Below are positions 1 through 64,000 of a DNA stretch of 64,000 bases, in pieces. Within the stretch, counting starts at the first letter, position 1. Each line of letters starts with the position of its first letter. This DNA comes from Methylophilus medardicus (lineage in GTDB: Bacteria; Pseudomonadota; Gammaproteobacteria; Burkholderiales; Methylophilaceae): assembly GCF_006363955.1 (NCBI RefSeq), contig NZ_CP040948.1, forward strand, positions 310,001-374,000, written 5' to 3'. Under the pieces are notes generated by a model, which made no database searches, was not told where the DNA came from, and saw nothing but the letters and a program-made list of their open reading frames with translations. The translations under genes were made by a program, and so were the position numbers.

Positions 1-411
1 TGGTTTGCCTGAGGGACAAAACCAGTCCAGCATTTGTCTGTCCAAGGGCGTTAATGGGTGGCGGCTATCCATCACCAGCACCAGTCCAGCCAAGCTTTGG
101 CGTTCGCTCAGATAGCGTGACAACACGTTTTGCCAGTGCATGCGCATTGACTCAGGGACTTTTGCATAGCCATAGCCCGGCAAGTCGACTAAGTGTTTGT
201 CGTCGCCCAGCGTGAAAAAGTTAATTAACTGGGTGCGGCCTGGCTGCTTGCTCACAAATGCCAGCCGATTATGGTTGGCCAAGGTGTTTAAGGCGCTGGA
301 TTTACCCGCATTCGAGCGCCCGGCAAAGGCGACCTCAATGCCGCTGGCAGGCGGTAGGTCACGGAGATGGTGCGCCGACAGATGAAAGCGGGCGTTTTGA
401 AAAACTGGCAT
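1..411 (-). CDS. engB: Ribosome biogenesis GTPase EngB/YsxC (3' end cut by window)
   Basis: TRAFAC-class GTPase that assists late assembly of the 50S ribosomal subunit in the cytoplasm. The first 137 codons are present, with ATG at 409-411 on the minus strand. Visible motifs are the G1 P-loop GRSNAGKSS (residues 31-39), the PGRTQ switch region (57-61) and the G3 motif DLPG (76-79). The reading ends near the sequence [10 protein letters not shown], so the G4/TKAD motif lies outside the window. It is divergent from the cytochrome c4 gene, with about 90 bases between them that must hold both promoters. The family assignment is secure; completeness cannot be judged. Confidence 0.95.
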
Positions 412-502
412 GATGAGTTGAGTTGCCTCAAGGTTTTATGGACTATTCAGCTGAGCATGCTATCACGAACAAGGTTTGTTTGATAAAATGACGGAGAATA
501 AA

Positions 503-1150
503 ATGTCGGGGCATAGAATGATGTTAAAGAGTTTTAAAGCGGGATTGTTTGTGTTGTTCGCCATGGGCGTGCACCCAGTATTTGCTGAGGAAGCTGCGTC
601 AGCTGAAGCCGCGCCAGTGGTGAATGGCCCGGAGAAAATTGTACAAAACGTATGTGCTGCTTGTCATGGTGCAGATGGCAATAGCGTGATTACCACCAAT
701 CCTAAATTGGCTGGTCAACATCCTGAATATTTGCTCAAGCAACTGAACAACTTTAAAGAAGGTACACGTGCTAACGCGATTATGTCTGGCATGGCGGGTG
801 CGCTCAGCCAAGAAGACATGGAGGGTTTGGCAAAGTATTTTTCTAACCAAAGTATCAAGCTAGCCAAAGCCAAGAGCAACGGTAAAGGTTCGTTAGGTGA
901 AAAAATTTACCGCGGTGGTATCGCTGCGACGCAAGTGCCTGCCTGTGCGGCCTGTCACGGCGCCACAGGTGCCGGATTGCCGAAGCAGTTTCCACGCTTG
1001 GCAGGACAGCATACTGACTACACCGTGCAGCAATTGAGAACATTCCGTACCGGTGAGCGTGCCAATGCGCCAATGATGATGGCGATTGCGGCGAAAATGA
1101 CGGATGCCGAGATGCAAGCGGTTGCAGACTATATTCAAGGCCTGCGCTAG
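503..1150 (+). CDS. Diheme cytochrome c4
   Basis: Periplasmic electron carrier, probably between the bc1 complex and terminal oxidases. The 215-residue protein has an N-terminal signal segment ending near VFAEE (residues 26-30) and two CAACH heme-c motifs (residues 51-55 and 148-152), each followed by a similar half-domain with a GQH stretch, the duplicated layout of cytochrome c4. I chose ATG 503 because GGAG lies at 493-496 with 6-base spacing. A TTG at 476 and ATGs at 488, 518 and 521 are in frame but less well placed or shorten the signal peptide. It is followed by a strong terminator and the cytochrome c assembly genes resB-ccsA that would attach its hemes. Confidence 0.93.
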   Translation: MSGHRMMLKSFKAGLFVLFAMGVHPVFAEEAASAEAAPVVNGPEKIVQNVCAACHGADGNSVITTNPKLAGQHPEYLLKQLNNFKEGTRANAIMSGMAGALSQEDMEGLAKYFSNQSIKLAKAKSNGKGSLGEKIYRGGIAATQVPACAACHGATGAGLPKQFPRLAGQHTDYTVQQLRTFRTGERANAPMMMAIAAKMTDAEMQAVADYIQGLR

Positions 1151-1163
1151 TCTGCTTTGATCG

Positions 1164-1191
1164 AAAAAAGGTGGCTGCGGCCACCTTTTTT
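1164..1191 (+). terminator. Intrinsic terminator after cytochrome c4
   Basis: A perfect 12-bp stem (1164-1175 with 1180-1191) closes a 4-base loop TGCG. The A-rich 5' arm and T-rich 3' arm make it a standard rho-independent terminator, separating the cytochrome gene from resB. Confidence 0.9.
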
Positions 1192-1313
1192 GCTGTCAGT
1201 GGATGCAACCTTTTGCTTTAGATGTCGTCCACAAATGCGCACCATGCGTTATTGTCAACACTGACTTTTTCCTTTGTGCGTTACCTTCACTGGTTTATTT
1301 TAAAGAGATTGTT

Positions 1314-3281
1314 TTGAAAGCACCGATTCCCCTGTCACGGCGTGTGTATGAATTGCTCAGCTCGATGCGCTTTGCGGTGAGCTTATTGACGCTGCTAGGT
1401 GTCGCTTCCATTATTGGTACAGTGCTCAAGCAAAACGAGCCATACACCAACTACATTGTTAAATTCGGCCAATTCTGGTTTGAGTTGTTTGAGTTGCTGG
1501 GTTTGTTCGATGTGTATCATGCGGCCTGGTTTCTGCTCATTTTATTGTTTTTGGTGGTGTCGACCACGTTATGCGTGCTGCGTAACACGCCGCTGATGAT
1601 CAAAGAGTGGCAGGTTTATAAAGAGCATGCCACCGAAAAGTCCTTGCGATTGTTTGAACATCAGGCCACGGTGGCCTCGCCCTTGCCAGCGACTACTTTG
1701 CAAACGCAGCTAAGTGACTTTTTAACCACTGCGGGTTATCGCTTTAAAACCAAAGCACAAGACAATGGCGATTTACTCATTGCCGCCAAGGTGGGCACAC
1801 ATCAACGTCTTGGCTATATTTTTACGCATGTGGCTATTGTGGTTATTTGCTTTGGTGGCTTGCTTGATGGCAACTTGCCGTTAAAAGTGCAAGAGCTGTT
1901 TGGTTTGAAGAAAATCGAAACCCGTGATGTGGCGTCACGCTTGGTGCCTGCAGACAGCCGTCTTGGCACCAATAACTTGTCTTTTAGAGCCAACATGACG
2001 CTGCCTGAAGGTGAGCGGGACAATGTAGCCTTCGTTCGTGTCAGAGATGGCTATCTGGTGCAAGATTTACCTTTTACCGTGGCGCTCAAAGATTTTCGCA
2101 TTGAACATTATGCGACTGGCATGCCTAAGTCGTTTGAAAGTGACATTCTCATTACGGATCCCGCGGTGGCCAAACCGATTGAAGCCACGGTGCGGGTGAA
2201 TCACCCTTTCATCTATAAAGGGATTGCGATTTACCAGTCCGACTTTCAGGATGGCGGCTCACAACTCAAATTCAAATTGTGGGATTTGTCAGCCACCAAG
2301 CAAGCAGCTTTTGATATCGATGGCGTCATCTTGCAAAAAGGCGCACTCGGCGAAGGCGCTCAAAAGATGAGTGTCGAGTTTAATGAGTTCCGTCAGTTTA
2401 ATATTCTGAATCTATCCGCAGACGGCAAAGGTAAGCCGCACAACGTAGGTCCAAATACCACTTACAAGTTGCGTAACGCGAGTGGTCAAGCCCGCGAATA
2501 CATGAGTTATATGCAGCCATTGCAGTTAGATGGTCGGGCCTACTTTGTGTCTGGGATGCGTGAGACGGTAGCCGATGAATTCAAATATCTGCGCATTCCA
2601 GCCGATGATGCGCTAGAAATTAACGGGTTTATGCATTTACGGCAGACCTTGCGCAACGAGCAGCGGATTCATGACATTGCTAGCCAGGTCGCGAATCAAA
2701 TGCCAGGTAACAATGCGGCCTTAAAGACACAATTTGAGCAAAGTTTGCAGCATCTGCTCCTGACCTTTAAGCAAGGTGGTTATAGTGCATTGTCACGCAT
2801 CATTGAGGGCGCCGTGCCCAAAGATCAACGTGAGCAGGCAGCGCAGACCTATCTGAAGTTACTCAATCGCGCCGCTTTACAAGGTTATCAAATCAGTCGT
2901 GCTGAGCGTCAGCTTGAGCCTGCGCCTGAAAATCAAGAAACAGTGATGTTCATCCAAGACAGCCTGAATGCCATGAACGATTTGTTTTTTTATGGCACGC
3001 CGTATTATTTTCAATTAAACGATTACACCCTTAAGCAAGCCAGCGGTTTTCAGTTGACACGCTCCCCTGGCCAAAACTGGGTGTATTTGGGTTCGGTGAT
3101 GTTGGTGATCGGTATTTTTGCGATGTTTTATATCAAGGAACGTCGCTTGTGGTTATTGATCAAACCAGCACAACAAGAAGTCTTGTTGGCCATGTCGTCC
3201 AACCGTAAGAATATGGATCTGGATCAAGATTTTGAACGTGTGCAACAGCAAGTGGCTGCAATGTTGCAGCCCGCGGCCTGA
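1314..3281 (+). CDS. resB: Cytochrome c biogenesis protein ResB (Ccs1)
   Basis: Membrane half of the System II (CcsBA) heme-lyase complex, which moves heme across the inner membrane and attaches it to apocytochromes c. With a TTG start at 1314 (AAAGAG at 1302-1307, 6-base spacing) the product is 655 aa, normal for the family. Three hydrophobic segments lie near the N terminus (around SLLTLLGVASIIG, FLLILLFLVVSTTL and FTHVAIVVICFGG), followed by a large periplasmic domain and a last membrane segment near YLGSVMLVIGIF. The open frame extends to 1203, but that extension has no good ribosome site. ccsA follows 22 bases later as its partner. Confidence 0.9.
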   Translation: MKAPIPLSRRVYELLSSMRFAVSLLTLLGVASIIGTVLKQNEPYTNYIVKFGQFWFELFELLGLFDVYHAAWFLLILLFLVVSTTLCVLRNTPLMIKEWQVYKEHATEKSLRLFEHQATVASPLPATTLQTQLSDFLTTAGYRFKTKAQDNGDLLIAAKVGTHQRLGYIFTHVAIVVICFGGLLDGNLPLKVQELFGLKKIETRDVASRLVPADSRLGTNNLSFRANMTLPEGERDNVAFVRVRDGYLVQDLPFTVALKDFRIEHYATGMPKSFESDILITDPAVAKPIEATVRVNHPFIYKGIAIYQSDFQDGGSQLKFKLWDLSATKQAAFDIDGVILQKGALGEGAQKMSVEFNEFRQFNILNLSADGKGKPHNVGPNTTYKLRNASGQAREYMSYMQPLQLDGRAYFVSGMRETVADEFKYLRIPADDALEINGFMHLRQTLRNEQRIHDIASQVANQMPGNNAALKTQFEQSLQHLLLTFKQGGYSALSRIIEGAVPKDQREQAAQTYLKLLNRAALQGYQISRAERQLEPAPENQETVMFIQDSLNAMNDLFFYGTPYYFQLNDYTLKQASGFQLTRSPGQNWVYLGSVMLVIGIFAMFYIKERRLWLLIKPAQQEVLLAMSSNRKNMDLDQDFERVQQQVAAMLQPAA

Positions 3282-3303
3282 CTGAATAGAAGAGGGGAAT
3301 GCG

Positions 3304-4446
3304 ATGAATGCATCAGTATTAACAAAGCCAACGTCTTTTTGGCAATCATTAAGTAAACTGGACTGGCTGTACGCCTTGCTACTGTTGGCGGGGGGCATTT
3401 TTTCTTATCAACGATATGCAGGCTTCATGGATGTGTATGAAGTGAGTTTTCTGTTTGCAGCCGTTGGGTTGTTTAGTTATCTCGGCTGGCGCTGGTCAGC
3501 GATTGCGCGCTTGGTACTCGGTGTGGCGGTGTTGAGCCTGATCGGTGTGTATAGCTATCAAGCCGATCTGGCAAACGCCAGTCAACGGTTCTTGCTGAAG
3601 TTTCTACTGGCGAGCCAATCTGCGATTATGTGGATGAATGTGTTGTTTGTGCTGGCCATGCTGACTTATTGGCTGGCCTTATTTCAAAAATCTGCATTTA
3701 CGGCAAAAGTAGCCTCCGCATTAACTTGGGCTGCCACTTTGTTTGGATTTGTCGGTTTGATGGTGCGCTGGTACGAGTCTTACCTGATTGCGCCAGACGT
3801 GGGTCATATCCCAATCAGTAATTTGTATGAAGTGTTTATTCTGTTTTGCTTGATTACGGCTCTACTCTATCTGCATTACGAGAAGCTGTTCAACACGCGC
3901 CAGTTAGGTGGATTTGTGTTGGTGGTCATCAATGCCGCAGTCGGCTTTATTCTCTGGTATACCTTTGACCGACATGCCAATGAAATTCAACCCTTGGTGC
4001 CCGCACTACAAAGCTATTGGATGAAGATCCATGTGCCAGCCAATTTCATCGGCTACGGTGCATTTTCTCTGGCGGCCATGGTCGCTGGCGCCTATCTGTT
4101 GGTGAAGCAAGGTGTGCTTGCCAGCCGCTTGCCCGCCCTGCATGTGCTAGATGATTTAATGTACAAAGCGATTGCGGTTGGCTTTGCTTTTTTTACCATC
4201 GCGACTATTTTAGGTGCAATGTGGGCGGCTGAAGCGTGGGGTGGTTACTGGTCTTGGGATCCAAAAGAAACCTGGGCGCTAATTGTTTGGCTAAATTATG
4301 CTGCTTGGCTACATTTGCGTCTCATGAAAGGCTTACGTGGTGCGGTGTTAGCTTGGTGGGCCTTGGTGGGCTTGTTGGTCACGACCTTTGCTTTTCTGGG
4401 CGTGAATATGTTTCTAAGCGGTCTCCATTCCTACGGCACGCTCTAA
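3304..4446 (+). CDS. ccsA: Cytochrome c biogenesis protein CcsA/ResC (WWD domain)
   Basis: Polytopic inner-membrane partner of ResB that binds heme in its tryptophan-rich WWD domain and presents it at the periplasmic side. The 380-aa protein is mostly hydrophobic helices and ends with the WWD signature WGGYWSWDPKETWALIVW near residues 311-328, the family hallmark. It starts at ATG 3304 just after AGAGGGGAATGCG and forms a two-gene operon with resB. The names ccsA, ccsB and resC are used inconsistently for this family. Confidence 0.93.
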   Translation: MNASVLTKPTSFWQSLSKLDWLYALLLLAGGIFSYQRYAGFMDVYEVSFLFAAVGLFSYLGWRWSAIARLVLGVAVLSLIGVYSYQADLANASQRFLLKFLLASQSAIMWMNVLFVLAMLTYWLALFQKSAFTAKVASALTWAATLFGFVGLMVRWYESYLIAPDVGHIPISNLYEVFILFCLITALLYLHYEKLFNTRQLGGFVLVVINAAVGFILWYTFDRHANEIQPLVPALQSYWMKIHVPANFIGYGAFSLAAMVAGAYLLVKQGVLASRLPALHVLDDLMYKAIAVGFAFFTIATILGAMWAAEAWGGYWSWDPKETWALIVWLNYAAWLHLRLMKGLRGAVLAWWALVGLLVTTFAFLGVNMFLSGLHSYGTL

Positions 4447-4466
4447 ATTTTAAGTACGTTGACCCA

Positions 4467-4496
4467 CGGGCAGTTGCGCAAGCAACTGCCCGTTTT
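4467..4496 (+). terminator. Intrinsic terminator after ccsA
   Basis: An 11-bp perfect stem (4467-4477 with 4482-4492), GCAA tetraloop and TTTT tail. It ends the resB-ccsA transcript about 20 bases after the stop codon. Confidence 0.9.
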
Positions 4497-4647
4497 CTTT
4501 GTACCTACTCCCACTCCTACTCTCAGTGTTCGTTATCAACTATTAAGTTATGTTAGTATGAGCTGCGTTCAGCTTTTATTGCACCTAACGCGCCCCGGCA
4601 TTCTTCGTTCAACGGTCGCAAACATGGTGATATCAGGAGGATTGATG

Positions 4648-5286
4648 ATGGAAAAGCACTTAGGATTTAGTTTGATTGAATTGGCGATTGTGCTCGTGAT
4701 CGCAGGCTTATTATTGGCGGGCGTCATGCGCGGACAAGAGCTGATCGCCAATGCCAAAGTGAAGAGTTTGGCGAGTGATTTTAGAAATATCCCCGCGTAT
4801 TTTTATGCCTATCAGGATCGCTTTAGGGTGTTGCCGGGTGATGATCATAGCGCCGCCACGCATGTGAATGGGGTTAATCCAACCAGCAGTGGTCAATCGC
4901 AAAACGGCCTAATACAAGGGAGTTGGGATTCATCAACCAACACCGATGAATCATTCTTGCTTTGGCAACACTTACGCTTGGCTGGATTGGCGACAGGGCC
5001 GACAGAGGTCAACAGTTCACAATACGCTGCACGCAACAGCGAGGGGGGTCGGTTAGGGGTGACCAGTGTAGGTGAACTTGGTGCGGTGACCGCAGGTACT
5101 TTTACGAGTGCACATGCGATGTGTTCTGATGCCATCCTAGGGCGTTACGCGCTGCAACTGGATACTATGATGGATGACGGGGCGGGTAATACCGGCATGA
5201 TGCGGATATTGCAAAATGGGACCGCAGGAACCGGTGAAGCAGTGCCCGTGGCCGCGACACCGTACTTAGTCTGTATGAGTTTTTAG
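4648..5286 (+). CDS. Type II/IV pseudopilin-like protein, orphan
   Basis: A prepilin-type N-terminal cleavage/methylation motif is clear: a short basic leader ending in Gly, then FSLIEL with Glu at +5 and a hydrophobic helix (AIVLVIAGLLLAGV). A prepilin peptidase would cut after the Gly. The 212-aa protein then has a soluble domain rich in Gly, Ser, Asn and Thr with two Cys (in AMCSDA and LVCMSF) that could form a disulfide. AGGAGG at 4635-4640 favours ATG 4648 (7 bases); ATG 4645 is an alternative. No secretion or pilus genes are nearby, and flanking terminators make it a single-gene unit. The substrate system is unknown. Confidence 0.8.
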   Translation: MEKHLGFSLIELAIVLVIAGLLLAGVMRGQELIANAKVKSLASDFRNIPAYFYAYQDRFRVLPGDDHSAATHVNGVNPTSSGQSQNGLIQGSWDSSTNTDESFLLWQHLRLAGLATGPTEVNSSQYAARNSEGGRLGVTSVGELGAVTAGTFTSAHAMCSDAILGRYALQLDTMMDDGAGNTGMMRILQNGTAGTGEAVPVAATPYLVCMSF

Positions 5287-5316
5287 TGTAGAATACAACA
5301 TAATCTTGTCGCAAAG

Positions 5317-5338
5317 AGCCTGGTTTTTCAGGCTTTTT
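5317..5338 (+). terminator. Short intrinsic terminator after the pseudopilin gene
   Basis: A 6-bp stem AGCCTG/CAGGCT (5317-5322 with 5329-5334), 6-base loop and T run, about 30 bases after the pseudopilin stop. Confidence 0.75.
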
Positions 5339-5416
5339 GTTTTATGTCTGATACATTCATTTTTTCAGACCATATTCTGTTTTAGAATAGAACCCGTTTT
5401 ACATCACCCACTTCCT

Positions 5417-6220
5417 ATGGCAAACGCAATTGTAGAAATTAAAGACCTCTCTTTCGGGTATAAAGGTCGCTTGCTGCACAAAGGCATCAATATGACTTTT
5501 GCCAAAGGCAAGGTCGTGGCCATCATGGGCGGGAGCGGCAGTGGAAAAACCACGTTGCTCAGGCTCATTGGCGGTCAGCTCAAGCCAACCAAGGGCGAGG
5601 TGCAAGTCGGGGGTGAGGTCGTTCATGAGCAAGATCGTGAAGGCATTTATCGTCTGCGTCGCAAAATGGGCATGCTGTTTCAACATGGGGCTTTGTTTAC
5701 CGATTTGTCCGTGTTTGAGAATGTCGCTTTCCCGATGCGTGAACATACCAGCTTGCCGGAGAGCATGATCCGCGATATGGTCTTGCTCAAATTGAACGCG
5801 GTCGGCTTGCGCGGTGCACATGCTTTAATGCCGACTGAGCTTTCTGGCGGCATGGCTAGGCGTGTCGCATTGGCGCGAGCGATTGCCTTAGATCCCAGCA
5901 TCATTATGTATGATGAACCATTCGCAGGCTTGGATCCCATCTCGATGGCCGCAATTTGTGATTTGATTCGCAGCTTAAATGATGCGCTCGGCGCCACCTC
6001 GATTATCGTCACGCACGACGTTGAGGAAACCTTCCAGTTTGCCGATTACGTTTATTTTGTCGCCGATGGTGTGGTGGCCGCTGAAGGTACGCCAGACGAT
6101 TTACGCCAATCCGAATTACCTTTTGTGCACCAGTTTGTCCACGCAGAAAAAGATGGTCCTGTGCCTTTCCATTATGCTGCGCCTGAATATCACGCCAGTT
6201 TGTTACGGGGAGCGCGTTAA
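5417..6220 (+). CDS. mlaF: Mla lipid-transport ABC ATPase MlaF
   Basis: Cytoplasmic ATPase of the MlaFEDB complex, which moves phospholipids between inner and outer membrane to maintain outer-membrane asymmetry. The 267-aa protein has Walker A GGSGSGKTT (residues 38-46), Q-loop Gln89, signature LSGGM (142-146), Walker B IIMYDE (162-167) and switch His200. ATG 5417 is chosen because homology starts at MANAIVEI; the open frame extends upstream to 5306 through the preceding terminator and cannot be coding there. The stop overlaps the mlaE start, so the two are translationally coupled. Confidence 0.95.
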   Translation: MANAIVEIKDLSFGYKGRLLHKGINMTFAKGKVVAIMGGSGSGKTTLLRLIGGQLKPTKGEVQVGGEVVHEQDREGIYRLRRKMGMLFQHGALFTDLSVFENVAFPMREHTSLPESMIRDMVLLKLNAVGLRGAHALMPTELSGGMARRVALARAIALDPSIIMYDEPFAGLDPISMAAICDLIRSLNDALGATSIIVTHDVEETFQFADYVYFVADGVVAAEGTPDDLRQSELPFVHQFVHAEKDGPVPFHYAAPEYHASLLRGAR

Positions 6221-7014
6221 TGATGGTGCATAAACTAAAACGCATGCTAAGCAAACTGGGGGCAGGCTGTATTAATAAAGTCTGGCGTCTGGGCGCGGGT
6301 GGTCGCTTATTCTGGTTGACGTTGATCTCATCAGGCGAGAGCTTTCGGCGCTTTCGTCTGACCATTCGCGAAGTTTATTTCACGGGTGTGTTGTCGCTGA
6401 TTATCATACTGGTCTCTGCATTTTTTGTGGGTATGGTGCTGGCGCTGCAGGGCTATCAAACCCTGCAGAAATATGGCTCCTCAGAGGCGATTGGTGTGCT
6501 GGTGGCTTTGGCCTTGGTGCGTGAATTGGGTCCGGTGGTCACTGCGCTTTTATTTGCAGGTCGGGCAGGCACGGCGATTACCGCTGAAATCGGTTTGATG
6601 AAGGCGACTGAGCAGCTATCAGCCATGGAAATGATGGCTGTCAGTCCGATTGCGCGTGTCATTGCGCCGCGGTTCTGGGCCGGCGTGATTGCCATGCCGA
6701 TACTCGCAACGCTATTTTCTATGGTGGGTATCTTGGGCGGTTATCTGGTCGCGGTGCCGCTCATCGGGGTCGATGCAGGGGCCTTCTGGTCGCAAATGCA
6801 AGCCAATGTGGATTGGCAGTACGACATTTTGAATGGGGCGCTCAAAAGTGTCGTGTTTGGGGTAGCTTGTACGATGATAGCGCTGTTTGAGGGCTATGAT
6901 GCGCCACCAACAGCTGAAGGCGTCAGTCGCGCAACCACCAGAACAGTGGTGACCTCATCACTGGCTGTGCTGGGTTTGGATTTTATTTTAACGTCGTTCA
7001 TGCTTGCGGTTTAG
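6220..7014 (+). CDS. mlaE: Mla lipid-transport permease MlaE
   Basis: Inner-membrane permease of the Mla phospholipid system. The 264 aa carry several hydrophobic helices and typical MlaE stretches such as LVRELGPVVTALLFAGRAG and ATEQLSAMEMMAVSP. Its ATG shares the final A of the mlaF TAA stop (6220), indicating coupling. MlaE normally dimerises and sits on two MlaF subunits beneath a hexameric MlaD ring. Confidence 0.95.
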   Translation: MMVHKLKRMLSKLGAGCINKVWRLGAGGRLFWLTLISSGESFRRFRLTIREVYFTGVLSLIIILVSAFFVGMVLALQGYQTLQKYGSSEAIGVLVALALVRELGPVVTALLFAGRAGTAITAEIGLMKATEQLSAMEMMAVSPIARVIAPRFWAGVIAMPILATLFSMVGILGGYLVAVPLIGVDAGAFWSQMQANVDWQYDILNGALKSVVFGVACTMIALFEGYDAPPTAEGVSRATTRTVVTSSLAVLGLDFILTSFMLAV

Positions 7015-7049
7015 CAGCAGGACACAGGGTGATTCGCGGGGAATAAGCA

Positions 7050-7595
7050 ATGGAAAGAACAACAATTGATTTATGGGTAGGCATTTTTGTCGCACTCGGT
7101 TTTGCGGCTTTGCTTGGCTTGGCCATGAAAGTAGGCAATCTGACGACCAGCAATATTAGCCAAACCTATCTGGTCACTGCGAATTTTGAAAATATTGGCG
7201 GCCTCAAACCACGTGCCCCGGTGAAAAGTGCCGGTGTGGTCGTGGGCCGTGTGAACGATATTGTGTTTGATCCTAAAACTTATGAGGCGGTGGTCAGTCT
7301 CAACATTGATACGCGCTACAACTTCCCAAAAGATACTTTTGCCAACATCTACACGGCCGGTTTGTTAGGCGAGCAATATGTAGGGCTTGAAGCAGGCGGA
7401 GATGAAACCAGCCTCAAAGACGGTGACAAGATCACGCAAACACAAGATGCGGTTGTGCTAGAAAAGCTGATTAGTCAGTTCCTCTATAGCAAAGCCACCG
7501 AGAGCGATGACAAGCCAACAAAATCGACGACGGCATCAACCGAATCCGCAACTGATGCGTTAGATGCCAGTCCATTGGACAAAATTGGTAAGTAA
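7050..7595 (+). CDS. mlaD: Mla substrate-binding MCE protein MlaD
   Basis: Single-pass inner-membrane protein with one periplasmic MCE domain; homologues form a hexameric ring that passes lipid between MlaE and MlaC. The 181 aa begin with a membrane segment (about residues 6-25), then the MCE core around FENIGGLKPRAPVKSAGV, and end in a Ser/Thr/Asp-rich tail that looks disordered. The gene starts 35 bases after mlaE and is followed directly by mlaC. mlaA is not between them. Confidence 0.94.
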   Translation: MERTTIDLWVGIFVALGFAALLGLAMKVGNLTTSNISQTYLVTANFENIGGLKPRAPVKSAGVVVGRVNDIVFDPKTYEAVVSLNIDTRYNFPKDTFANIYTAGLLGEQYVGLEAGGDETSLKDGDKITQTQDAVVLEKLISQFLYSKATESDDKPTKSTTASTESATDALDASPLDKIGK

Positions 7596-7623
7596 CTCAC
7601 AATCAATTGATAAAGGGAATACA

Positions 7624-8226
7624 ATGAAAAAGTGGTGGATGGCAGTTGCCATGATGCTGTTAAGTAGTGCAGCGATGGCGGGAATGACGCCAGATCAACT
7701 GGTCAAGAAAACAGCCGATGACGTGATTGATGTCATCAAAACCGACAAAGATATTCAAGCCGGCAACCAGCAAAAGATCTTTGCCTTGGCGGAAGAAAAA
7801 ATTCTGCCTAACTTTGATTTTGAAAAAGTGTCGCGTTTAGTATTAGGTAAAAATTGGACCAACGCCACGCCAGAGCAAAAAACTGCCTTTCAGGCGGAGT
7901 TTAAAACCTTGCTGTTGCGCACTTATGCGACCGCATTGTCTAAATATAAAAATCAGGCCATCGAATATAAGCCTTTTCGGATGGAGGCAGGCGCAGAGGC
8001 TGCTACAGTGAAAACGGCGATTCAGCAACCCGGCGGCGACCCAATTGGCGTCGACTATACCTTGAGCAAAAAAGGTGACGATTGGAAAGTGTTTGATATT
8101 GTGATCGAAGGCGTCAGCCTGGTGACAAACTATCGGAGCCAATTTGCGCAAGAAATTCGCCAAAATGGCTTGGATAGCTTAACAAAAAAATTGTCTGACA
8201 AAAACAAAGCGGCCACTGGTAAATAG
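7624..8226 (+). CDS. mlaC: Periplasmic phospholipid shuttle MlaC
   Basis: Soluble periplasmic carrier that ferries phospholipid between the outer-membrane MlaA complex and MlaD. The 200 aa start with a Sec signal peptide (MKKWWMAVAMMLLSSAAMA) and contain family stretches such as NFDFEKVSRLVLGKNW and YRSQFAQEI. ATG 7624 follows AAAGGGAATACA; the longer open frame back to 7564 overlaps mlaD and lacks the signal peptide at its start. The Lys-rich C terminus is normal. Confidence 0.94.
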   Translation: MKKWWMAVAMMLLSSAAMAGMTPDQLVKKTADDVIDVIKTDKDIQAGNQQKIFALAEEKILPNFDFEKVSRLVLGKNWTNATPEQKTAFQAEFKTLLLRTYATALSKYKNQAIEYKPFRMEAGAEAATVKTAIQQPGGDPIGVDYTLSKKGDDWKVFDIVIEGVSLVTNYRSQFAQEIRQNGLDSLTKKLSDKNKAATGK

Positions 8227-8263
8227 TAGCCAGGCATTGTATTCGAAAGACGCGGAGAAGTTT

Positions 8264-8557
8264 GTGGCTCAAATTACGCAACAGCAGAACACATTGAGTT
8301 TTAGCGGAAATCTGCTGATTACCAACATCAGTGAAACACTGACGCATCTGCAAACGCTAAAGCTGGAGTCACCGCTAACGCTGGATTTCACCAAAGTTGT
8401 GGCAGTAGATACGGTGGCTGTGAGTTTGATTCTAGAGATTCAGCGACAACTGAATCATCAGCATACCGAACCAGGGGCGATGTCGGTGATCGGGGTGCCA
8501 GAAAATTTGCGAAGTTTAATGCAACTCTATGGTGTCGACGGATTTTTGTTAAATTAG
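8264..8557 (+). CDS. mlaB: STAS-domain Mla subunit MlaB
   Basis: Small cytoplasmic STAS protein (97 aa) that binds MlaF and stabilises or regulates the ATPase. The STAS fold is suggested by the strand-helix pattern LDFTKVVAVDTVAVSLILEI. I chose GTG 8264, with GGAG at 8254-8257 and 6-base spacing; a TTG at 8237 is in frame without such a site. The identification leans on position as the last gene of mlaFEDCB. Confidence 0.88.
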   Translation: MAQITQQQNTLSFSGNLLITNISETLTHLQTLKLESPLTLDFTKVVAVDTVAVSLILEIQRQLNHQHTEPGAMSVIGVPENLRSLMQLYGVDGFLLN

Positions 8558-8576
8558 CAAAACTTTAGTCTAACAG

Positions 8577-8611
8577 CCCCAGCTCTGACGAGGTGGGGTT
8601 TCGTTTTTTTT
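8577..8611 (+). terminator. Imperfect hairpin with T tract between mlaB and the ABC exporter genes
   Basis: A 9-base stem with one G-G mismatch (8577-8585 with 8590-8598) is followed by TTTCG and eight T. It resembles a terminator and may reduce read-through into the exporter genes, but the next start lies only 21 bases on and no clear promoter is seen. Confidence 0.6.
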
Positions 8612-8631
8612 GGGATAGCGAAAGGGTATGC

Positions 8632-9546
8632 GTGGCAGCAGCCATTGAAATTACTGGCATCACTAAGCGTTTCGGCGATTTCGAAGCGCTACGTGGGATT
8701 GATTTGCAGATTGAACAAGGCGAGTTTTTTGCGTTGCTGGGCCCGAATGGCGCTGGTAAATCAACGCTGATTAGTTTAATGGCCGGTTTGCAACAAGCGA
8801 CCACGGGTCAGATCCGTATTATGGGGCACGACGTGCATACGGAATATCAGCGTGCCCGCCATGCACTTGGCGTAGTGCCACAAGAGCTGGTATTTGATCC
8901 GTTTTTTAATGTGCGTGAAATGTTACGTTTTCAGGCTGGTTATTTTGGTCGCGGTCCTGAAAACGATCCCTGGATTGATGAAGTCATTGAAGGCTTGGGG
9001 CTGACAGATAAAGCGCATACCAATATGCGTAAACTGTCTGGCGGTATGAAGCGTCGGGCGCTCATCGCGCAGGCGTTGGCGCACAAGCCGCCAGTGATTG
9101 TCCTCGATGAGCCGACTGCGGGCGTAGACGTGGAGTTGCGGCAAATGCTGTGGGCGTTCATCCAGCAACTCAATCAGCAAGGGCATACCATCATTTTAAC
9201 CACGCATTATCTTGAGGAGGCAGAGGCCTTGTGTCAGCGTGTTGCAATGATGAAACAAGGCCGTATCGTGGCGTTGGATACGACGCGGGCACTGCTCAAA
9301 AATCATGCGACCAAGCAACTATCGCTGCGCTTGACTGGGGCGCTTCCGCCACAGCTGTTGTCACTGGTGAAGCAGCAACAAGGCGATGAGGTGATACTTG
9401 GCTTGTCGGAGCTGACGCAGGTCGAAACGGTGTTGCGTGTGTTGCGTGAAGCCAAGGTGGAGATACAGGATATGCAATTGCAAGAAGCTGATCTGGAAGA
9501 TGTGTTTTTGAATCTGGTGGGTAATCAACAAGGCGCACAAGGATGA
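8632..9546 (+). CDS. ABC-2 type exporter ATPase (YadG-like)
   Basis: ATP-binding subunit of a two-gene export system. The 304 aa include Walker A GPNGAGKST (37-45), signature LSGGM (135-139), Walker B VIVLDE (155-160) and a TTHYLEEAE switch region, a pattern typical of CcmA/YadG/NodI-type ATPases. The GTG at 8632 has AAGGG at 8622-8625; the open frame back to 8593 runs through the terminator-like hairpin and is not used. The stop overlaps the permease start by 4 bases. The substrate is unknown; such pairs often sit after mla genes in betaproteobacteria. Confidence 0.88.
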   Translation: MAAAIEITGITKRFGDFEALRGIDLQIEQGEFFALLGPNGAGKSTLISLMAGLQQATTGQIRIMGHDVHTEYQRARHALGVVPQELVFDPFFNVREMLRFQAGYFGRGPENDPWIDEVIEGLGLTDKAHTNMRKLSGGMKRRALIAQALAHKPPVIVLDEPTAGVDVELRQMLWAFIQQLNQQGHTIILTTHYLEEAEALCQRVAMMKQGRIVALDTTRALLKNHATKQLSLRLTGALPPQLLSLVKQQQGDEVILGLSELTQVETVLRVLREAKVEIQDMQLQEADLEDVFLNLVGNQQGAQG

Positions 9547-10349
9547 AGTGGCTCAACCCCTTTTTTTGGCTCGATGATATCGTGACCCCGCGCTGGCGAG
9601 GGGTTTATACCTTGTTTAAAAAGGAACTGTTACGATTTTGGCGGGTGGCTTTTCAAACCGTGGCATCGCCTATTTTGACGGCGCTATTGTATCTGCTGAT
9701 TTTCTCACATGTACTCGAATCACATGTCAAAGTCTACGATCAGGTCAGTTACACCGCCTTTTTGGTGCCAGGCTTGATGATGATGTCTTTGTTACAAAAC
9801 GCTTTTGCAAACAGCTCATCCAGCTTGATTCAGTCCAAAGTCATGGGCAATATCGTTTTTCTGCTCCTGACACCCATTAATACATTGTCGTTCTTTGTGG
9901 CGTTTTTAGCTGCGTCCATGATACGAGGCTTGTTGGTGGGCTTAAGCATTTATTTGGTCGCATTGTGTTTTGTGACGGTGCCTACTGTTTATCCCGGTTG
10001 GATATTCGCTTTTGCCTTGCTGGGCAGTGCTTTACTAGGCACTTTTGGGATTATTGCTGGGATTTGGGCAGATAAGTTTGATCAGATGGCGGCTTTTCAG
10101 AATTTTGTGATTATGCCATTGACCTTTTTGTCAGGTGTATTTTACTCCATCCACTCTTTGCCACCCTTCTGGCAGGCGGTGTCGCAACTGAATCCGTTTT
10201 TTTACATGATTGATGGCTTTCGCTATGGATTTTTTGGGCATGGCGATGTTTCACCATGGCTCAGCCTCGGCGTGGTAGCGAGCTTCTTGCTAGCATTGGC
10301 GTGGCTATGCCTAAAGATGTTAAAATCCGGTTATAAATTACGCAGTTAG
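9543..10349 (+). CDS. ABC-2 type exporter permease (YadH-like)
   Basis: Membrane subunit matching the ATPase immediately upstream, with which it overlaps by 4 bases. The 268 aa hold about six hydrophobic helices and the ABC-2 membrane signature region near FLSGVFYSIHSLPPFWQAV and LNPFFYMIDGFRYGFFG. It likely exports a lipid, polysaccharide or drug-like substrate; the sequence gives no evidence to choose. Confidence 0.88.
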   Translation: MKWLNPFFWLDDIVTPRWRGVYTLFKKELLRFWRVAFQTVASPILTALLYLLIFSHVLESHVKVYDQVSYTAFLVPGLMMMSLLQNAFANSSSSLIQSKVMGNIVFLLLTPINTLSFFVAFLAASMIRGLLVGLSIYLVALCFVTVPTVYPGWIFAFALLGSALLGTFGIIAGIWADKFDQMAAFQNFVIMPLTFLSGVFYSIHSLPPFWQAVSQLNPFFYMIDGFRYGFFGHGDVSPWLSLGVVASFLLALAWLCLKMLKSGYKLRS

Positions 10350-10415
10350 CACGTTAGAACAGGTCACGATTGCCCTGTCTGGCTGTGCTGCATTTAAATC
10401 AATAAGTGAGGTTTT

Positions 10416-10661
10416 GTGTTAACAGCAGCGCAACTTGAAGCATATATCCGCAGCGGATTAGCGTGCGATTACCTAAAGGTCAATGGCGATGATGGCACGC
10501 ATTTCGATGCGGTGATTGTGAGCCCGGCCTTTGAAGGCAAGCGCATGGTTCAGCAACATCAATTGGTCTACGCGGCCTTGGGTGATCGCATGCGGGCGGA
10601 GATACACGCGCTGTCTATGCAAACCTATACCCCGACACAATGGCAGCAACAGCAAGCCTAG
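10416..10661 (+). CDS. ibaG: BolA-family protein (IbaG-like)
   Basis: An 81-aa BolA-fold protein. The class II KH-like core is recognisable in DGTHFDAVIVSPAFEG and the C-terminal HALSMQTYTPTQW, where the conserved His-containing end binds Fe-S clusters with a partner glutaredoxin. It starts at GTG 10416 after GTGAGG. It lies upstream of murA as in E. coli (ibaG-murA), but here a CGFS glutaredoxin gene is placed between them. Confidence 0.88.
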   Translation: MLTAAQLEAYIRSGLACDYLKVNGDDGTHFDAVIVSPAFEGKRMVQQHQLVYAALGDRMRAEIHALSMQTYTPTQWQQQQA

Positions 10662-10691
10662 TGTTTTAACGCATATTTGGAGTCAATCATT

Positions 10692-12268
<1,577 letters not shown>

Positions 12269-12270
12269 TC

Positions 12271-12912
12271 ATGATTACTATTGCACTCAGCAAAGGGCGC
12301 ATTTTTGAAGAAACTACACCGCTGTTGGCTGCCGCAGGGATTCAGTCACTAGAAGATCCAGAATCCTCACGTAAGTTAATTTTGCCTACCAATCGTCCTG
12401 ATGTCCGTTTGATCATTGTGCGCGCCACCGACGTGCCGACCTATGTGCAATACGGCGCTGCCGACCTCGGTATTGCGGGCAAGGATGTGCTGGATGAGCA
12501 TGGTGGTGAAGGCTTGTACCAGCCGCTCGATTTGAATATTGCACGCTGCAAAATGATGGTGGCTGTGCGTGAGGACTTCGATTACGAGGCGAGTATTCGT
12601 CAAGGCGCGCGGCTTAAAGTAGTGACCAAATACGTAAAAACCGCGCGTGCACACTTTGCAGCCAAAGGCATGCATGTCGATCTCATTAAGTTATATGGAT
12701 CGATGGAGCTGGGCCCATTAGTGGGTTTGGCAGACGCAATTGTGGATTTGGTGAGCACGGGTGGAACTTTGCGCGCGAATAAGCTCAAAGCAGTAGAAGA
12801 GGTAGGCGCGATCAGCTCGCGTCTGGTGGTGAATCAGGCCTCTTACAAAGTGAACCGCCCCATGCTGCAACCGATTATTGACAGCTTTGCAGGCGCTATT
12901 CGTCAAGATTAA
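12271..12912 (+). CDS. hisG: ATP phosphoribosyltransferase, short form (HisG-S)
   Basis: Condenses ATP with PRPP as the first step of histidine synthesis. At 213 aa it lacks the C-terminal regulatory domain of long HisG. Catalytic-domain stretches include the N-terminal ALSKGR and [30 protein letters not shown] is the PRPP loop. Short HisG enzymes need the HisRS-like regulatory subunit HisZ, which is not in this window. It is first of a tight hisG-hisD-hisC group. Confidence 0.96.
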
Positions 12913-12925
12913 TTGATAGAGATTT

Positions 12926-14227
12926 ATGAAGATTAAACGCTTAAATACACAGGATGCTGGCTTTGATGCCGAGTTAAAGGCATTACTGGCTTTTGAAACC
13001 GCTCAGGATGACAGCATTGATCAAGTCGTTGCGAATATCCTAAAAGACGTGAAAAGTCGTGGTGACGAAGCCGTCCTTGAATATACAAATCGCTTCGATA
13101 AAACGAACGCACAGCATTTGGCGCAATTAGAGATTCCGCAGGCAGAGTTGCATGCGGCGTTAAACAATTTACCGCCAGCACAGCGTGAAGCTTTGCAAGC
13201 AGCCGCAGGCCGTGTACGCAGTTATCATGAAAAGCAAGTGATGCAATCTTGGCACTACACCGAGGCGGACGGCACTTTGCTGGGCCAACAGGTGACTGCA
13301 CTGGATCGTGTGGGCCTCTATGTGCCTGGTGGTAAAGCGGCTTATCCTTCATCAGTGTTAATGAACGCGATTCCGGCCAAAGTGGCGGGCGTGCAAGAAT
13401 TAATCATGGTGGTGCCGACCCCCAATGGTGAAAAAAATCCATTGGTTCTCGCCGCTGCTGCAGTGTGTGGCGTAGACCGCGTATTTTGTATCGGAGGCGC
13501 ACAAGCTGTCGGGGCCTTGGCATATGGCACGCAGACCGTGCCGCAAGTGGATAAAATTGTCGGTCCTGGCAATGCTTATGTGGCAGCAGCCAAGCGTCGT
13601 GTCTTTGGCGTGGTAGGGATTGATATGGTTGCTGGCCCCTCTGAAATTTTGGTCATCAGCGATGGCAAAAGTAACCCAGACTGGACGGCGATGGACTTGT
13701 TTAGTCAGGCTGAGCACGATGAACTGGCACAAGCTATCTTGCTCTCCCCAAGCGCGGATTTTCTCGATCAAGTGCAGGCAAGTATTGAGCGTCAGGTCGT
13801 TGATATGCCTCGTCAAGACATTATTCGCACCTCACTACAAAATCGCGGTGCCCTTATTCAAGTGAAAGATCTGGCAGAGGCGGCGGACATTTCGAATTAC
13901 ATCGCGCCCGAGCACCTCGAGTTATCGATGGATGATGCGCTGTCCTTTAGTCAGCGCATCAAGCATGCTGGCGCGATCTTTATGGGTCGCGATACCTGTG
14001 AGGCGCTGGGTGATTATTGTGCGGGCCCAAACCACGTTCTGCCGACGTCACGGACCGCCCGTTTTAGCTCGCCGTTGGGGGTGTATGATTTCCAGAAGCG
14101 CTCCAGCTTGATTATGGTCTCAGCCGCCGGCGCGCAAACCCTGGGTAAAATTGCGGCAACCTTGGCTTATGGCGAGGGTTTGCAGGCGCACGCCCGCAGT
14201 GCTGAATATCGCCTAAAGCCAGAGTGA
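12926..14227 (+). CDS. hisD: Histidinol dehydrogenase
   Basis: Zn-dependent NAD enzyme for the last two steps of histidine synthesis. The 433 aa include the signature [18 protein letters not shown], the [13 protein letters not shown] stretch, VAGPSEILV and the metal/substrate region [11 protein letters not shown]. Spacing is 13 bases from hisG and 4 bases to hisC. Confidence 0.97.
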
Positions 14228-14231
14228 CATC

Positions 14232-15290
14232 ATGAGTGTATATTGGAGTGAACTTGTTCATCGCCTGACCCCTTATGTGCCGGGAGAACAACCCAAGCTA
14301 CAAAATCTGGTCAAGCTCAATACCAATGAAAATCCTTTTGGGCCTAGCCCAAAGGTGCTCGCGGCTTTACAAGCGGAAGCATCAGAGAGTTTACGGTTGT
14401 ATCCAGACCCGGATTCTAGTCGTTTAAAGTCAGCCATTGCTGAATATTATGGTTTGCAAGCCAATCAAGTCTTTGTCGGCAATGGGTCCGATGAGGTGCT
14501 GGCACATGTGTTTCAAGCGTTATTGAAGCATGATCAACCGCTATTGTTTCCCGATATTAGCTACAGCTTTTATCCGGTGTATTGCGGTTTGTATGGCATC
14601 GAGTTTGAAACCGTGCCTTTGAATGCGCAGTTTGAAATTGCGATTGATGATTACTTGCGCCCGAATGGTGGAATCATCTTCCCAAACCCTAATGCGCCGA
14701 CAGGGGTGCCCATGCCCTTGAGTGACGTTGAGCGCTTACTGAAAGCGAACACCCATTCGGTGGTGGTGGTGGATGAAGCGTATGTGGATTTTGGTACTCA
14801 GTCCGCCGTGTCGTTGGTCAACCAGTATCCGAATTTACTGGTGACACACACGTACTCAAAATCGCGGTCTTTGGCGGGCTTGCGGGTTGGCTACGCGCTG
14901 GGCAATGCGACATTGATTCAAGCGCTGATTCGTATCAAAGATAGTTTTAACTCTTATCCTCTGGACCGTTTCGCTGAAGCCGGGGCAATTGCAGCCATAC
15001 AGGATGAGGCCTATTTTGAGCAAACGCGTCAGCAAGTGATCGTTGCGCGAGAAGCGTTAGTCGCTGACTTGCAGTCGCTAGGCTTTGAAGTGTTGCCCTC
15101 AGGGGCCAATTTCATTTTTGCCAAACATCCAAAACATGCCGGCGAGCAGTTGGCCGCAGGCTTGCGTGATCAAGCTGTCATCGTCCGCCATTTCAAAAAA
15201 CCGGCACGTATTTTGGACTTTTTACGTATCACGATAGGCAACCCAAGCCAAAATCAGGCACTCATGCAGGCATTGCGTACGCTTCTGTAG
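14232..15290 (+). CDS. hisC: Histidinol-phosphate aminotransferase
   Basis: PLP-dependent fold-type I aminotransferase acting on imidazole-acetol phosphate. The 352 aa contain [12 protein letters not shown], the NGSDEVLA cofactor loop, [21 protein letters not shown] and the PLP lysine region [17 protein letters not shown]. It is the last gene before hps. No strong terminator follows, so read-through into hps is possible. Confidence 0.96.
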
Positions 15291-15384
15291 TCTTGATGTC
15301 GCTAAAATCAAAGTATTTGCAGTAATTTGACTGCTAATATGCCGTAAATGATTGCAACGTGGCTTAAAAAAAGTCGTCGCAATA

Positions 15385-15414
15385 TTGTCATTTTATTGAA
15401 AATGCGGTTATGAT
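15385..15414 (+). promoter_or_regulatory. Sigma70-like promoter of hps
   Basis: TTGTCA (15385-15390), an 18-base spacer and TATGAT (15409-15414), one mismatch from consensus in each box. Transcription would begin about 15421, giving a leader of about 90 bases before a strong GGAGGA ribosome site (15502-15507). It lets hps be transcribed apart from the his genes. Confidence 0.7.
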
Positions 15415-15513
15415 GCACGCTATTGTACATAATGTGCAGTGAGGGTTGCGTTTGCATGATTGCTGCGCATAGATTCATTGGATTTAAAATAGAGCAAACT
15501 CGGAGGAAGAAAA

Positions 15514-16389
15514 ATGGCACAAACCCAGATGGCATTGGACTCATTGGATTTCGACGCAACAATCGCTTTGGCAGCAAAAGTTGCGCCACACGTTGATATT
15601 CTTGAAATTGGTACACCTTGTATCAAACACAACGGTATCGAACTGTTAAAAGCACTGCGTTCAAAATTCCCAAACAACAAAATTTTGGTTGACCTGAAAA
15701 CCATGGATGCCGGTTTCTACGAAGCTGAGCCATTCTACAAAGCAGGCGCTGACATTTGTACCGTTTTGGGTACAGCAGATATCGGTACGATCAAAGGCGT
15801 GATTGACGCTGCCAACAAATACGGCAAAGAAGCGCAAATCGACTTGATCAACGTAAAAGATAAAAAAGCCCGTACGCTTGAAGTCGTTAAATTGGGTGCA
15901 CACATCATCGGTGTGCATACTGGTTTGGATCAACAAGCGGCTGGTCAAACACCATTCGCTGACTTGGGTTTGGTATCCGGTCTGAAAACAGGCGCTAAAG
16001 TGTCTGTTGCCGGTGGCGTAAAAGCAGCAACTACTAAACAAGTCGTTGATGCGGGTGCTGACATTGTGGTTGCTGGTGCAGCTATCTACGGCGCTGCTGA
16101 TCCAGCGGCTGCTGCTACTGAGATCACTAAAATCGCTCACGGTGCTGGTACTGCCGCTAAAGGTGGCAACAAGTTGCTGCCTTGGATCATTGCTGCTGTT
16201 GCTGCAGTGTTGGTTTTCTCTTTGTTGGGTAAAAAATCAGAAGAAGCTGCCCCAGCTGCTGAAGCCCCAGCTGCAGAAGAAACTGCACCTGTTGAAGCTG
16301 CCCCAGCTGCTGAAGCCCCAGCCGCTGAAGCAATGCCTGCTGAAGCTGCACCTGCTGAAATGGCACCTGCAACTGAAGAAGCAAAATAA
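15514..16389 (+). CDS. hps: 3-Hexulose-6-phosphate synthase with C-terminal membrane anchor and Ala/Pro/Glu tail
   Basis: Key RuMP-cycle enzyme: aldol addition of formaldehyde to ribulose 5-phosphate giving hexulose 6-phosphate. Residues 1 to about 210 form a complete HPS domain of the OMP-decarboxylase superfamily, with EIGTP (31-35), the D-x-K-x-x-D catalytic motif in VDLKTMDAG (D60, K62, D65), HTGLDQQ (135-141) and phosphate-binding AGGVK (166-170). Soluble HPS proteins end about there. This 291-aa protein continues with a Gly/Lys linker, a hydrophobic helix LLPWIIAAVAAVLVFSLLG (221-239), KK, and a 50-residue acidic Ala/Pro/Glu tail. GGAGGA gives a strong ribosome site, and codons resemble those of the ribosomal genes more than the his neighbours, suggesting high expression. 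Hexulose-phosphate isomerase is not nearby. The enzyme assignment is firm; membrane tethering is inferred. Confidence 0.93.
   Translation: MAQTQMALDSLDFDATIALAAKVAPHVDILEIGTPCIKHNGIELLKALRSKFPNNKILVDLKTMDAGFYEAEPFYKAGADICTVLGTADIGTIKGVIDAANKYGKEAQIDLINVKDKKARTLEVVKLGAHIIGVHTGLDQQAAGQTPFADLGLVSGLKTGAKVSVAGGVKAATTKQVVDAGADIVVAGAAIYGAADPAAAATEITKIAHGAGTAAKGGNKLLPWIIAAVAAVLVFSLLGKKSEEAAPAAEAPAAEETAPVEAAPAAEAPAAEAMPAEAAPAEMAPATEEAK
16243..16322 (+). repeat. Direct repeat encoding the HPS tail
   Basis: Two exact 29-base copies (16243-16271 and 16294-16322), 51 bases (17 codons) apart, encode the repeated EAAPAAEAPA segment of the tail. This suggests that the tail grew by tandem duplication and may vary in length between strains. 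Confidence 0.85.
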
Positions 16390-16424
16390 TCAATTAAGAT
16401 TCTCACGAATCATTTTTTGATGTT

Positions 16425-16451
16425 AAAAAGCAGCCCCCGGGCTGCTTTTTT
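16425..16451 (+). terminator. Strong intrinsic terminator after hps
   Basis: GC-rich stem GCAGCC/GGCTGC flanked by complementary A and T runs (16425-16436 with 16439-16450), then a T tract. It separates the hps transcript from hisB. Confidence 0.92.
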
Positions 16452-16469
16452 GTTTTTCATGTCGGCTTT

Positions 16470-16499
16470 TTGCCAGTCAAGCAAGACTTGCTGTAAAAT
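16470..16499 (+). promoter_or_regulatory. Candidate promoter for the hisB-to-tatC block
   Basis: TTGCCA (16470-16475), 18-base spacer, TAAAAT (16494-16499), just after the hps terminator and about 50 bases upstream of hisB. A promoter is expected here because the hps terminator would cut off transcription from upstream. Confidence 0.55.
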
Positions 16500-16546
16500 G
16501 AATACATTATTTGCTAATTCATTGTGGTCAATCTCCCCACCTTTAT

Positions 16547-17137
16547 ATGTCACGTCAAGCTGAAGTCACACGCAATACGCTAGAAACTCAAATCACGGTC
16601 TCGATTAATCTCGATGGCACGGGTCAATCTGACCTCAACACTGGTTTGGGCTTTTTCGATCACATGCTCGATCAAATTGCGCGTCACGGCATGATCGACA
16701 TGAAGATACACGCCAATGGTGATTTGCATATTGATGCGCACCATACGGTTGAAGACGTAGGAATCACGCTAGGACAAGCATTTGCCAAGGCGATAGGCGA
16801 TAAAAAAGGACTCACTCGCTACGGCCACAGTTATGTGCCGTTGGATGAGGCTTTAAGCCGAGTTGCGCTTGATCTTTCTGGTCGACCAGGCCTTGAATTC
16901 GATTGTGTATTTACCCGTGCCATGATTGGTGCCTTTGATGTCGACCTCATTCATGAGTTCTTCCAAGGCTTTGTCAATCATGCTCTGGTGACACTGCACA
17001 TTGATAACCTTAAGGGCCAAAACGCACACCACCAAGCTGAGACTATTTTTAAAGCTTTTGGTCGCGCGTTACGCATGGCTTCGACTTTAGATCCACGTAT
17101 GGCTGGATTGATGCCTTCAACCAAGGGTGCGTTATAA
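16547..17137 (+). CDS. hisB: Imidazoleglycerol-phosphate dehydratase (monofunctional HisB)
   Basis: Mn-dependent dehydratase, sixth step of histidine synthesis. The 196 aa carry the metal-binding motifs [33 protein letters not shown] and [17 protein letters not shown]. There is no fused histidinol-phosphatase domain, so that activity must be encoded elsewhere. ATG 16547 gives the usual N terminus ([11 protein letters not shown]); the frame is open to 16511. It begins the second half of the his cluster. Confidence 0.96.
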
Positions 17138-17153
17138 CGCCTGATCGCTAATC

Positions 17154-17798
17154 ATGAGTCGCTTGCAAGTCGCCATTGTTGATTATGGCATGGGTAATTT
17201 AAGATCTGTCGCCAATGCGTTCAAGGCCGTGGCGCCATCGATTTCGGTCGCTGTTACCAGCGACCCGGAGCAGATTGCGCAAGCTGAGCGCGTCGTTTTT
17301 CCAGGTCAAGGTGCGATGCCTGATTGCATTCGAGAGCTGGATGCACGCGACTTACGGCAGGCAGTCATCATGGCCACCAAGCAAAAGCCATTTTTAGGGA
17401 TTTGTATTGGCCTGCAAATGCTGTTTGAACATTCTGAAGAAGGTAATGTGCCGGGTTTAGGGGTGTATCCAGGTCAGGTGAAACGCTTTCCGTCAGAGTG
17501 CATGATTGACGTGAATGGGGCCAAACTAAAGGTGCCGCACATGGGTTGGAGTCAGGTGCATCAGACGCAGACCCATGCCCTGTGGGCTGACATTCCCGAT
17601 CAAGCCCGGTTTTACTATGTACACAGCTACTATGTGGCCCCAGATGAAGTCGGTCTCACCGCAGCGACCACTGCTTATCCATTCGATTTTACTGGTGCCA
17701 TCGCGCGCGATAACGTGTTCGCAGTGCAGTTTCACCCAGAAAAGAGTGCGGCGGCAGGGTTGCAACTTCTCGATAATTTTGTAAACTGGAAACCCTAA
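17154..17798 (+). CDS. hisH: Imidazole glycerol phosphate synthase glutaminase subunit HisH
   Basis: Class I glutamine amidotransferase that supplies ammonia to HisF. The 214 aa show the oxyanion stretch PGQGA, nucleophile Cys84 in [12 protein letters not shown] and the His/Glu dyad in VQFHPEKS. A small hairpin overlaps its stop codon, before hisA. Confidence 0.96.
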
Positions 17799-17810
17799 AA
17801 CAGGGTTTTC
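17789..17810 (+). terminator. Weak hairpin at the hisH stop codon
   Basis: A 7-bp stem AAACCCT/AGGGTTT with a 5-base loop spans the hisH stop, followed by TTCGG and a scattered T run. It is too weak for a full terminator; it may be a partial attenuator or mRNA-processing site before hisA. Confidence 0.4.
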
Positions 17811-17853
17811 GGTTGTTTTAGTCATCACTCGTCATTTATCTATTGAAAACAAC

Positions 17854-18600
17854 ATGTTAATTATTCCAGCGATTGATTTGAAAGATGGTCACTGCGTCCG
17901 TTTAAAGCAGGGCTTGATGGAAGAGTCCACCGTATTTTCCGAAGACCCAGGCGCCATGGCCAGACATTGGGTAGATCAGGGCGGTAAACGATTACATCTG
18001 GTGGATTTAAATGGTGCCTTTGCGGGTAAACCGGTCAATGAGGCGGCTATCAAGTCCATCGTAGCAGCCGTAGGGGGCGATATTCCGATTCAATTGGGTG
18101 GAGGCATTCGCGATCTGGATACCATTGAGCGATATCTTGATGATGGCATCAGCTATGTCATTATTGGCACGGCTGCGGTCAAAAATCCGGGTTTCTTGCA
18201 CGAGGCTTGTTATGCTTTCCCAGGACAAATTATGGTCGGATTGGATGCCAAGGACGGCAAAGTCGCGGTGGATGGTTGGTCTAAGTTGACTGGTCACGAT
18301 GTGATTGATTTGGCGAAAAAATTTGAAGATTACGGCGTAGAGAGCATTGTCTATACCGATATTGGACGTGATGGCATGCTGACGGGTGTGAATATTGATG
18401 CGACCGTCGCTCTTGCGCAAGCGCTGACAATTCCAGTGATCGCCAGTGGCGGCGTTACCAATCTCGATGATGTGCGTCATTTATGTGCCGTGCAGGATGA
18501 AGGCATTATTGGAACGATTACAGGGCGTGCGATTTATGAGGGCACCCTCGATTTTGCTGCTGCACAATTACTCGCTGATCAACTGAGTGGCCGCGCATAA
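17854..18600 (+). CDS. hisA: ProFAR isomerase HisA
   Basis: (Beta/alpha)8-barrel isomerase, fourth step of histidine synthesis. The 248 aa begin with [15 protein letters not shown] (catalytic Asp in AIDL), with phosphate-binding LGGGIRD and ASGGV and a second catalytic Asp in YTDIGRDGM. The stop shares its last base with the hisF ATG. Confidence 0.96.
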
Positions 18601-19364
18601 TGGGTTGTGCCAAACGCATCATTCCTTGCTTAGATGTGACCGATGGCCGTGTGGTCAAAGGGGTGAATTTCCTTGAGTTGCGCGACGCGGGCGATCCAGT
18701 CGAAATTGCACAGCGCTACAATGATCAGGGCGCAGATGAGTTAACCTTTCTTGATATTACAGCCAGCTCTGATAACCGTGATCTGATTCTGCATATCATT
18801 GAACGTGTGGCTGAGCAGATATTTATTCCTCTCACAGTTGGGGGCGGTGTTCGCAAGGTAGAAGATGTGCGTCGCTTGCTCAATGCCGGCGCAGATAAAG
18901 TGAGCATCAACACAACTGCGGTTTTAAATCCGCAAGTGGTCGAAGATGCTGCTAGCCGATTCGGCTCGCAGTGCATCGTGGTAGCAATCGATGCGAAAAA
19001 AGTCGACAACCAGCCGTTTGAATGGGAAGTGTTCACGCACGGCGGACGGCAGTCAACCGGGTTAGACGCGGTGAAGTGGGCACAAAAAATGGTCAGCCTC
19101 GGCGCTGGTGAACTGTTAGTGACCAGTATGGATCGCGATGGCACCAAGATTGGCTTTAATAACCCGCTGAATAAAGCGATTAGCGATGCAGTGGATGTGC
19201 CTTTAATTGCCTCTGGTGGTGTAGGTAATTTGCAACATTTGGTTGATGGCGTGACCCTGGGTGGTGCCGATGCCGTGCTGGCTGCCAGTATCTTCCACTA
19301 CGGAGAATTCACTGTGAAACAAGCCAAAGAATACATGCGTGAACACGGGCTAGAAGTGAGATGA
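18600..19364 (+). CDS. hisF: Imidazole glycerol phosphate synthase cyclase subunit HisF
   Basis: Barrel enzyme that joins with HisH to make imidazole glycerol phosphate and AICAR, linking histidine and purine synthesis. The 254 aa include [15 protein letters not shown] (catalytic Asp12), [15 protein letters not shown] (second catalytic Asp) and SGGVGN. It overlaps hisA by one base and hisI by four. Confidence 0.97.
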
Positions 19365-19744
19365 ACTGGCTCGATCAAATTGCTTGGACAGCAGATGGCC
19401 TAGTGCCAGTGATCGCGCAAGAGCAAGGCACAGGAAAAATTCTCATGTTTGCCTGGATGAATCGCGAGGCGTTGCAACTGACGCGTGATAGCGGCCACGC
19501 AGTTTATTTTTCCCGTTCCCGCAACAAACTATGGCACAAAGGTGAGTCTTCCGGCCACACACAGCTGGTACACGACATCCGCTTAGATTGCGACAATGAT
19601 GTGATCATGCTCACTGTCGAACAGTTAGGCGGTATTGCTTGTCATACTGGTCGACACAATTGTTTTTTTCAGCAATTACAAGCTGACCAATGGGTCACGG
19701 TGGAGCCTGTGCTCAAAGATCCGAAAGCGATATACCATGAGTGA
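19361..19744 (+). CDS. hisI: Phosphoribosyl-AMP cyclohydrolase HisI
   Basis: Zn-dependent cyclohydrolase, third step of histidine synthesis. The 127 aa include [25 protein letters not shown] and the metal motif DCDNDVIM with CHTGRHNCF. It is separate from hisE (not the fused hisIE of enterics) and overlaps hisE by 8 bases. Confidence 0.96.
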
Positions 19745-20054
19745 TGTACTAACCAGATTGTCAGAATTAATGGACCAGCGTAAGTCAGCTGATCCATCGT
19801 CTTCTTATGTCGCCAAGCTTTATGCCAAGGGCATGGATAGCATTTTGAAAAAAATTGGCGAAGAAGCCACTGAAACCGTGATTGCAGCCAAAGGCGGCAA
19901 CACCGAAGAAATCATTTATGAAACCGCAGATTTATGGTTTCATACCTTAGTGATGCTGAGTCATGCCGGATTAAGCGCGCAGGATGTGCTCAATGAGTTG
20001 GCGCGGCGCGAAGGCTTGTCAGGGATTGAAGAGAAAGCGAGCAGAAGCCAATGA
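19737..20054 (+). CDS. hisE: Phosphoribosyl-ATP pyrophosphatase HisE
   Basis: Second step of histidine synthesis, hydrolysing PR-ATP to PR-AMP. The 105-aa MazG-like all-alpha protein shows [17 protein letters not shown] and [14 protein letters not shown], the metal-binding Glu/Asp helices. ATG 19737 is chosen at [11 protein letters not shown]; the longer frame lies inside hisI. It overlaps the HIT gene by 4 bases (ATGA). Confidence 0.95.
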
Positions 20055-20383
20055 GTGCAGACTGTATTTTTTGTAAAATTGCCGCTGGCCAAATCCCGTC
20101 TAATTCAGTTTATGAAGACGAAGACGTGATTGCGTTTCATGATATTCGTCCGCTGGCTAAGATTCATTTTTTGATTGTGCCAAAAACGCATATCGAAACC
20201 CTCAATGACTGTACTGCTGCACATGAGGCTTTGCTTGGTAAAATGATGGTATTAGCGCCAACATTAGCCGCTGGCTTAGGGTTGACTGGCTATAAAACTG
20301 TGATGAATGTCGGTCGTGAAGGCGGCCAAGAAGTGTTTCACATTCATCTGCATGTGTTTGGTGGCGGCGCGATCAGCGGATAG
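20051..20383 (+). CDS. HIT-family nucleotide hydrolase/transferase (HinT-like)
   Basis: 110-aa histidine-triad protein, likely a purine nucleoside phosphoramidase. [13 protein letters not shown] at the N terminus and the catalytic triad [11 protein letters not shown] near the C terminus are diagnostic. Coupled to hisE by a 4-base overlap; a HIT gene at the end of a his operon is common in betaproteobacteria. Confidence 0.94.
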
Positions 20384-20406
20384 CGTCTGGCAAGGTAAAG
20401 GAGATT

Positions 20407-20592
20407 ATGATGGGATCATTTAGTTTATGGCATTGGCTGATTGTGTTGCTGATTGTAGTGCTGGTATTCGGCACCAAGAAACTGCGTAATATCGGCGGAG
20501 ACGTCGGTGGCGCAGTGAATGAGTTTAAAAAAGCAGTGAATGAAGGCAAGGCTGAGTCCAAGCAAGATGAGCTCACGGATCAAAGCAAATAA
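20407..20592 (+). CDS. tatA: Sec-independent translocase subunit TatA
   Basis: 61-aa single-helix protein that builds the twin-arginine translocation pore. N-terminal hydrophobic helix ([15 protein letters not shown]), the [17 protein letters not shown] amphipathic segment and a charged tail are typical. First of tatABC, 23 bases after the HIT gene. Confidence 0.95.
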
Positions 20593-20605
20593 GTATTGAT
20601 GCACC

Positions 20606-21136
20606 GTGTTTGATATTTCATTTTCAGAATTGCTGGTGATCGCCTTCGTAGCCTTGGTTGTGATAGGCCCAGAAAAATTGCCAAAAGTCGCCCGCACCAC
20701 GGGCGCTTTTTTTGGCCGTATGCAGCGCTTTGTCACCCAGGTTAAAGACGAAGTCAATCGTGAAGCACGCTTTGCTGAGTTGCAAAAACTACAGGACGAG
20801 GTGAAATCCAGCTTGCAAGAGGGTATGCAAGAAGTGGAGCGTAGCATTCTGCCATCGGTGGCGCCTGACATCGCGGGCCCTGAACCTGCAAGCGAGGGGG
20901 CTAAGAAACCCCGCCAACCCCGCCAACGCAACATCCAAGATGCCGTGCTCGCAGACGCAACGTCACTGCCACCACCGCAGCTTGAGGCACAACCACAACC
21001 CAGTCTTGCATCAGACCCGCAGGCGCAATTGTTTGCCGATTCAGGCATGACTAAAAAACCCACGCGGCGCGCTCGCAAACTTAGCCCTAAGCTGGAGGAT
21101 ACGAGTAATGCTTCTGAACAAAAGACCTCCACTTAA
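20606..21136 (+). CDS. tatB: Twin-arginine receptor subunit TatB
   Basis: Forms the Tat substrate receptor with TatC. The 176 aa start with FDISFSELLVIAFVALVVIGPEKLPKVART, the diagnostic TatB N terminus with Glu in the helix and the GPEKLP hinge, then an amphipathic helix and a Pro/Gln-rich low-complexity tail. The start is GTG 20606. Confidence 0.94.
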   Translation: MFDISFSELLVIAFVALVVIGPEKLPKVARTTGAFFGRMQRFVTQVKDEVNREARFAELQKLQDEVKSSLQEGMQEVERSILPSVAPDIAGPEPASEGAKKPRQPRQRNIQDAVLADATSLPPPQLEAQPQPSLASDPQAQLFADSGMTKKPTRRARKLSPKLEDTSNASEQKTST

Positions 21137-21160
21137 GCTGTCACTGAGTATTCAAGCATT

Positions 21161-21898
21161 ATGACGCCGACAGAAACTTTTATTTCTCATTTGATTGAAT
21201 TGCGTAATCGTTTATTACGCGCCGTCATCGGACTGCTGGTCGTGTTTGTCACCTTGTTCCCATTTTCTGATCGCTTGTATAGCTTGCTAGCCGCACCGTT
21301 ACTAGCCAAGCTGCCGCAAGGGGCGCAAATGATCGCTACCGCAGTGACGACGCCCTTTTTTGTGCCCATGAAAGTCACCATGCTTTCGGCATTTCTACTG
21401 ACGCTGCCATGGATGGTCTATCAATGCTGGCGTTTTGTTGCGCCGGGTCTCTACGCGCATGAAAAGCGCTTGATTCGCCCATTACTTGCATCGGCGATCA
21501 TTTTGTTTTTTATTGGTATGGCTTTCGCCTATTTTGTGGTGTTTCCTGTCGTCTTTGGCTTTTTAATTGGGAGTGCGCCGGCCGGGGTGACAGTGATGAC
21601 TGATATTGCAGAATATCTGGATTTCGTTATCGGTTTATTTCTAGCATTTGGCTTTGCGTTTGAGGTGCCAGTGGCTGTGGTGCTCATCGCGCTGATGGGT
21701 TGGGTGAGCTTGGCGCAATTAAAAGAGTCGCGTTCTTATGTGATTGTGGGAGCGTTTGTGCTGGGGGCCATTTTTACGCCGCCTGATATTGTTTCGCAAT
21801 GTATGTTGGCATTGCCGCTCTGGTTGCTATTCGAAATCGGCTTGTTGGTGGTACGCTGGCTGCCCCAGCCGACAGATCAAGAGGCAGCCGTCGACTGA
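21161..21898 (+). CDS. tatC: Twin-arginine translocase subunit TatC
   Basis: Six-helix inner-membrane core of the Tat translocase that recognises RR signal peptides. The 245 aa include SHLIELRNRLLRAV, YQCWRFVAPGLYAHEKR and FLAFGFAFEVPV, all conserved in TatC. It converges on the minus-strand htrA-like gene with only 8 bases between stop codons and no visible terminator. Confidence 0.96.
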   Translation: MTPTETFISHLIELRNRLLRAVIGLLVVFVTLFPFSDRLYSLLAAPLLAKLPQGAQMIATAVTTPFFVPMKVTMLSAFLLTLPWMVYQCWRFVAPGLYAHEKRLIRPLLASAIILFFIGMAFAYFVVFPVVFGFLIGSAPAGVTVMTDIAEYLDFVIGLFLAFGFAFEVPVAVVLIALMGWVSLAQLKESRSYVIVGAFVLGAIFTPPDIVSQCMLALPLWLLFEIGLLVVRWLPQPTDQEAAVD

Positions 21899-21906
21899 GT
21901 GTGCAG

Positions 21907-23067
21907 TTACTGCGGTATTTTGCTCGGTAGTGGGCGTTTACCCACCACTAAGACGATGTTGATTTTTTTGCCTGCCCGCATGATGGATAACGTCGCTTTG
22001 TCACGTGGTTTTAACATGGCAATGATGTTCAGCATCGATTGGCTATCCGCCACCACTTTATCGTCGATTGCCAGCAAAATATCACCGGGGCGCAAGCCTG
22101 CACGATCCGCAGGGCTGTCCAGTAGCACGCCTGCAATCAGTGAGCCGCTCGGTGCTTTCAGGTTGAACGATTCAGCCAGTTCTGGCGTGATGTCTTGTGC
22201 TTCAATGCCAATCCAGCCCCTGGTGACGGAACCATTAAAACTAATCTGTTCCATGACCTGTTTGGCAATGCTTACTGGGATGGCAAAGCCAATGCCCATG
22301 CTACCGCCGTTGCGCGAATAAATTGCGCTGTTGATTCCAATCAGGTTGCCATTCACGTCTATTAATGCCCCGCCGGAATTGCCAGGATTAATCGAGGCAT
22401 CAGTCTGAATAAAATTTTCGAAGGTGTTAATGCCTAAATGATTGCGGCCCAGCGCGCTGATAATTCCTTGGGTGACAGTTTGGCCCACACCGAACGGGTT
22501 GCCAATCGCTAGTACGACGTCTCCAACCTTCATCTGGTCGCTGTTACTGAAGGTGACTGCAGGCAGATTTTTACGGTCGATTTTCAGCACGGCTAAGTCG
22601 GTATCCGGGTCAGTGCCCACCACCGTGGCCGAGGATTTACTACCATCGCTGAGCGCGACCTCGATCTGATCCGCTGAACTGATGACATGGTTGTTAGTCA
22701 ATATCAGGCCATCTGCACTGACGATCACACCACTACCCAAGCTATTTTCTGGTTGGTCGTCTTCTTCTTCCATTTCATCGCCAAAAAAATGACGAAACAA
22801 TGGATCATTTTTTAAGGCATGATGGGGGTCTTGACTGATGCGCGCCGTGGTAAAAATATTTACTACCGACGGCATGGCTTTACTGACAGCTGTACGATAT
22901 CCGCTTGCAGCAATCAATGCCGATGTTTTTGCTTCTGTTTGAGTATTGCTTGTCATCGGATGTGTAGGCGACTGCGTTAGTACACCCGGATAAAATAACT
23001 TTAAGACAAATAAAACGCCCAAGCAAACGGTAACGGCTTGTGAGAAGATAGACCAGAGATGTCGCAT
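21907..23067 (-). CDS. HtrA/Do-type periplasmic serine protease with one PDZ domain
   Basis: Envelope quality-control protease. With the start at 23067 (MRHLWSIFSQ) it has 386 aa: an N-terminal membrane anchor, a Gly/Ser-loop trypsin domain with catalytic His in LTNNHV, Asp in DTDLAVL and Ser in NPGNSGGAL, then one PDZ domain (RGWIGIEAQDI to the end). One PDZ and the uncleaved-looking anchor resemble DegS rather than DegP, but substrate specificity cannot be read. An acidic insert (DEMEEEDDQ) lies in the N-terminal LA-loop region. It is divergent from the Nif3-like gene; an 18-codon upstream extension to 23121 is unlikely. Confidence 0.92.
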   Translation of the reverse strand: MRHLWSIFSQAVTVCLGVLFVLKLFYPGVLTQSPTHPMTSNTQTEAKTSALIAASGYRTAVSKAMPSVVNIFTTARISQDPHHALKNDPLFRHFFGDEMEEEDDQPENSLGSGVIVSADGLILTNNHVISSADQIEVALSDGSKSSATVVGTDPDTDLAVLKIDRKNLPAVTFSNSDQMKVGDVVLAIGNPFGVGQTVTQGIISALGRNHLGINTFENFIQTDASINPGNSGGALIDVNGNLIGINSAIYSRNGGSMGIGFAIPVSIAKQVMEQISFNGSVTRGWIGIEAQDITPELAESFNLKAPSGSLIAGVLLDSPADRAGLRPGDILLAIDDKVVADSQSMLNIIAMLKPRDKATLSIMRAGKKINIVLVVGKRPLPSKIPQ

Positions 23068-23123
23068 AGATGCAAATGTAAATGAATGTCTTAACAAATG
23101 AATAGTATATATGAGAGTCATCG

Positions 23124-23870
23124 ATGGAATTGAATCTTCTTGTCAATACGTTGGCTAATTTTTTGCAAGTGGGCAAATTTCAAGATTATTGCCCAAATGG
23201 ATTGCAAGTCGAAGGTCGTCCGCAGGTCAGGCGGATTGTCAGCGGCGTCACAGCGAGTCAGGCCTTGATCGAGGCAGCCATTAAGATGGATGCTGACGCG
23301 ATCTTGGTTCACCACGGTTATTTTTGGCGGGGTGAGCCAGCAGAAGTGACTGGGATTAAACGCCAGCGGTTAAAGCGGCTGCTGACACATGACCTCAGCC
23401 TGCTCGCCTATCACCTGCCGCTGGATGCACATCCAGCGGTCGGGAATAACGTACAACTAGGTAAGGCGCTCGATTGGCCCGTGGCGCGTTTTATCGACGA
23501 TAAAAATATGTTGCCAGTGAGCGAGCTACCGGAGGCCCTATCACTGGCGCAGGTGGGTGAGCACGTGAGTCAGCGCCTCGGCCGACAGGTGCAACTATTG
23601 GGTGATGCCCAAAAACAAGTGCGCACAGTGGCTTGGTGTTCGGGTGCAGCCCAATCCTACTTGCAACAGGCGGTCAATGCCGGTGTCGATGTGTTTATCA
23701 GTGGTGAAGTCTCTGAGCAAACTTGGCACACGGTTTGCGAGACTGAAACGGCTTACATTAGCGCGGGGCATCATGCTACCGAACGCTATGGCGTGCAAGC
23801 TTTAGGGCAATGGATTGCCGAAAATTACGGAATTGAACACATTTATGTTGAGTTGGATAACCCTGTTTAA
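23124..23870 (+). CDS. Nif3-like dinuclear metal-centre protein (YbgI family)
   Basis: 248-aa protein of the conserved Nif3/YbgI family, once called GTP cyclohydrolase I type 2. Metal-ligand regions are visible: DAILVHHGYFW, LLAYHLPLDAHP and SAGHHATERYG. GAGAG at 23113-23117 supports ATG 23124. The molecular role of the family is poorly defined. It often lies next to htrA and the bc1 genes in betaproteobacteria, as here. Confidence 0.9.
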   Translation: MELNLLVNTLANFLQVGKFQDYCPNGLQVEGRPQVRRIVSGVTASQALIEAAIKMDADAILVHHGYFWRGEPAEVTGIKRQRLKRLLTHDLSLLAYHLPLDAHPAVGNNVQLGKALDWPVARFIDDKNMLPVSELPEALSLAQVGEHVSQRLGRQVQLLGDAQKQVRTVAWCSGAAQSYLQQAVNAGVDVFISGEVSEQTWHTVCETETAYISAGHHATERYGVQALGQWIAENYGIEHIYVELDNPV

Positions 23871-23902
23871 CTGATTAATATCAAATACTTATCGAATTAA
23901 AT

Positions 23903-23931
23903 TTGGCTTGTTTCTGCGAAAAATGTATAAT
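23903..23931 (+). promoter_or_regulatory. Promoter of petABC
   Basis: TTGGCT (23903-23908), 17-base spacer and a perfect TATAAT (23926-23931), giving a leader of about 45 bases before petA. Confidence 0.75.
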
Positions 23932-23985
23932 CGCGAATCAAGTTTTGATCACACTGTTCCCTAGAAGGGTAGATTAAGGAAGCCA

Positions 23986-24606
23986 ATGTCAGAAAACAAA
24001 ATTGACAGCAATAGTTTGTCGTTTTGCCAGCCATCTGAGGTGGATTTGCAAAAGCGCGATTTCTTGGTAAAAGCGACGGCCGCCACAGGGGCTGTTGGTG
24101 CAGCCGCGGTTGCAGTTCCGTTTGTCGGCAGTATGTTGCCTAGTGAGCGTGCAAAAGCAGCCGGTGCGCCTGTCGAAGTCGACATTAGCAAGCTAAAACC
24201 GGGTGAAAAACTGACAGCCGAGTGGCGTGGTCAGCCGGTATGGATTGTACGCCGCACACCAGAAATGTTAGCTCAGCTCGTCAAGCACGATGACCAACTA
24301 TCTGATCCAAATCTTGAAGTGCCGCAACAACCTGAATACTGTAAAAACAAAGACCGTTCAATCAAGCCCGAATTCGCGGTGATGTTGGGGACCTGTACCC
24401 ACTTGGGTTGCTCCCCAAATGACAACTTTGCAACGACTGCAGAGTGGGATGGTGGCTTTGTCTGTCCATGTCACGGCTCTAAATTCGACCTTTCTGGTCG
24501 TGTGTTTAAAGGGTCGCCTGCACCGAAAAATCTGTTGATACCTCCACACCAGTATCTGACAGAGACGACTTTGCTGATTGGTGAAGATAAAAAGGCGGAG
24601 GCTTAA
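23986..24606 (+). CDS. petA: Ubiquinol-cytochrome c reductase Rieske iron-sulfur subunit
   Basis: The [2Fe-2S] subunit of complex III, taking an electron from ubiquinol at the periplasmic face. The 206 aa have one N-terminal membrane helix (about 30-50) and the cluster motifs CTHLGC (C137, H139, C142) and CPCHGS (C160, C162, H163). The helix is preceded by QKRDFLVKA, a Lys-Arg version of the twin-arginine motif usual for Tat-exported Rieske proteins. It is the first gene of petABC, with its own promoter. Confidence 0.96.
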
Positions 24607-24609
24607 TTC

Positions 24610-25896
24610 ATGGCAACGACTAAAAAAACGACGTCCGCTGGGGTATTGGATTGGGTTGATGCCCGTTTTCCGCTCAGTAGCACGATCAAGGGGCATTTGA
24701 CCGAATACTATGCACCAAAAAACTTTAATTTTTGGTATTTCTTTGGTTCGTTAGCGTTAATGGTGCTGGTGCTGCAGATCGTCACTGGTATTTTCTTAAC
24801 TATGAACTACAAACCAGAAGCGGAATTAGCGTTTGCTTCGGTGGAATACATCATGCGCGATGTATTCGGCGGCAATATTATCCGTTACATGCACTCAACG
24901 GGCGCCTCCATGTTTTTTGTGGTGGTCTATTTGCACATGTTCAGAGGCATTATTTATGGCTCATACAGAACGCCGCGTGAATTAATTTGGTTGTTTGGCG
25001 TAGGCATTTTCTTGGTGCTGATGGGTGAAGCGTTTTTTGGATACCTGTTGCCTTGGGGTCAAATGTCTTATTGGGGTGCGCAAGTGATTGTTAACTTGTT
25101 CTCCACCGTGCCTTTTATCGGCCCAGATTTGTCTGAATGGCTGCGTGGCGACTACTTAGTCTCCGATGCAACATTAAACCGCTTCTTCGCTTTTCATGTG
25201 ATTGCATTGCCCATGGTGTTGTTGGGTTTGGTGGCGGTGCACATTGTGGCGCTCCATGAGGTCGGTTCAAACAACCCAGATGGTGTTGAAGTGAAAGCCA
25301 CCAAGGACAAAGCGACGGGTATTCCGCTGGATGGTATTCCGTTCCATCCTTATTACACCGTGAAAGACTTGGTTGGGGTTGTGGTGTTCTTGATGGTGTT
25401 TTTTGCCATTGTGTTTTTTATGCCGGAAATGGGCGGATATTTCTTGGAAGCGAATAACTTCATTCCTGCTGACCCGCTGAAAACACCTGCTCACATCGCC
25501 CCGGTTTGGTACTTTACGCCTTACTACTCCATTTTGCGTGCCGTACCGCCTATCGGAATTTCACAGTTCCCTGGTGTGGTAGCGATGGGCTTGTCCGTAG
25601 TGGCATTTGCATTCTTGCCATGGCTGGATAAGAGTCCAGTGAAGTCCATTCGTTATCGCGGTGCCTTGTACAAGCGTTGGTTGGCAGCGTTTGTGGTGAG
25701 CTGGGTATTATTGGGTTACTTGGGGACCATTCCGGGTGACGCATGGGGTCAGTTTGGGGCATGGTTAGGTCGTGCCGATCGCGCAACCGTGATAGCGCGT
25801 GTTTGTAGTGTGGTGTATTTCGCATTCTTTGCTTTGATGCCTTGGTACACCAAAAAAGACCAAACCAAGCCAGTGCCAGAAAGGGTGACTTACTAA
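24610..25896 (+). CDS. petB: Cytochrome b subunit of the bc1 complex
   Basis: Diheme membrane subunit with the Qo and Qi quinone sites. The 428 aa are full length and include the heme-ligand helices (RYMHSTGASMFFVVVYLHM and FFAFHVIALPMVLL with VHIVALHEVG), the Qo PPIG-type loop region (GPDLSEWLRG, HIAPVWYFTPYYSILRAVP) and eight or so hydrophobic helices. The stop overlaps the petC start by one base. Confidence 0.97.
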   Translation: MATTKKTTSAGVLDWVDARFPLSSTIKGHLTEYYAPKNFNFWYFFGSLALMVLVLQIVTGIFLTMNYKPEAELAFASVEYIMRDVFGGNIIRYMHSTGASMFFVVVYLHMFRGIIYGSYRTPRELIWLFGVGIFLVLMGEAFFGYLLPWGQMSYWGAQVIVNLFSTVPFIGPDLSEWLRGDYLVSDATLNRFFAFHVIALPMVLLGLVAVHIVALHEVGSNNPDGVEVKATKDKATGIPLDGIPFHPYYTVKDLVGVVVFLMVFFAIVFFMPEMGGYFLEANNFIPADPLKTPAHIAPVWYFTPYYSILRAVPPIGISQFPGVVAMGLSVVAFAFLPWLDKSPVKSIRYRGALYKRWLAAFVVSWVLLGYLGTIPGDAWGQFGAWLGRADRATVIARVCSVVYFAFFALMPWYTKKDQTKPVPERVTY

Positions 25897-26606
25897 TGAT
25901 GAAAAGAATGTTTATACAGGCTTTTGCCAGCCTGACATTGCTGGCTTCTGGCAGTGCGTTGGCGAATGAAGTCCATATTGATGTCAAGGCACCGATTAAC
26001 ATGTCGGACAAAGCGTCCTTGCAGCGCGGGGCTAAAATTTTCGTGAATTACTGTTTGAATTGTCACAGCGCCAATTACATGCGTTACAACCGCTTGCAAG
26101 ACATTGGCCTGACAGACAAGCAGATTAAAGATAATTTGCTGTTTGCCGGTGAAAAAGTGGGCGAAACCATGCGTGTGAGCTTAAACCCCAAAGATGCTAA
26201 AAAATGGTTCGGGGCTGCCCCGCCTGATCTAAGTGTCGAAGTGCGCGCCCGTGGTGCTGACTGGGTTTATGCTTATCTGCGCAGTTTTTATAAGGATGAC
26301 ACGCGTCCAACCGGTTGGAATAACTTGGTTTTCGATAAAGTCGCCATGCCGCATGTGTTATATGAGCTGCAAGGTGTGCAGGTGTTGGATCATGAAACCC
26401 ACACCTTAAAAGTCGAAAAAGCCGGCAAACTCAGTCCAGAAGAGTATGATCAGTTTACTGGTGACTTAACCAATTTCCTTGCGTTTATGGCAGAACCAGC
26501 CAAACAGTCCCGTTTGTGGATTGGTGTAGCGGTGTTGTTGTTCCTGTCAGTGCTGTTAGTCTTGGCCAAGAAAATCAAAGCGGAATACTGGAAAGACATT
26601 CGCTAA
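25896..26606 (+). CDS. petC: Cytochrome c1 subunit of the bc1 complex
   Basis: Heme-c subunit that passes electrons to soluble cytochromes such as the c4 encoded near the start of this window. The 236 aa begin with a signal peptide (cleavage near ALAN, about residue 24), bear one CLNCH heme motif (53-57) and end with a C-terminal anchor (LWIGVAVLLFLSVLLVLA) before a basic tail. Starts at 25896 or 25899 are both possible. Confidence 0.96.
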   Translation: MMKRMFIQAFASLTLLASGSALANEVHIDVKAPINMSDKASLQRGAKIFVNYCLNCHSANYMRYNRLQDIGLTDKQIKDNLLFAGEKVGETMRVSLNPKDAKKWFGAAPPDLSVEVRARGADWVYAYLRSFYKDDTRPTGWNNLVFDKVAMPHVLYELQGVQVLDHETHTLKVEKAGKLSPEEYDQFTGDLTNFLAFMAEPAKQSRLWIGVAVLLFLSVLLVLAKKIKAEYWKDIR

Positions 26607-26621
26607 TTAGCAACCAAGTCC

Positions 26622-26655
26622 GACACCAAGGCGTCAGGCCTTGGTGTCTTTTTTT
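26622..26655 (+). terminator. Intrinsic terminator after petABC
   Basis: An 11-bp perfect stem (26622-26632 with 26638-26648), GTCAG loop and seven T. It ends the bc1 operon; sspA begins only 16 bases further on. Confidence 0.92.
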
Positions 26656-26670
26656 ATAGGGAGAATAATT

Positions 26671-27270
26671 ATGATGAGATTGTATTCGGGCACTGTCGAT
26701 CCTTACAGTCATCGTTGCCGTATCGTCTTGTTTGAAAAAGGCATGGATTTTGAGGTCATTGATGTAGATCTGACCAATAAAACCGAAGACTTAGCCATCT
26801 TAAATCCGTATGGTGAGGTGCCAGTATTGGTAGAGCGCGACTTGGTATTGTCTGAAGCCAATATCATCAATGAGTATATTGATGAGCGCTTTCCACACCC
26901 GCAGCTCATGCCTGCCGATCCTGTCATGCGTGCGCGTGCGCGTCTGTTTTTATATAACTTTGAAAAAGACTTGTTTAGCCATATCAAAGATATTGAATCG
27001 AATGACGAGCAAGTCTCTGAGCGTGCGAGAAAAGTAGTACGTGATAACTTGACGCAACTAGTGCCTATTTTTGCCAAGCAAAGTTATTTGATGGGCGATG
27101 AGTACTCAATGCTGGATGTGGCAATTACGCCACTGCTATGGCGTTTGGGCCATTATGGAATTGAGTTACCAAATCAAGCTGCACCGTTGTTGAAGTATGC
27201 GGAAAGGTTGTTTTCTCGCCCAATGTATGCTGAAGCAATGACCCCTTCTGAGAAGGCAATGCGTAAATAA
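26671..27270 (+). CDS. sspA: Stringent starvation protein A (GST-fold RNA polymerase-associated)
   Basis: 199-aa glutathione-S-transferase-like protein that binds RNA polymerase under starvation in related bacteria. The N-terminal thioredoxin-like domain has LYSGTVDPYSHRCRIVLFEKG and NPYGEVPVLVERD, followed by an all-alpha GST C domain. ATG 26671 follows AGGGAGAATAATT. It is downstream of petABC, as in many beta- and gammaproteobacteria, and ahead of sspB. Confidence 0.95.
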   Translation: MMRLYSGTVDPYSHRCRIVLFEKGMDFEVIDVDLTNKTEDLAILNPYGEVPVLVERDLVLSEANIINEYIDERFPHPQLMPADPVMRARARLFLYNFEKDLFSHIKDIESNDEQVSERARKVVRDNLTQLVPIFAKQSYLMGDEYSMLDVAITPLLWRLGHYGIELPNQAAPLLKYAERLFSRPMYAEAMTPSEKAMRK

Positions 27271-27289
27271 CCGCAATGAGTCTTACCGG

Positions 27290-27319
27290 CAGCGCGAATA
27301 TTCTTCGCGCTGTTTTTTT
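27290..27319 (+). terminator. Intrinsic terminator between sspA and sspB
   Basis: A 9-bp stem (27290-27298 with 27304-27312), 5-base loop and seven T, ending 12 bases before the sspB ATG. Placed inside a conserved gene pair, it probably lowers sspB expression relative to sspA. Confidence 0.85.
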
Positions 27320-27331
27320 AAGGAAAACCGT

Positions 27332-27745
27332 ATGAGTGCTTTAATCCCAACCACTGCTTACCTGATCCGTGCCATCCATGAGTGGTGTGTGGATAATGGT
27401 TTGACCCCGCATTTGTTGGTCAAGGTGGATGCCCATACTCGGGTGCCGATGGCTTATGTGAAAAATGGTGAGATTGTGCTCAATATGAACTATACCGCGG
27501 TCAAAGATCTGCACATTGATAATGATGCCGTGGTGTTTTCTGCGCGCTTTGGTGGCGTTGCGCAACATATCTATGTCCCTATTCATCGTGTTGGTGGTGT
27601 ATTCGCCCGTGAAAATGGGCAAGGCATGTTTTTTGAGGTGTCAGACGGGCAGCCACCATTGCCTGAGGGCACCTCTCAGAGTGTCGAACCGAATCCATCG
27701 ACATTAGCGGCCGCTAAAAAATCGCATCTAAAAGTGGTTAAGTAA
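27332..27745 (+). CDS. sspB: ClpXP adaptor SspB
   Basis: Delivers ssrA-tagged proteins to the ClpXP protease. The 137 aa have the folded substrate-binding domain (YLIRAIHEWCVDNGLTPHL, DNDAVVFSARFGG), a disordered acidic/Pro linker and a C-terminal SHLKVVK, the short basic XB motif that docks on ClpX. It follows sspA after a terminator. Confidence 0.94.
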   Translation: MSALIPTTAYLIRAIHEWCVDNGLTPHLLVKVDAHTRVPMAYVKNGEIVLNMNYTAVKDLHIDNDAVVFSARFGGVAQHIYVPIHRVGGVFARENGQGMFFEVSDGQPPLPEGTSQSVEPNPSTLAAAKKSHLKVVK

Positions 27746-27808
27746 TAGGGTTGAAAAGCGGCTCAGTATGGTCTGTGAGTCATGTCCGTTGGGTAGGCAA
27801 CATTTTTT

Positions 27809-27875
27809 CAAGAAAAAATAAATTTTTTTTTAAAAGCACTAGATCACTCACCAAAAAAAGTGATATAGTTGCGCC
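27809..27875 (+). promoter_or_regulatory. Candidate tRNA-tuf promoter with UP-like A/T tract and GC discriminator
   Basis: TATAGT (27864-27869) lies just before GCGCC, a GC-rich discriminator typical of stringently controlled stable-RNA promoters. About 17 bases upstream the -35 is poor (27841-27846). A long A/T-only tract at 27809-27837 sits where an UP element would contact the RNA polymerase alpha subunit. Confidence 0.55.
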
Positions 27876-27885
27876 TTCCTGAAAT

Positions 27886-27961
27886 GCCGGGTTAGCTCAG
27901 TTGGTAGAGCAGCGCACTTGTAATGCGAAGGTCATCAGTTCGATTCCGATACCCGGCACCA
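27886..27961 (+). tRNA. tRNA-Thr (anticodon TGT)
   Basis: A 76-base cloverleaf with a 7-bp acceptor stem GCCGGGT/ACCCGGC, encoded CCA, D-loop GCTCAGTTGGTAGAGC, T-loop GTTCGATTC and anticodon TGT at 27919-27921. First of four tRNAs upstream of tuf. Confidence 0.97.
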
Positions 27962-28022
27962 AATTATGTTGGTTGACATTGACGTCAACGACATTAACCG
28001 CGATAATCGCGGTCGATTTTTT

Positions 28023-28107
28023 GGAGAGGTGGCCGAGTGGTTAAAGGCGACGGACTGTAAATCCGTTCTCTCAGAGTACGCTGGTTCGAATCCAGCCCTC
28101 TCCACCA
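28023..28107 (+). tRNA. tRNA-Tyr (anticodon GTA)
   Basis: An 85-base class II tRNA with a long variable arm, acceptor stem GGAGAGG/CCTCTCC, encoded CCA and anticodon GTA at 28057-28059. Confidence 0.97.
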
Positions 28108-28177
28108 AAAAATGATTGCCTGTAGGTATTGCTGTAAAGCGGGTCGGTGAGAACCCTCCTTGGGTGTTCTGCATAGT

Positions 28178-28253
28178 GCGGGTGTAGCTCAGTTGGTAGA
28201 GCACTTGCCTTCCAAGCAAGATGTCGCGAGTTCGAACCTCGTCGCCCGCTCCA
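28178..28253 (+). tRNA. tRNA-Gly (anticodon TCC)
   Basis: A 76-base cloverleaf with acceptor GCGGGTG/CGCCCGC (one G-U pair), encoded CCA and anticodon TCC at 28211-28213. Confidence 0.97.
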
Positions 28254-28273
28254 ACAATAAAAATAGGCAAAAC

Positions 28274-28348
<75 letters not shown>

Positions 28349-28454
28349 GATTTGCTCTGTAGCAAGGGGCTTGGTAAGTAGTCGCGTGCAAGGGTGCTGT
28401 CATCCGCGTCGCATAATTTGTGAAAACAATATTATTGGCTTTATTTAGTACTAA

Positions 28455-29661
28455 TAAAGGAAAAACATCATGGCAAAAGGCAAATTTGAACGTACCAAGC
28501 CACACGTGAACGTTGGTACGATTGGTCACGTTGACCACGGTAAGACGACATTGACAGCGGCGATCACCACTGTATTGACGAAGAAATTTGGCGGCGAAGC
28601 AAAAGCTTACGACCAAATTGATGCGGCACCAGAAGAAAAAGCACGTGGTATTACCATTAACACTGCACACGTTGAATACGAAACTGCAGCACGCCACTAC
28701 GCACACGTTGACTGTCCAGGTCACGCTGACTATGTCAAAAACATGATTACTGGTGCAGCACAGATGGACGGCGCGATTCTGGTTTGTTCCGCAGCTGACG
28801 GCCCAATGCCACAAACACGTGAGCACATCTTGTTGGCCCGTCAAGTTGGCGTTCCATACATCGTTGTGTTCTTGAACAAAGCGGACATGGTTGACGATGC
28901 TGAGTTGTTAGAGCTGGTTGAAATGGAAGTACGTGACTTGCTGAGCAAGTATGACTTCCCAGGCGACGACACACCAATCGTTAAAGGTTCTGCTAAATTG
29001 GCACTGGAAGGTGACCAATCTGAAATCGGCGAACCAGCTATTTTCGCATTGGCTGACGCATTAGACAGCTACATCCCAACGCCAGAGCGTGCTATTGACG
29101 GTGCGTTCTTGATGCCAGTAGAAGACGTATTCTCTATTTCTGGTCGTGGTACTGTAGTAACTGGCCGTATCGAGCGCGGTATTGTTAAAGTTGGTGATGA
29201 AATTGAAATCGTTGGTATCAAGCCAACGTTGAAAACCACTTGTACAGGCGTTGAAATGTTCCGTAAACTGCTGGACCAAGGTCAAGCAGGCGACAACGTA
29301 GGTGTGTTGTTGCGCGGTACTAAGCGTGAAGAAGTTGAGCGTGGTCAAGTATTGTCCAAATCTGGTTCAATCAAGCCACATACTAAATTCACTGCTGAGA
29401 TCTATGTGTTGGGTAAAGATGAAGGTGGTCGTCATACTCCATTCTTCAATGGTTACCGTCCACAGTTCTACTTCCGTACAACCGACGTGACTGGTGCAGT
29501 TGAATTGCCAGCAGGTACCGAAATGGTGATGCCAGGCGACAACGTATCGATCTCTGTTGCGCTGATCGCTCCGATCGCGATGGAAGAAGGCTTGCGCTTC
29601 GCGATTCGTGAAGGTGGTCGTACCGTTGGTGCTGGCGTTGTTGCCAAAATCATCGAGTAAT
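28455..29661 (+). repeat. Long direct repeat: tuf copy 1 block
   Basis: This 1207-base block matches 45111-46317. The shared sequence begins at the TAAAGG Shine-Dalgarno region and ends one base after the TAA stop. Flanks are unrelated. This is the usual mark of gene conversion between paired tuf genes. Confidence 0.9.
28470..29660 (+). CDS. tuf: Elongation factor Tu, copy 1
   Basis: Delivers aminoacyl-tRNA to the ribosome as a GTP complex. The 396 aa carry P-loop [22 protein letters not shown] (switch I), [12 protein letters not shown] (G3), NKADMVDD (G4) and full domains 2 and 3. This copy follows the tRNA array; an apparently identical copy lies at 45126-46316 in the str operon. AAAGG upstream is the ribosome site and is shared by both copies. 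Confidence 0.99.
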
Positions 29662-29678
29662 AGTTGATGTATGTGATG

Positions 29679-29709
29679 GCTGCACTACAACCCGTGCAGC
29701 TTTCACTTT
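29679..29709 (+). terminator. Hairpin after tuf copy 1
   Basis: A 7-bp stem GCTGCAC/GTGCAGC (29679-29700), 8-base loop, then TTTCACTTT. A broken T tract makes it a weak terminator, and the tRNA-Trp directly after it suggests a processing role or partial read-through. Confidence 0.5.
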
Positions 29710-29718
29710 AAAGAGTAC

Positions 29719-29794
29719 AGGCCAATAGCTCAATTGGTAGAGTATCGGTCTCCAAAACCGAGGGTTGGGGGTTCGAGACCCTCTTGGCCTGCCA
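29719..29794 (+). tRNA. tRNA-Trp (anticodon CCA)
   Basis: A 76-base cloverleaf with acceptor AGGCCAA/TTGGCCT, discriminator G, encoded CCA end and anticodon CCA in the loop CTCCAAA. Located between tuf and secE, as is usual in betaproteobacteria. Confidence 0.97.
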
Positions 29795-29837
29795 AACACC
29801 CAGAATAAGCTGTGGTGTTAATCATAAAGTTAAGTAT

Positions 29838-30185
29838 ATGATCGATAAAATCAAACTGGCTTTTTCCCTGTTGTTGCTAGCTTTGGGGATCGCCGGTTTT
29901 TATCTTTTTGAAGATAAAGCAATGGTTGTTAGGATACTTGCCGTTTTGGCAGGTATTGTCGCGTCTGTCGCTGTGGCGTGGACTTCGCCGCAAGGCAAGC
30001 AGGCGCTCAGCTTTTTTAACGAATCCGTTGCCGAGGCGAAAAGAGTCGTATGGCCTACGCGTCAGGAAACCATCCAAACCACCCTTGCCGTTGCAGTGCT
30101 GGTGATGATCATGGCTGCGTTTCTTGCGCTGGTTGATATCGGCTTTGCCTACATGGTGCAATGGATTATGGGTAGGGGTGCTTAA
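29838..30185 (+). CDS. secE: Preprotein translocase subunit SecE
   Basis: Essential clamp subunit of the SecYEG channel. The 115 aa are the three-helix form: two N-terminal helices ([33 protein letters not shown]), an amphipathic segment with [13 protein letters not shown], and the conserved last helix. ATG 29838 is chosen; the longer frame enters the tRNA. The stop shares its last base with the nusG start. Confidence 0.96.
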
Positions 30186-30721
30186 TGTCTATGCGTTGGT
30201 ATGCAGTTCAAGCTTTCTCCGGCATGGAAAAATCCGTGAAAGCCGGTTTGGAAGAGCGCATCATCAGATCCAATTTACAGGATCAGTTCGGTGACATTTT
30301 AGTGCCAGTGGAAGAAGTCATCGAGTTGAAGAATGGTCAAAAGACGATTTCTGAACGTCGTTTGTACCCTGGTTACGTTCTTGTTCAAATGGAAATGACG
30401 GATGAAAGTTGGCATTTGGTTAGAAGCACGCCACGTGTAACTTCTTTTATTGGGGGCACTGCGCAACGTCCAACACCTATTAAAGACAAAGAAGTCGAAA
30501 TTATTCTACGTCGTATGGATGACAGTAAGTCTAATCCAACGCAGAAGATGACATTTGAAAAAGGCGAGAGTGTTCGTGTCATTGATGGCCCGTTCAAAGA
30601 CTTCTCCGGCAACGTTGAAGAAGTCAATTACGATAAAAATAAACTGCGTGTGTCAGTCGTGATTTTTGGTCGCGCAACACCCGTTGAGCTTGATTTCGCG
30701 CAAGTAGAAAAAGAAGTCTAG
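30185..30721 (+). CDS. nusG: Transcription antitermination protein NusG
   Basis: RNA polymerase-associated factor linking transcription to translation and Rho. The 178 aa have the NGN domain ([26 protein letters not shown]) and the C-terminal KOW domain ([19 protein letters not shown]). Coupled to secE by a one-base overlap. Confidence 0.97.
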
Positions 30722-30732
30722 TTGTGCGCATG

Positions 30733-30762
30733 TCAACTGCCATAAATGGTAGTTGATTTTTT
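30733..30762 (+). terminator. Intrinsic terminator between nusG and rplK
   Basis: A 10-bp stem with one G-U pair (30733-30742 with 30747-30756), TAAA loop and six T. It sits 12 bases after nusG; rplK starts 50 bases further on, with no clear promoter between. Confidence 0.85.
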
Positions 30763-30812
30763 ACTAACGGGGAGCCTGTTAAGGCGTTAACTACCCATTT
30801 AAGGAGTCAAAC

Positions 30813-31244
30813 ATGGCAAAGAAAGTCATTGGCTACATTAAGCTGCAGATCCCTGCAGGTAAAGCCAACCCAAGCCCACCAGTCGGTCCAGCATTGGGTC
30901 AACGTGGTCTGAATATTATGGAATTCTGTAAGGCCTTTAACGCTGCAACGCAAGGTGTTGAGCCAGGCTTGCCGATTCCAGTAGTGATTACTGCGTTTGC
31001 AGACAAGAGCTTCACTTTTGTGATGAAAACGCCTCCAGCAACGGTGCTGATTAAAAAAGCAGCCAAACTGGAAAAAGGTTCTCCTCGTCCACATACCGAT
31101 AAAGTTGGCAAGATTACGCGCGCACAAGCTGAAGAAATTGCTAAAACAAAACAGCCTGACCTGACGGCTGCTGACCTGGATGCTGCTGTACGTACCATCG
31201 CTGGTAGCGCACGCAGCATGGGTATCGAAGTGGAGGGTGTATAA
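30813..31244 (+). CDS. rplK: 50S ribosomal protein L11
   Basis: 143-aa component of the GTPase-associated centre; needed for RelA activation. Shows [23 protein letters not shown] and the rRNA-binding C domain. AAGGAG ribosome site; rplA begins just after the stop. L1-type autoregulation is known for this operon elsewhere but no L1 site was located. Confidence 0.98.
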
Positions 31245-31245
31245 C

Positions 31246-31932
31246 ATGGCTAAAAGAATTGATGCACTACGTGCGAAAATCGACCGTAACAAATTGTACC
31301 CAGTGGCTGATGCTCTGAGCTTGGTTAAAGAAGGCGCGAGCGCTAAATTTAACGAATCGGTTGACGCGGTGATTAACTTGGGTATCGACCCACGTAAATC
31401 TGACCAATTAGTGCGTGGCGCCATTGTGTTGCCACATGGTACTGGTAAGTCAGTCCGTGTTGCCGTGTTTGCGCAAGGCGCACAGGCTGAAGCGGCAAAA
31501 GCGGCCGGTGCTGATATTGTTGGTTTTGAAGATTTGGCTGAACAAGTTAAAGGCGGCATGTTGGACTTTGACGTAGCCATTGCGACACCAGACGCGATGC
31601 GTATCGTGGGTGCACTGGGTCAAGTATTGGGTCCACGTGGTTTGATGCCAAACCCGAAAGTTGGCACTGTAACTCCTGATGCGGCTACTGCGGTTAAAAA
31701 TGCCAAAGCTGGTCAAGTACAGTATCGTACTGACAAAGGCGGTATCGTGCATTGCACCATCGGCCGTGCTTCATTTACGGCTGAGCAATTGCAAGGTAAT
31801 TTGTCAGCGCTGATCGAAGCATTGAACAAAGCCAAACCAGCAAGCTCTAAAGGTATCTATCTGAAGAAATTGTCCGTTTCAAGCACGATGGGCCCAGGTG
31901 TGCGCGTTGATCAAGCATCCGTAACTGCCTAA
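31246..31932 (+). CDS. rplA: 50S ribosomal protein L1
   Basis: 228-aa protein of the L1 stalk and translational repressor of its own operon in other bacteria. Contains [12 protein letters not shown] and [15 protein letters not shown]-type sequence ([19 protein letters not shown]). ATG 31246 follows the rplK stop by one base; the upstream frame lies in rplK. Confidence 0.98.
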
Positions 31933-32203
31933 GCATTAAATTAAGCCCCGATCCAGTTGGATCGGGCAAGAACTTTGGGCTTGAGTCTCGATGCATTTAG
32001 ATCGAGATTCAAGAGCATCAAAGACCGTTGGTGTTTTTACTTAATCAATAATGTTTATCAATGGGTGAGCGATCCTCTGTTTTTAAATATTTGAAGCCAA
32101 CGCAGATGGCGATCCCCAACACAGGATATTTCCATGCCCTGCACAAGGACGCCGTGAGTGGCTCAGTTTTACTGAGCTTTCATTAACGGAAGGAGAACAG
32201 ACC
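31933..32203 (+). promoter_or_regulatory. rplJ leader with stem-loops
   Basis: This 271-base gap has no gene. It holds three stems: CCCGATCC/GGATCGGG (31947-31966), a 13-bp stem with one G-U pair (31980-31992 with 32001-32013), and GCTCAG/CTGAGC (32161-32177) just before the AAGGAG site. This fits the structured rplJ leader through which L10-L12 represses translation in E. coli. No convincing promoter was found in it. Confidence 0.6.
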
Positions 32204-32701
32204 TTGAGTCTTAATCTTACAGAGAAAAAAGAAGTCGTTGCCGAGGTGGCCGCACAAGTGGCTAATGCACAAGCAATCGTACTTGCTGAGTATCGTGGTA
32301 TTGGCGTAGCCAACATGACGAAACTGCGTGCTGAAGCACGTAATGCAGGTGTGTTTCTTCGTGTGTTGAAAAACACCCTGGTTCGTCGTGCAGTTGAAGG
32401 TACGCCTTTTGCAGCATTGGCAGACGATATGGTTGGGCCGCTGGTCTACGGTATTTCTACCGATCCAGTTGCAGCCGCCAAAGTGATGAACAATTTCGCT
32501 AAAGATAACGAATTGTTCGTACTGAAAGCGGGCTCAATGCCTAATGAGCGTCTTGATGTGGCTGGCGTACAAGCGCTTGCATCTACATTGAGCCGTGATG
32601 AGTTGCTGTCCAAATTGGCTGGCACGCTCAATGAAGTCCCAACCAAGTTTGCTCGTGCAATCGCTGCAATACGCGACGAAAAAGAAAAGCAAGCGGCTTA
32701 A
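32204..32701 (+). CDS. rplJ: 50S ribosomal protein L10
   Basis: 165-aa base of the L7/L12 stalk. Begins [16 protein letters not shown] from a TTG start at 32204, with AAGGAG 8 bases upstream; [20 protein letters not shown] and the [11 protein letters not shown] stretch are typical. The TTG start and structured leader fit translational control. Confidence 0.97.
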
Positions 32702-32734
32702 TTTTTATTCAATTTATTTTAGGAAATTTATATC

Positions 32735-33109
32735 ATGGCAATTTCTAATGCTGACATCTTAGATGCAATCGGTGGTATGACCGTATTGGAACTGACCGCT
32801 TTCATCAAAGAAATCGAAGAGAAGTTTAATGTTTCTGCTGCTGCGGTTGCAGTTGCTGCTGTTGGTGGTGGTGCTGCTGCACCAGCTGCTGCTGAGCAAA
32901 CTGAGTTCAACGTTGTGTTGAACGGCGCTGGCGACAACAAAGTAAGCGTGATTAAAGCGGTTCGTGAACTGACTGGTCTGGGCTTGAAAGAAGCAAAAGA
33001 CTTAGTTGATGGCGCACCAAAAGCAGTTAAAGAAGGCGTTAGCAAAGCTGACGCTGAAGCTGCAGTGAAAAAATTGATCGAAGCGGGCGCAACTGCTGAG
33101 ATGAAATAA
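32735..33109 (+). CDS. rplL: 50S ribosomal protein L7/L12
   Basis: 124-aa stalk protein that recruits translation GTPases. N-terminal dimerisation domain, Ala/Gly-rich hinge ([11 protein letters not shown]) and C-terminal domain with KTEF-like core ([23 protein letters not shown]) are present. Confidence 0.98.
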
Positions 33110-33131
33110 TTCACATTTGTGAATCTGGCTG

Positions 33132-33153
33132 GGCTGACGGGAGACCGTCGGCC
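33132..33153 (+). promoter_or_regulatory. rplL-rpoB intergenic hairpin (attenuator or processing site)
   Basis: A 9-bp stem with one G-U pair (33132-33140 with 33145-33153) and GAGA loop but no long T run. The position matches the partial terminator/RNase III site that lowers rpoBC relative to rplJL in E. coli. Confidence 0.6.
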
Positions 33154-33338
33154 TTCGCCATTTCTGGCGTATGCAGATACTGATGTCCTTTTTTCAGTAG
33201 TAACATCGCCTAAAGTTGTCGTAGTACGCGATCACTTTTAATTGTTAAGTGGTTGAATTTAAACGAAGTTAGATGTCAAAACATTGCAGTGGATGAAAAG
33301 TGTTTTGTCTTCTACCCTCAAAAATTTCAGGAGACGCT

Positions 33339-36300
33339 ATGAGCTATTCCTTTACCGAAAAGAAACGCATCCGCAAAAGCTTTGCTAAGCGCGACAGTGT
33401 TCAAGAGGTACCTTACCTGCTAGCCATGCAGTTGGAATCCTATAAATCATTCCTGCAGGAAAATGTACCCGCAGACCAACGTAAAAACGAGGGTCTTGAG
33501 TCCACTTTCCGTTCCATTTTCCCGATTGTCAGTCATTCAGAGAATGCACGTCTGGACTATGTGAGCTACCAATTAGGCGCAGAGCCTTTTGACGTTAAAG
33601 AGTGTCAACAACGTGGTTTGACCTATGCAGTGCCACTGCGTGTCAAAGTGCGCCTGACCATTATGGACCGTGAAGCGTCCAAACCTACGGTTAAAGAAGT
33701 CAAGGAACAAGAAGTGTACATGGGTGAATTGCCGCTCATGACCGAGAATGGTTCTTTTGTGATTAATGGTACCGAGCGTGTGATTGTGTCCCAATTGCAC
33801 CGCAGCCCTGGCGTTTTCTTTGAGCATGATCGTGGTAAAACACATAGCTCTGGCAAACTGCTGTTCTCCGCCCGTATCATTCCTTACCGTGGTTCTTGGT
33901 TAGATTTTGAATTTGACCCGAAAGACTACCTGTATTTCCGTGTTGACCGTCGCCGCAAAATGCCAGTGACGATCTTATTGAAGGCGCTTGGTTATAACCC
34001 AGAGCAAATTCTAGAGACTTTCCACGATACAGACACTTTCCATATTGGTCCTAAAGGGGTGGAATTTGAGCTGGTTGCGGATCGTTTACGCGGTGAAGTT
34101 GCCAAGTTTGATATTACGGACAAAGACGGTACGGTGCTGGTTGCTAAAGACAAGCGCATTACAGTGAAGCATATTCGCGACATTGAAAAAGCCGGTGTGA
34201 AAACCATGGCTGTGCCAACCGACTTTATGATGGGTCGTGCAGTTGCTAAAAACATCATCGACACTGAAACCGGTGAAGTGATTGCCAACGCCAACGATGA
34301 AGTCACCCCTTCATTGCTTGAAAAATTAGTCGCAGCAAAGATTTCAGAAATTGATACCATCTACACCAACGACTTAGATCATGGAAATTTCATTTCGCAA
34401 ACATTGCGCAGTGATGAGATTCCGGATCAATATAGCGCCCGTGTAGCGATCTATCGCATGATGCGTCCAGGCGAGCCACCGACCGAAGATGCGGTTGAAG
34501 CTTTATTTAGAGGTCTGTTCTTCACTGAAGATCGTTATGATCTGTCAGTGGTTGGTCGTATGAAGTTTAACCGTCGCGCCTATCCAACCAAATTGGAAGA
34601 GCGTACGGCAACATGGATGCGCCGTTTCTATGAGAACGTCGGCCCGCAAGGCGACACCGGCAACAATGTGTTATCAAATGAAGATATTTTGGCCGTCATT
34701 GGCGTGTTGATCGAACTGCGCAATGGCCGCGGTGAGATCGACGATATCGACCACTTGGGTAACCGTCGTATCCGTTCAGTAGGTGAATTGGCTGAGAACC
34801 AGTTCCGTGCTGGCTTAGTGCGCGTAGAACGTGCGGTCAAAGAGCGCTTGTCGCAAGCGGAATCAGAAAACCTGATGCCGCATGACTTAATCAACGCCAA
34901 ACCAGTGTCCAGCGCGATCCGTGAGTTTTTCGGTTCTAGCCAGTTGTCACAGTTTATGGACCAGACTAACCCATTATCTGAAATCACGCACAAACGTCGT
35001 ATTTCAGCCTTGGGCCCAGGCGGTTTAACACGTGAGCGCGCCGGCTTTGAGGTGCGTGACGTACATACCACGCACTATGGTCGTGTTTGCCCAATCGAAA
35101 CGCCAGAAGGTCCAAACATTGGTTTGATCAACTCTTTGGCCTTGTATGCGCGTACCAACGACTATGGTTTCCTTGAAACACCTTACCGTTTGGTAGAGGA
35201 CAACAAGGTCTCCGGCAAGATCGATTACTTGTCAGCGATTGAAGAGAGCCAGTACGTGATTGCGCAGGCAAACACTGAAATCTCTGTAGATGGTGGTTTC
35301 AAAGAGGATTTGATTTCCGCACGTTTCCACAACGAATTTACCATGACGCAACCCGGCCGCGTACAGTATATGGACGTGGCGCCAGGTCAGATTGTTTCGG
35401 TAGCGGCTTCACTGATTCCGTTCCTTGAACACGATGACGCGAACCGTGCCTTGATGGGTGCCAACATGCAACGTCAGGCGGTTCCTTGTCTGCGCGCTGA
35501 AAAAGCGGTTGTGGGTACTGGTATTGAGCGTACCGTGGCCATTGACTCCGGTACTGTCGTGACTGCACGTCGTGGCGGGGTGGTGGATTATGTGGATTCA
35601 GGCCGCATTGTGGTGCGTGTGCATGACGTGGAAGCGTTAGCTGGTGAAGTGGGCGTAGATATCTACAACTTAACCAAATACACCCGATCTAACCAAAACA
35701 CCAACATCAACCAACGTCCATTGGTGAAAGTCGGTGACATCATTGCCCGCGGTGACGTGGTTGCTGATGGCGCCTCAACCGACATGGGTGAGTTGGCCCT
35801 GGGTCAAAACATGCTGGTTGGCTTTATGCCTTGGAACGGTTACAACTACGAAGACTCGATTTTGATTTCAGAGCGCGTCGTGGCCGATGACCGTTACACC
35901 TCCATCCATATTGAAGAATTGTCTGTGGTGGCGCGTGATACCAAGTTGGGACCTGAAGAGATTACGCGTGATATTTCCAATTTGTCCGAGCGTATGCTGG
36001 GTCGTTTGGATGACTCCGGTATTATCTACATTGGTGCTGAAGTGGAAGCCGGTGATGTGTTGGTGGGTAAAGTCACCCCTAAAGGTGAAACCACTTTAAC
36101 CCCAGAAGAAAAATTGTTGCGCGCCATCTTTGGTGAAAAAGCATCTGACGTCAAAGACACTTCCCTGCGCGTGCCGTCTGGCATGACAGGCACAGTGATT
36201 GATGTGCAGGTCTTTACCCGTGAGGGGATCGACCGTGATACCCGTGCACAACAGATTATTGATGACCAATTGTCACACTACAAAAAAGATCTGGGTGACC

Positions 36301-37511
36301 AGATGCGTATTGTAGAAGACGATACCTTCGGTCGTATCAGTCGTTTGTTGAATGGTAAAGCCGCAACAGGTGGTCCAAACAAGTTGAAAAAAGGCGACAC
36401 CCTGACTCAAGAGTACCTTGAGAGCGTGGGTCGTTATGATTGGTTTGATATTCGTTTGAGCGATGAAGATGCCGCACGTCAACTTGAGCAATTGAAAGAT
36501 AGCTTGAGCCAAGCGCGTATTGAATTTGACAACAAATTCGAAGAGAAAAAGCGTAAGCTGACCCAAGGCGATGAATTGCCACCTGGTGTGCAAAAAATGG
36601 TCAAGGTCTATCTGGCGGTTAAACGTCGTATTCAACCAGGTGACAAAATGGCGGGTCGTCACGGTAACAAGGGTGTGATTTCAAAAATCTGCCCGGTTGA
36701 AGATATGCCGCATATGGCTGACGGTACGCCGTTAGATATCGTGTTGAACCCATTGGGCGTGCCTTCACGGATGAACATTGGTCAGATTCTAGAAACGCAC
36801 CTTGGCTGGGCAGCGAAAGGCTTGGGCAAGCGCTTAGGCGATATGCTGCAAGCGGAAGCGAAAGTGGCTGAAATTCGTGCTTTCTTGGACAAAATCTACA
36901 ACAGCAGCACTGGCAAGAAAGAAGACATTGCTGGTTTGACCGACGTTGAAGTGATTGATTTGGCCACAAACCTGAAACTTGGCGTACCATTTGCCACACC
37001 AGTGTTTGACGGGGCTGCAGAATCAGATATCCGTGCCATGTTAGATCTGGCGTTCCCGGATGATGATGAGCACACCAAAAAGTTGCAGTTCCACGCAGGT
37101 AAAACACAGGTAAAACTGTTCGACGGCCGCACGGGTGATGCTTTTGAGCGTCCAGTCACTGTCGGTTATATGCACGTATTGAAACTGCATCACTTGGTTG
37201 ATGACAAGATGCACGCACGTTCTACCGGTCCTTACAGCCTGGTGACACAGCAGCCGTTGGGTGGTAAAGCCCAGTTCGGTGGTCAGCGCTTCGGTGAGAT
37301 GGAAGTCTGGGCACTTGAAGCCTACGGTGCGTCATACACCTTGCAAGAGATGTTGACGGTGAAATCAGATGACGTGAATGGTCGTACAAAAGTGTACGAA
37401 AACATCGTCAAAGGTGAGCACAAAATTGATGCGGGTATGCCTGAATCATTCAACGTGTTGGTGAAAGAAATTCGTTCACTCGCGATTGACATTGATTTAG
37501 ACCGTAACTAA
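33339..37511 (+). CDS. rpoB: DNA-directed RNA polymerase beta subunit
   Basis: 1390-aa catalytic subunit. ATG 33339 ([15 protein letters not shown]) follows CAGGAGACGCT. The rifampicin-binding region at about residues 530-575 reads [20 protein letters not shown] then [10 protein letters not shown], with wild-type residues at the classic resistance sites. The C-terminal [24 protein letters not shown] is conserved. Followed by rpoC after 23 bases. Confidence 0.99.
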
Positions 37512-37534
37512 GCCCGCCATTAAGGAGAGTCTCT

Positions 37535-41794
<4,260 letters not shown>

Positions 41795-41818
41795 TTCGAT
41801 CACTGTTGTCATGATGCA

Positions 41819-41857
41819 CAAGGGGTGTCAAGTATGAATAATGCTTGACACCCCTTG
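41819..41857 (+). terminator. Long perfect hairpin after rpoC
   Basis: A 14-bp uninterrupted stem (41819-41832 with 41844-41857) with an 11-base loop. It lacks a T run, so it may be an imperfect terminator or RNase processing signal. Its 3' arm contains TTGACA. Confidence 0.65.
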
Positions 41858-41873
41858 ACTCGTTTATTAAAAT
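41845..41873 (+). promoter_or_regulatory. Promoter of the str operon (rpsL)
   Basis: Consensus TTGACA (41845-41850), exact 17-base spacer and TAAAAT (41868-41873). The -35 box lies in the 3' arm of the rpoC hairpin. The predicted leader to rpsL is about 105 bases. Confidence 0.75.
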
Positions 41874-41987
41874 GCTGGGTTTCTCAGAATAGCCTTATTG
41901 TCTCAGTAGGGTGTTATTGTTGATATGCCGCCAAACTTGAGTTTCCTGCTCAAATGGTGGTTTTTTAAAGGTGAAGAGGTTAAGGCA

Positions 41988-42371
41988 ATGCCAACCATTA
42001 ATCAGTTAATACGTAAACCACGCGTTAAAGTGGTAACCAAGAGCAAGGTTCCGGCCTTGGAATCTTGTCCACAAAAACGTGGTGTGTGTACCCGTGTATA
42101 CACAACAACGCCTAAAAAGCCTAACTCTGCGCTGCGTAAAGTTGCAAAAGTACGTTTAACCAACGGCTACGAAGTGATTAGCTACATCGGCGGTGAAGGC
42201 CATAACCTGCAAGAGCACTCAGTGGTGCTGTTGCGTGGTGGTCGTGTAAAAGACTTGCCAGGTGTGCGTTACCACATGGTGCGCGGTAGCTTGGATACCG
42301 CTGGCGTGAAAGACCGTAAGCAGTCTCGTTCCAAATACGGTGCAAAACGTCCTAAAGCAGCTAAAGCTTAA
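41988..42371 (+). CDS. rpsL: 30S ribosomal protein S12
   Basis: 127-aa decoding-centre protein. [18 protein letters not shown] and [13 protein letters not shown] are intact, i.e. the wild-type (streptomycin-sensitive) sequence. ATG 41988 starts MPTINQLIR; the longer frame is leader. Confidence 0.98.
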
Positions 42372-42469
42372 TTTTTTAAGCGGTTGCCGGACAGTAGTCC
42401 AATTTTTAATAGCGGCTGAAATGCCTTGCAGTGTAATAGCTAGCAAAATTTAAATGAAAGAGAATAGTC

Positions 42470-42940
42470 ATGCCTAGACGTAGAGAAGTCCCCAAACGTA
42501 ATATCTTGCCGGATCCAAAATTTGGTAGTCAGGAAGTATCCAAATTCGTAAACGTGTTGATGACTGGTGGTAAAAAATCAGTTGCTGAACGTATCGTTTA
42601 CGGTGCATTTGATCAAGTAGCTAGCAAGAGTGGCAAAGATCCGCTGGAATTATTCACCACAGCGTTGAACAATCTTCGCCCAATCGTTGAAGTGAAAAGC
42701 CGTCGCGTCGGTGGTGCAAACTATCAAGTTCCAGTTGAAGTGCGTCCAAGCCGTCGTAGTGCGTTGGCAATGCGCTGGTTGCGTGATGCAGCCCGTAAGC
42801 GGGGCGAAAAGTCGATGGGCTTACGCTTGGCAGCTGAGTTGCTCGAGGCCTCTGAAGGTCGTGGTTCAGCCATGAAAAAACGTGAAGAAGTTCACCGTAT
42901 GGCCGAGGCTAACAAAGCCTTCTCGCATTTCCGTTTTTAA
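42470..42940 (+). CDS. rpsG: 30S ribosomal protein S7
   Basis: 156-aa head-domain nucleator. Starts [20 protein letters not shown]; core [20 protein letters not shown]-like segment and [10 protein letters not shown] present. In E. coli S7 represses the str operon by binding the rpsL-rpsG gap; here the gap is 98 bases with only weak stems visible. Confidence 0.98.
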
Positions 42941-42995
42941 TTAAACGACCTCGTTCTTTAATAATTAGTTGAATTGATAGCAAAGGTAAAGCATC

Positions 42996-45089
42996 GTGGC
43001 ACGTAAAACCCCTATTGAACGCTACCGTAATATTGGTATTTCTGCGCACATTGACGCAGGTAAAACAACCACGACAGAACGTATTCTGTTCTACACTGGT
43101 GTGAACCATAAAATTGGTGAAGTGCACGATGGTGCAGCTACCATGGACTGGATGGAGCAAGAGCAGGAGCGTGGCATTACCATTACTTCTGCAGCAACTA
43201 CTTGCTTCTGGAAAGGTATGGATCTGTCTTTACCTGAGCATCGATTCAACATTATTGACACCCCAGGGCACGTGGACTTCACCATTGAGGTGGAGCGCTC
43301 CATGCGTGTGCTGGATGGTGCCTGCATGGTGTACTGTGCAGTAGGTGGCGTACAGCCACAATCTGAGACGGTTTGGCGTCAAGCCAACAAATACAAAGTG
43401 CCTCGTCTGGCCTTTGTGAACAAAATGGACCGTTCCGGTGCCGACTTCTTCAAAGTCGTTGATCAAATGAAAACACGTCTGCGCGCAAACCCTGTGCCAG
43501 TGGTGATCCCTATCGGCCGTGAAGACACTTTCACTGGTGTGGTGGATTTGATCAAAATGAAAGCCATCATCTGGGATGAGGCTTCACAAGGCATGAAATT
43601 CACCTATGGTGAGATTCCAGCTGATCTGGTTGAAATCGCAGGTAAGTGGCGCGAGCAAATGGTTGAATCAGCGGCTGAAGCTAGTGAAGCACTGATGAAC
43701 AAATACCTCGAAAATGGTGATCTTGAAGAAAAAGAAATCATCTTAGGTTTGCGTACACGTACCATTGCTGGTGAGATCCAACCAATGCTGTGTGGTTCAG
43801 CTTTTAAAAACAAGGGCGTTCAACGTATGTTGGATGCGGTTGTTGATTTCTTGCCATCGCCAATCGATATTGATGACGTGACTGGTGAAGATGACTACGG
43901 TAAACCAGCCAGTCGTAAAGCTGATGATAAAGAAGGCTTCTCTGCGCTCGCGTTTAAATTGATGACTGACCCGTTCGTTGGCCAGTTGACCTTTATTCGC
44001 GTTTACTCAGGTGTGTTGAACAAGGGTGATACGGTTCTTAACTCTGTTAAGGGAAAAAAAGAACGTATCGGCCGTATCGTGCAAATGCACGCCAACAACC
44101 GTGAGGAAGTTGAAGAGGTATTGGCAGGCGACATCGCCGCTTGTATCGGTCTGAAAGACGTGACCACTGGTGAATCCTTGTGCTCACCAGACAAGCCGAT
44201 CATTCTTGAGCGTATGATTTTCCCTGAGCCAGTGATTCACGTGGCTGTTGAACCAAAAACCAAGAGTGACCAAGAAAAAATGGGCTTGGCGTTGGGTCGC
44301 TTGGCACAAGAAGATCCTTCATTCCGCGTGCGTTCAGATGAAGAATCTGGTCAAACAATTATCTCAGGCATGGGTGAATTACACCTTGAGATTCTGGTAG
44401 ACCGTATGCGTCGCGAATTTAACGTTGAAGCGAACGTAGGTGCGCCACAGGTGGCTTACCGTGAAGCGATTCGTAAATCGATTGAAGTTGAAGGTAAATT
44501 CGTTAAACAGTCCGGTGGTAAAGGTCAGTACGGTCACGTATGGCTCAAAATGGAGCCTAACGAAGCTGGTAAAGGCTTTGAGTTCGTTGACCAGATCAAG
44601 GGCGGTACTGTTCCACGTGAATTTATTCCAGCGGTTGAAAAAGGTCTGCGTGAAACCATTCCTTCTGGCGTGTTAGCTGGCTTCCCGGTGGTTGACGTAA
44701 AAGTCACGTTGTTTGATGGTTCATACCATGACGTTGACTCTAACGAAAACGCTTTCAAGATGGCTGCGTCAATCGGCTTTAAAGATGGTATGCGTAAGGC
44801 TGACCCAGTTTTGCTGGAACCAATGATGGCGGTTGAAGTTGAAACGCCTGAAGACTACATGGGTGATGTGATGGGTGACTTGTCATCCCGTCGCGGTATT
44901 ATCCAGGGCATGGATGATATGCCTGGCGGCGGCAAAGCGATTAAAGCTGAAGTGCCGTTGTCAGAAATGTTTGGTTATTCCACTGTCGTGCGTTCCTTGT
45001 CACAAGGCCGTGCAACTTACAGCATGGAATTCAAGCACTACGCCGATGCACCGAAAAACGTTGCTGATGCAATCATCAACAAAAAATAA
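42996..45089 (+). CDS. fusA: Elongation factor G
   Basis: 697-aa translocase GTPase. P-loop [13 protein letters not shown], switch [21 protein letters not shown] and [10 protein letters not shown] are visible, and the C-terminal domains are complete. GTG start at 42996 with AAAGGTAAAGCATC upstream. Confidence 0.99.
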
Positions 45090-45110
45090 TTGATTTTTAA
45101 AGTATTGAAT

Positions 45111-46317
45111 TAAAGGAAAAACATCATGGCAAAAGGCAAATTTGAACGTACCAAGCCACACGTGAACGTTGGTACGATTGGTCACGTTGACCACGGTAAG
45201 ACGACATTGACAGCGGCGATCACCACTGTATTGACGAAGAAATTTGGCGGCGAAGCAAAAGCTTACGACCAAATTGATGCGGCACCAGAAGAAAAAGCAC
45301 GTGGTATTACCATTAACACTGCACACGTTGAATACGAAACTGCAGCACGCCACTACGCACACGTTGACTGTCCAGGTCACGCTGACTATGTCAAAAACAT
45401 GATTACTGGTGCAGCACAGATGGACGGCGCGATTCTGGTTTGTTCCGCAGCTGACGGCCCAATGCCACAAACACGTGAGCACATCTTGTTGGCCCGTCAA
45501 GTTGGCGTTCCATACATCGTTGTGTTCTTGAACAAAGCGGACATGGTTGACGATGCTGAGTTGTTAGAGCTGGTTGAAATGGAAGTACGTGACTTGCTGA
45601 GCAAGTATGACTTCCCAGGCGACGACACACCAATCGTTAAAGGTTCTGCTAAATTGGCACTGGAAGGTGACCAATCTGAAATCGGCGAACCAGCTATTTT
45701 CGCATTGGCTGACGCATTAGACAGCTACATCCCAACGCCAGAGCGTGCTATTGACGGTGCGTTCTTGATGCCAGTAGAAGACGTATTCTCTATTTCTGGT
45801 CGTGGTACTGTAGTAACTGGCCGTATCGAGCGCGGTATTGTTAAAGTTGGTGATGAAATTGAAATCGTTGGTATCAAGCCAACGTTGAAAACCACTTGTA
45901 CAGGCGTTGAAATGTTCCGTAAACTGCTGGACCAAGGTCAAGCAGGCGACAACGTAGGTGTGTTGTTGCGCGGTACTAAGCGTGAAGAAGTTGAGCGTGG
46001 TCAAGTATTGTCCAAATCTGGTTCAATCAAGCCACATACTAAATTCACTGCTGAGATCTATGTGTTGGGTAAAGATGAAGGTGGTCGTCATACTCCATTC
46101 TTCAATGGTTACCGTCCACAGTTCTACTTCCGTACAACCGACGTGACTGGTGCAGTTGAATTGCCAGCAGGTACCGAAATGGTGATGCCAGGCGACAACG
46201 TATCGATCTCTGTTGCGCTGATCGCTCCGATCGCGATGGAAGAAGGCTTGCGCTTCGCGATTCGTGAAGGTGGTCGTACCGTTGGTGCTGGCGTTGTTGC
46301 CAAAATCATCGAGTAAT
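45111..46317 (+). repeat. Long direct repeat: tuf copy 2 block
   Basis: Partner of 28455-29661; same orientation, about 16.7 kb apart. Recombination between the copies would delete or duplicate essential genes, so homogenisation by gene conversion is the likely outcome that survives. Confidence 0.9.
45126..46316 (+). CDS. tuf: Elongation factor Tu, copy 2
   Basis: 396 aa, protein sequence identical to copy 1 at 28470-29660 and apparently identical in DNA too. This copy is in the standard str operon position after fusA (37-base gap). An intrinsic terminator follows it. Confidence 0.99.
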
Positions 46318-46326
46318 TTATCTTAT

Positions 46327-46354
46327 AAGCGGCAGGGGTTTCCTGCCGCTTTTG
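46327..46354 (+). terminator. Intrinsic terminator after tuf copy 2
   Basis: A 10-bp stem (46327-46336 with 46342-46351), GGTTT loop and TTTT. It stands 19 bases before rpsJ, leaving no room for another promoter. Confidence 0.85.
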
Positions 46355-46372
46355 CTCTTTAAAGGAAAAAAC

Positions 46373-46681
46373 ATGGCAGCTCAAAAAATTCGTATCCGTC
46401 TGAAAGCATTTGATTACCGTTTAATCGACCAATCTGCTTTGGAAATTGTGGATACCGCGAAACGTACTGGCGCAGTTGTAAAAGGTCCAGTGCCATTGCC
46501 AACACGTATCGAGCGCTTTGACATTCTGCGTTCACCACACGTGAACAAAACTTCCCGTGACCAGTTTGAAATTCGTACGCATCAGCGTTTGATGGATATT
46601 GTTGATCCAACGGACAAAACAGTGGACGCGTTGATGAAGTTGGATTTGCCAGCGGGTGTGGATGTAGAAATTAAGTTGTAA
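46373..46681 (+). CDS. rpsJ: 30S ribosomal protein S10 (NusE)
   Basis: 102-aa protein of the 30S head, also NusE of antitermination complexes and the NusG-binding link to the ribosome. [40 protein letters not shown]-type sequence is present. It has a terminator before it and a promoter after it, so it is uncoupled from rplC on both sides. Confidence 0.98.
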
Positions 46682-46687
46682 TTGCAA

Positions 46688-46713
46688 ATAACCTTTTTGA
46701 ATGAAAAGGTTAT
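46688..46713 (+). other. Stem-loop between rpsJ and the rplC promoter
   Basis: ATAACCTTTT/AAAAGGTTAT, a perfect 10-bp stem with a 6-base loop, ends at the first base of the TTGTCA -35 box. Without a following T tract in the RNA it is a weak terminator at best. Confidence 0.6.
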
Positions 46714-46741
46714 TGTCAAATCAAGAATAGTTCGGTATAAT
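46713..46741 (+). promoter_or_regulatory. Promoter of the S10 operon from rplC
   Basis: TTGTCA (46713-46718), 17-base spacer, perfect TATAAT (46736-46741). The leader carries a hairpin GTGGACG/CGTCCAC (46754-46760 with 46773-46779) that could serve translational or transcriptional feedback. Confidence 0.8.
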
Positions 46742-46803
46742 CCGCGCTCTTCGGTGGACGGTCAATTGTAATCGTCCACTTTAACTATTATAAGGAACTG
46801 ATC

Positions 46804-47454
46804 ATGAGCTTAGGGCTTATTGGTCGCAAGGTGGGCATGACCCGCATTTTTACAGATGAAGGCGCAAGCGTTCCTGTAACTGTGCTGGAAGTGATCCCGA
46901 ACCGCGTGACACAAGTTAAGACAGTCGCAACGGATGGCTACACAGGCCTACAAGTTGCTTATGGCGAGCGTCGTGCTAGCCGTATCAACAAAGCGTTGAC
47001 TGGTCACTTTGCTAAAGCTGGCGTAACTGCTGGTGCTGGCATCAAAGAATTCAATGTGGCAGATGATGTATTGGCTAACTTTCAAGTCGGTGGAAACGTC
47101 ACAGTTGATATTTTCTCAGTCGGTCAGTTGGTTGATGTGACAGGTACTTCGATCGGTAAAGGTTTTGCCGGTGCGATTAAGCGTCACAACTTCTCCTCTA
47201 ACCGTGCTTCTCACGGTAACTCACGTTCACATAACGTACCAGGTTCTATCGGTATGGCGCAGGATCCAGGTCGAGTATTCCCTGGTAAGCGTATGCCTGG
47301 TCATTTGGGTGATGCAAAAGTCACTACCCAAAACCTGGAAATCGTTCGTGTTGACGTAGAGCGTAACTTATTGTTGATCAAAGGTTCAGTGCCTGGCTCT
47401 AAAGGTGGCAATGTTGTAGTTCGACCAGCCATCAAAGCGAAAGGGGCTAAATAA
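46804..47454 (+). CDS. rplC: 50S ribosomal protein L3
   Basis: 216-aa protein near the peptidyl-transferase centre. [18 protein letters not shown] at the N terminus and the [20 protein letters not shown] loop are typical. Its stop shares a base with the rplD start. Confidence 0.98.
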
Positions 47455-48080
47455 TGGAATTGAAGCTAATCGATCAAAACGGCAAAGTAGCTAAAAAAGG
47501 CGTTGACGCGTCTGATGTTACTTTCGGTCGTGAGTTTAACGAATCGCTGGTGCATGAAGTGGTTGTTGCTTACATGGCCAATGCACGTACTGCAACACGC
47601 GCACAAAAGACACGTGCCACTGTAGCGCATACGACGCACAAGCCATATGCACAAAAAGGCACTGGTAATGCACGTGCTGGTATGACTTCTAGCCCGATCT
47701 GGCGCGGAGGCGGTCGTGCGTTTCCTAACAGCCCTAACGAAAACTACAGCCACAAGGTGAACCGTAAGGCTTACCGTGCTGGTATGCAGACTATCTTGTC
47801 TGAGTTGGTTCGTCAGGACCGTTTAAAGGTAGTGGATACATTTACTGTAGACACACCAAAAACAAAACAATTTGTACAAAAAATCAATGCCTTGGGTATC
47901 GACGGCGGTGTTTTGCTGTTGACTGACGGCTTTGACGAAAACTTGTACTTGTCTTCCCGTAACCTGCCAAACGTATTGGTGGTTGAAGCGCAGTATGCTG
48001 ATCCAGTAAGTCTGGTGCGTTTCCCTAACGTTTTGGTCACAGCCAATGCTGTGAAAAAACTTGAGGAGATCTTGGCATGA
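47454..48080 (+). CDS. rplD: 50S ribosomal protein L4
   Basis: 208-aa exit-tunnel protein and, in E. coli, S10-operon autoregulator. The extended loop [20 protein letters not shown] is present. One-base overlap with rplC and 4-base overlap with rplW. Confidence 0.97.
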
Positions 48081-48391
48081 TTACCGCAGCAACTAAAACG
48101 CAAGATCGTTTATTGCAAGTGATTTTAGCGCCTCAGATTACTGAGAAAGCAACCTACATTGCTGACAAACATCAGCAAATTGCTTTTAAAGTTCGTACTG
48201 ATGCGACCAAGCCTGAAATTAAAGCGGCTGTTGAACTGGTGTTCAAAGTCGAAGTGGCTTCAGTGTCTGTGATTAATGTCGCAGGTAAAGTGAAGCGTGC
48301 TGGCCGTCGTATTGGTAAGCGTAACGACTGGAAAAAAGCTTATGTGAGCTTGAAGCCAGGTCAAGAAATTAACTTTGCAGCTGGCGAATAA
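48077..48391 (+). CDS. rplW: 50S ribosomal protein L23
   Basis: 104-aa protein at the tunnel exit, docking site for SRP and trigger factor. [14 protein letters not shown] and [20 protein letters not shown] are typical. Confidence 0.97.
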
Positions 48392-48402
48392 GGAGAGAAG
48401 AC

Positions 48403-49236
48403 ATGGCATTAGTTAAAGTCAAACCAACTTCCCCCGGTCGTCGCGGTGTACTGAAAGTAGTCACACCTGATTTGCACAAAGGCAAACCTTACGCGCCGCT
48501 GTTGGAAAGTCAAAGTAAAAATGCTGGTCGTAACAATAACGGCCGCATTACAACCCGTCACCAAGGTGGCGGTCATAAACAGCATTACCGTATTGTTGAC
48601 TTCCGTCGCAATAAAGATGGTATTCCAGCGACTGTTGAGCGCATCGAATACGATCCTAACCGTACAGCGAACATTGCATTACTTTGCTACGCCGACGGCG
48701 AGCGTCGTTACATCATTGCCCCAAGAGGCATTGCTGCTGGCGCGCAATTAATCAGCGGTTCTGAAGCGCCTATTCGTGCTGGTAATGCGTTGCCTTTGCG
48801 CAACATTCCAGTCGGTAGCACGATTCATTGTATTGAAATCCAACCAGGTAAAGGCGCGCAAATCGCTCGTTCAGCCGGTACTTCAGTGCAACTGCTTGCA
48901 CGCGAAGGTTCTTACGCTCAGCTGCGTTTACGCTCTGGTGAAGTTCGTCGCGTACACGTTGACTGCAAAGCCACATTGGGCGAGGTAGGTAACGAAGAGC
49001 ACTCACTGCGCTCTATCGGTAAAGCTGGTGCGATGCGCTGGCGTGGTGTTCGTCCAACCGTTCGCGGTGTGGTGATGAACCCGGTAGACCACCCGCACGG
49101 TGGTGGTGAAGGCCGTACAGCAGCTGGTATGAACCCAGTTTCACCATGGGGTCAGAAAACTAAGGGTTATCGTACACGTAAGAACAAGCGTACTGATAAC
49201 ATGCGCGTAAGTCGTCGTCCGAGAAATGTAAGGTAA
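48403..49236 (+). CDS. rplB: 50S ribosomal protein L2
   Basis: 277-aa protein required for subunit joining and peptidyl-transferase assembly. [19 protein letters not shown] at the N terminus and the conserved [14 protein letters not shown] loop are present. Confidence 0.98.
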
Positions 49237-49241
49237 TCGAT

Positions 49242-49517
49242 ATGGCACGTTCTATTAAAAAAGGTCCATTTGTGGACGCTCACTTGGCTAAAAAGGTCGA
49301 AACTGCGTCAGCGAACCGCGACAGAAAGCCAATTAAAACCTGGTCACGTCGTTCGACAGTTTTACCAAATTTTATTGGTTTAACAATCGCAGTGCACAAC
49401 GGTAGGCAGCATGTTCCTGTGCTGATTTCTGAAAATATGGTTGGTCACAAGCTCGGTGAATTTGCGTTGACACGCACGTTCAAGGGTCACGCGGCTGATA
49501 AAAAAGCGAAGAAGTAA
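49242..49517 (+). CDS. rpsS: 30S ribosomal protein S19
   Basis: 91 aa; [20 protein letters not shown] and the [19 protein letters not shown] signature. Gap of 5 bases from rplB. Confidence 0.98.
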
Positions 49518-49527
49518 GGGGCTGATT

Positions 49528-49866
49528 ATGCAAGTTACTGCAGTTTTAAGAGGCGTACACCTTTCTCCGCAAAAAGCGCGTTTGGTAGCCGATCTGGTTC
49601 GTGGCAAAAAAGTAGACCATGCTTTGAATATTCTCGCCTTTACGCCTAAGCGTGGTGCTGAGATTATCAAGAAAGTGGTTTTGTCTGCTATTGCTAACGC
49701 AGAACACAACAATGGGGCTGATATCGATACGTTGAAGGTAACTTCAATTTATGTGGATAAAGGCATGGTCATGAAGCGTATCCGTGCTCGTGCAAAGGGT
49801 CGCGCTGGCCGTATTACGAAACCAACCTGCCACATTCATGTGACAGTCGGTGACTCAAAGGAATAA
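49528..49866 (+). CDS. rplV: 50S ribosomal protein L22
   Basis: 112-aa tunnel protein; [19 protein letters not shown] and the C-terminal [16 protein letters not shown] beta-hairpin region are present. rpsC follows within 2 bases. Confidence 0.98.
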
Positions 49867-49867
49867 T

Positions 49868-50581
49868 ATGGGACAGAAAATTCATCCAATTGGGTTCCGT
49901 TTGAGCGTTCAGAAAAACTGGGCCTCACGTTGGTACTCGAATAGCCAGAACTTCCCTGCGATGTTACAAGGTGACATCAAAGTGCGTGAGTTCTTAAATA
50001 AGAAGTTGGCGAGTGCTGCGGTGAGCAAGATCATCATCGAGCGCCCTGCTAAAAATGCAAAGATCACTATTCACAGCGCACGTCCAGGCGTTGTCATTGG
50101 TAAAAAAGGTGAGGATATCGAATCCTTACGCGCAACCCTGCAAGGCTTGATGGGTGTACCAGTGCATTTGAACATCGAAGAAGTGCGTAAGCCAGAGTTA
50201 GACGCTACTTTAATCGCACAATCCATTGCGCAGCAATTGGAAAAGCGCGTGATGTTCCGTCGTGCGATGAAGCGTGCAATGCAGAATGCAATGCGTCTGG
50301 GTGCTCAAGGGATCAAGATCATGAGCTCCGGTCGTTTGAACGGCATCGAGATTGCACGTACCGAATGGTATCGTGAAGGTCGCGTGCCATTGCACACTCT
50401 GCGTGCTGATATCGATTACGGTGTTGCTGAAGCCTCAACCACTTACGGCATCATCGGAATTAAAGTTTGGGTATTCAAAGGCGAGATCTTCGGTGACAAC
50501 GCTGCTAATGCTGCGGTTGCTGATGCTGAGCCAGAGAAAAAAGTAAGAAAGCCGAGGGCTAAAGATGCTGCAACCAGCTAG
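49868..50581 (+). CDS. rpsC: 30S ribosomal protein S3
   Basis: 237-aa mRNA-entry protein with KH domain ([15 protein letters not shown]). ATG 49868 starts [13 protein letters not shown], the invariant N terminus. Overlaps rplP by 17 bases, so the two are translationally coupled. Confidence 0.98.
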
Positions 50582-50981
50582 ACAGAAATACCGCAAGATG
50601 CAAAAGGGTCGCAATAAAGGTATTGCGACTACTGGTAACAAGGTGAGTTTTGGTGAATTTGGTCTGAAAGCGATCGGCCGTGGTCGTTTAACAGCACGCC
50701 AAATCGAGGCAGCGCGTCGTGTGATGACTCGTCACATTAAACGTGGTGGTCGCGTTTGGATTCGTGTGTTTCCAGATCAACCAATTTCTAAAAAACCAGC
50801 TGAAGTGCGTATGGGTAACGGTAAAGGTAGCGTGGATTACTACATCGCCCAAATTCAGCCTGGTAAAATGCTGTACGAAATGGATGGCGTGAGCGAAGAG
50901 CTGGCACGTGAGGCTTTCAGATTGGCTGCTGCCAAGCTGCCAGTCGAAACTACATTCATGACCCGTCAAATTGGCAGTTAA
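50565..50981 (+). CDS. rplP: 50S ribosomal protein L16
   Basis: 138-aa protein at the A-site side of the peptidyl-transferase centre. [19 protein letters not shown], the [21 protein letters not shown] segment and the [11 protein letters not shown] motif are typical. Confidence 0.98.
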
Positions 50982-50993
50982 GGAGTAGTAACG

Positions 50994-51188
50994 ATGAAAG
51001 CTTCTGAATTGAGAGCAAAATCAGCGGATGAGCTCAATAACGAGTTGGTTGAGTTACGTCGTGCGCAGTTTTCACTGCGTATGCAAGTAGCCACACAACA
51101 ATTGAACAAAGTAGATCAGCTGGGTAAAGTGCGCAAGGATATCGCTCGCGTGAACTCTGTATTGGCTGAGAAAGCGAAACAGGCATGA
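50994..51188 (+). CDS. rpmC: 50S ribosomal protein L29
   Basis: 64-aa helical tunnel-exit protein; [20 protein letters not shown] and LRKDIARV-like ([12 protein letters not shown]) helix. Overlaps rpsQ by four bases (ATGA). Confidence 0.96.
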
Positions 51189-51442
51189 TGACTGAAAAAG
51201 CGAAAGTAGTGCGCAGTTTGACTGGTCGCGTGGTGAGCAACAAGATGGATAAAACCGTCACTGTGCTTGTCGAGCGTAAAGTGAAACACCCTTTGATTGG
51301 TAAAGTGGTTGTTAAATCAAACAAGTTTCATGCACATGACGAAACAAATGCATGCAACGAGGGCGATGTAGTCACGATCACAGAAACCCGCCCATACTCC
51401 AAGAGCAAGTCTTGGATTGTAAGCAAAATCGAAGCTAAATAA
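51185..51442 (+). CDS. rpsQ: 30S ribosomal protein S17
   Basis: 85-aa OB-fold primary 16S binder; [20 protein letters not shown] and [15 protein letters not shown]. Two adjacent ATGs (51185 and 51188). Last gene before a terminator, so the S10 operon unit ends here. Confidence 0.97.
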
Positions 51443-51463
51443 GGCTTTAAATATATAAACCGG

Positions 51464-51490
51464 AAAAACGCTTGTCATAAGCGTTTTTTT
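51464..51490 (+). terminator. Intrinsic terminator after rpsQ, overlapping the rplN promoter
   Basis: AAAAACGCTT/AAGCGTTTTT 10-bp stem (51464-51473 with 51479-51488), GTCAT loop and seven T. The -35 box of the next promoter lies across the 5' arm and loop. Confidence 0.88.
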
Positions 51491-51501
51491 GGTTGTATAA
51501 T
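51472..51501 (+). promoter_or_regulatory. Promoter of the spc operon (rplN)
   Basis: TTGTCA (51472-51477), 18-base spacer, perfect TATAAT (51496-51501). The leader to rplN is about 125 bases and can form a stem GGTGCC/GGCACC (51514-51519 with 51541-51546). No gene fits in this 190-base gap. Confidence 0.78.
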
Positions 51502-51632
51502 GTTGGACTTTTCGGTGCCCGCCTTAGTTGGCATGTAGCTGGCACCCCAATACTGACCGTGGTCTATTGGCCGAAATTGCGAAAGCAAGCGGCTGTAGTG
51601 GTTATAACGGATTAAGTTGGAGATTATTTCTC

Positions 51633-52001
51633 ATGATTCAAATGCAATCTCGGCTCGAAGTAGCCGACAACACTGGTGCGCGTTCCGTTCAGTGTATCAA
51701 AGTCTTGGGTGGTTCCAAGCGTCGTTATGCCAGCATTGGCGACATCATCAAGGTCAGCATTAAAGACGCTGCGCCACGTGGTCGCGTCAAAAAAGGTGAA
51801 ATCTACAACGCTGTGGTAGTGCGCACCGCTAAAGGTGTTCGTCGCCCAGATGGTTCGTTAGTTAAATTTGATGCCAATGCCGCAGTCTTGTTAAACAACA
51901 AGCTCGAGCCTATTGGTACACGTATTTTTGGCCCTGTGACACGTGAATTGCGTAGTGAACGCTTCATGAAGATTGTTTCACTGGCCCCTGAAGTGTTGTA
52001 A
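51633..52001 (+). CDS. rplN: 50S ribosomal protein L14
   Basis: 122 aa; [20 protein letters not shown] is the standard N terminus, with [15 protein letters not shown]. The open frame to 51528 covers leader RNA. First gene of the spc operon. Confidence 0.98.
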
Positions 52002-52020
52002 TCGGCTTGGAGACAATCAA

Positions 52021-52338
52021 ATGAGCAAAATTCGCAAAGGTGACCAGGTCATTTTAAATACAGGTAAAGATGCAGGTAAAACAGGTGCTGTTTTAAGCGT
52101 CTTGCCAACCGGCCATGTAGTGGTTGAAGGTTTGAATGTGGTTAAAAAACACACTCGCCCGAACCCGATGCGTGGTATCACTGGTGGCATCATCAGCAAG
52201 GAAATGCCGGTTGACGGCTCCAATGTAGCAATCTTCAATGCTGCTACCCAAAAAGCTGATCGTGTTGGTTTCAAGGTACTGGAAGATGGTCGCAAGATTC
52301 GTGTATTCAAATCTAGCGGCGAGTCAATCGACGCATAG
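52021..52338 (+). CDS. rplX: 50S ribosomal protein L24
   Basis: 105 aa with a KOW motif ([20 protein letters not shown]) and [17 protein letters not shown] 52021; the longer frame overlaps rplN. Confidence 0.98.
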
Positions 52339-52346
52339 GATAATAT

Positions 52347-52886
52347 ATGGCACGTTTAAAACAGTATTATAACGATAGCGTGGTTGCTAAATTGACAGAA
52401 CAATTTGGCTACACATCTGCAATGCAGGTGCCACGCATCGAAAAAATCACCCTGAACATGGGTGTTGGCGAGGCAGTCGCTGATAAGAAAGTCATGGAAA
52501 ACGCAGTATCTGATATGCAAAAAATTGCAGGTCAGAAACCAGTGGTTACTAAGGCTAAAAAGTCCGTTGCTGCGTTTAAGATTCGTGATGATTATCCGGT
52601 TGGTTGTAAAGTGACTCTTCGCCGTGAGCGTATGTATGAGTTCCTGGATCGCCTGATTACTGTGGCAATTCCACGTATTCGTGACTTCCGTGGTATCTCC
52701 GGTAAATCTTTTGATGGCCGTGGTAACTACAACATGGGCGTTAAAGAGCAGATCATTTTCCCGGAAATCGAATACGATAAAATTGACGCGCTACGCGGCA
52801 TGAATATCACGATTACCACCACTGCGAAAACAGACGAAGAAGCGAAAGCTCTTTTGGCTGCCTTCAGTTTCCCTTTTAGAGGTTAA
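52347..52886 (+). CDS. rplE: 50S ribosomal protein L5
   Basis: 179-aa 5S rRNA binder; [19 protein letters not shown] and [21 protein letters not shown] are typical. Confidence 0.98.
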
Positions 52887-52889
52887 GTC

Positions 52890-53195
52890 ATGGCAAAAGT
52901 ATGTATGACAGAGCGCGAGCAAAAGCGTCGCGAAACCGTAAAAAAATATGCAGCTAAACGTGCTGAATTGGTTGCAACAAGCAACGATCAGTCTGCCAGC
53001 GTAGAAGATCGCATGGCTGCGCGTTTGAAGTTGCAAAGTCTGCCACGCAACTCCAGTCCAGTTCGCACACGTAACCGTTGTGCATTGACTGGCCGTCCAC
53101 GTGGTGTGTTTAGTAAATTTGGTATCGCACGTAACGAACTGCGTAAATTGATGATGGCTGGTCATGTACCAGGTGTCACCAAGGCCAGCTGGTAA
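52890..53195 (+). CDS. rpsN: 30S ribosomal protein S14 (zinc-free long form)
   Basis: 101 aa; [24 protein letters not shown] is diagnostic. It lacks the two CxxC pairs of the short zinc form, so this is the C-minus type, insensitive to zinc limitation. Confidence 0.97.
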
Positions 53196-53209
53196 CGGAG
53201 GAATAGAAC

Positions 53210-53605
53210 ATGAGTATGAGTGATCCGATTGCCGATATGTTGACCCGTATTCGTAACGCGCAACGTACGAATAAAACATCTGTTTCAATGCCGGCGTCTA
53301 AAGTTAAAGGCGCTATTGCAAATGTATTGAAAGATGAAGGTTACATCGATGATTTCAACGTTCAAGACAATGACGGTAAACCTGTTTTGAACATTAGCTT
53401 GAAATATTACGCTGGTCGTCCAGTCATTGAGAAGATTGAGCGTGTTTCAAAGCCTGGTTTGCGTATTTATAAAGGTAGTCAGAATCTGCCTAAAGTGATG
53501 AACGGTCTTGGTGTGACGATCGTTTCCACTTCTAGAGGCGTGATGACTGATCGTAAAGCACAAGCTGCCGGTATCGGTGGTGAAGTTTTGTGCATCGTGG
53601 CTTAA
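53210..53605 (+). CDS. rpsH: 30S ribosomal protein S8
   Basis: 131 aa; [16 protein letters not shown] and the C-terminal [21 protein letters not shown] and [13 protein letters not shown] at 53197-53201 supports ATG 53210 (ATG 53216 also in frame). In E. coli S8 represses the spc operon. Confidence 0.98.
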
Positions 53606-53616
53606 GGAGAATCAAT

Positions 53617-54150
53617 ATGTCACGTGTTGCTAAAAACCCTATTGCGATCCCTGCCAAAGTGGAAGTGGTTATTTCTTCTTCAGAGATCTCAGTGAGTGGC
53701 CCATTAGGTAAATTAAGCCAATCCTTGTCAGCAGACATTTCTGTTGCACGCGAAGGCGAAGAATTGCTGGTTAAAACAAGCAGTCAAACTCAACATGCCA
53801 GAGCTATGTCAGGTACAACGCGTGCGTTGGTCGCTAACATGGTGCACGGTGTTTCGACCGGGTTTACTCGCAAATTGTCACTGATCGGCGTGGGCTACAA
53901 GGCTAACGCTCAAGGCTCTACACTGAATCTTGAATTGGGCTACTCACACCCGATCAACCACAAAATGCCTGAAGGCGTGACGGTGCAAACACCAACGCCA
54001 ACCGAAGTGATTTTGACTGGTGCAAACAAGCAAGTGGTTGGTCAAGTGGCTGCTCAAATTCGCGCGTATCGCGCACCTGAACCTTATAAAGGTAAAGGTG
54101 TTCGTTACTCTGACGAAGTTGTGGCTATTAAAGAGACCAAGAAAAAATAA
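53617..54150 (+). CDS. rplF: 50S ribosomal protein L6
   Basis: 177 aa; MSRVAKNPIAIPAKVEV, GVGYKANAQG and the C-terminal PEPYKGKGVRYSDE signature. ATG 53617 follows AAGGAGAATCAAT. Confidence 0.98.
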   Translation: MSRVAKNPIAIPAKVEVVISSSEISVSGPLGKLSQSLSADISVAREGEELLVKTSSQTQHARAMSGTTRALVANMVHGVSTGFTRKLSLIGVGYKANAQGSTLNLELGYSHPINHKMPEGVTVQTPTPTEVILTGANKQVVGQVAAQIRAYRAPEPYKGKGVRYSDEVVAIKETKKK

Positions 54151-54158
54151 TTAAGGCA

Positions 54159-54179
54159 CTTGCAGCTTAGCGCTGCAAG
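54159..54179 (+). other. Stem-loop between rplF and rplR
   Basis: CTTGCAGC/GCTGCAAG 8-bp perfect stem with TTAGC loop, 8 bases after rplF; the longest gap inside the spc operon. No T run, so probably an mRNA processing or stability element rather than a terminator. Confidence 0.5.
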
Positions 54180-54225
54180 GTTTGACAAAAGCCTTAACAG
54201 TGAATCAACATTAAAGGTAAATTCA

Positions 54226-54579
54226 ATGCAAAACGTAAATAACCGCTTGCGCAGAGCACGTAAAACCCGTGCCAAAATCGCCGAGTTAAAAGTTACACGT
54301 TTGAGTGTACATCGCACTAATACCAACATCTACGCACAGATTATCGCTGAAACTGGCGATCGCGTATTAGCGAGTGCATCCACAGTTGAGGCCGAAGTGC
54401 GTCAACTACTGAAAAATGGCGGCAACATCGAAGCTGCAACCCTGATTGGTAAGCGCATTGCTGAAAAAGCAGTTAAAGCTGGCATTACCACTGTTGCATT
54501 TGATCGTTCAGGCTACAAGTATCACGGTCGCATCAAGGCTTTAGCTGACGCTGCACGTGAATCCGGTCTCAAATTCTAA
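54226..54579 (+). CDS. rplR: 50S ribosomal protein L18
   Basis: 117-aa 5S rRNA binder; [26 protein letters not shown]-type basic N terminus and [22 protein letters not shown] terminus. ATG 54226; the longer frame crosses a hairpin. Confidence 0.97.
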
Positions 54580-54593
54580 AGGCGAGATAAAGA

Positions 54594-55100
54594 ATGGCTA
54601 AAGATATTGAACAGCAGCAAACTGATGGTTTGCGCGAAAAAATGATTACTGTTAACCGTGTAAGCAAAACGGTTAAAGGTGGTCGTATCATGAGCTTCGC
54701 TGCGCTGACCGTGGTTGGTGATGGTGATGGTGCCGTTGGCATGGGTAAAGGTAAAGCGCGTGAAGTGCCTGTCGCAGTACAAAAGGCGATGGACGAAGCC
54801 CGCCGCGGAATGCTTAAGGTTAATTTGAACAATGGTACATTGCATCACGCAGTCACTGGTGTGCACGGTGCTGCAAAAGTGCTAATTCAGCCAGCTTCTG
54901 AAGGTACCGGCATTATTGCTGGTGGTGCAATGCGTGCGATTTTCGAAGTCATGGGCGTTACTAACGTGGTTGCTAAAAGTATTGGTTCAACCAATCCTTA
55001 CAACCTAGTACGTGCGACTTTGAATGGTTTAGCATCCATGAATACACCGGCTGAAATCGCCGCTAAGCGTGGTAAGACCGTAGAAGAAATCAGAGGTTAA
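54594..55100 (+). CDS. rpsE: 30S ribosomal protein S5
   Basis: 168 aa; [40 protein letters not shown] and the second-domain [15 protein letters not shown] are conserved. Confidence 0.98.
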
Positions 55101-55102
55101 TC

Positions 55103-55297
55103 ATGGTTAAAGCAAAAAAAGAAAGCGCTACTTTAAAAGTAACGCTGGTTAGAAGTTTGATTGGTCGTATCGAAGCTCACAAAGCCACCATTCGTGGTTT
55201 AGGTCTGCGTCGTATGCACCACACTGTAGAAGTGCAGGACACTCCTGAAATTCGCGGCATGATCAATGCAGTGAGTTATCTTTTGAAGGTTGAATAA
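55103..55297 (+). CDS. rpmD: 50S ribosomal protein L30
   Basis: 64 aa; [20 protein letters not shown] and [20 protein letters not shown] are typical. 2 bases after rpsE and 2 before rplO. Confidence 0.97.
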
Positions 55298-55299
55298 TC

Positions 55300-55737
55300 A
55301 TGCAATTAAACACGATTAAGCCTGCTACAGGCGCAAAAAAAGCTCCTCGTCGTTTAGGCCGTGGTATTGGCTCCGGTTTGGGTAAAACTGGTGGTCGTGG
55401 TCATAAAGGTCAAAAATCTCGTGCAGGTGGCTTTCACAAAGTGGGTTTTGAAGGCGGTCAAATGCCTCTGCAACGCCGTTTACCTAAACGTGGCTTTAAC
55501 TCTTTAACACAAGCTGACACTGCGCGTATCCGTACAAGCGAGCTCTCCTTAGTTGATGCTGAAGTGATTGATATTCTTTCACTCAAAGCTGCTAAGTTAG
55601 TGCCTGTTTCTGCCAAAGCTGTCAAAGTTTACCTTTCTGGTGAAGTCACTGCCAAAGTACAGGTTCAAGGGTTGTTGTTGACTAAGGGTGCTCAAGCTGC
55701 CATCGAATCTGCTGGCGGAAAAGTACTTGAAGTCTAA
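55300..55737 (+). CDS. rplO: 50S ribosomal protein L15
   Basis: 145 aa; [20 protein letters not shown] and the [17 protein letters not shown] segment are typical of L15. Confidence 0.98.
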
Positions 55738-55762
55738 TCAGTTGTAAGAAAAGAGTATCAGC

Positions 55763-57076
55763 TTGGCACAGGATAATATCTTAAGTTCCGTTAGCAAACT
55801 TGGTGAATTAAAAAGCCGTTTGTGGTTCTTGTTGGGCGCATTAGTGGTTTACCGCTTGGGTGCGCATATCCCAGTGCCAGGCATTGATCCAACTGTATTA
55901 AAGCAGTTGTTTGATACGCAGAAAGACGGCATTTTGGGCATGTTCAACATGTTCTCGGGGGGCGCACTATCGCGCTTTACTGTCTTTGCTTTAGGCATTA
56001 TGCCTTACATTTCTGCTTCAATTATCATGCAATTGTTGACTGTGGTTTCCCCGCAGCTAGAACAGTTGAAAAAAGAAGGCGAAGCTGGGCGTAGGCAGAT
56101 TACCAAATACACCCGCTACGGTACTGTATTACTTGCTACTTTTCAGGCACTTGGCATTGCCATTGCGTTAGAGGGTCAAGCTGGTCTTGTGTTAGATCCT
56201 GGTTTTGCATTCAGGATTACAGCAGTGACTACATTGGTAGCAGGAACAATGTTTCTGATGTGGTTAGGTGAACAGATTACCGAGCGCGGTATTGGTAACG
56301 GTATCTCGATCATTATTTTTGCTGGGATTGTTGCTGGTTTACCGCACGCAATTGGTAGTACTTTAGACTTGGCAAAAACAGGTGCATTCTCCATTCCATT
56401 GGTGATGTTCTTATTCGTTGCAGTGATTCTGGTGACAGCCTTGGTTGTATTCGTTGAACGAGGTCAGCGTAAGATCACCGTTAACTATGCAAAACGCCAA
56501 GTCGGTAACCGTATTTATGGAGGCCAGTCTACGCACTTGCCTCTGAAGCTGAATATGTCGGGTGTGATACCGCCAATTTTTGCTTCTAGCATCATATTAT
56601 TCCCTGCTACATTGGCAGGGTGGTTTGGAAGCAGTGAACACATGTATTGGCTGAAGGATGTCAGCGCGAAGCTTTCGCCTGGACAACCACTTTACATTTT
56701 GTTATTCGCTGCAGCAATTTTGTTTTTTGCTTTCTTCTACACGGCGTTAGTATTTAACCCGAAAGAGACCGCAGATAACCTAAAGAAGAGCGGTGCGTTT
56801 GTGCCTGGTATCCGTCCGGGTGATCAAACCGCTAAATATATTGATCGCATCATGGGTAGGTTGACTTTGATTGGTGCGTTATACATTACGCTGGTTTGTT
56901 TGTTACCAGAGTTTTTAGTGTTGAAATTTAATACCCCGTTTTATTTTGGCGGCACCTCATTGTTGATCATCGTTGTTGTGACGATGGACTTCATGACCCA
57001 AGTGCAATCACATCTGATGTCGCAACAATATGAGGGGTTGCTGAAAAAAGCTAATTTTAAAGGATCGGGCAAGTAA
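55763..57076 (+). CDS. secY: Preprotein translocase subunit SecY
   Basis: 437-aa ten-helix channel of the Sec translocase. The plug/first-helix region (HIPVPGIDP), [20 protein letters not shown] and [21 protein letters not shown] are conserved. TTG start at 55763, which may help hold SecY synthesis below that of the ribosomal proteins. Confidence 0.98.
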
Positions 57077-57078
57077 TA

Positions 57079-57297
57079 ATGGCTCGAGAGGATCGCATTG
57101 AGATGCAAGGCGAGATTCTTGAGAACTTGCCCAACGCTACTTTTAAAGTGAAACTTGAAAACGGTCATACTGTACTAGGTTACATCTCTGGAAAAATGCG
57201 TATGCACTACATTCGCATTCTTCCAGGCGACAAAGTCACAGTAGAAATGACCCCGTATGATTTAACCCGTGCGCGAATTACATTCCGCGCAAAGTAA
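57079..57297 (+). CDS. infA: Translation initiation factor IF-1
   Basis: 72-aa OB-fold factor; [20 protein letters not shown] and [20 protein letters not shown]. Two bases after secY. infA within the spc operon is the common betaproteobacterial arrangement. Confidence 0.97.
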
Positions 57298-57321
57298 GTG
57301 AATTAAATAAAGGAAAGTAAC

Positions 57322-57435
57322 ATGAGAGTTCGCGCATCAGTTAAAACATTATGCCGTAACTGTAAAGTAGTTAGACGTCGCGGCGTTGTTCGTATTATTT
57401 GTACTGACCCACGTCACAAACAACGTCAAGGTTAA
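57322..57435 (+). CDS. rpmJ: 50S ribosomal protein L36 (zinc form)
   Basis: A 37-aa gene between infA and rpsM. It begins [20 protein letters not shown] and ends in [11 protein letters not shown]. The zinc ligands C11, C14, C27 and H32 are all present. AGGAAAG precedes the ATG. Confidence 0.96.
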
Positions 57436-57450
57436 TGGTGAAACATTTGC

Positions 57451-57479
57451 TTGTGAGAGCATTGATTGGCTGATATAAT
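57451..57479 (+). promoter_or_regulatory. Promoter of the alpha operon (rpsM)
   Basis: TTGTGA (57451-57456), 17-base spacer, perfect TATAAT (57474-57479). The start would be near 57486 with a leader of about 60 bases, where S4 autoregulation acts in E. coli; no matching pseudoknot was worked out. Confidence 0.75.
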
Positions 57480-57544
57480 ATGCGGCTTTTCTTTTCTACG
57501 CACAAGTTTGATCGTGAAAAACGATTGATTATTGGAGTTTAAGT

Positions 57545-57907
57545 ATGGCTCGTATTGCCGGGGTAAATATCCCAAACCACAAACATGCAGAAATTGCTCT
57601 GACCTCTATCTACGGTATTGGTCGCGATACTGCGCAGAAAATCTGTGCTGCAGCTGGTGTACTGACAACAGCAAAGGTCAAAGATCTGAGCGACTCAGAA
57701 GTTGAGAAGCTGCGTGACGAAGTGGCTAAATACACTGTCGAAGGTGACCTGCGTCGTGAAGTAACCATGAACATTAAACGGTTGATGGATCTCGGTTGCT
57801 ACCGTGGTATTCGTCATCGTCGTGGCTTGCCAGTGCGCGGTCAGCGTACCAAGACTAATGCGCGTACACGCAAAGGTCCTGTTAAAGCCATTAAGCAATC
57901 TAAATAA
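57545..57907 (+). CDS. rpsM: 30S ribosomal protein S13
   Basis: 120 aa; [20 protein letters not shown] and the [21 protein letters not shown] terminus. First gene of the alpha operon. Confidence 0.98.
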
Positions 57908-57947
57908 TCTTTTATTGAACATCAGTAGATATTAAGGACAGTACAAC

Positions 57948-58337
57948 ATGGCAAAAGCTAATGTACGCGTTAGAAAAAAAGTTAAAAAGAATATTGCCGA
58001 GGGCATCGCTCACGTTCACGCTTCTTTTAACAACACGATTATTACGATTACCGATCGTCAAGGCAATGCGTTGTCATGGGCTACTTCCGGTGGTCAAGGT
58101 TTTAAAGGTTCACGTAAAAGTACTCCATTTGCTGCGCAAGTAGCTTCTGAAGTTGCTGGTAAAGCTGCGCAAGAATCTGGTGTTAAGAATCTTGAAGTAC
58201 GCATCAAGGGTCCAGGTCCAGGTCGTGAATCTGCAGTGCGTGCATTAAATGCTGCTGGTTTCAAAATCACTAGCATTACCGATGTCACACCGGTGCCACA
58301 TAACGGCTGCCGTCCACCGAAGAAACGCAGAATTTAA
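57948..58337 (+). CDS. rpsK: 30S ribosomal protein S11
   Basis: 129 aa; [20 protein letters not shown] and [19 protein letters not shown] are diagnostic. Confidence 0.98.
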
Positions 58338-58384
58338 TTCATTTCGCTATCACAGATAAGCGAATCGATTACTGGAGAACTATT

Positions 58385-59014
58385 TTGGCTAGAAATTTAG
58401 ACCCTAAATGCCGTCAATGCCGTCGTGAAGGTGAAAAGCTTTTTCTGAAAGCAGAAAAATGCTTTACAGACAAATGCGCAATTGAAAAGCGCAACTTCCC
58501 GCCTGGTCAGCATGGTCAGCGCCGCAACTCTCGCCTGTCCGATTACGGCGTTCAATTGCGTGAAAAACAAAAAGTGCGTCGTATTTATGGCGTGTTAGAA
58601 GGTCAATTCCGCACTTACTATGCTGAAGCTGATCGTCAAAAAGGTATTACTGGTGAAAACCTGTTGCAACTGCTCGAGTCCCGTTTGGACAACGTAGCTT
58701 ATCGTATGGGTCTGGCTGGTTCACGTTCTGAAGCCCGCCAAGTCGTGCGTCACAACAGTATCTTGGTTAACGGCAAACGTCTCAACATTCCTTCATATCA
58801 AGTGAAGCCGGGTGATGTGATTACTGTTGCTGATAAATCAAAAACACAATTGCGTATCAAGGCTGCGGTTGAAGCGGCTGAACAACGTGGTTTCCCTGAG
58901 TGGTTGGAAGTAGACGTCAAAGCATTGTCTGGTAAGTTCAAGGCTAAACCTCAGCGTGATGAGTTGCCTGCTACCATCAATGAATCATTGATCGTTGAAT
59001 TGTATTCTAAGTAA
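58385..59014 (+). CDS. rpsD: 30S ribosomal protein S4
   Basis: 209-aa 16S assembly initiator with an S4 RNA-binding domain ([20 protein letters not shown]). The N terminus carries four Cys ([10 protein letters not shown] then CFTDKC) in the spacing of a zinc knuckle. TTG start at 58385, GGAG upstream. Confidence 0.97.
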
Positions 59015-59070
59015 TCGCTTAGCTTAGGCTAAGCATTATTTGTTAATACCCAATTACTTCAAGGAGTTGT

Positions 59071-60057
59071 ATGCAAAATAACCCTACAGATTATTTGAAG
59101 CCACGTGTTGTGGACGTTGAAGTGATTAACCCACTGCGTGCACGTGTCACTTTAGAGCCAATGGAACGCGGCTTTGGCTATACCTTGGGTAATGCGTTGA
59201 GAAGAGTTTTACTTTCTTCCATCCCTGGTTTTGCCATTACTGAAGTAAAAATTGATGGTGTTGTACATGAGTACTCCACCATTGAAGGTGTACAAGAAGA
59301 TGTCGTTGATATCTTACTTAACCTCAAAGGCGTTGCCTTAAAGCTGCACAACAAAACTGAAACCATTTTAGTGTTAAACAAATCTGGTGAAGGCATTGTT
59401 ACTGCTGGTGATTTTGAAGTTGGTCATGATGCTGAAATCGTGAATCCTAACCACATCATTGCCAATATCACTAAAGGTGGTAAGTTGCACCTTGAAGTGA
59501 AAGTTGAGATGGGTCGCGGTTATCAACCAGTGCCTGCGCGTCAAAAGGCTAACGACGAAGATCGCGTCCTTGGTTTTATGATGGTCGATGCTTCATTCAG
59601 CCCAATCAACAAGGTGAGCTATCATGTTGAGAGCGCGCGCGTTGAACAACGTACCGATCTTGACAAGCTGATCATGGATGTTGAAACGAATGGCATCATC
59701 GAGCCTGAACAGGCGATTCGTGATGCTGCCCGTATCTTGATTGGTCAGTTATCTGTGTTCGCGAACTTGGAAGGTGCTTCAGCTGACGTCGAAGTCAAAG
59801 CAGCGCCACAGGTAGACCCTATCTTGTTACGTCCAGTCGACGACTTGGAATTAACAGTACGTTCTGCTAACTGCCTCAAAGCAGAAAATATTTTCTACAT
59901 TGGTGATTTGATTCAGCGCACTGAAAACGAATTGTTGAAAGCGCCTAATCTTGGTAGAAAATCATTGAATGAAATTAAAGATGTGTTGGCTTCTAAAGGC
60001 TTAACACTGGGAATGAAGCTTGAGAACTGGCCACCAGTCGGTCTTGAAAAAGCTTAA
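59071..60057 (+). CDS. rpoA: DNA-directed RNA polymerase alpha subunit
   Basis: 328 aa. The N-terminal assembly domain ([20 protein letters not shown]) and the C-terminal domain that contacts UP elements and activators ([40 protein letters not shown]) are complete. Confidence 0.99.
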
Positions 60058-60090
60058 TTTCTGATCAGATAAAAACTTAAGGAAATTACT

Positions 60091-60477
60091 ATGCGTCACG
60101 GTAATAGCAATCGTAAATTGAACAGAACTAGCAGCCACCGCGCTGCCATGTTCCGCAACATGGTGACCTCTTTGCTGCGTCACGAAGTGATCAAAACAAC
60201 TTTGCCTAAAGCAAAAGAACTGCGTAAATATGCAGAACCTTTGATCACTTTGGGTAAAACACCTACACTGGCAAATCGTCGTCTGGCGTTCAGTCGTCTG
60301 CGTGACCGTGATATCGTAGGCAAATTGTTCGGTGAACTCGGCCCACGTTACAATGCTCGCAATGGTGGTTATTTGCGCATTCTCAAGTGTGGTTTCCGTA
60401 ACGGCGACAACGCTCCAATGGCTTTTGTAGAATTGGTTGACCGTCCTGAAGTTGCAGAAGTGCCAACAGCAGAGTAA
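60091..60477 (+). CDS. rplQ: 50S ribosomal protein L17
   Basis: 128 aa; [20 protein letters not shown] and the [14 protein letters not shown] segment. Last gene of the alpha operon. Confidence 0.98.
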
Positions 60478-60492
60478 ACCATTCGCATGATT

Positions 60493-60520
60493 AAAAGGCC
60501 AGCTGCATGCTGGCCTTTTT
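60493..60520 (+). terminator. Terminator after rplQ, convergent boundary
   Basis: AAAAGGCCAGC/GCTGGCCTTTT 11-bp stem (60493-60503 with 60509-60519), TGCAT loop. A and T runs on both sides let it act for rplQ and for the minus-strand gene that ends at 60526. Confidence 0.92.
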
Positions 60521-60525
60521 CATTT

Positions 60526-60765
60526 CTATTTTCCGTGAAGCCATTGTTGAATCGAATGTGTATCGAACGGCCAGCATAATATCTCCTCGGTGTCCATAGA
60601 GCGTTTAAGTATCACTGGAATGTCGATTTCAAAGCGCTCCAGCAATTTTTCATCATCCATGATGTCAATATAATCATAAGCCAAGCCAAGCGGCTCTAAT
60701 TGCGCTTCTGCCTCTTCACACAGATGGCACCCTTGGGTGCCTAATAAAATCAACTGCATTTGCAT
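60526..60765 (-). CDS. Small glutaredoxin-like thioredoxin-fold protein (DUF836 type)
   Basis: 79-aa protein with the redox motif CHLCEEAEAQL near residues 13-23 (CxxC) and the cis-Pro IPVIL segment, as in glutaredoxin-like DUF836 proteins. Role and partners are unknown. Starts at 60765 or two codons later are possible. It is the only minus-strand gene between 23 and 63 kb. Confidence 0.82.
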   Translation of the reverse strand: MQMQLILLGTQGCHLCEEAEAQLEPLGLAYDYIDIMDDEKLLERFEIDIPVILKRSMDTEEILCWPFDTHSIQQWLHGK

Positions 60766-60843
60766 AAAAGTCTAGGTGGTGTCATCAACGCTTTGTACAA
60801 TGATACCTGCAAAAAATAACACCTGCTCAACATTGGATAATGC

Positions 60844-62301
60844 ATGACAGAACTTCACGAACAAGAAGATAAAGTGATTGAGGCAAAAGAAAGCCTAAGT
60901 GAGACCTTGCAACAGGTGATTCACTTACTGGACAAACACAAACTCGTTGAGCACGTGGTACACCGGCAGGATATGCCTAAGCATGATTTGGTGGAGAGTA
61001 TCGTCCACAAGCAAAATCTCAATATTTTGCAACACAAGCTCGACCAGTTGCATCCGGCTGACGTGGCTTACATTCTTGAGTCTCTTCCCCTAGATGATCG
61101 TTTAATGGTCTGGGATTTGGTCAAGGCAGATCGGGACGGGGAGATCCTGCTTGAAGCCTCCGATGCAGTGCGTCAGACGCTGATTGCAGACATGGATAGT
61201 GAAGAGTTGCTTGCAGCGGCTGAGCAACTTGATACCGATGAGTTGGCCGATTTGGCCCCTGATCTACCCAAAGATGTGTTGCAGGACTTGCTCTATAGTC
61301 TAGATACCCAGCACCGTGAGCGGCTACAATCAGCTTTATCATACCCGGATGATACTGTCGGTGCCATTATGGACTTTGACATTGTGACCATTCGTGATGA
61401 CATCACGCTCGAAGTAGTGCTGCGTTATCTGCGTCGCTTACCGAAATTTCCCGACCATACCGACAAATTATTTGTCATCAACCGGGATGATATTTTGCAA
61501 GGGGTGTTACCGCTCAAGCGGATTATTCTAAACGACCCTGAAACCCGGGTTGGCGACATTATGTCCACCGATGCGGTGGTGTTCCATCCAGAGGACATGG
61601 CTGACCAAGCTGCCATGGCCTTTGAGCGTTACGATTTGGTGACCGCCCCGGTGGTAGATAATAATCGCAAATTGGTCGGCCGAATTACCGTGGATACCGT
61701 CATGGATATTATTCGTGAAGAGGCTGAAGCAGATATGCTGTCATTGGCTGGTCTGCGCGAAGAAGAAGACTTTTTTGCATCTATATGGAAGTCTGTACAA
61801 AACCGTTGGGCATGGCTTGCGATTAATTTAGTCACTGCATTAGTGGCTTCACGCGTGATTGGCTTATTTGAAGGAAGTATCGAGAAAATTGTCGCATTGG
61901 CAGCCTTAATGCCTATCGTAGCGGGCATTGGTGGTAACTCGGGTAACCAAACGACCACCATGATTGTGCGCGGGCTGGCACTGGGGCAAATCTCCGGCTA
62001 TCACATGAAGTCACTCTTGCAAAAAGAGCTTGGCGTTGCCTTGTTGAACGGTTTACTGTGGGGCAGTGTGTTGGGCTTAATTGCGTTTTGGTTGTATCAC
62101 AGTGCCGCTTTGGGGTTGGTGATGATGGCAGCAATGACGCTCAATCTATTATTAGCCGCAATTATTGGCGTGACGATTCCTTTGGTGATGAATAAACTCG
62201 ATCGCGATCCTGCTGTGGGTTCCAGTGTGCTGATTACTGCCATGACCGATAGTGGCGGTTTTTTGATTTTTCTTGGCCTCGCCACCATTTTTTTGTTGTA
62301 A
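60844..62301 (+). CDS. mgtE: Magnesium transporter MgtE
   Basis: 485-aa Mg2+ channel: N-terminal superhelical MgtE-N domain (LHPADVAYILESLPLDDRL), a CBS pair (about 200-320, with VGDIMSTDAVVFHPEDMAD) that senses cytoplasmic Mg2+, a connecting helix and five membrane helices. The pore-region signature MPIVAGIGGNSGNQTTTMIV is intact. MscS-type gene follows after 7 bases. Confidence 0.95.
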   Translation: MTELHEQEDKVIEAKESLSETLQQVIHLLDKHKLVEHVVHRQDMPKHDLVESIVHKQNLNILQHKLDQLHPADVAYILESLPLDDRLMVWDLVKADRDGEILLEASDAVRQTLIADMDSEELLAAAEQLDTDELADLAPDLPKDVLQDLLYSLDTQHRERLQSALSYPDDTVGAIMDFDIVTIRDDITLEVVLRYLRRLPKFPDHTDKLFVINRDDILQGVLPLKRIILNDPETRVGDIMSTDAVVFHPEDMADQAAMAFERYDLVTAPVVDNNRKLVGRITVDTVMDIIREEAEADMLSLAGLREEEDFFASIWKSVQNRWAWLAINLVTALVASRVIGLFEGSIEKIVALAALMPIVAGIGGNSGNQTTTMIVRGLALGQISGYHMKSLLQKELGVALLNGLLWGSVLGLIAFWLYHSAALGLVMMAAMTLNLLLAAIIGVTIPLVMNKLDRDPAVGSSVLITAMTDSGGFLIFLGLATIFLL

Positions 62302-62308
62302 ATAGTCG

Positions 62309-63604
62309 ATGATGGATAACGATATTAATATTCTGTGGAAAGAAATTGTTCAGGATCTGAGCACTGTTTCAGCCTTGTGGCAATTATTCGTATGTGGACT
62401 CATTCTTGCGGTCAGTGGGCTGTTGAATTGGCACCTAGGCAAGCAAATCGAGGCCGGTAGAGTCAATACGGTGTATAAGCTGCTTTTAGGCGGGATTGAG
62501 CGTTTATTTTTCCCCTTGGTGGCCTTTCTGCTATTAGTGATTGCGCGTTACGCCCTGCACGATGTAATGCATGTGGGGCTATTGAAACTAGCCGCGCGTA
62601 TGTTGTTGGCGATGGTGATTATTCGCAGCTTGGTATATGTCTTGCGCTATGTGTTTTCGCCCAGTGCCTGGCTGCACTCCTTTGAGCGTGTCATCGCCTG
62701 GACTGTATGGGTGATCGTGGCTTTGCACCTCAGCGGATTCTTAGATCCTGCCCTGCAAATTTTAGAGGATGTACGATTTAGCGTGGGCAAGCAGAAATTA
62801 AACTTGCTCCTGCTGATTCAGGGCGGCTTGACCATCGTCATTACAATGTTGGCCGCATTGTGGCTCAGCCGGATGCTAGAGCTACGCCTAATGGCTTCGA
62901 CCAATATCAACGGCAATTGGCGCGTCATCATGGTCAAGTTGGTGCGTATGGTTGCAATCGTACTCGCCTTGTTGATGTCGATGGCAGCAGTGGGCATCGA
63001 TGTGACCATGTTGTCTGTATTCGGCGGTGCGCTGGGTGTGGGCCTCGGTTTTGGCCTACAGAAGATCGCTAGCAACTACGTGAGCGGTTTTATTATCTTG
63101 ATGGATAAATCCCTGCACATGGGGGATATGCTCTCTATTCGCAATCATTACGGCACCGTGACAGAATTGCGCTCTCGCTACATGATCCTACGCAAGCAAG
63201 ATGGGACCGAGGTGATTATCCCAAATGAAACCATGATTACCGATGTTGTGATCAATCACACATCGGCCGCGCATAAGGCCAAGGTGCCTATTCTTGTGCG
63301 GATTACGTATGAAAGTAATCTGGATCAAGCCATGCAAATACTCAACGAGGTAGGGCGCACCCATGAGCGTACCTTGAACGATCCCACCGCAGTCGATGTG
63401 ATCATTAAAGCCTTTGCCGATACTGGCGTGGATCTACAATTGTCCGTTTGGGTTGCAGAGCCCGAAGAAGGCACTGCAAAATTGCAAAGCGAGCTTTACC
63501 ACGCTATTTGGCAGCGCTTTAAAGCCGAAAATATTGAGATATCAGTCTATCACCGTGATCCACGTGTGATTGCCGCTACAAACGCCGTGGCTGCAGATGC
63601 TTAG
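62309..63604 (+). CDS. MscS-family mechanosensitive ion channel
   Basis: 431-aa channel-like protein. It has several N-terminal hydrophobic helices (about 20-190), then the pore helix and beta domain: MLSVFGGALGVGLGFGLQKI and NYVSGFIILMDKSLHMGD, with VTELRSRYMILRKQDGTEVIIPN. It has more membrane segments than E. coli MscS (286 aa), resembling YbdG/MscM-type members. Co-transcribed with mgtE; both act in ion and osmotic balance. Confidence 0.9.
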   Translation: MMDNDINILWKEIVQDLSTVSALWQLFVCGLILAVSGLLNWHLGKQIEAGRVNTVYKLLLGGIERLFFPLVAFLLLVIARYALHDVMHVGLLKLAARMLLAMVIIRSLVYVLRYVFSPSAWLHSFERVIAWTVWVIVALHLSGFLDPALQILEDVRFSVGKQKLNLLLLIQGGLTIVITMLAALWLSRMLELRLMASTNINGNWRVIMVKLVRMVAIVLALLMSMAAVGIDVTMLSVFGGALGVGLGFGLQKIASNYVSGFIILMDKSLHMGDMLSIRNHYGTVTELRSRYMILRKQDGTEVIIPNETMITDVVINHTSAAHKAKVPILVRITYESNLDQAMQILNEVGRTHERTLNDPTAVDVIIKAFADTGVDLQLSVWVAEPEEGTAKLQSELYHAIWQRFKAENIEISVYHRDPRVIAATNAVAADA

Positions 63605-63630
63605 CTGATGGGGTTACCTATGAGGTACAT

Positions 63631-63664
63631 AATAAAAAAGCCTGCGATTGCAGGCTTTTTTATT
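63631..63664 (+). terminator. Bidirectional terminator between the MscS gene and rpmG
   Basis: A 15-bp perfect stem (63631-63645 with 63650-63664), GATT loop, with A run on the left and T run on the right; it serves both convergent transcripts. Confidence 0.93.
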
Positions 63665-63679
63665 AATCAAGAAACTAAA

Positions 63680-63835
63680 TTATTTCAATTTAGTTTCTTT
63701 GTACATAACATGCTTACGAGCTACTGGATCAAATTTCTTGATTTCCATTTTCTCAGGCATTGTACGTTTGTTTTTTGTAGTGGTATAGAAATGACCTGTA
63801 CCAGCACTGGATTCTAATTTGATTTTTTCACGCAT
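63680..63835 (-). CDS. rpmG: 50S ribosomal protein L33 (zinc-free form)
   Basis: 51 aa: [20 protein letters not shown], then [20 protein letters not shown] and a basic end. No Cys, so the C-minus type. It lies downstream of rpmB on the minus strand, the usual rpmB-rpmG pair. Confidence 0.96.
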
Positions 63836-63868
63836 GATATTGTCCTTTTCTGACTAAAATGTCGCGAG

Positions 63869-64000
63869 TTAGATTTTTTCGCCAGCAGCGCGCAAATCAG
63901 CCAACACAGCGTCGATACCATTCTTGTCGATCGTACGCAATGCAGCGTTAGTGATACGCAGGCTTACCCAGCGGTTTTCGCTCTCAACCCAAAACTTACG
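63869..64000 (-). CDS. rpmB: 50S ribosomal protein L28 (5' end outside window)
   Basis: The last 43 codons and stop are present: [20 protein letters not shown] then [20 protein letters not shown], the conserved C-terminal half of L28. The start lies beyond 64000. Confidence 0.95.

Follow-up and report, generated by a model that had tools for sequence, protein, structure and literature searches.

The current analysis describes a form of 3-hexulose-6-phosphate synthase (HPS) which, judging from its sequence, is very probably associated with the membrane through a C-terminal ending, and whose occurrence in the Methylophilaceae follows the location of its gene. The example studied here is encoded within the window, a stretch of 64,000 nucleotides from Methylophilus medardicus. 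Sequence comparison, which followed up a preliminary description of this DNA, indicates that it is not an odd HPS: it belongs, as the tailed copy, to a two-copy HPS system that is widespread in the family. A C-terminal extension was present in 107 of 107 copies located away from hxlB, versus 0 of 38 hxlB-linked copies. The window HPS is a variant of a known enzyme and not a new kind of system, and we lean modestly toward explaining it as an inner-membrane HPS catching formaldehyde from periplasmic methanol dehydrogenases.

Results

Anatomy of the window protein

Positions 15514-16389 of the window (+ strand) form one intact open reading frame with an ATG start, which encodes a protein of 291 amino acids and about 29 kDa. 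The product matches the HPS profile TIGR03128 over residues 5-207 at 247.2 bits (curated cut-off, 200 bits), its best-scoring solved relative is 3ajx, and the translated frame keeps D60, K62 and D65, which we take to be the catalytic Asp-x-Lys-x-x-Asp motif of HPS. Domain score and catalytic residues thus both identify it as a 3-hexulose-6-phosphate synthase. The preliminary description had already read a full HPS domain followed by a Gly/Lys linker, a 19-residue helix and two lysines with a 50-residue Ala/Pro/Glu-rich tail, and each of these elements was recovered:

15502..15507, + strand: ribosome-binding site GGAGGA of the window hps (our own reading of the sequence)
15514..16134, + strand: HPS catalytic domain, residues 1-207 (profile match and D60, K62, D65)
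16135..16173, + strand: Gly/Lys linker, residues 208-220 (translation)
16174..16230, + strand: predicted transmembrane helix, residues 221-239 (hydropathy and AF2, which places the helix at 222-241)
16231..16386, + strand: KK and acidic Ala/Pro/Glu-rich tail, residues 240-291 (composition and AF2)

The full domain and the D/K/D residues are features shared with HxlA/RmpA (TIGR03128; 3ajx), whereas the window protein adds 84 residues beyond the end of the profile match at residue 207, including the predicted transmembrane (TM) helix. The hydrophobic segment at residues 221-239, LLPWIIAAVAAVLVFSLLG, reaches a Kyte-Doolittle 19-residue maximum of 2.47, a value that none of 10,000 tail shuffles attained, and it is therefore not a product of chance. 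AF2 draws it as a separate helix, preceded by a linker that is mostly of low confidence and non-helical (pLDDT <50 at 212-218). Hydropathy and AF2 thus agree on one hydrophobic helix, some 19 residues long and close to the C terminus, which predicts a single-pass membrane protein with a C-terminal anchor. Residues 240-291 (KK and 50 more; 23 Ala, 12 Glu and 8 Pro) have pLDDT values below 50 at 240-268 and 270-291, and this tail is predicted to be disordered and is presumably periplasmic. The preliminary term "tail-anchored-like" is too loose for this arrangement. Classical tail-anchored proteins usually have fewer than about 30 residues after the helix, whereas 53 follow the helix core in the window protein and 32-111 do so among the 50 TM-type copies of the survey described below.

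Around the helix, 15 genomes of the genus, the window's included, encode exactly the stretch GGNKLLPWIIAAVAAVLVFSLLGKK, 23 of whose 25 codons vary, in every case synonymously. An invariant peptide combined with exclusively synonymous codon change points to purifying selection on the frame, which bears out the earlier reading of an uninterrupted frame; a frameshift or read-through artefact is thereby ruled out. Across the 50 TM-type tails, the best 19-residue hydropathy window averages 2.17 (1.67-2.66). The corresponding maxima within the HPS domains of 141 copies average 1.58 and reach 1.95, above the lowest tail value, which means that not every tail can be told apart by hydropathy alone.

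The orientation of the helix had been left open in the preliminary description, and counts of flanking Lys and Arg alone are indeed undecided (6 of the 50 copies for N-in/C-out, 33 equal and 11 against). The positive-inside test in this form was dropped as uninformative. Net flanking charge, on the other hand, is more positive on the N side of the helix in 48 of the 50 copies and equal in the other 2. Furthermore, our own reading of the window HPS revealed no signal peptide, which together with the cytoplasmic location of the substrate leads us to prefer a barrel-in, tail-out orientation. N-in/C-out is accordingly the topology that sequence features favour for TM-type HPS.

Distribution of tailed and bare copies

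HPS matches were found in 142 of the 150 Methylophilaceae genomes searched. Loci were read from part of these matches, yielding 145 HPS rows from 112 genomes, and removal of two broken rows (L207, L223) left 143 copies from 111 genomes. Ninety-nine copies are adjacent to hisB or hisC, 50 of them with a TM helix and acidic tail and 49 with a short ending. Six copies linked to neither his genes nor hxlB all bear the short ending, two of these being contig-end fragments (L211, L222). With two further his-linked, short-ending copies (G025, G026), the tailed total comprises 50 copies of the TM type and 57 of the short type, while the 38 bare copies are a sample fetched for only some genomes. Within this sample, the split between tailed and bare loci is strict. 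TM-type proteins are 269-351 residues long, full-length short-type proteins 224-230 and bare proteins 209-214, and every full-length copy checked retains the catalytic D/K/D residues, tailed (103 of 103) and bare (38 of 38) alike. Named contigs, whose loci overlap the genomes of the main survey and are not independent of it, contain 59 TM and 10 short endings at his loci and 12 bare copies at hxlB loci; scanning them also retrieved 11 loci with 96-98% identity to the window gene, all from Methylophilus. In all 21 genomes of the genus for which a his-locus HPS was read, the ending is of the TM type.

Five of the 111 genomes lack a tailed copy, so RuMP growth does not depend on the tether everywhere. 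Four of them (G013, G032, G015 and G034, from genera g14 and g16; loci L203, L206, L209 and L210) are about 1.3-1.4 Mb in size and carry a single, bare, hxlB-linked HPS, and the fifth (G125), a draft genome that is 91% complete, likewise has a single bare copy. Tailed copies without his neighbours in the stretch read occur in G011 (genus g12), G018 (g19) and G024 (g24), an indication that the tail tracks second-copy status and not histidine synthesis.

Two other arrangements were encountered. In one genome (L067, G058:C185), tal, a tailed HPS and hisB follow one another on a single contig; this copy was counted as his-linked, and the arrangement may reflect either a rearrangement across HPS loci or a draft assembly join. 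Genera g6, g12 and g19 contain two bare hxlB-adjacent HPS genes (L197, L198, L200, L201, L202, L208), one of which shares only 61-64% identity with the window copy.

A short, putatively amphipathic ending in relatives

The short ending follows the pattern GG(L/V)FGW(L/I/V)KKLFS at the C terminus, with the peptide GGLFGWLKKLFS. A degenerate DNA pattern for it matched 48 of the 150 family genomes, once in each, and its reversed control matched none. On a helical wheel, by our own reading, L1, F2, W4, L5, L8 and F9 occupy one face and G3, K6, K7 and S10 the other. Taken singly, the sequences have hydrophobic moments that stand out only moderately (permutation fraction 0.03-0.15), and the helix that AF2 places at residues 217-224 has pLDDT below 50. 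The ending nevertheless persists, its substitutions mostly conservative, between Methylobacillus and copies in g6, g12 and g19 whose enzyme domains share only 63-66% identity with that of the window copy. Its weight as evidence derives from this conservation across distant copies and not from the moment of any single sequence.

FtsA and MinD bear C-terminal amphipathic membrane-targeting helices. Like these, the short endings are brief, Gly-linked, contain aromatic residues and Lys, and lie at the extreme C terminus; they differ in being attached to a formaldehyde-fixing enzyme, and any lipid binding by them is putative.

Relationship between the two endings

Both types of ending are found within genus g7 (7 TM, 16 short), and G021 carries them side by side in tandem his-linked HPS genes (L038, G021:C4:1755200-1763085; L173). 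The first 207 codons of this pair are identical in 621 of 621 bases, and the identity spans 640 bases, beginning 17 bases before the aligned frame, after which the ends diverge. In 4 of the 24 genomes with both copies read, each of the two paralogs is more similar to the other than to its best ortholog from another genus. As a general process, gene conversion between the loci was set aside, since so few lineages show it. Even so, these 4 genomes and G021 indicate that the enzyme domains can homogenise while the ending still follows the locus. That the ending follows the locus, and that one genus contains both types, is our main argument that membrane affinity is the selected property. Moreover, two dissimilar membrane-seeking endings on one paralog make a stronger case for membrane attachment than a single helix would.

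The preliminary description had proposed that homologues with C-terminal extensions be searched for and mapped on a family tree. The search produced the division by locus given above. In a protein tree of 126 rows, the TM label requires 3 changes and the short-ending label 17, counts that come from a tree with 40 of 123 inner branches open, an unsettled bootstrap and one short-ending fragment (L222) labelled bare; we therefore claim no number of tail switches.

The second HPS and related genes of the same genome

The 2.60-Mb genome from which the window derives encodes a further HPS that is 80% identical to the window copy over residues 1-213. It is bare, comprises 210 residues from MALTQ and lies between tal (transaldolase) and hxlB (isomerase). 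The preliminary description would have abandoned its membrane proposal if a second, soluble hps did all the work and the window gene were silent. Such a soluble-looking copy does exist, but silence of the tailed gene is unlikely, given the purifying selection evident in the helix codons. The hxlB product (HPI) of this genome showed no tail, which implies that the HPS product must leave the membrane.

PQQ methanol dehydrogenases are periplasmic enzymes. Two members of the PQQ methanol/ethanol dehydrogenase family were detected in the genome at 607 and 608 bits (cut-off, 480), and the N termini of both appear signal-like by our own reading.

Two other matches to the tail were found in the genome, one in the N-terminal region of what we take to be an ammonium-transporter-like ORF and the other in a small, presumably lipoprotein-like ORF. 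Both are Ala/Pro/Glu-rich and were judged to be low-complexity resemblances and not sources of the tail. The small lipoprotein-like ORF at L004 1480-1806 (- strand) ends in a tail much like that of the HPS in its Ala/Pro/Glu low complexity.

Genetic context of the window gene

The window hps lies between two histidine biosynthesis genes, with candidate expression signals on either side:

14232..15290, + strand: hisC, upstream neighbour (name presumed from its translation)
15385..15414, + strand: sigma-70-like promoter candidate TTGTCA-18-TATGAT (10/12 matches, consensus only)
16425..16450, + strand: intrinsic terminator-like stem-loop with T run, between hps and hisB (11 pairs)
16511..17137, + strand: hisB, downstream neighbour, likely ATG at 16547 (name presumed from its translation)

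A hisC match adjoins HPS in 97 of the 99 his-type rows of the survey, and the same holds for hisB (97 of 99). In the window (15291-16510), a promoter-like site precedes hps, within the 223-bp hisC-hps gap, and a terminator-like hairpin precedes hisB. The scanned region contained 4 promoter-like sites versus 2.0 in shuffles, and 4 terminator-like sites versus 1.8. Based upon these flanking signals, the his cluster may be split into two transcription units around hps.

HPS outside the family

Of 369 genomes sampled across the class, 6 passed the HPS cut-off: the window's own and five others, which represent three other families. No such tail was seen in the nine HPS ORFs read from these five genomes (two of them fused HPS-HPI), a set apart from two further matches in G398 and the broken pieces in G285. 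HPS-HPI fusions (NF041755) also consist of HPS with a C-terminal addition, but the window protein has no isomerase domain and scores 296 against a cut-off of 500. In Methylococcus capsulatus, particulate, membrane-associated HPS activity was reportedly described in the 1970s. The HPS of families f138 and f170 (L274, L278, L279), which we take to be methanotrophs, have no such tail, and any membrane attachment there would be by other means.

Discussion

HPS is regarded as a soluble enzyme in methylotroph biochemistry. The membrane tether advanced in the preliminary description gains support from the second type of ending in relatives and from the bare state of all 38 hxlB-linked paralogs, and we infer membrane attachment, its topology and a capture role.

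Several steps can be envisioned. Firstly, formaldehyde is made in the periplasm by PQQ methanol dehydrogenases, while the catalytic barrel of the tailed HPS would remain cytoplasmic, on the side of its co-substrate ribulose 5-phosphate. Secondly, the C-terminal element would pin the enzyme to the cytoplasmic face of the inner membrane. Methylophilus and some relatives would use a single TM helix as anchor, leaving an acidic, disordered tail on the periplasmic side, and other lineages an amphipathic helix in the inner leaflet. An HPS so placed would be the first to meet entering formaldehyde, converting it to hexulose 6-phosphate before the rest of the cell is exposed, and the bare HPS beside hxlB would serve bulk RuMP flux. 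That such capture is the purpose of the membrane HPS seems to us slightly more probable than not; against it count the small genomes that manage with a single bare copy and the tailless HPI of the window's genome. The fuller scheme is a two-compartment fixation in which soluble HPS and HPI handle bulk carbon and an inner-membrane HPS layer is anchored in two ways, interchanged while the enzyme domain stays constant; we consider this about evenly balanced between right and wrong. If one of the two HPS copies is indeed held at the membrane, this would partly answer how RuMP methylotrophs with periplasmic methanol dehydrogenases escape formaldehyde poisoning, a question directly testable by tail deletion or swap.

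Among the alternatives, the one that fares best is that the tail attaches HPS to the membrane for complex formation with a membrane partner, such as a respiratory or transport protein, or for regulation, and not for formaldehyde capture. Long and of variable sequence, the acidic tail carries a net charge that averages -9.7 in the 50 copies, and an end common to a few tails, VGAAK(D/E)ATG, could be a docking site. This end was observed in six TM-type tails from different drafts (L131, L135, L144, L150, L166, L169), and L033-L035 are copies of three of them. However, no conserved partner gene was seen. The tailed copies have his neighbours in 101 of 107 cases, the neighbours in G011, G018 and G024 (gene names presumed) look mutually unrelated, and the short ending has no periplasmic part. 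We therefore regard a partner or regulatory role as unlikely, though worth bearing in mind beside formaldehyde capture.

Peptides that load cargo into encapsulins or microcompartments are typically short, Gly-linked amphipathic C-terminal helices, and the short ending does resemble them. The ending could then be a protein-binding or cargo-loading peptide, of which the TM-like segment is a hydrophobic variant. This reading is improbable, since a cargo peptide would not usually consist of a continuous hydrophobic helix with 32-111 residues after it, and neither encapsulin (PF04454) nor microcompartment shell (PF00936) genes were found in any of 35 genomes searched with positive controls included (13 of the genus, 8 of the same order and 14 from other genera of the family, all 14 with the short ending). 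Cargo loading is thus disfavoured, and it is possible that the ending binds some other soluble partner. Similarly improbable is removal of the tail by a protease after synthesis to leave a soluble mature enzyme. Clipping is conceivable for any exposed linker, but it would be strange for a cell to synthesise the short ending only to remove it, and the TM core is invariant in 15 genomes of the genus. A redundant duplicate with a neutral, decaying extension might be imagined from the complete bare HPS in the same genome and the varying length and sequence of the distal tail, yet it is highly improbable in view of the purifying selection on helix codons, the intact catalytic residues of all 103 tailed copies checked and the lack of any bare copy among the 107 away from hxlB.

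The existence of two HPS genes in Methylophilaceae has been described, with one in the histidine cluster and one with HPI and transaldolase, and an identity of about 90% between the copies was given in the passages available (PMC4109929). The gene pair and kinds of location in these passages are the same as those seen here, and a term search of the main text returned 0 occurrences of both "transmembrane" and "C-terminal" and no mention of tails. In the literature searched, largely open-access passages, we found no description of a tail or TM helix on HPS. The two loci are already published; the tails are apparently new.

The putative membrane form of HPS also bears on engineering, at least as far as the excerpts consulted describe it, because methylotrophic E. 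coli strains have been given the hps of Methylobacillus flagellatus (PMC5904121, PMC7588473, PMC9448777) and a tailed copy exists in that species. Excerpts of another report list Mfla_0250 as the reference Hps and Mfla_1653 as Phi (PMC12628762), and locus numbering suggests that Mfla_0250 is the tailed copy. In our own survey, the hisC-linked HPS of M. flagellatus L1B (L181) bears the short, putatively amphipathic ending.
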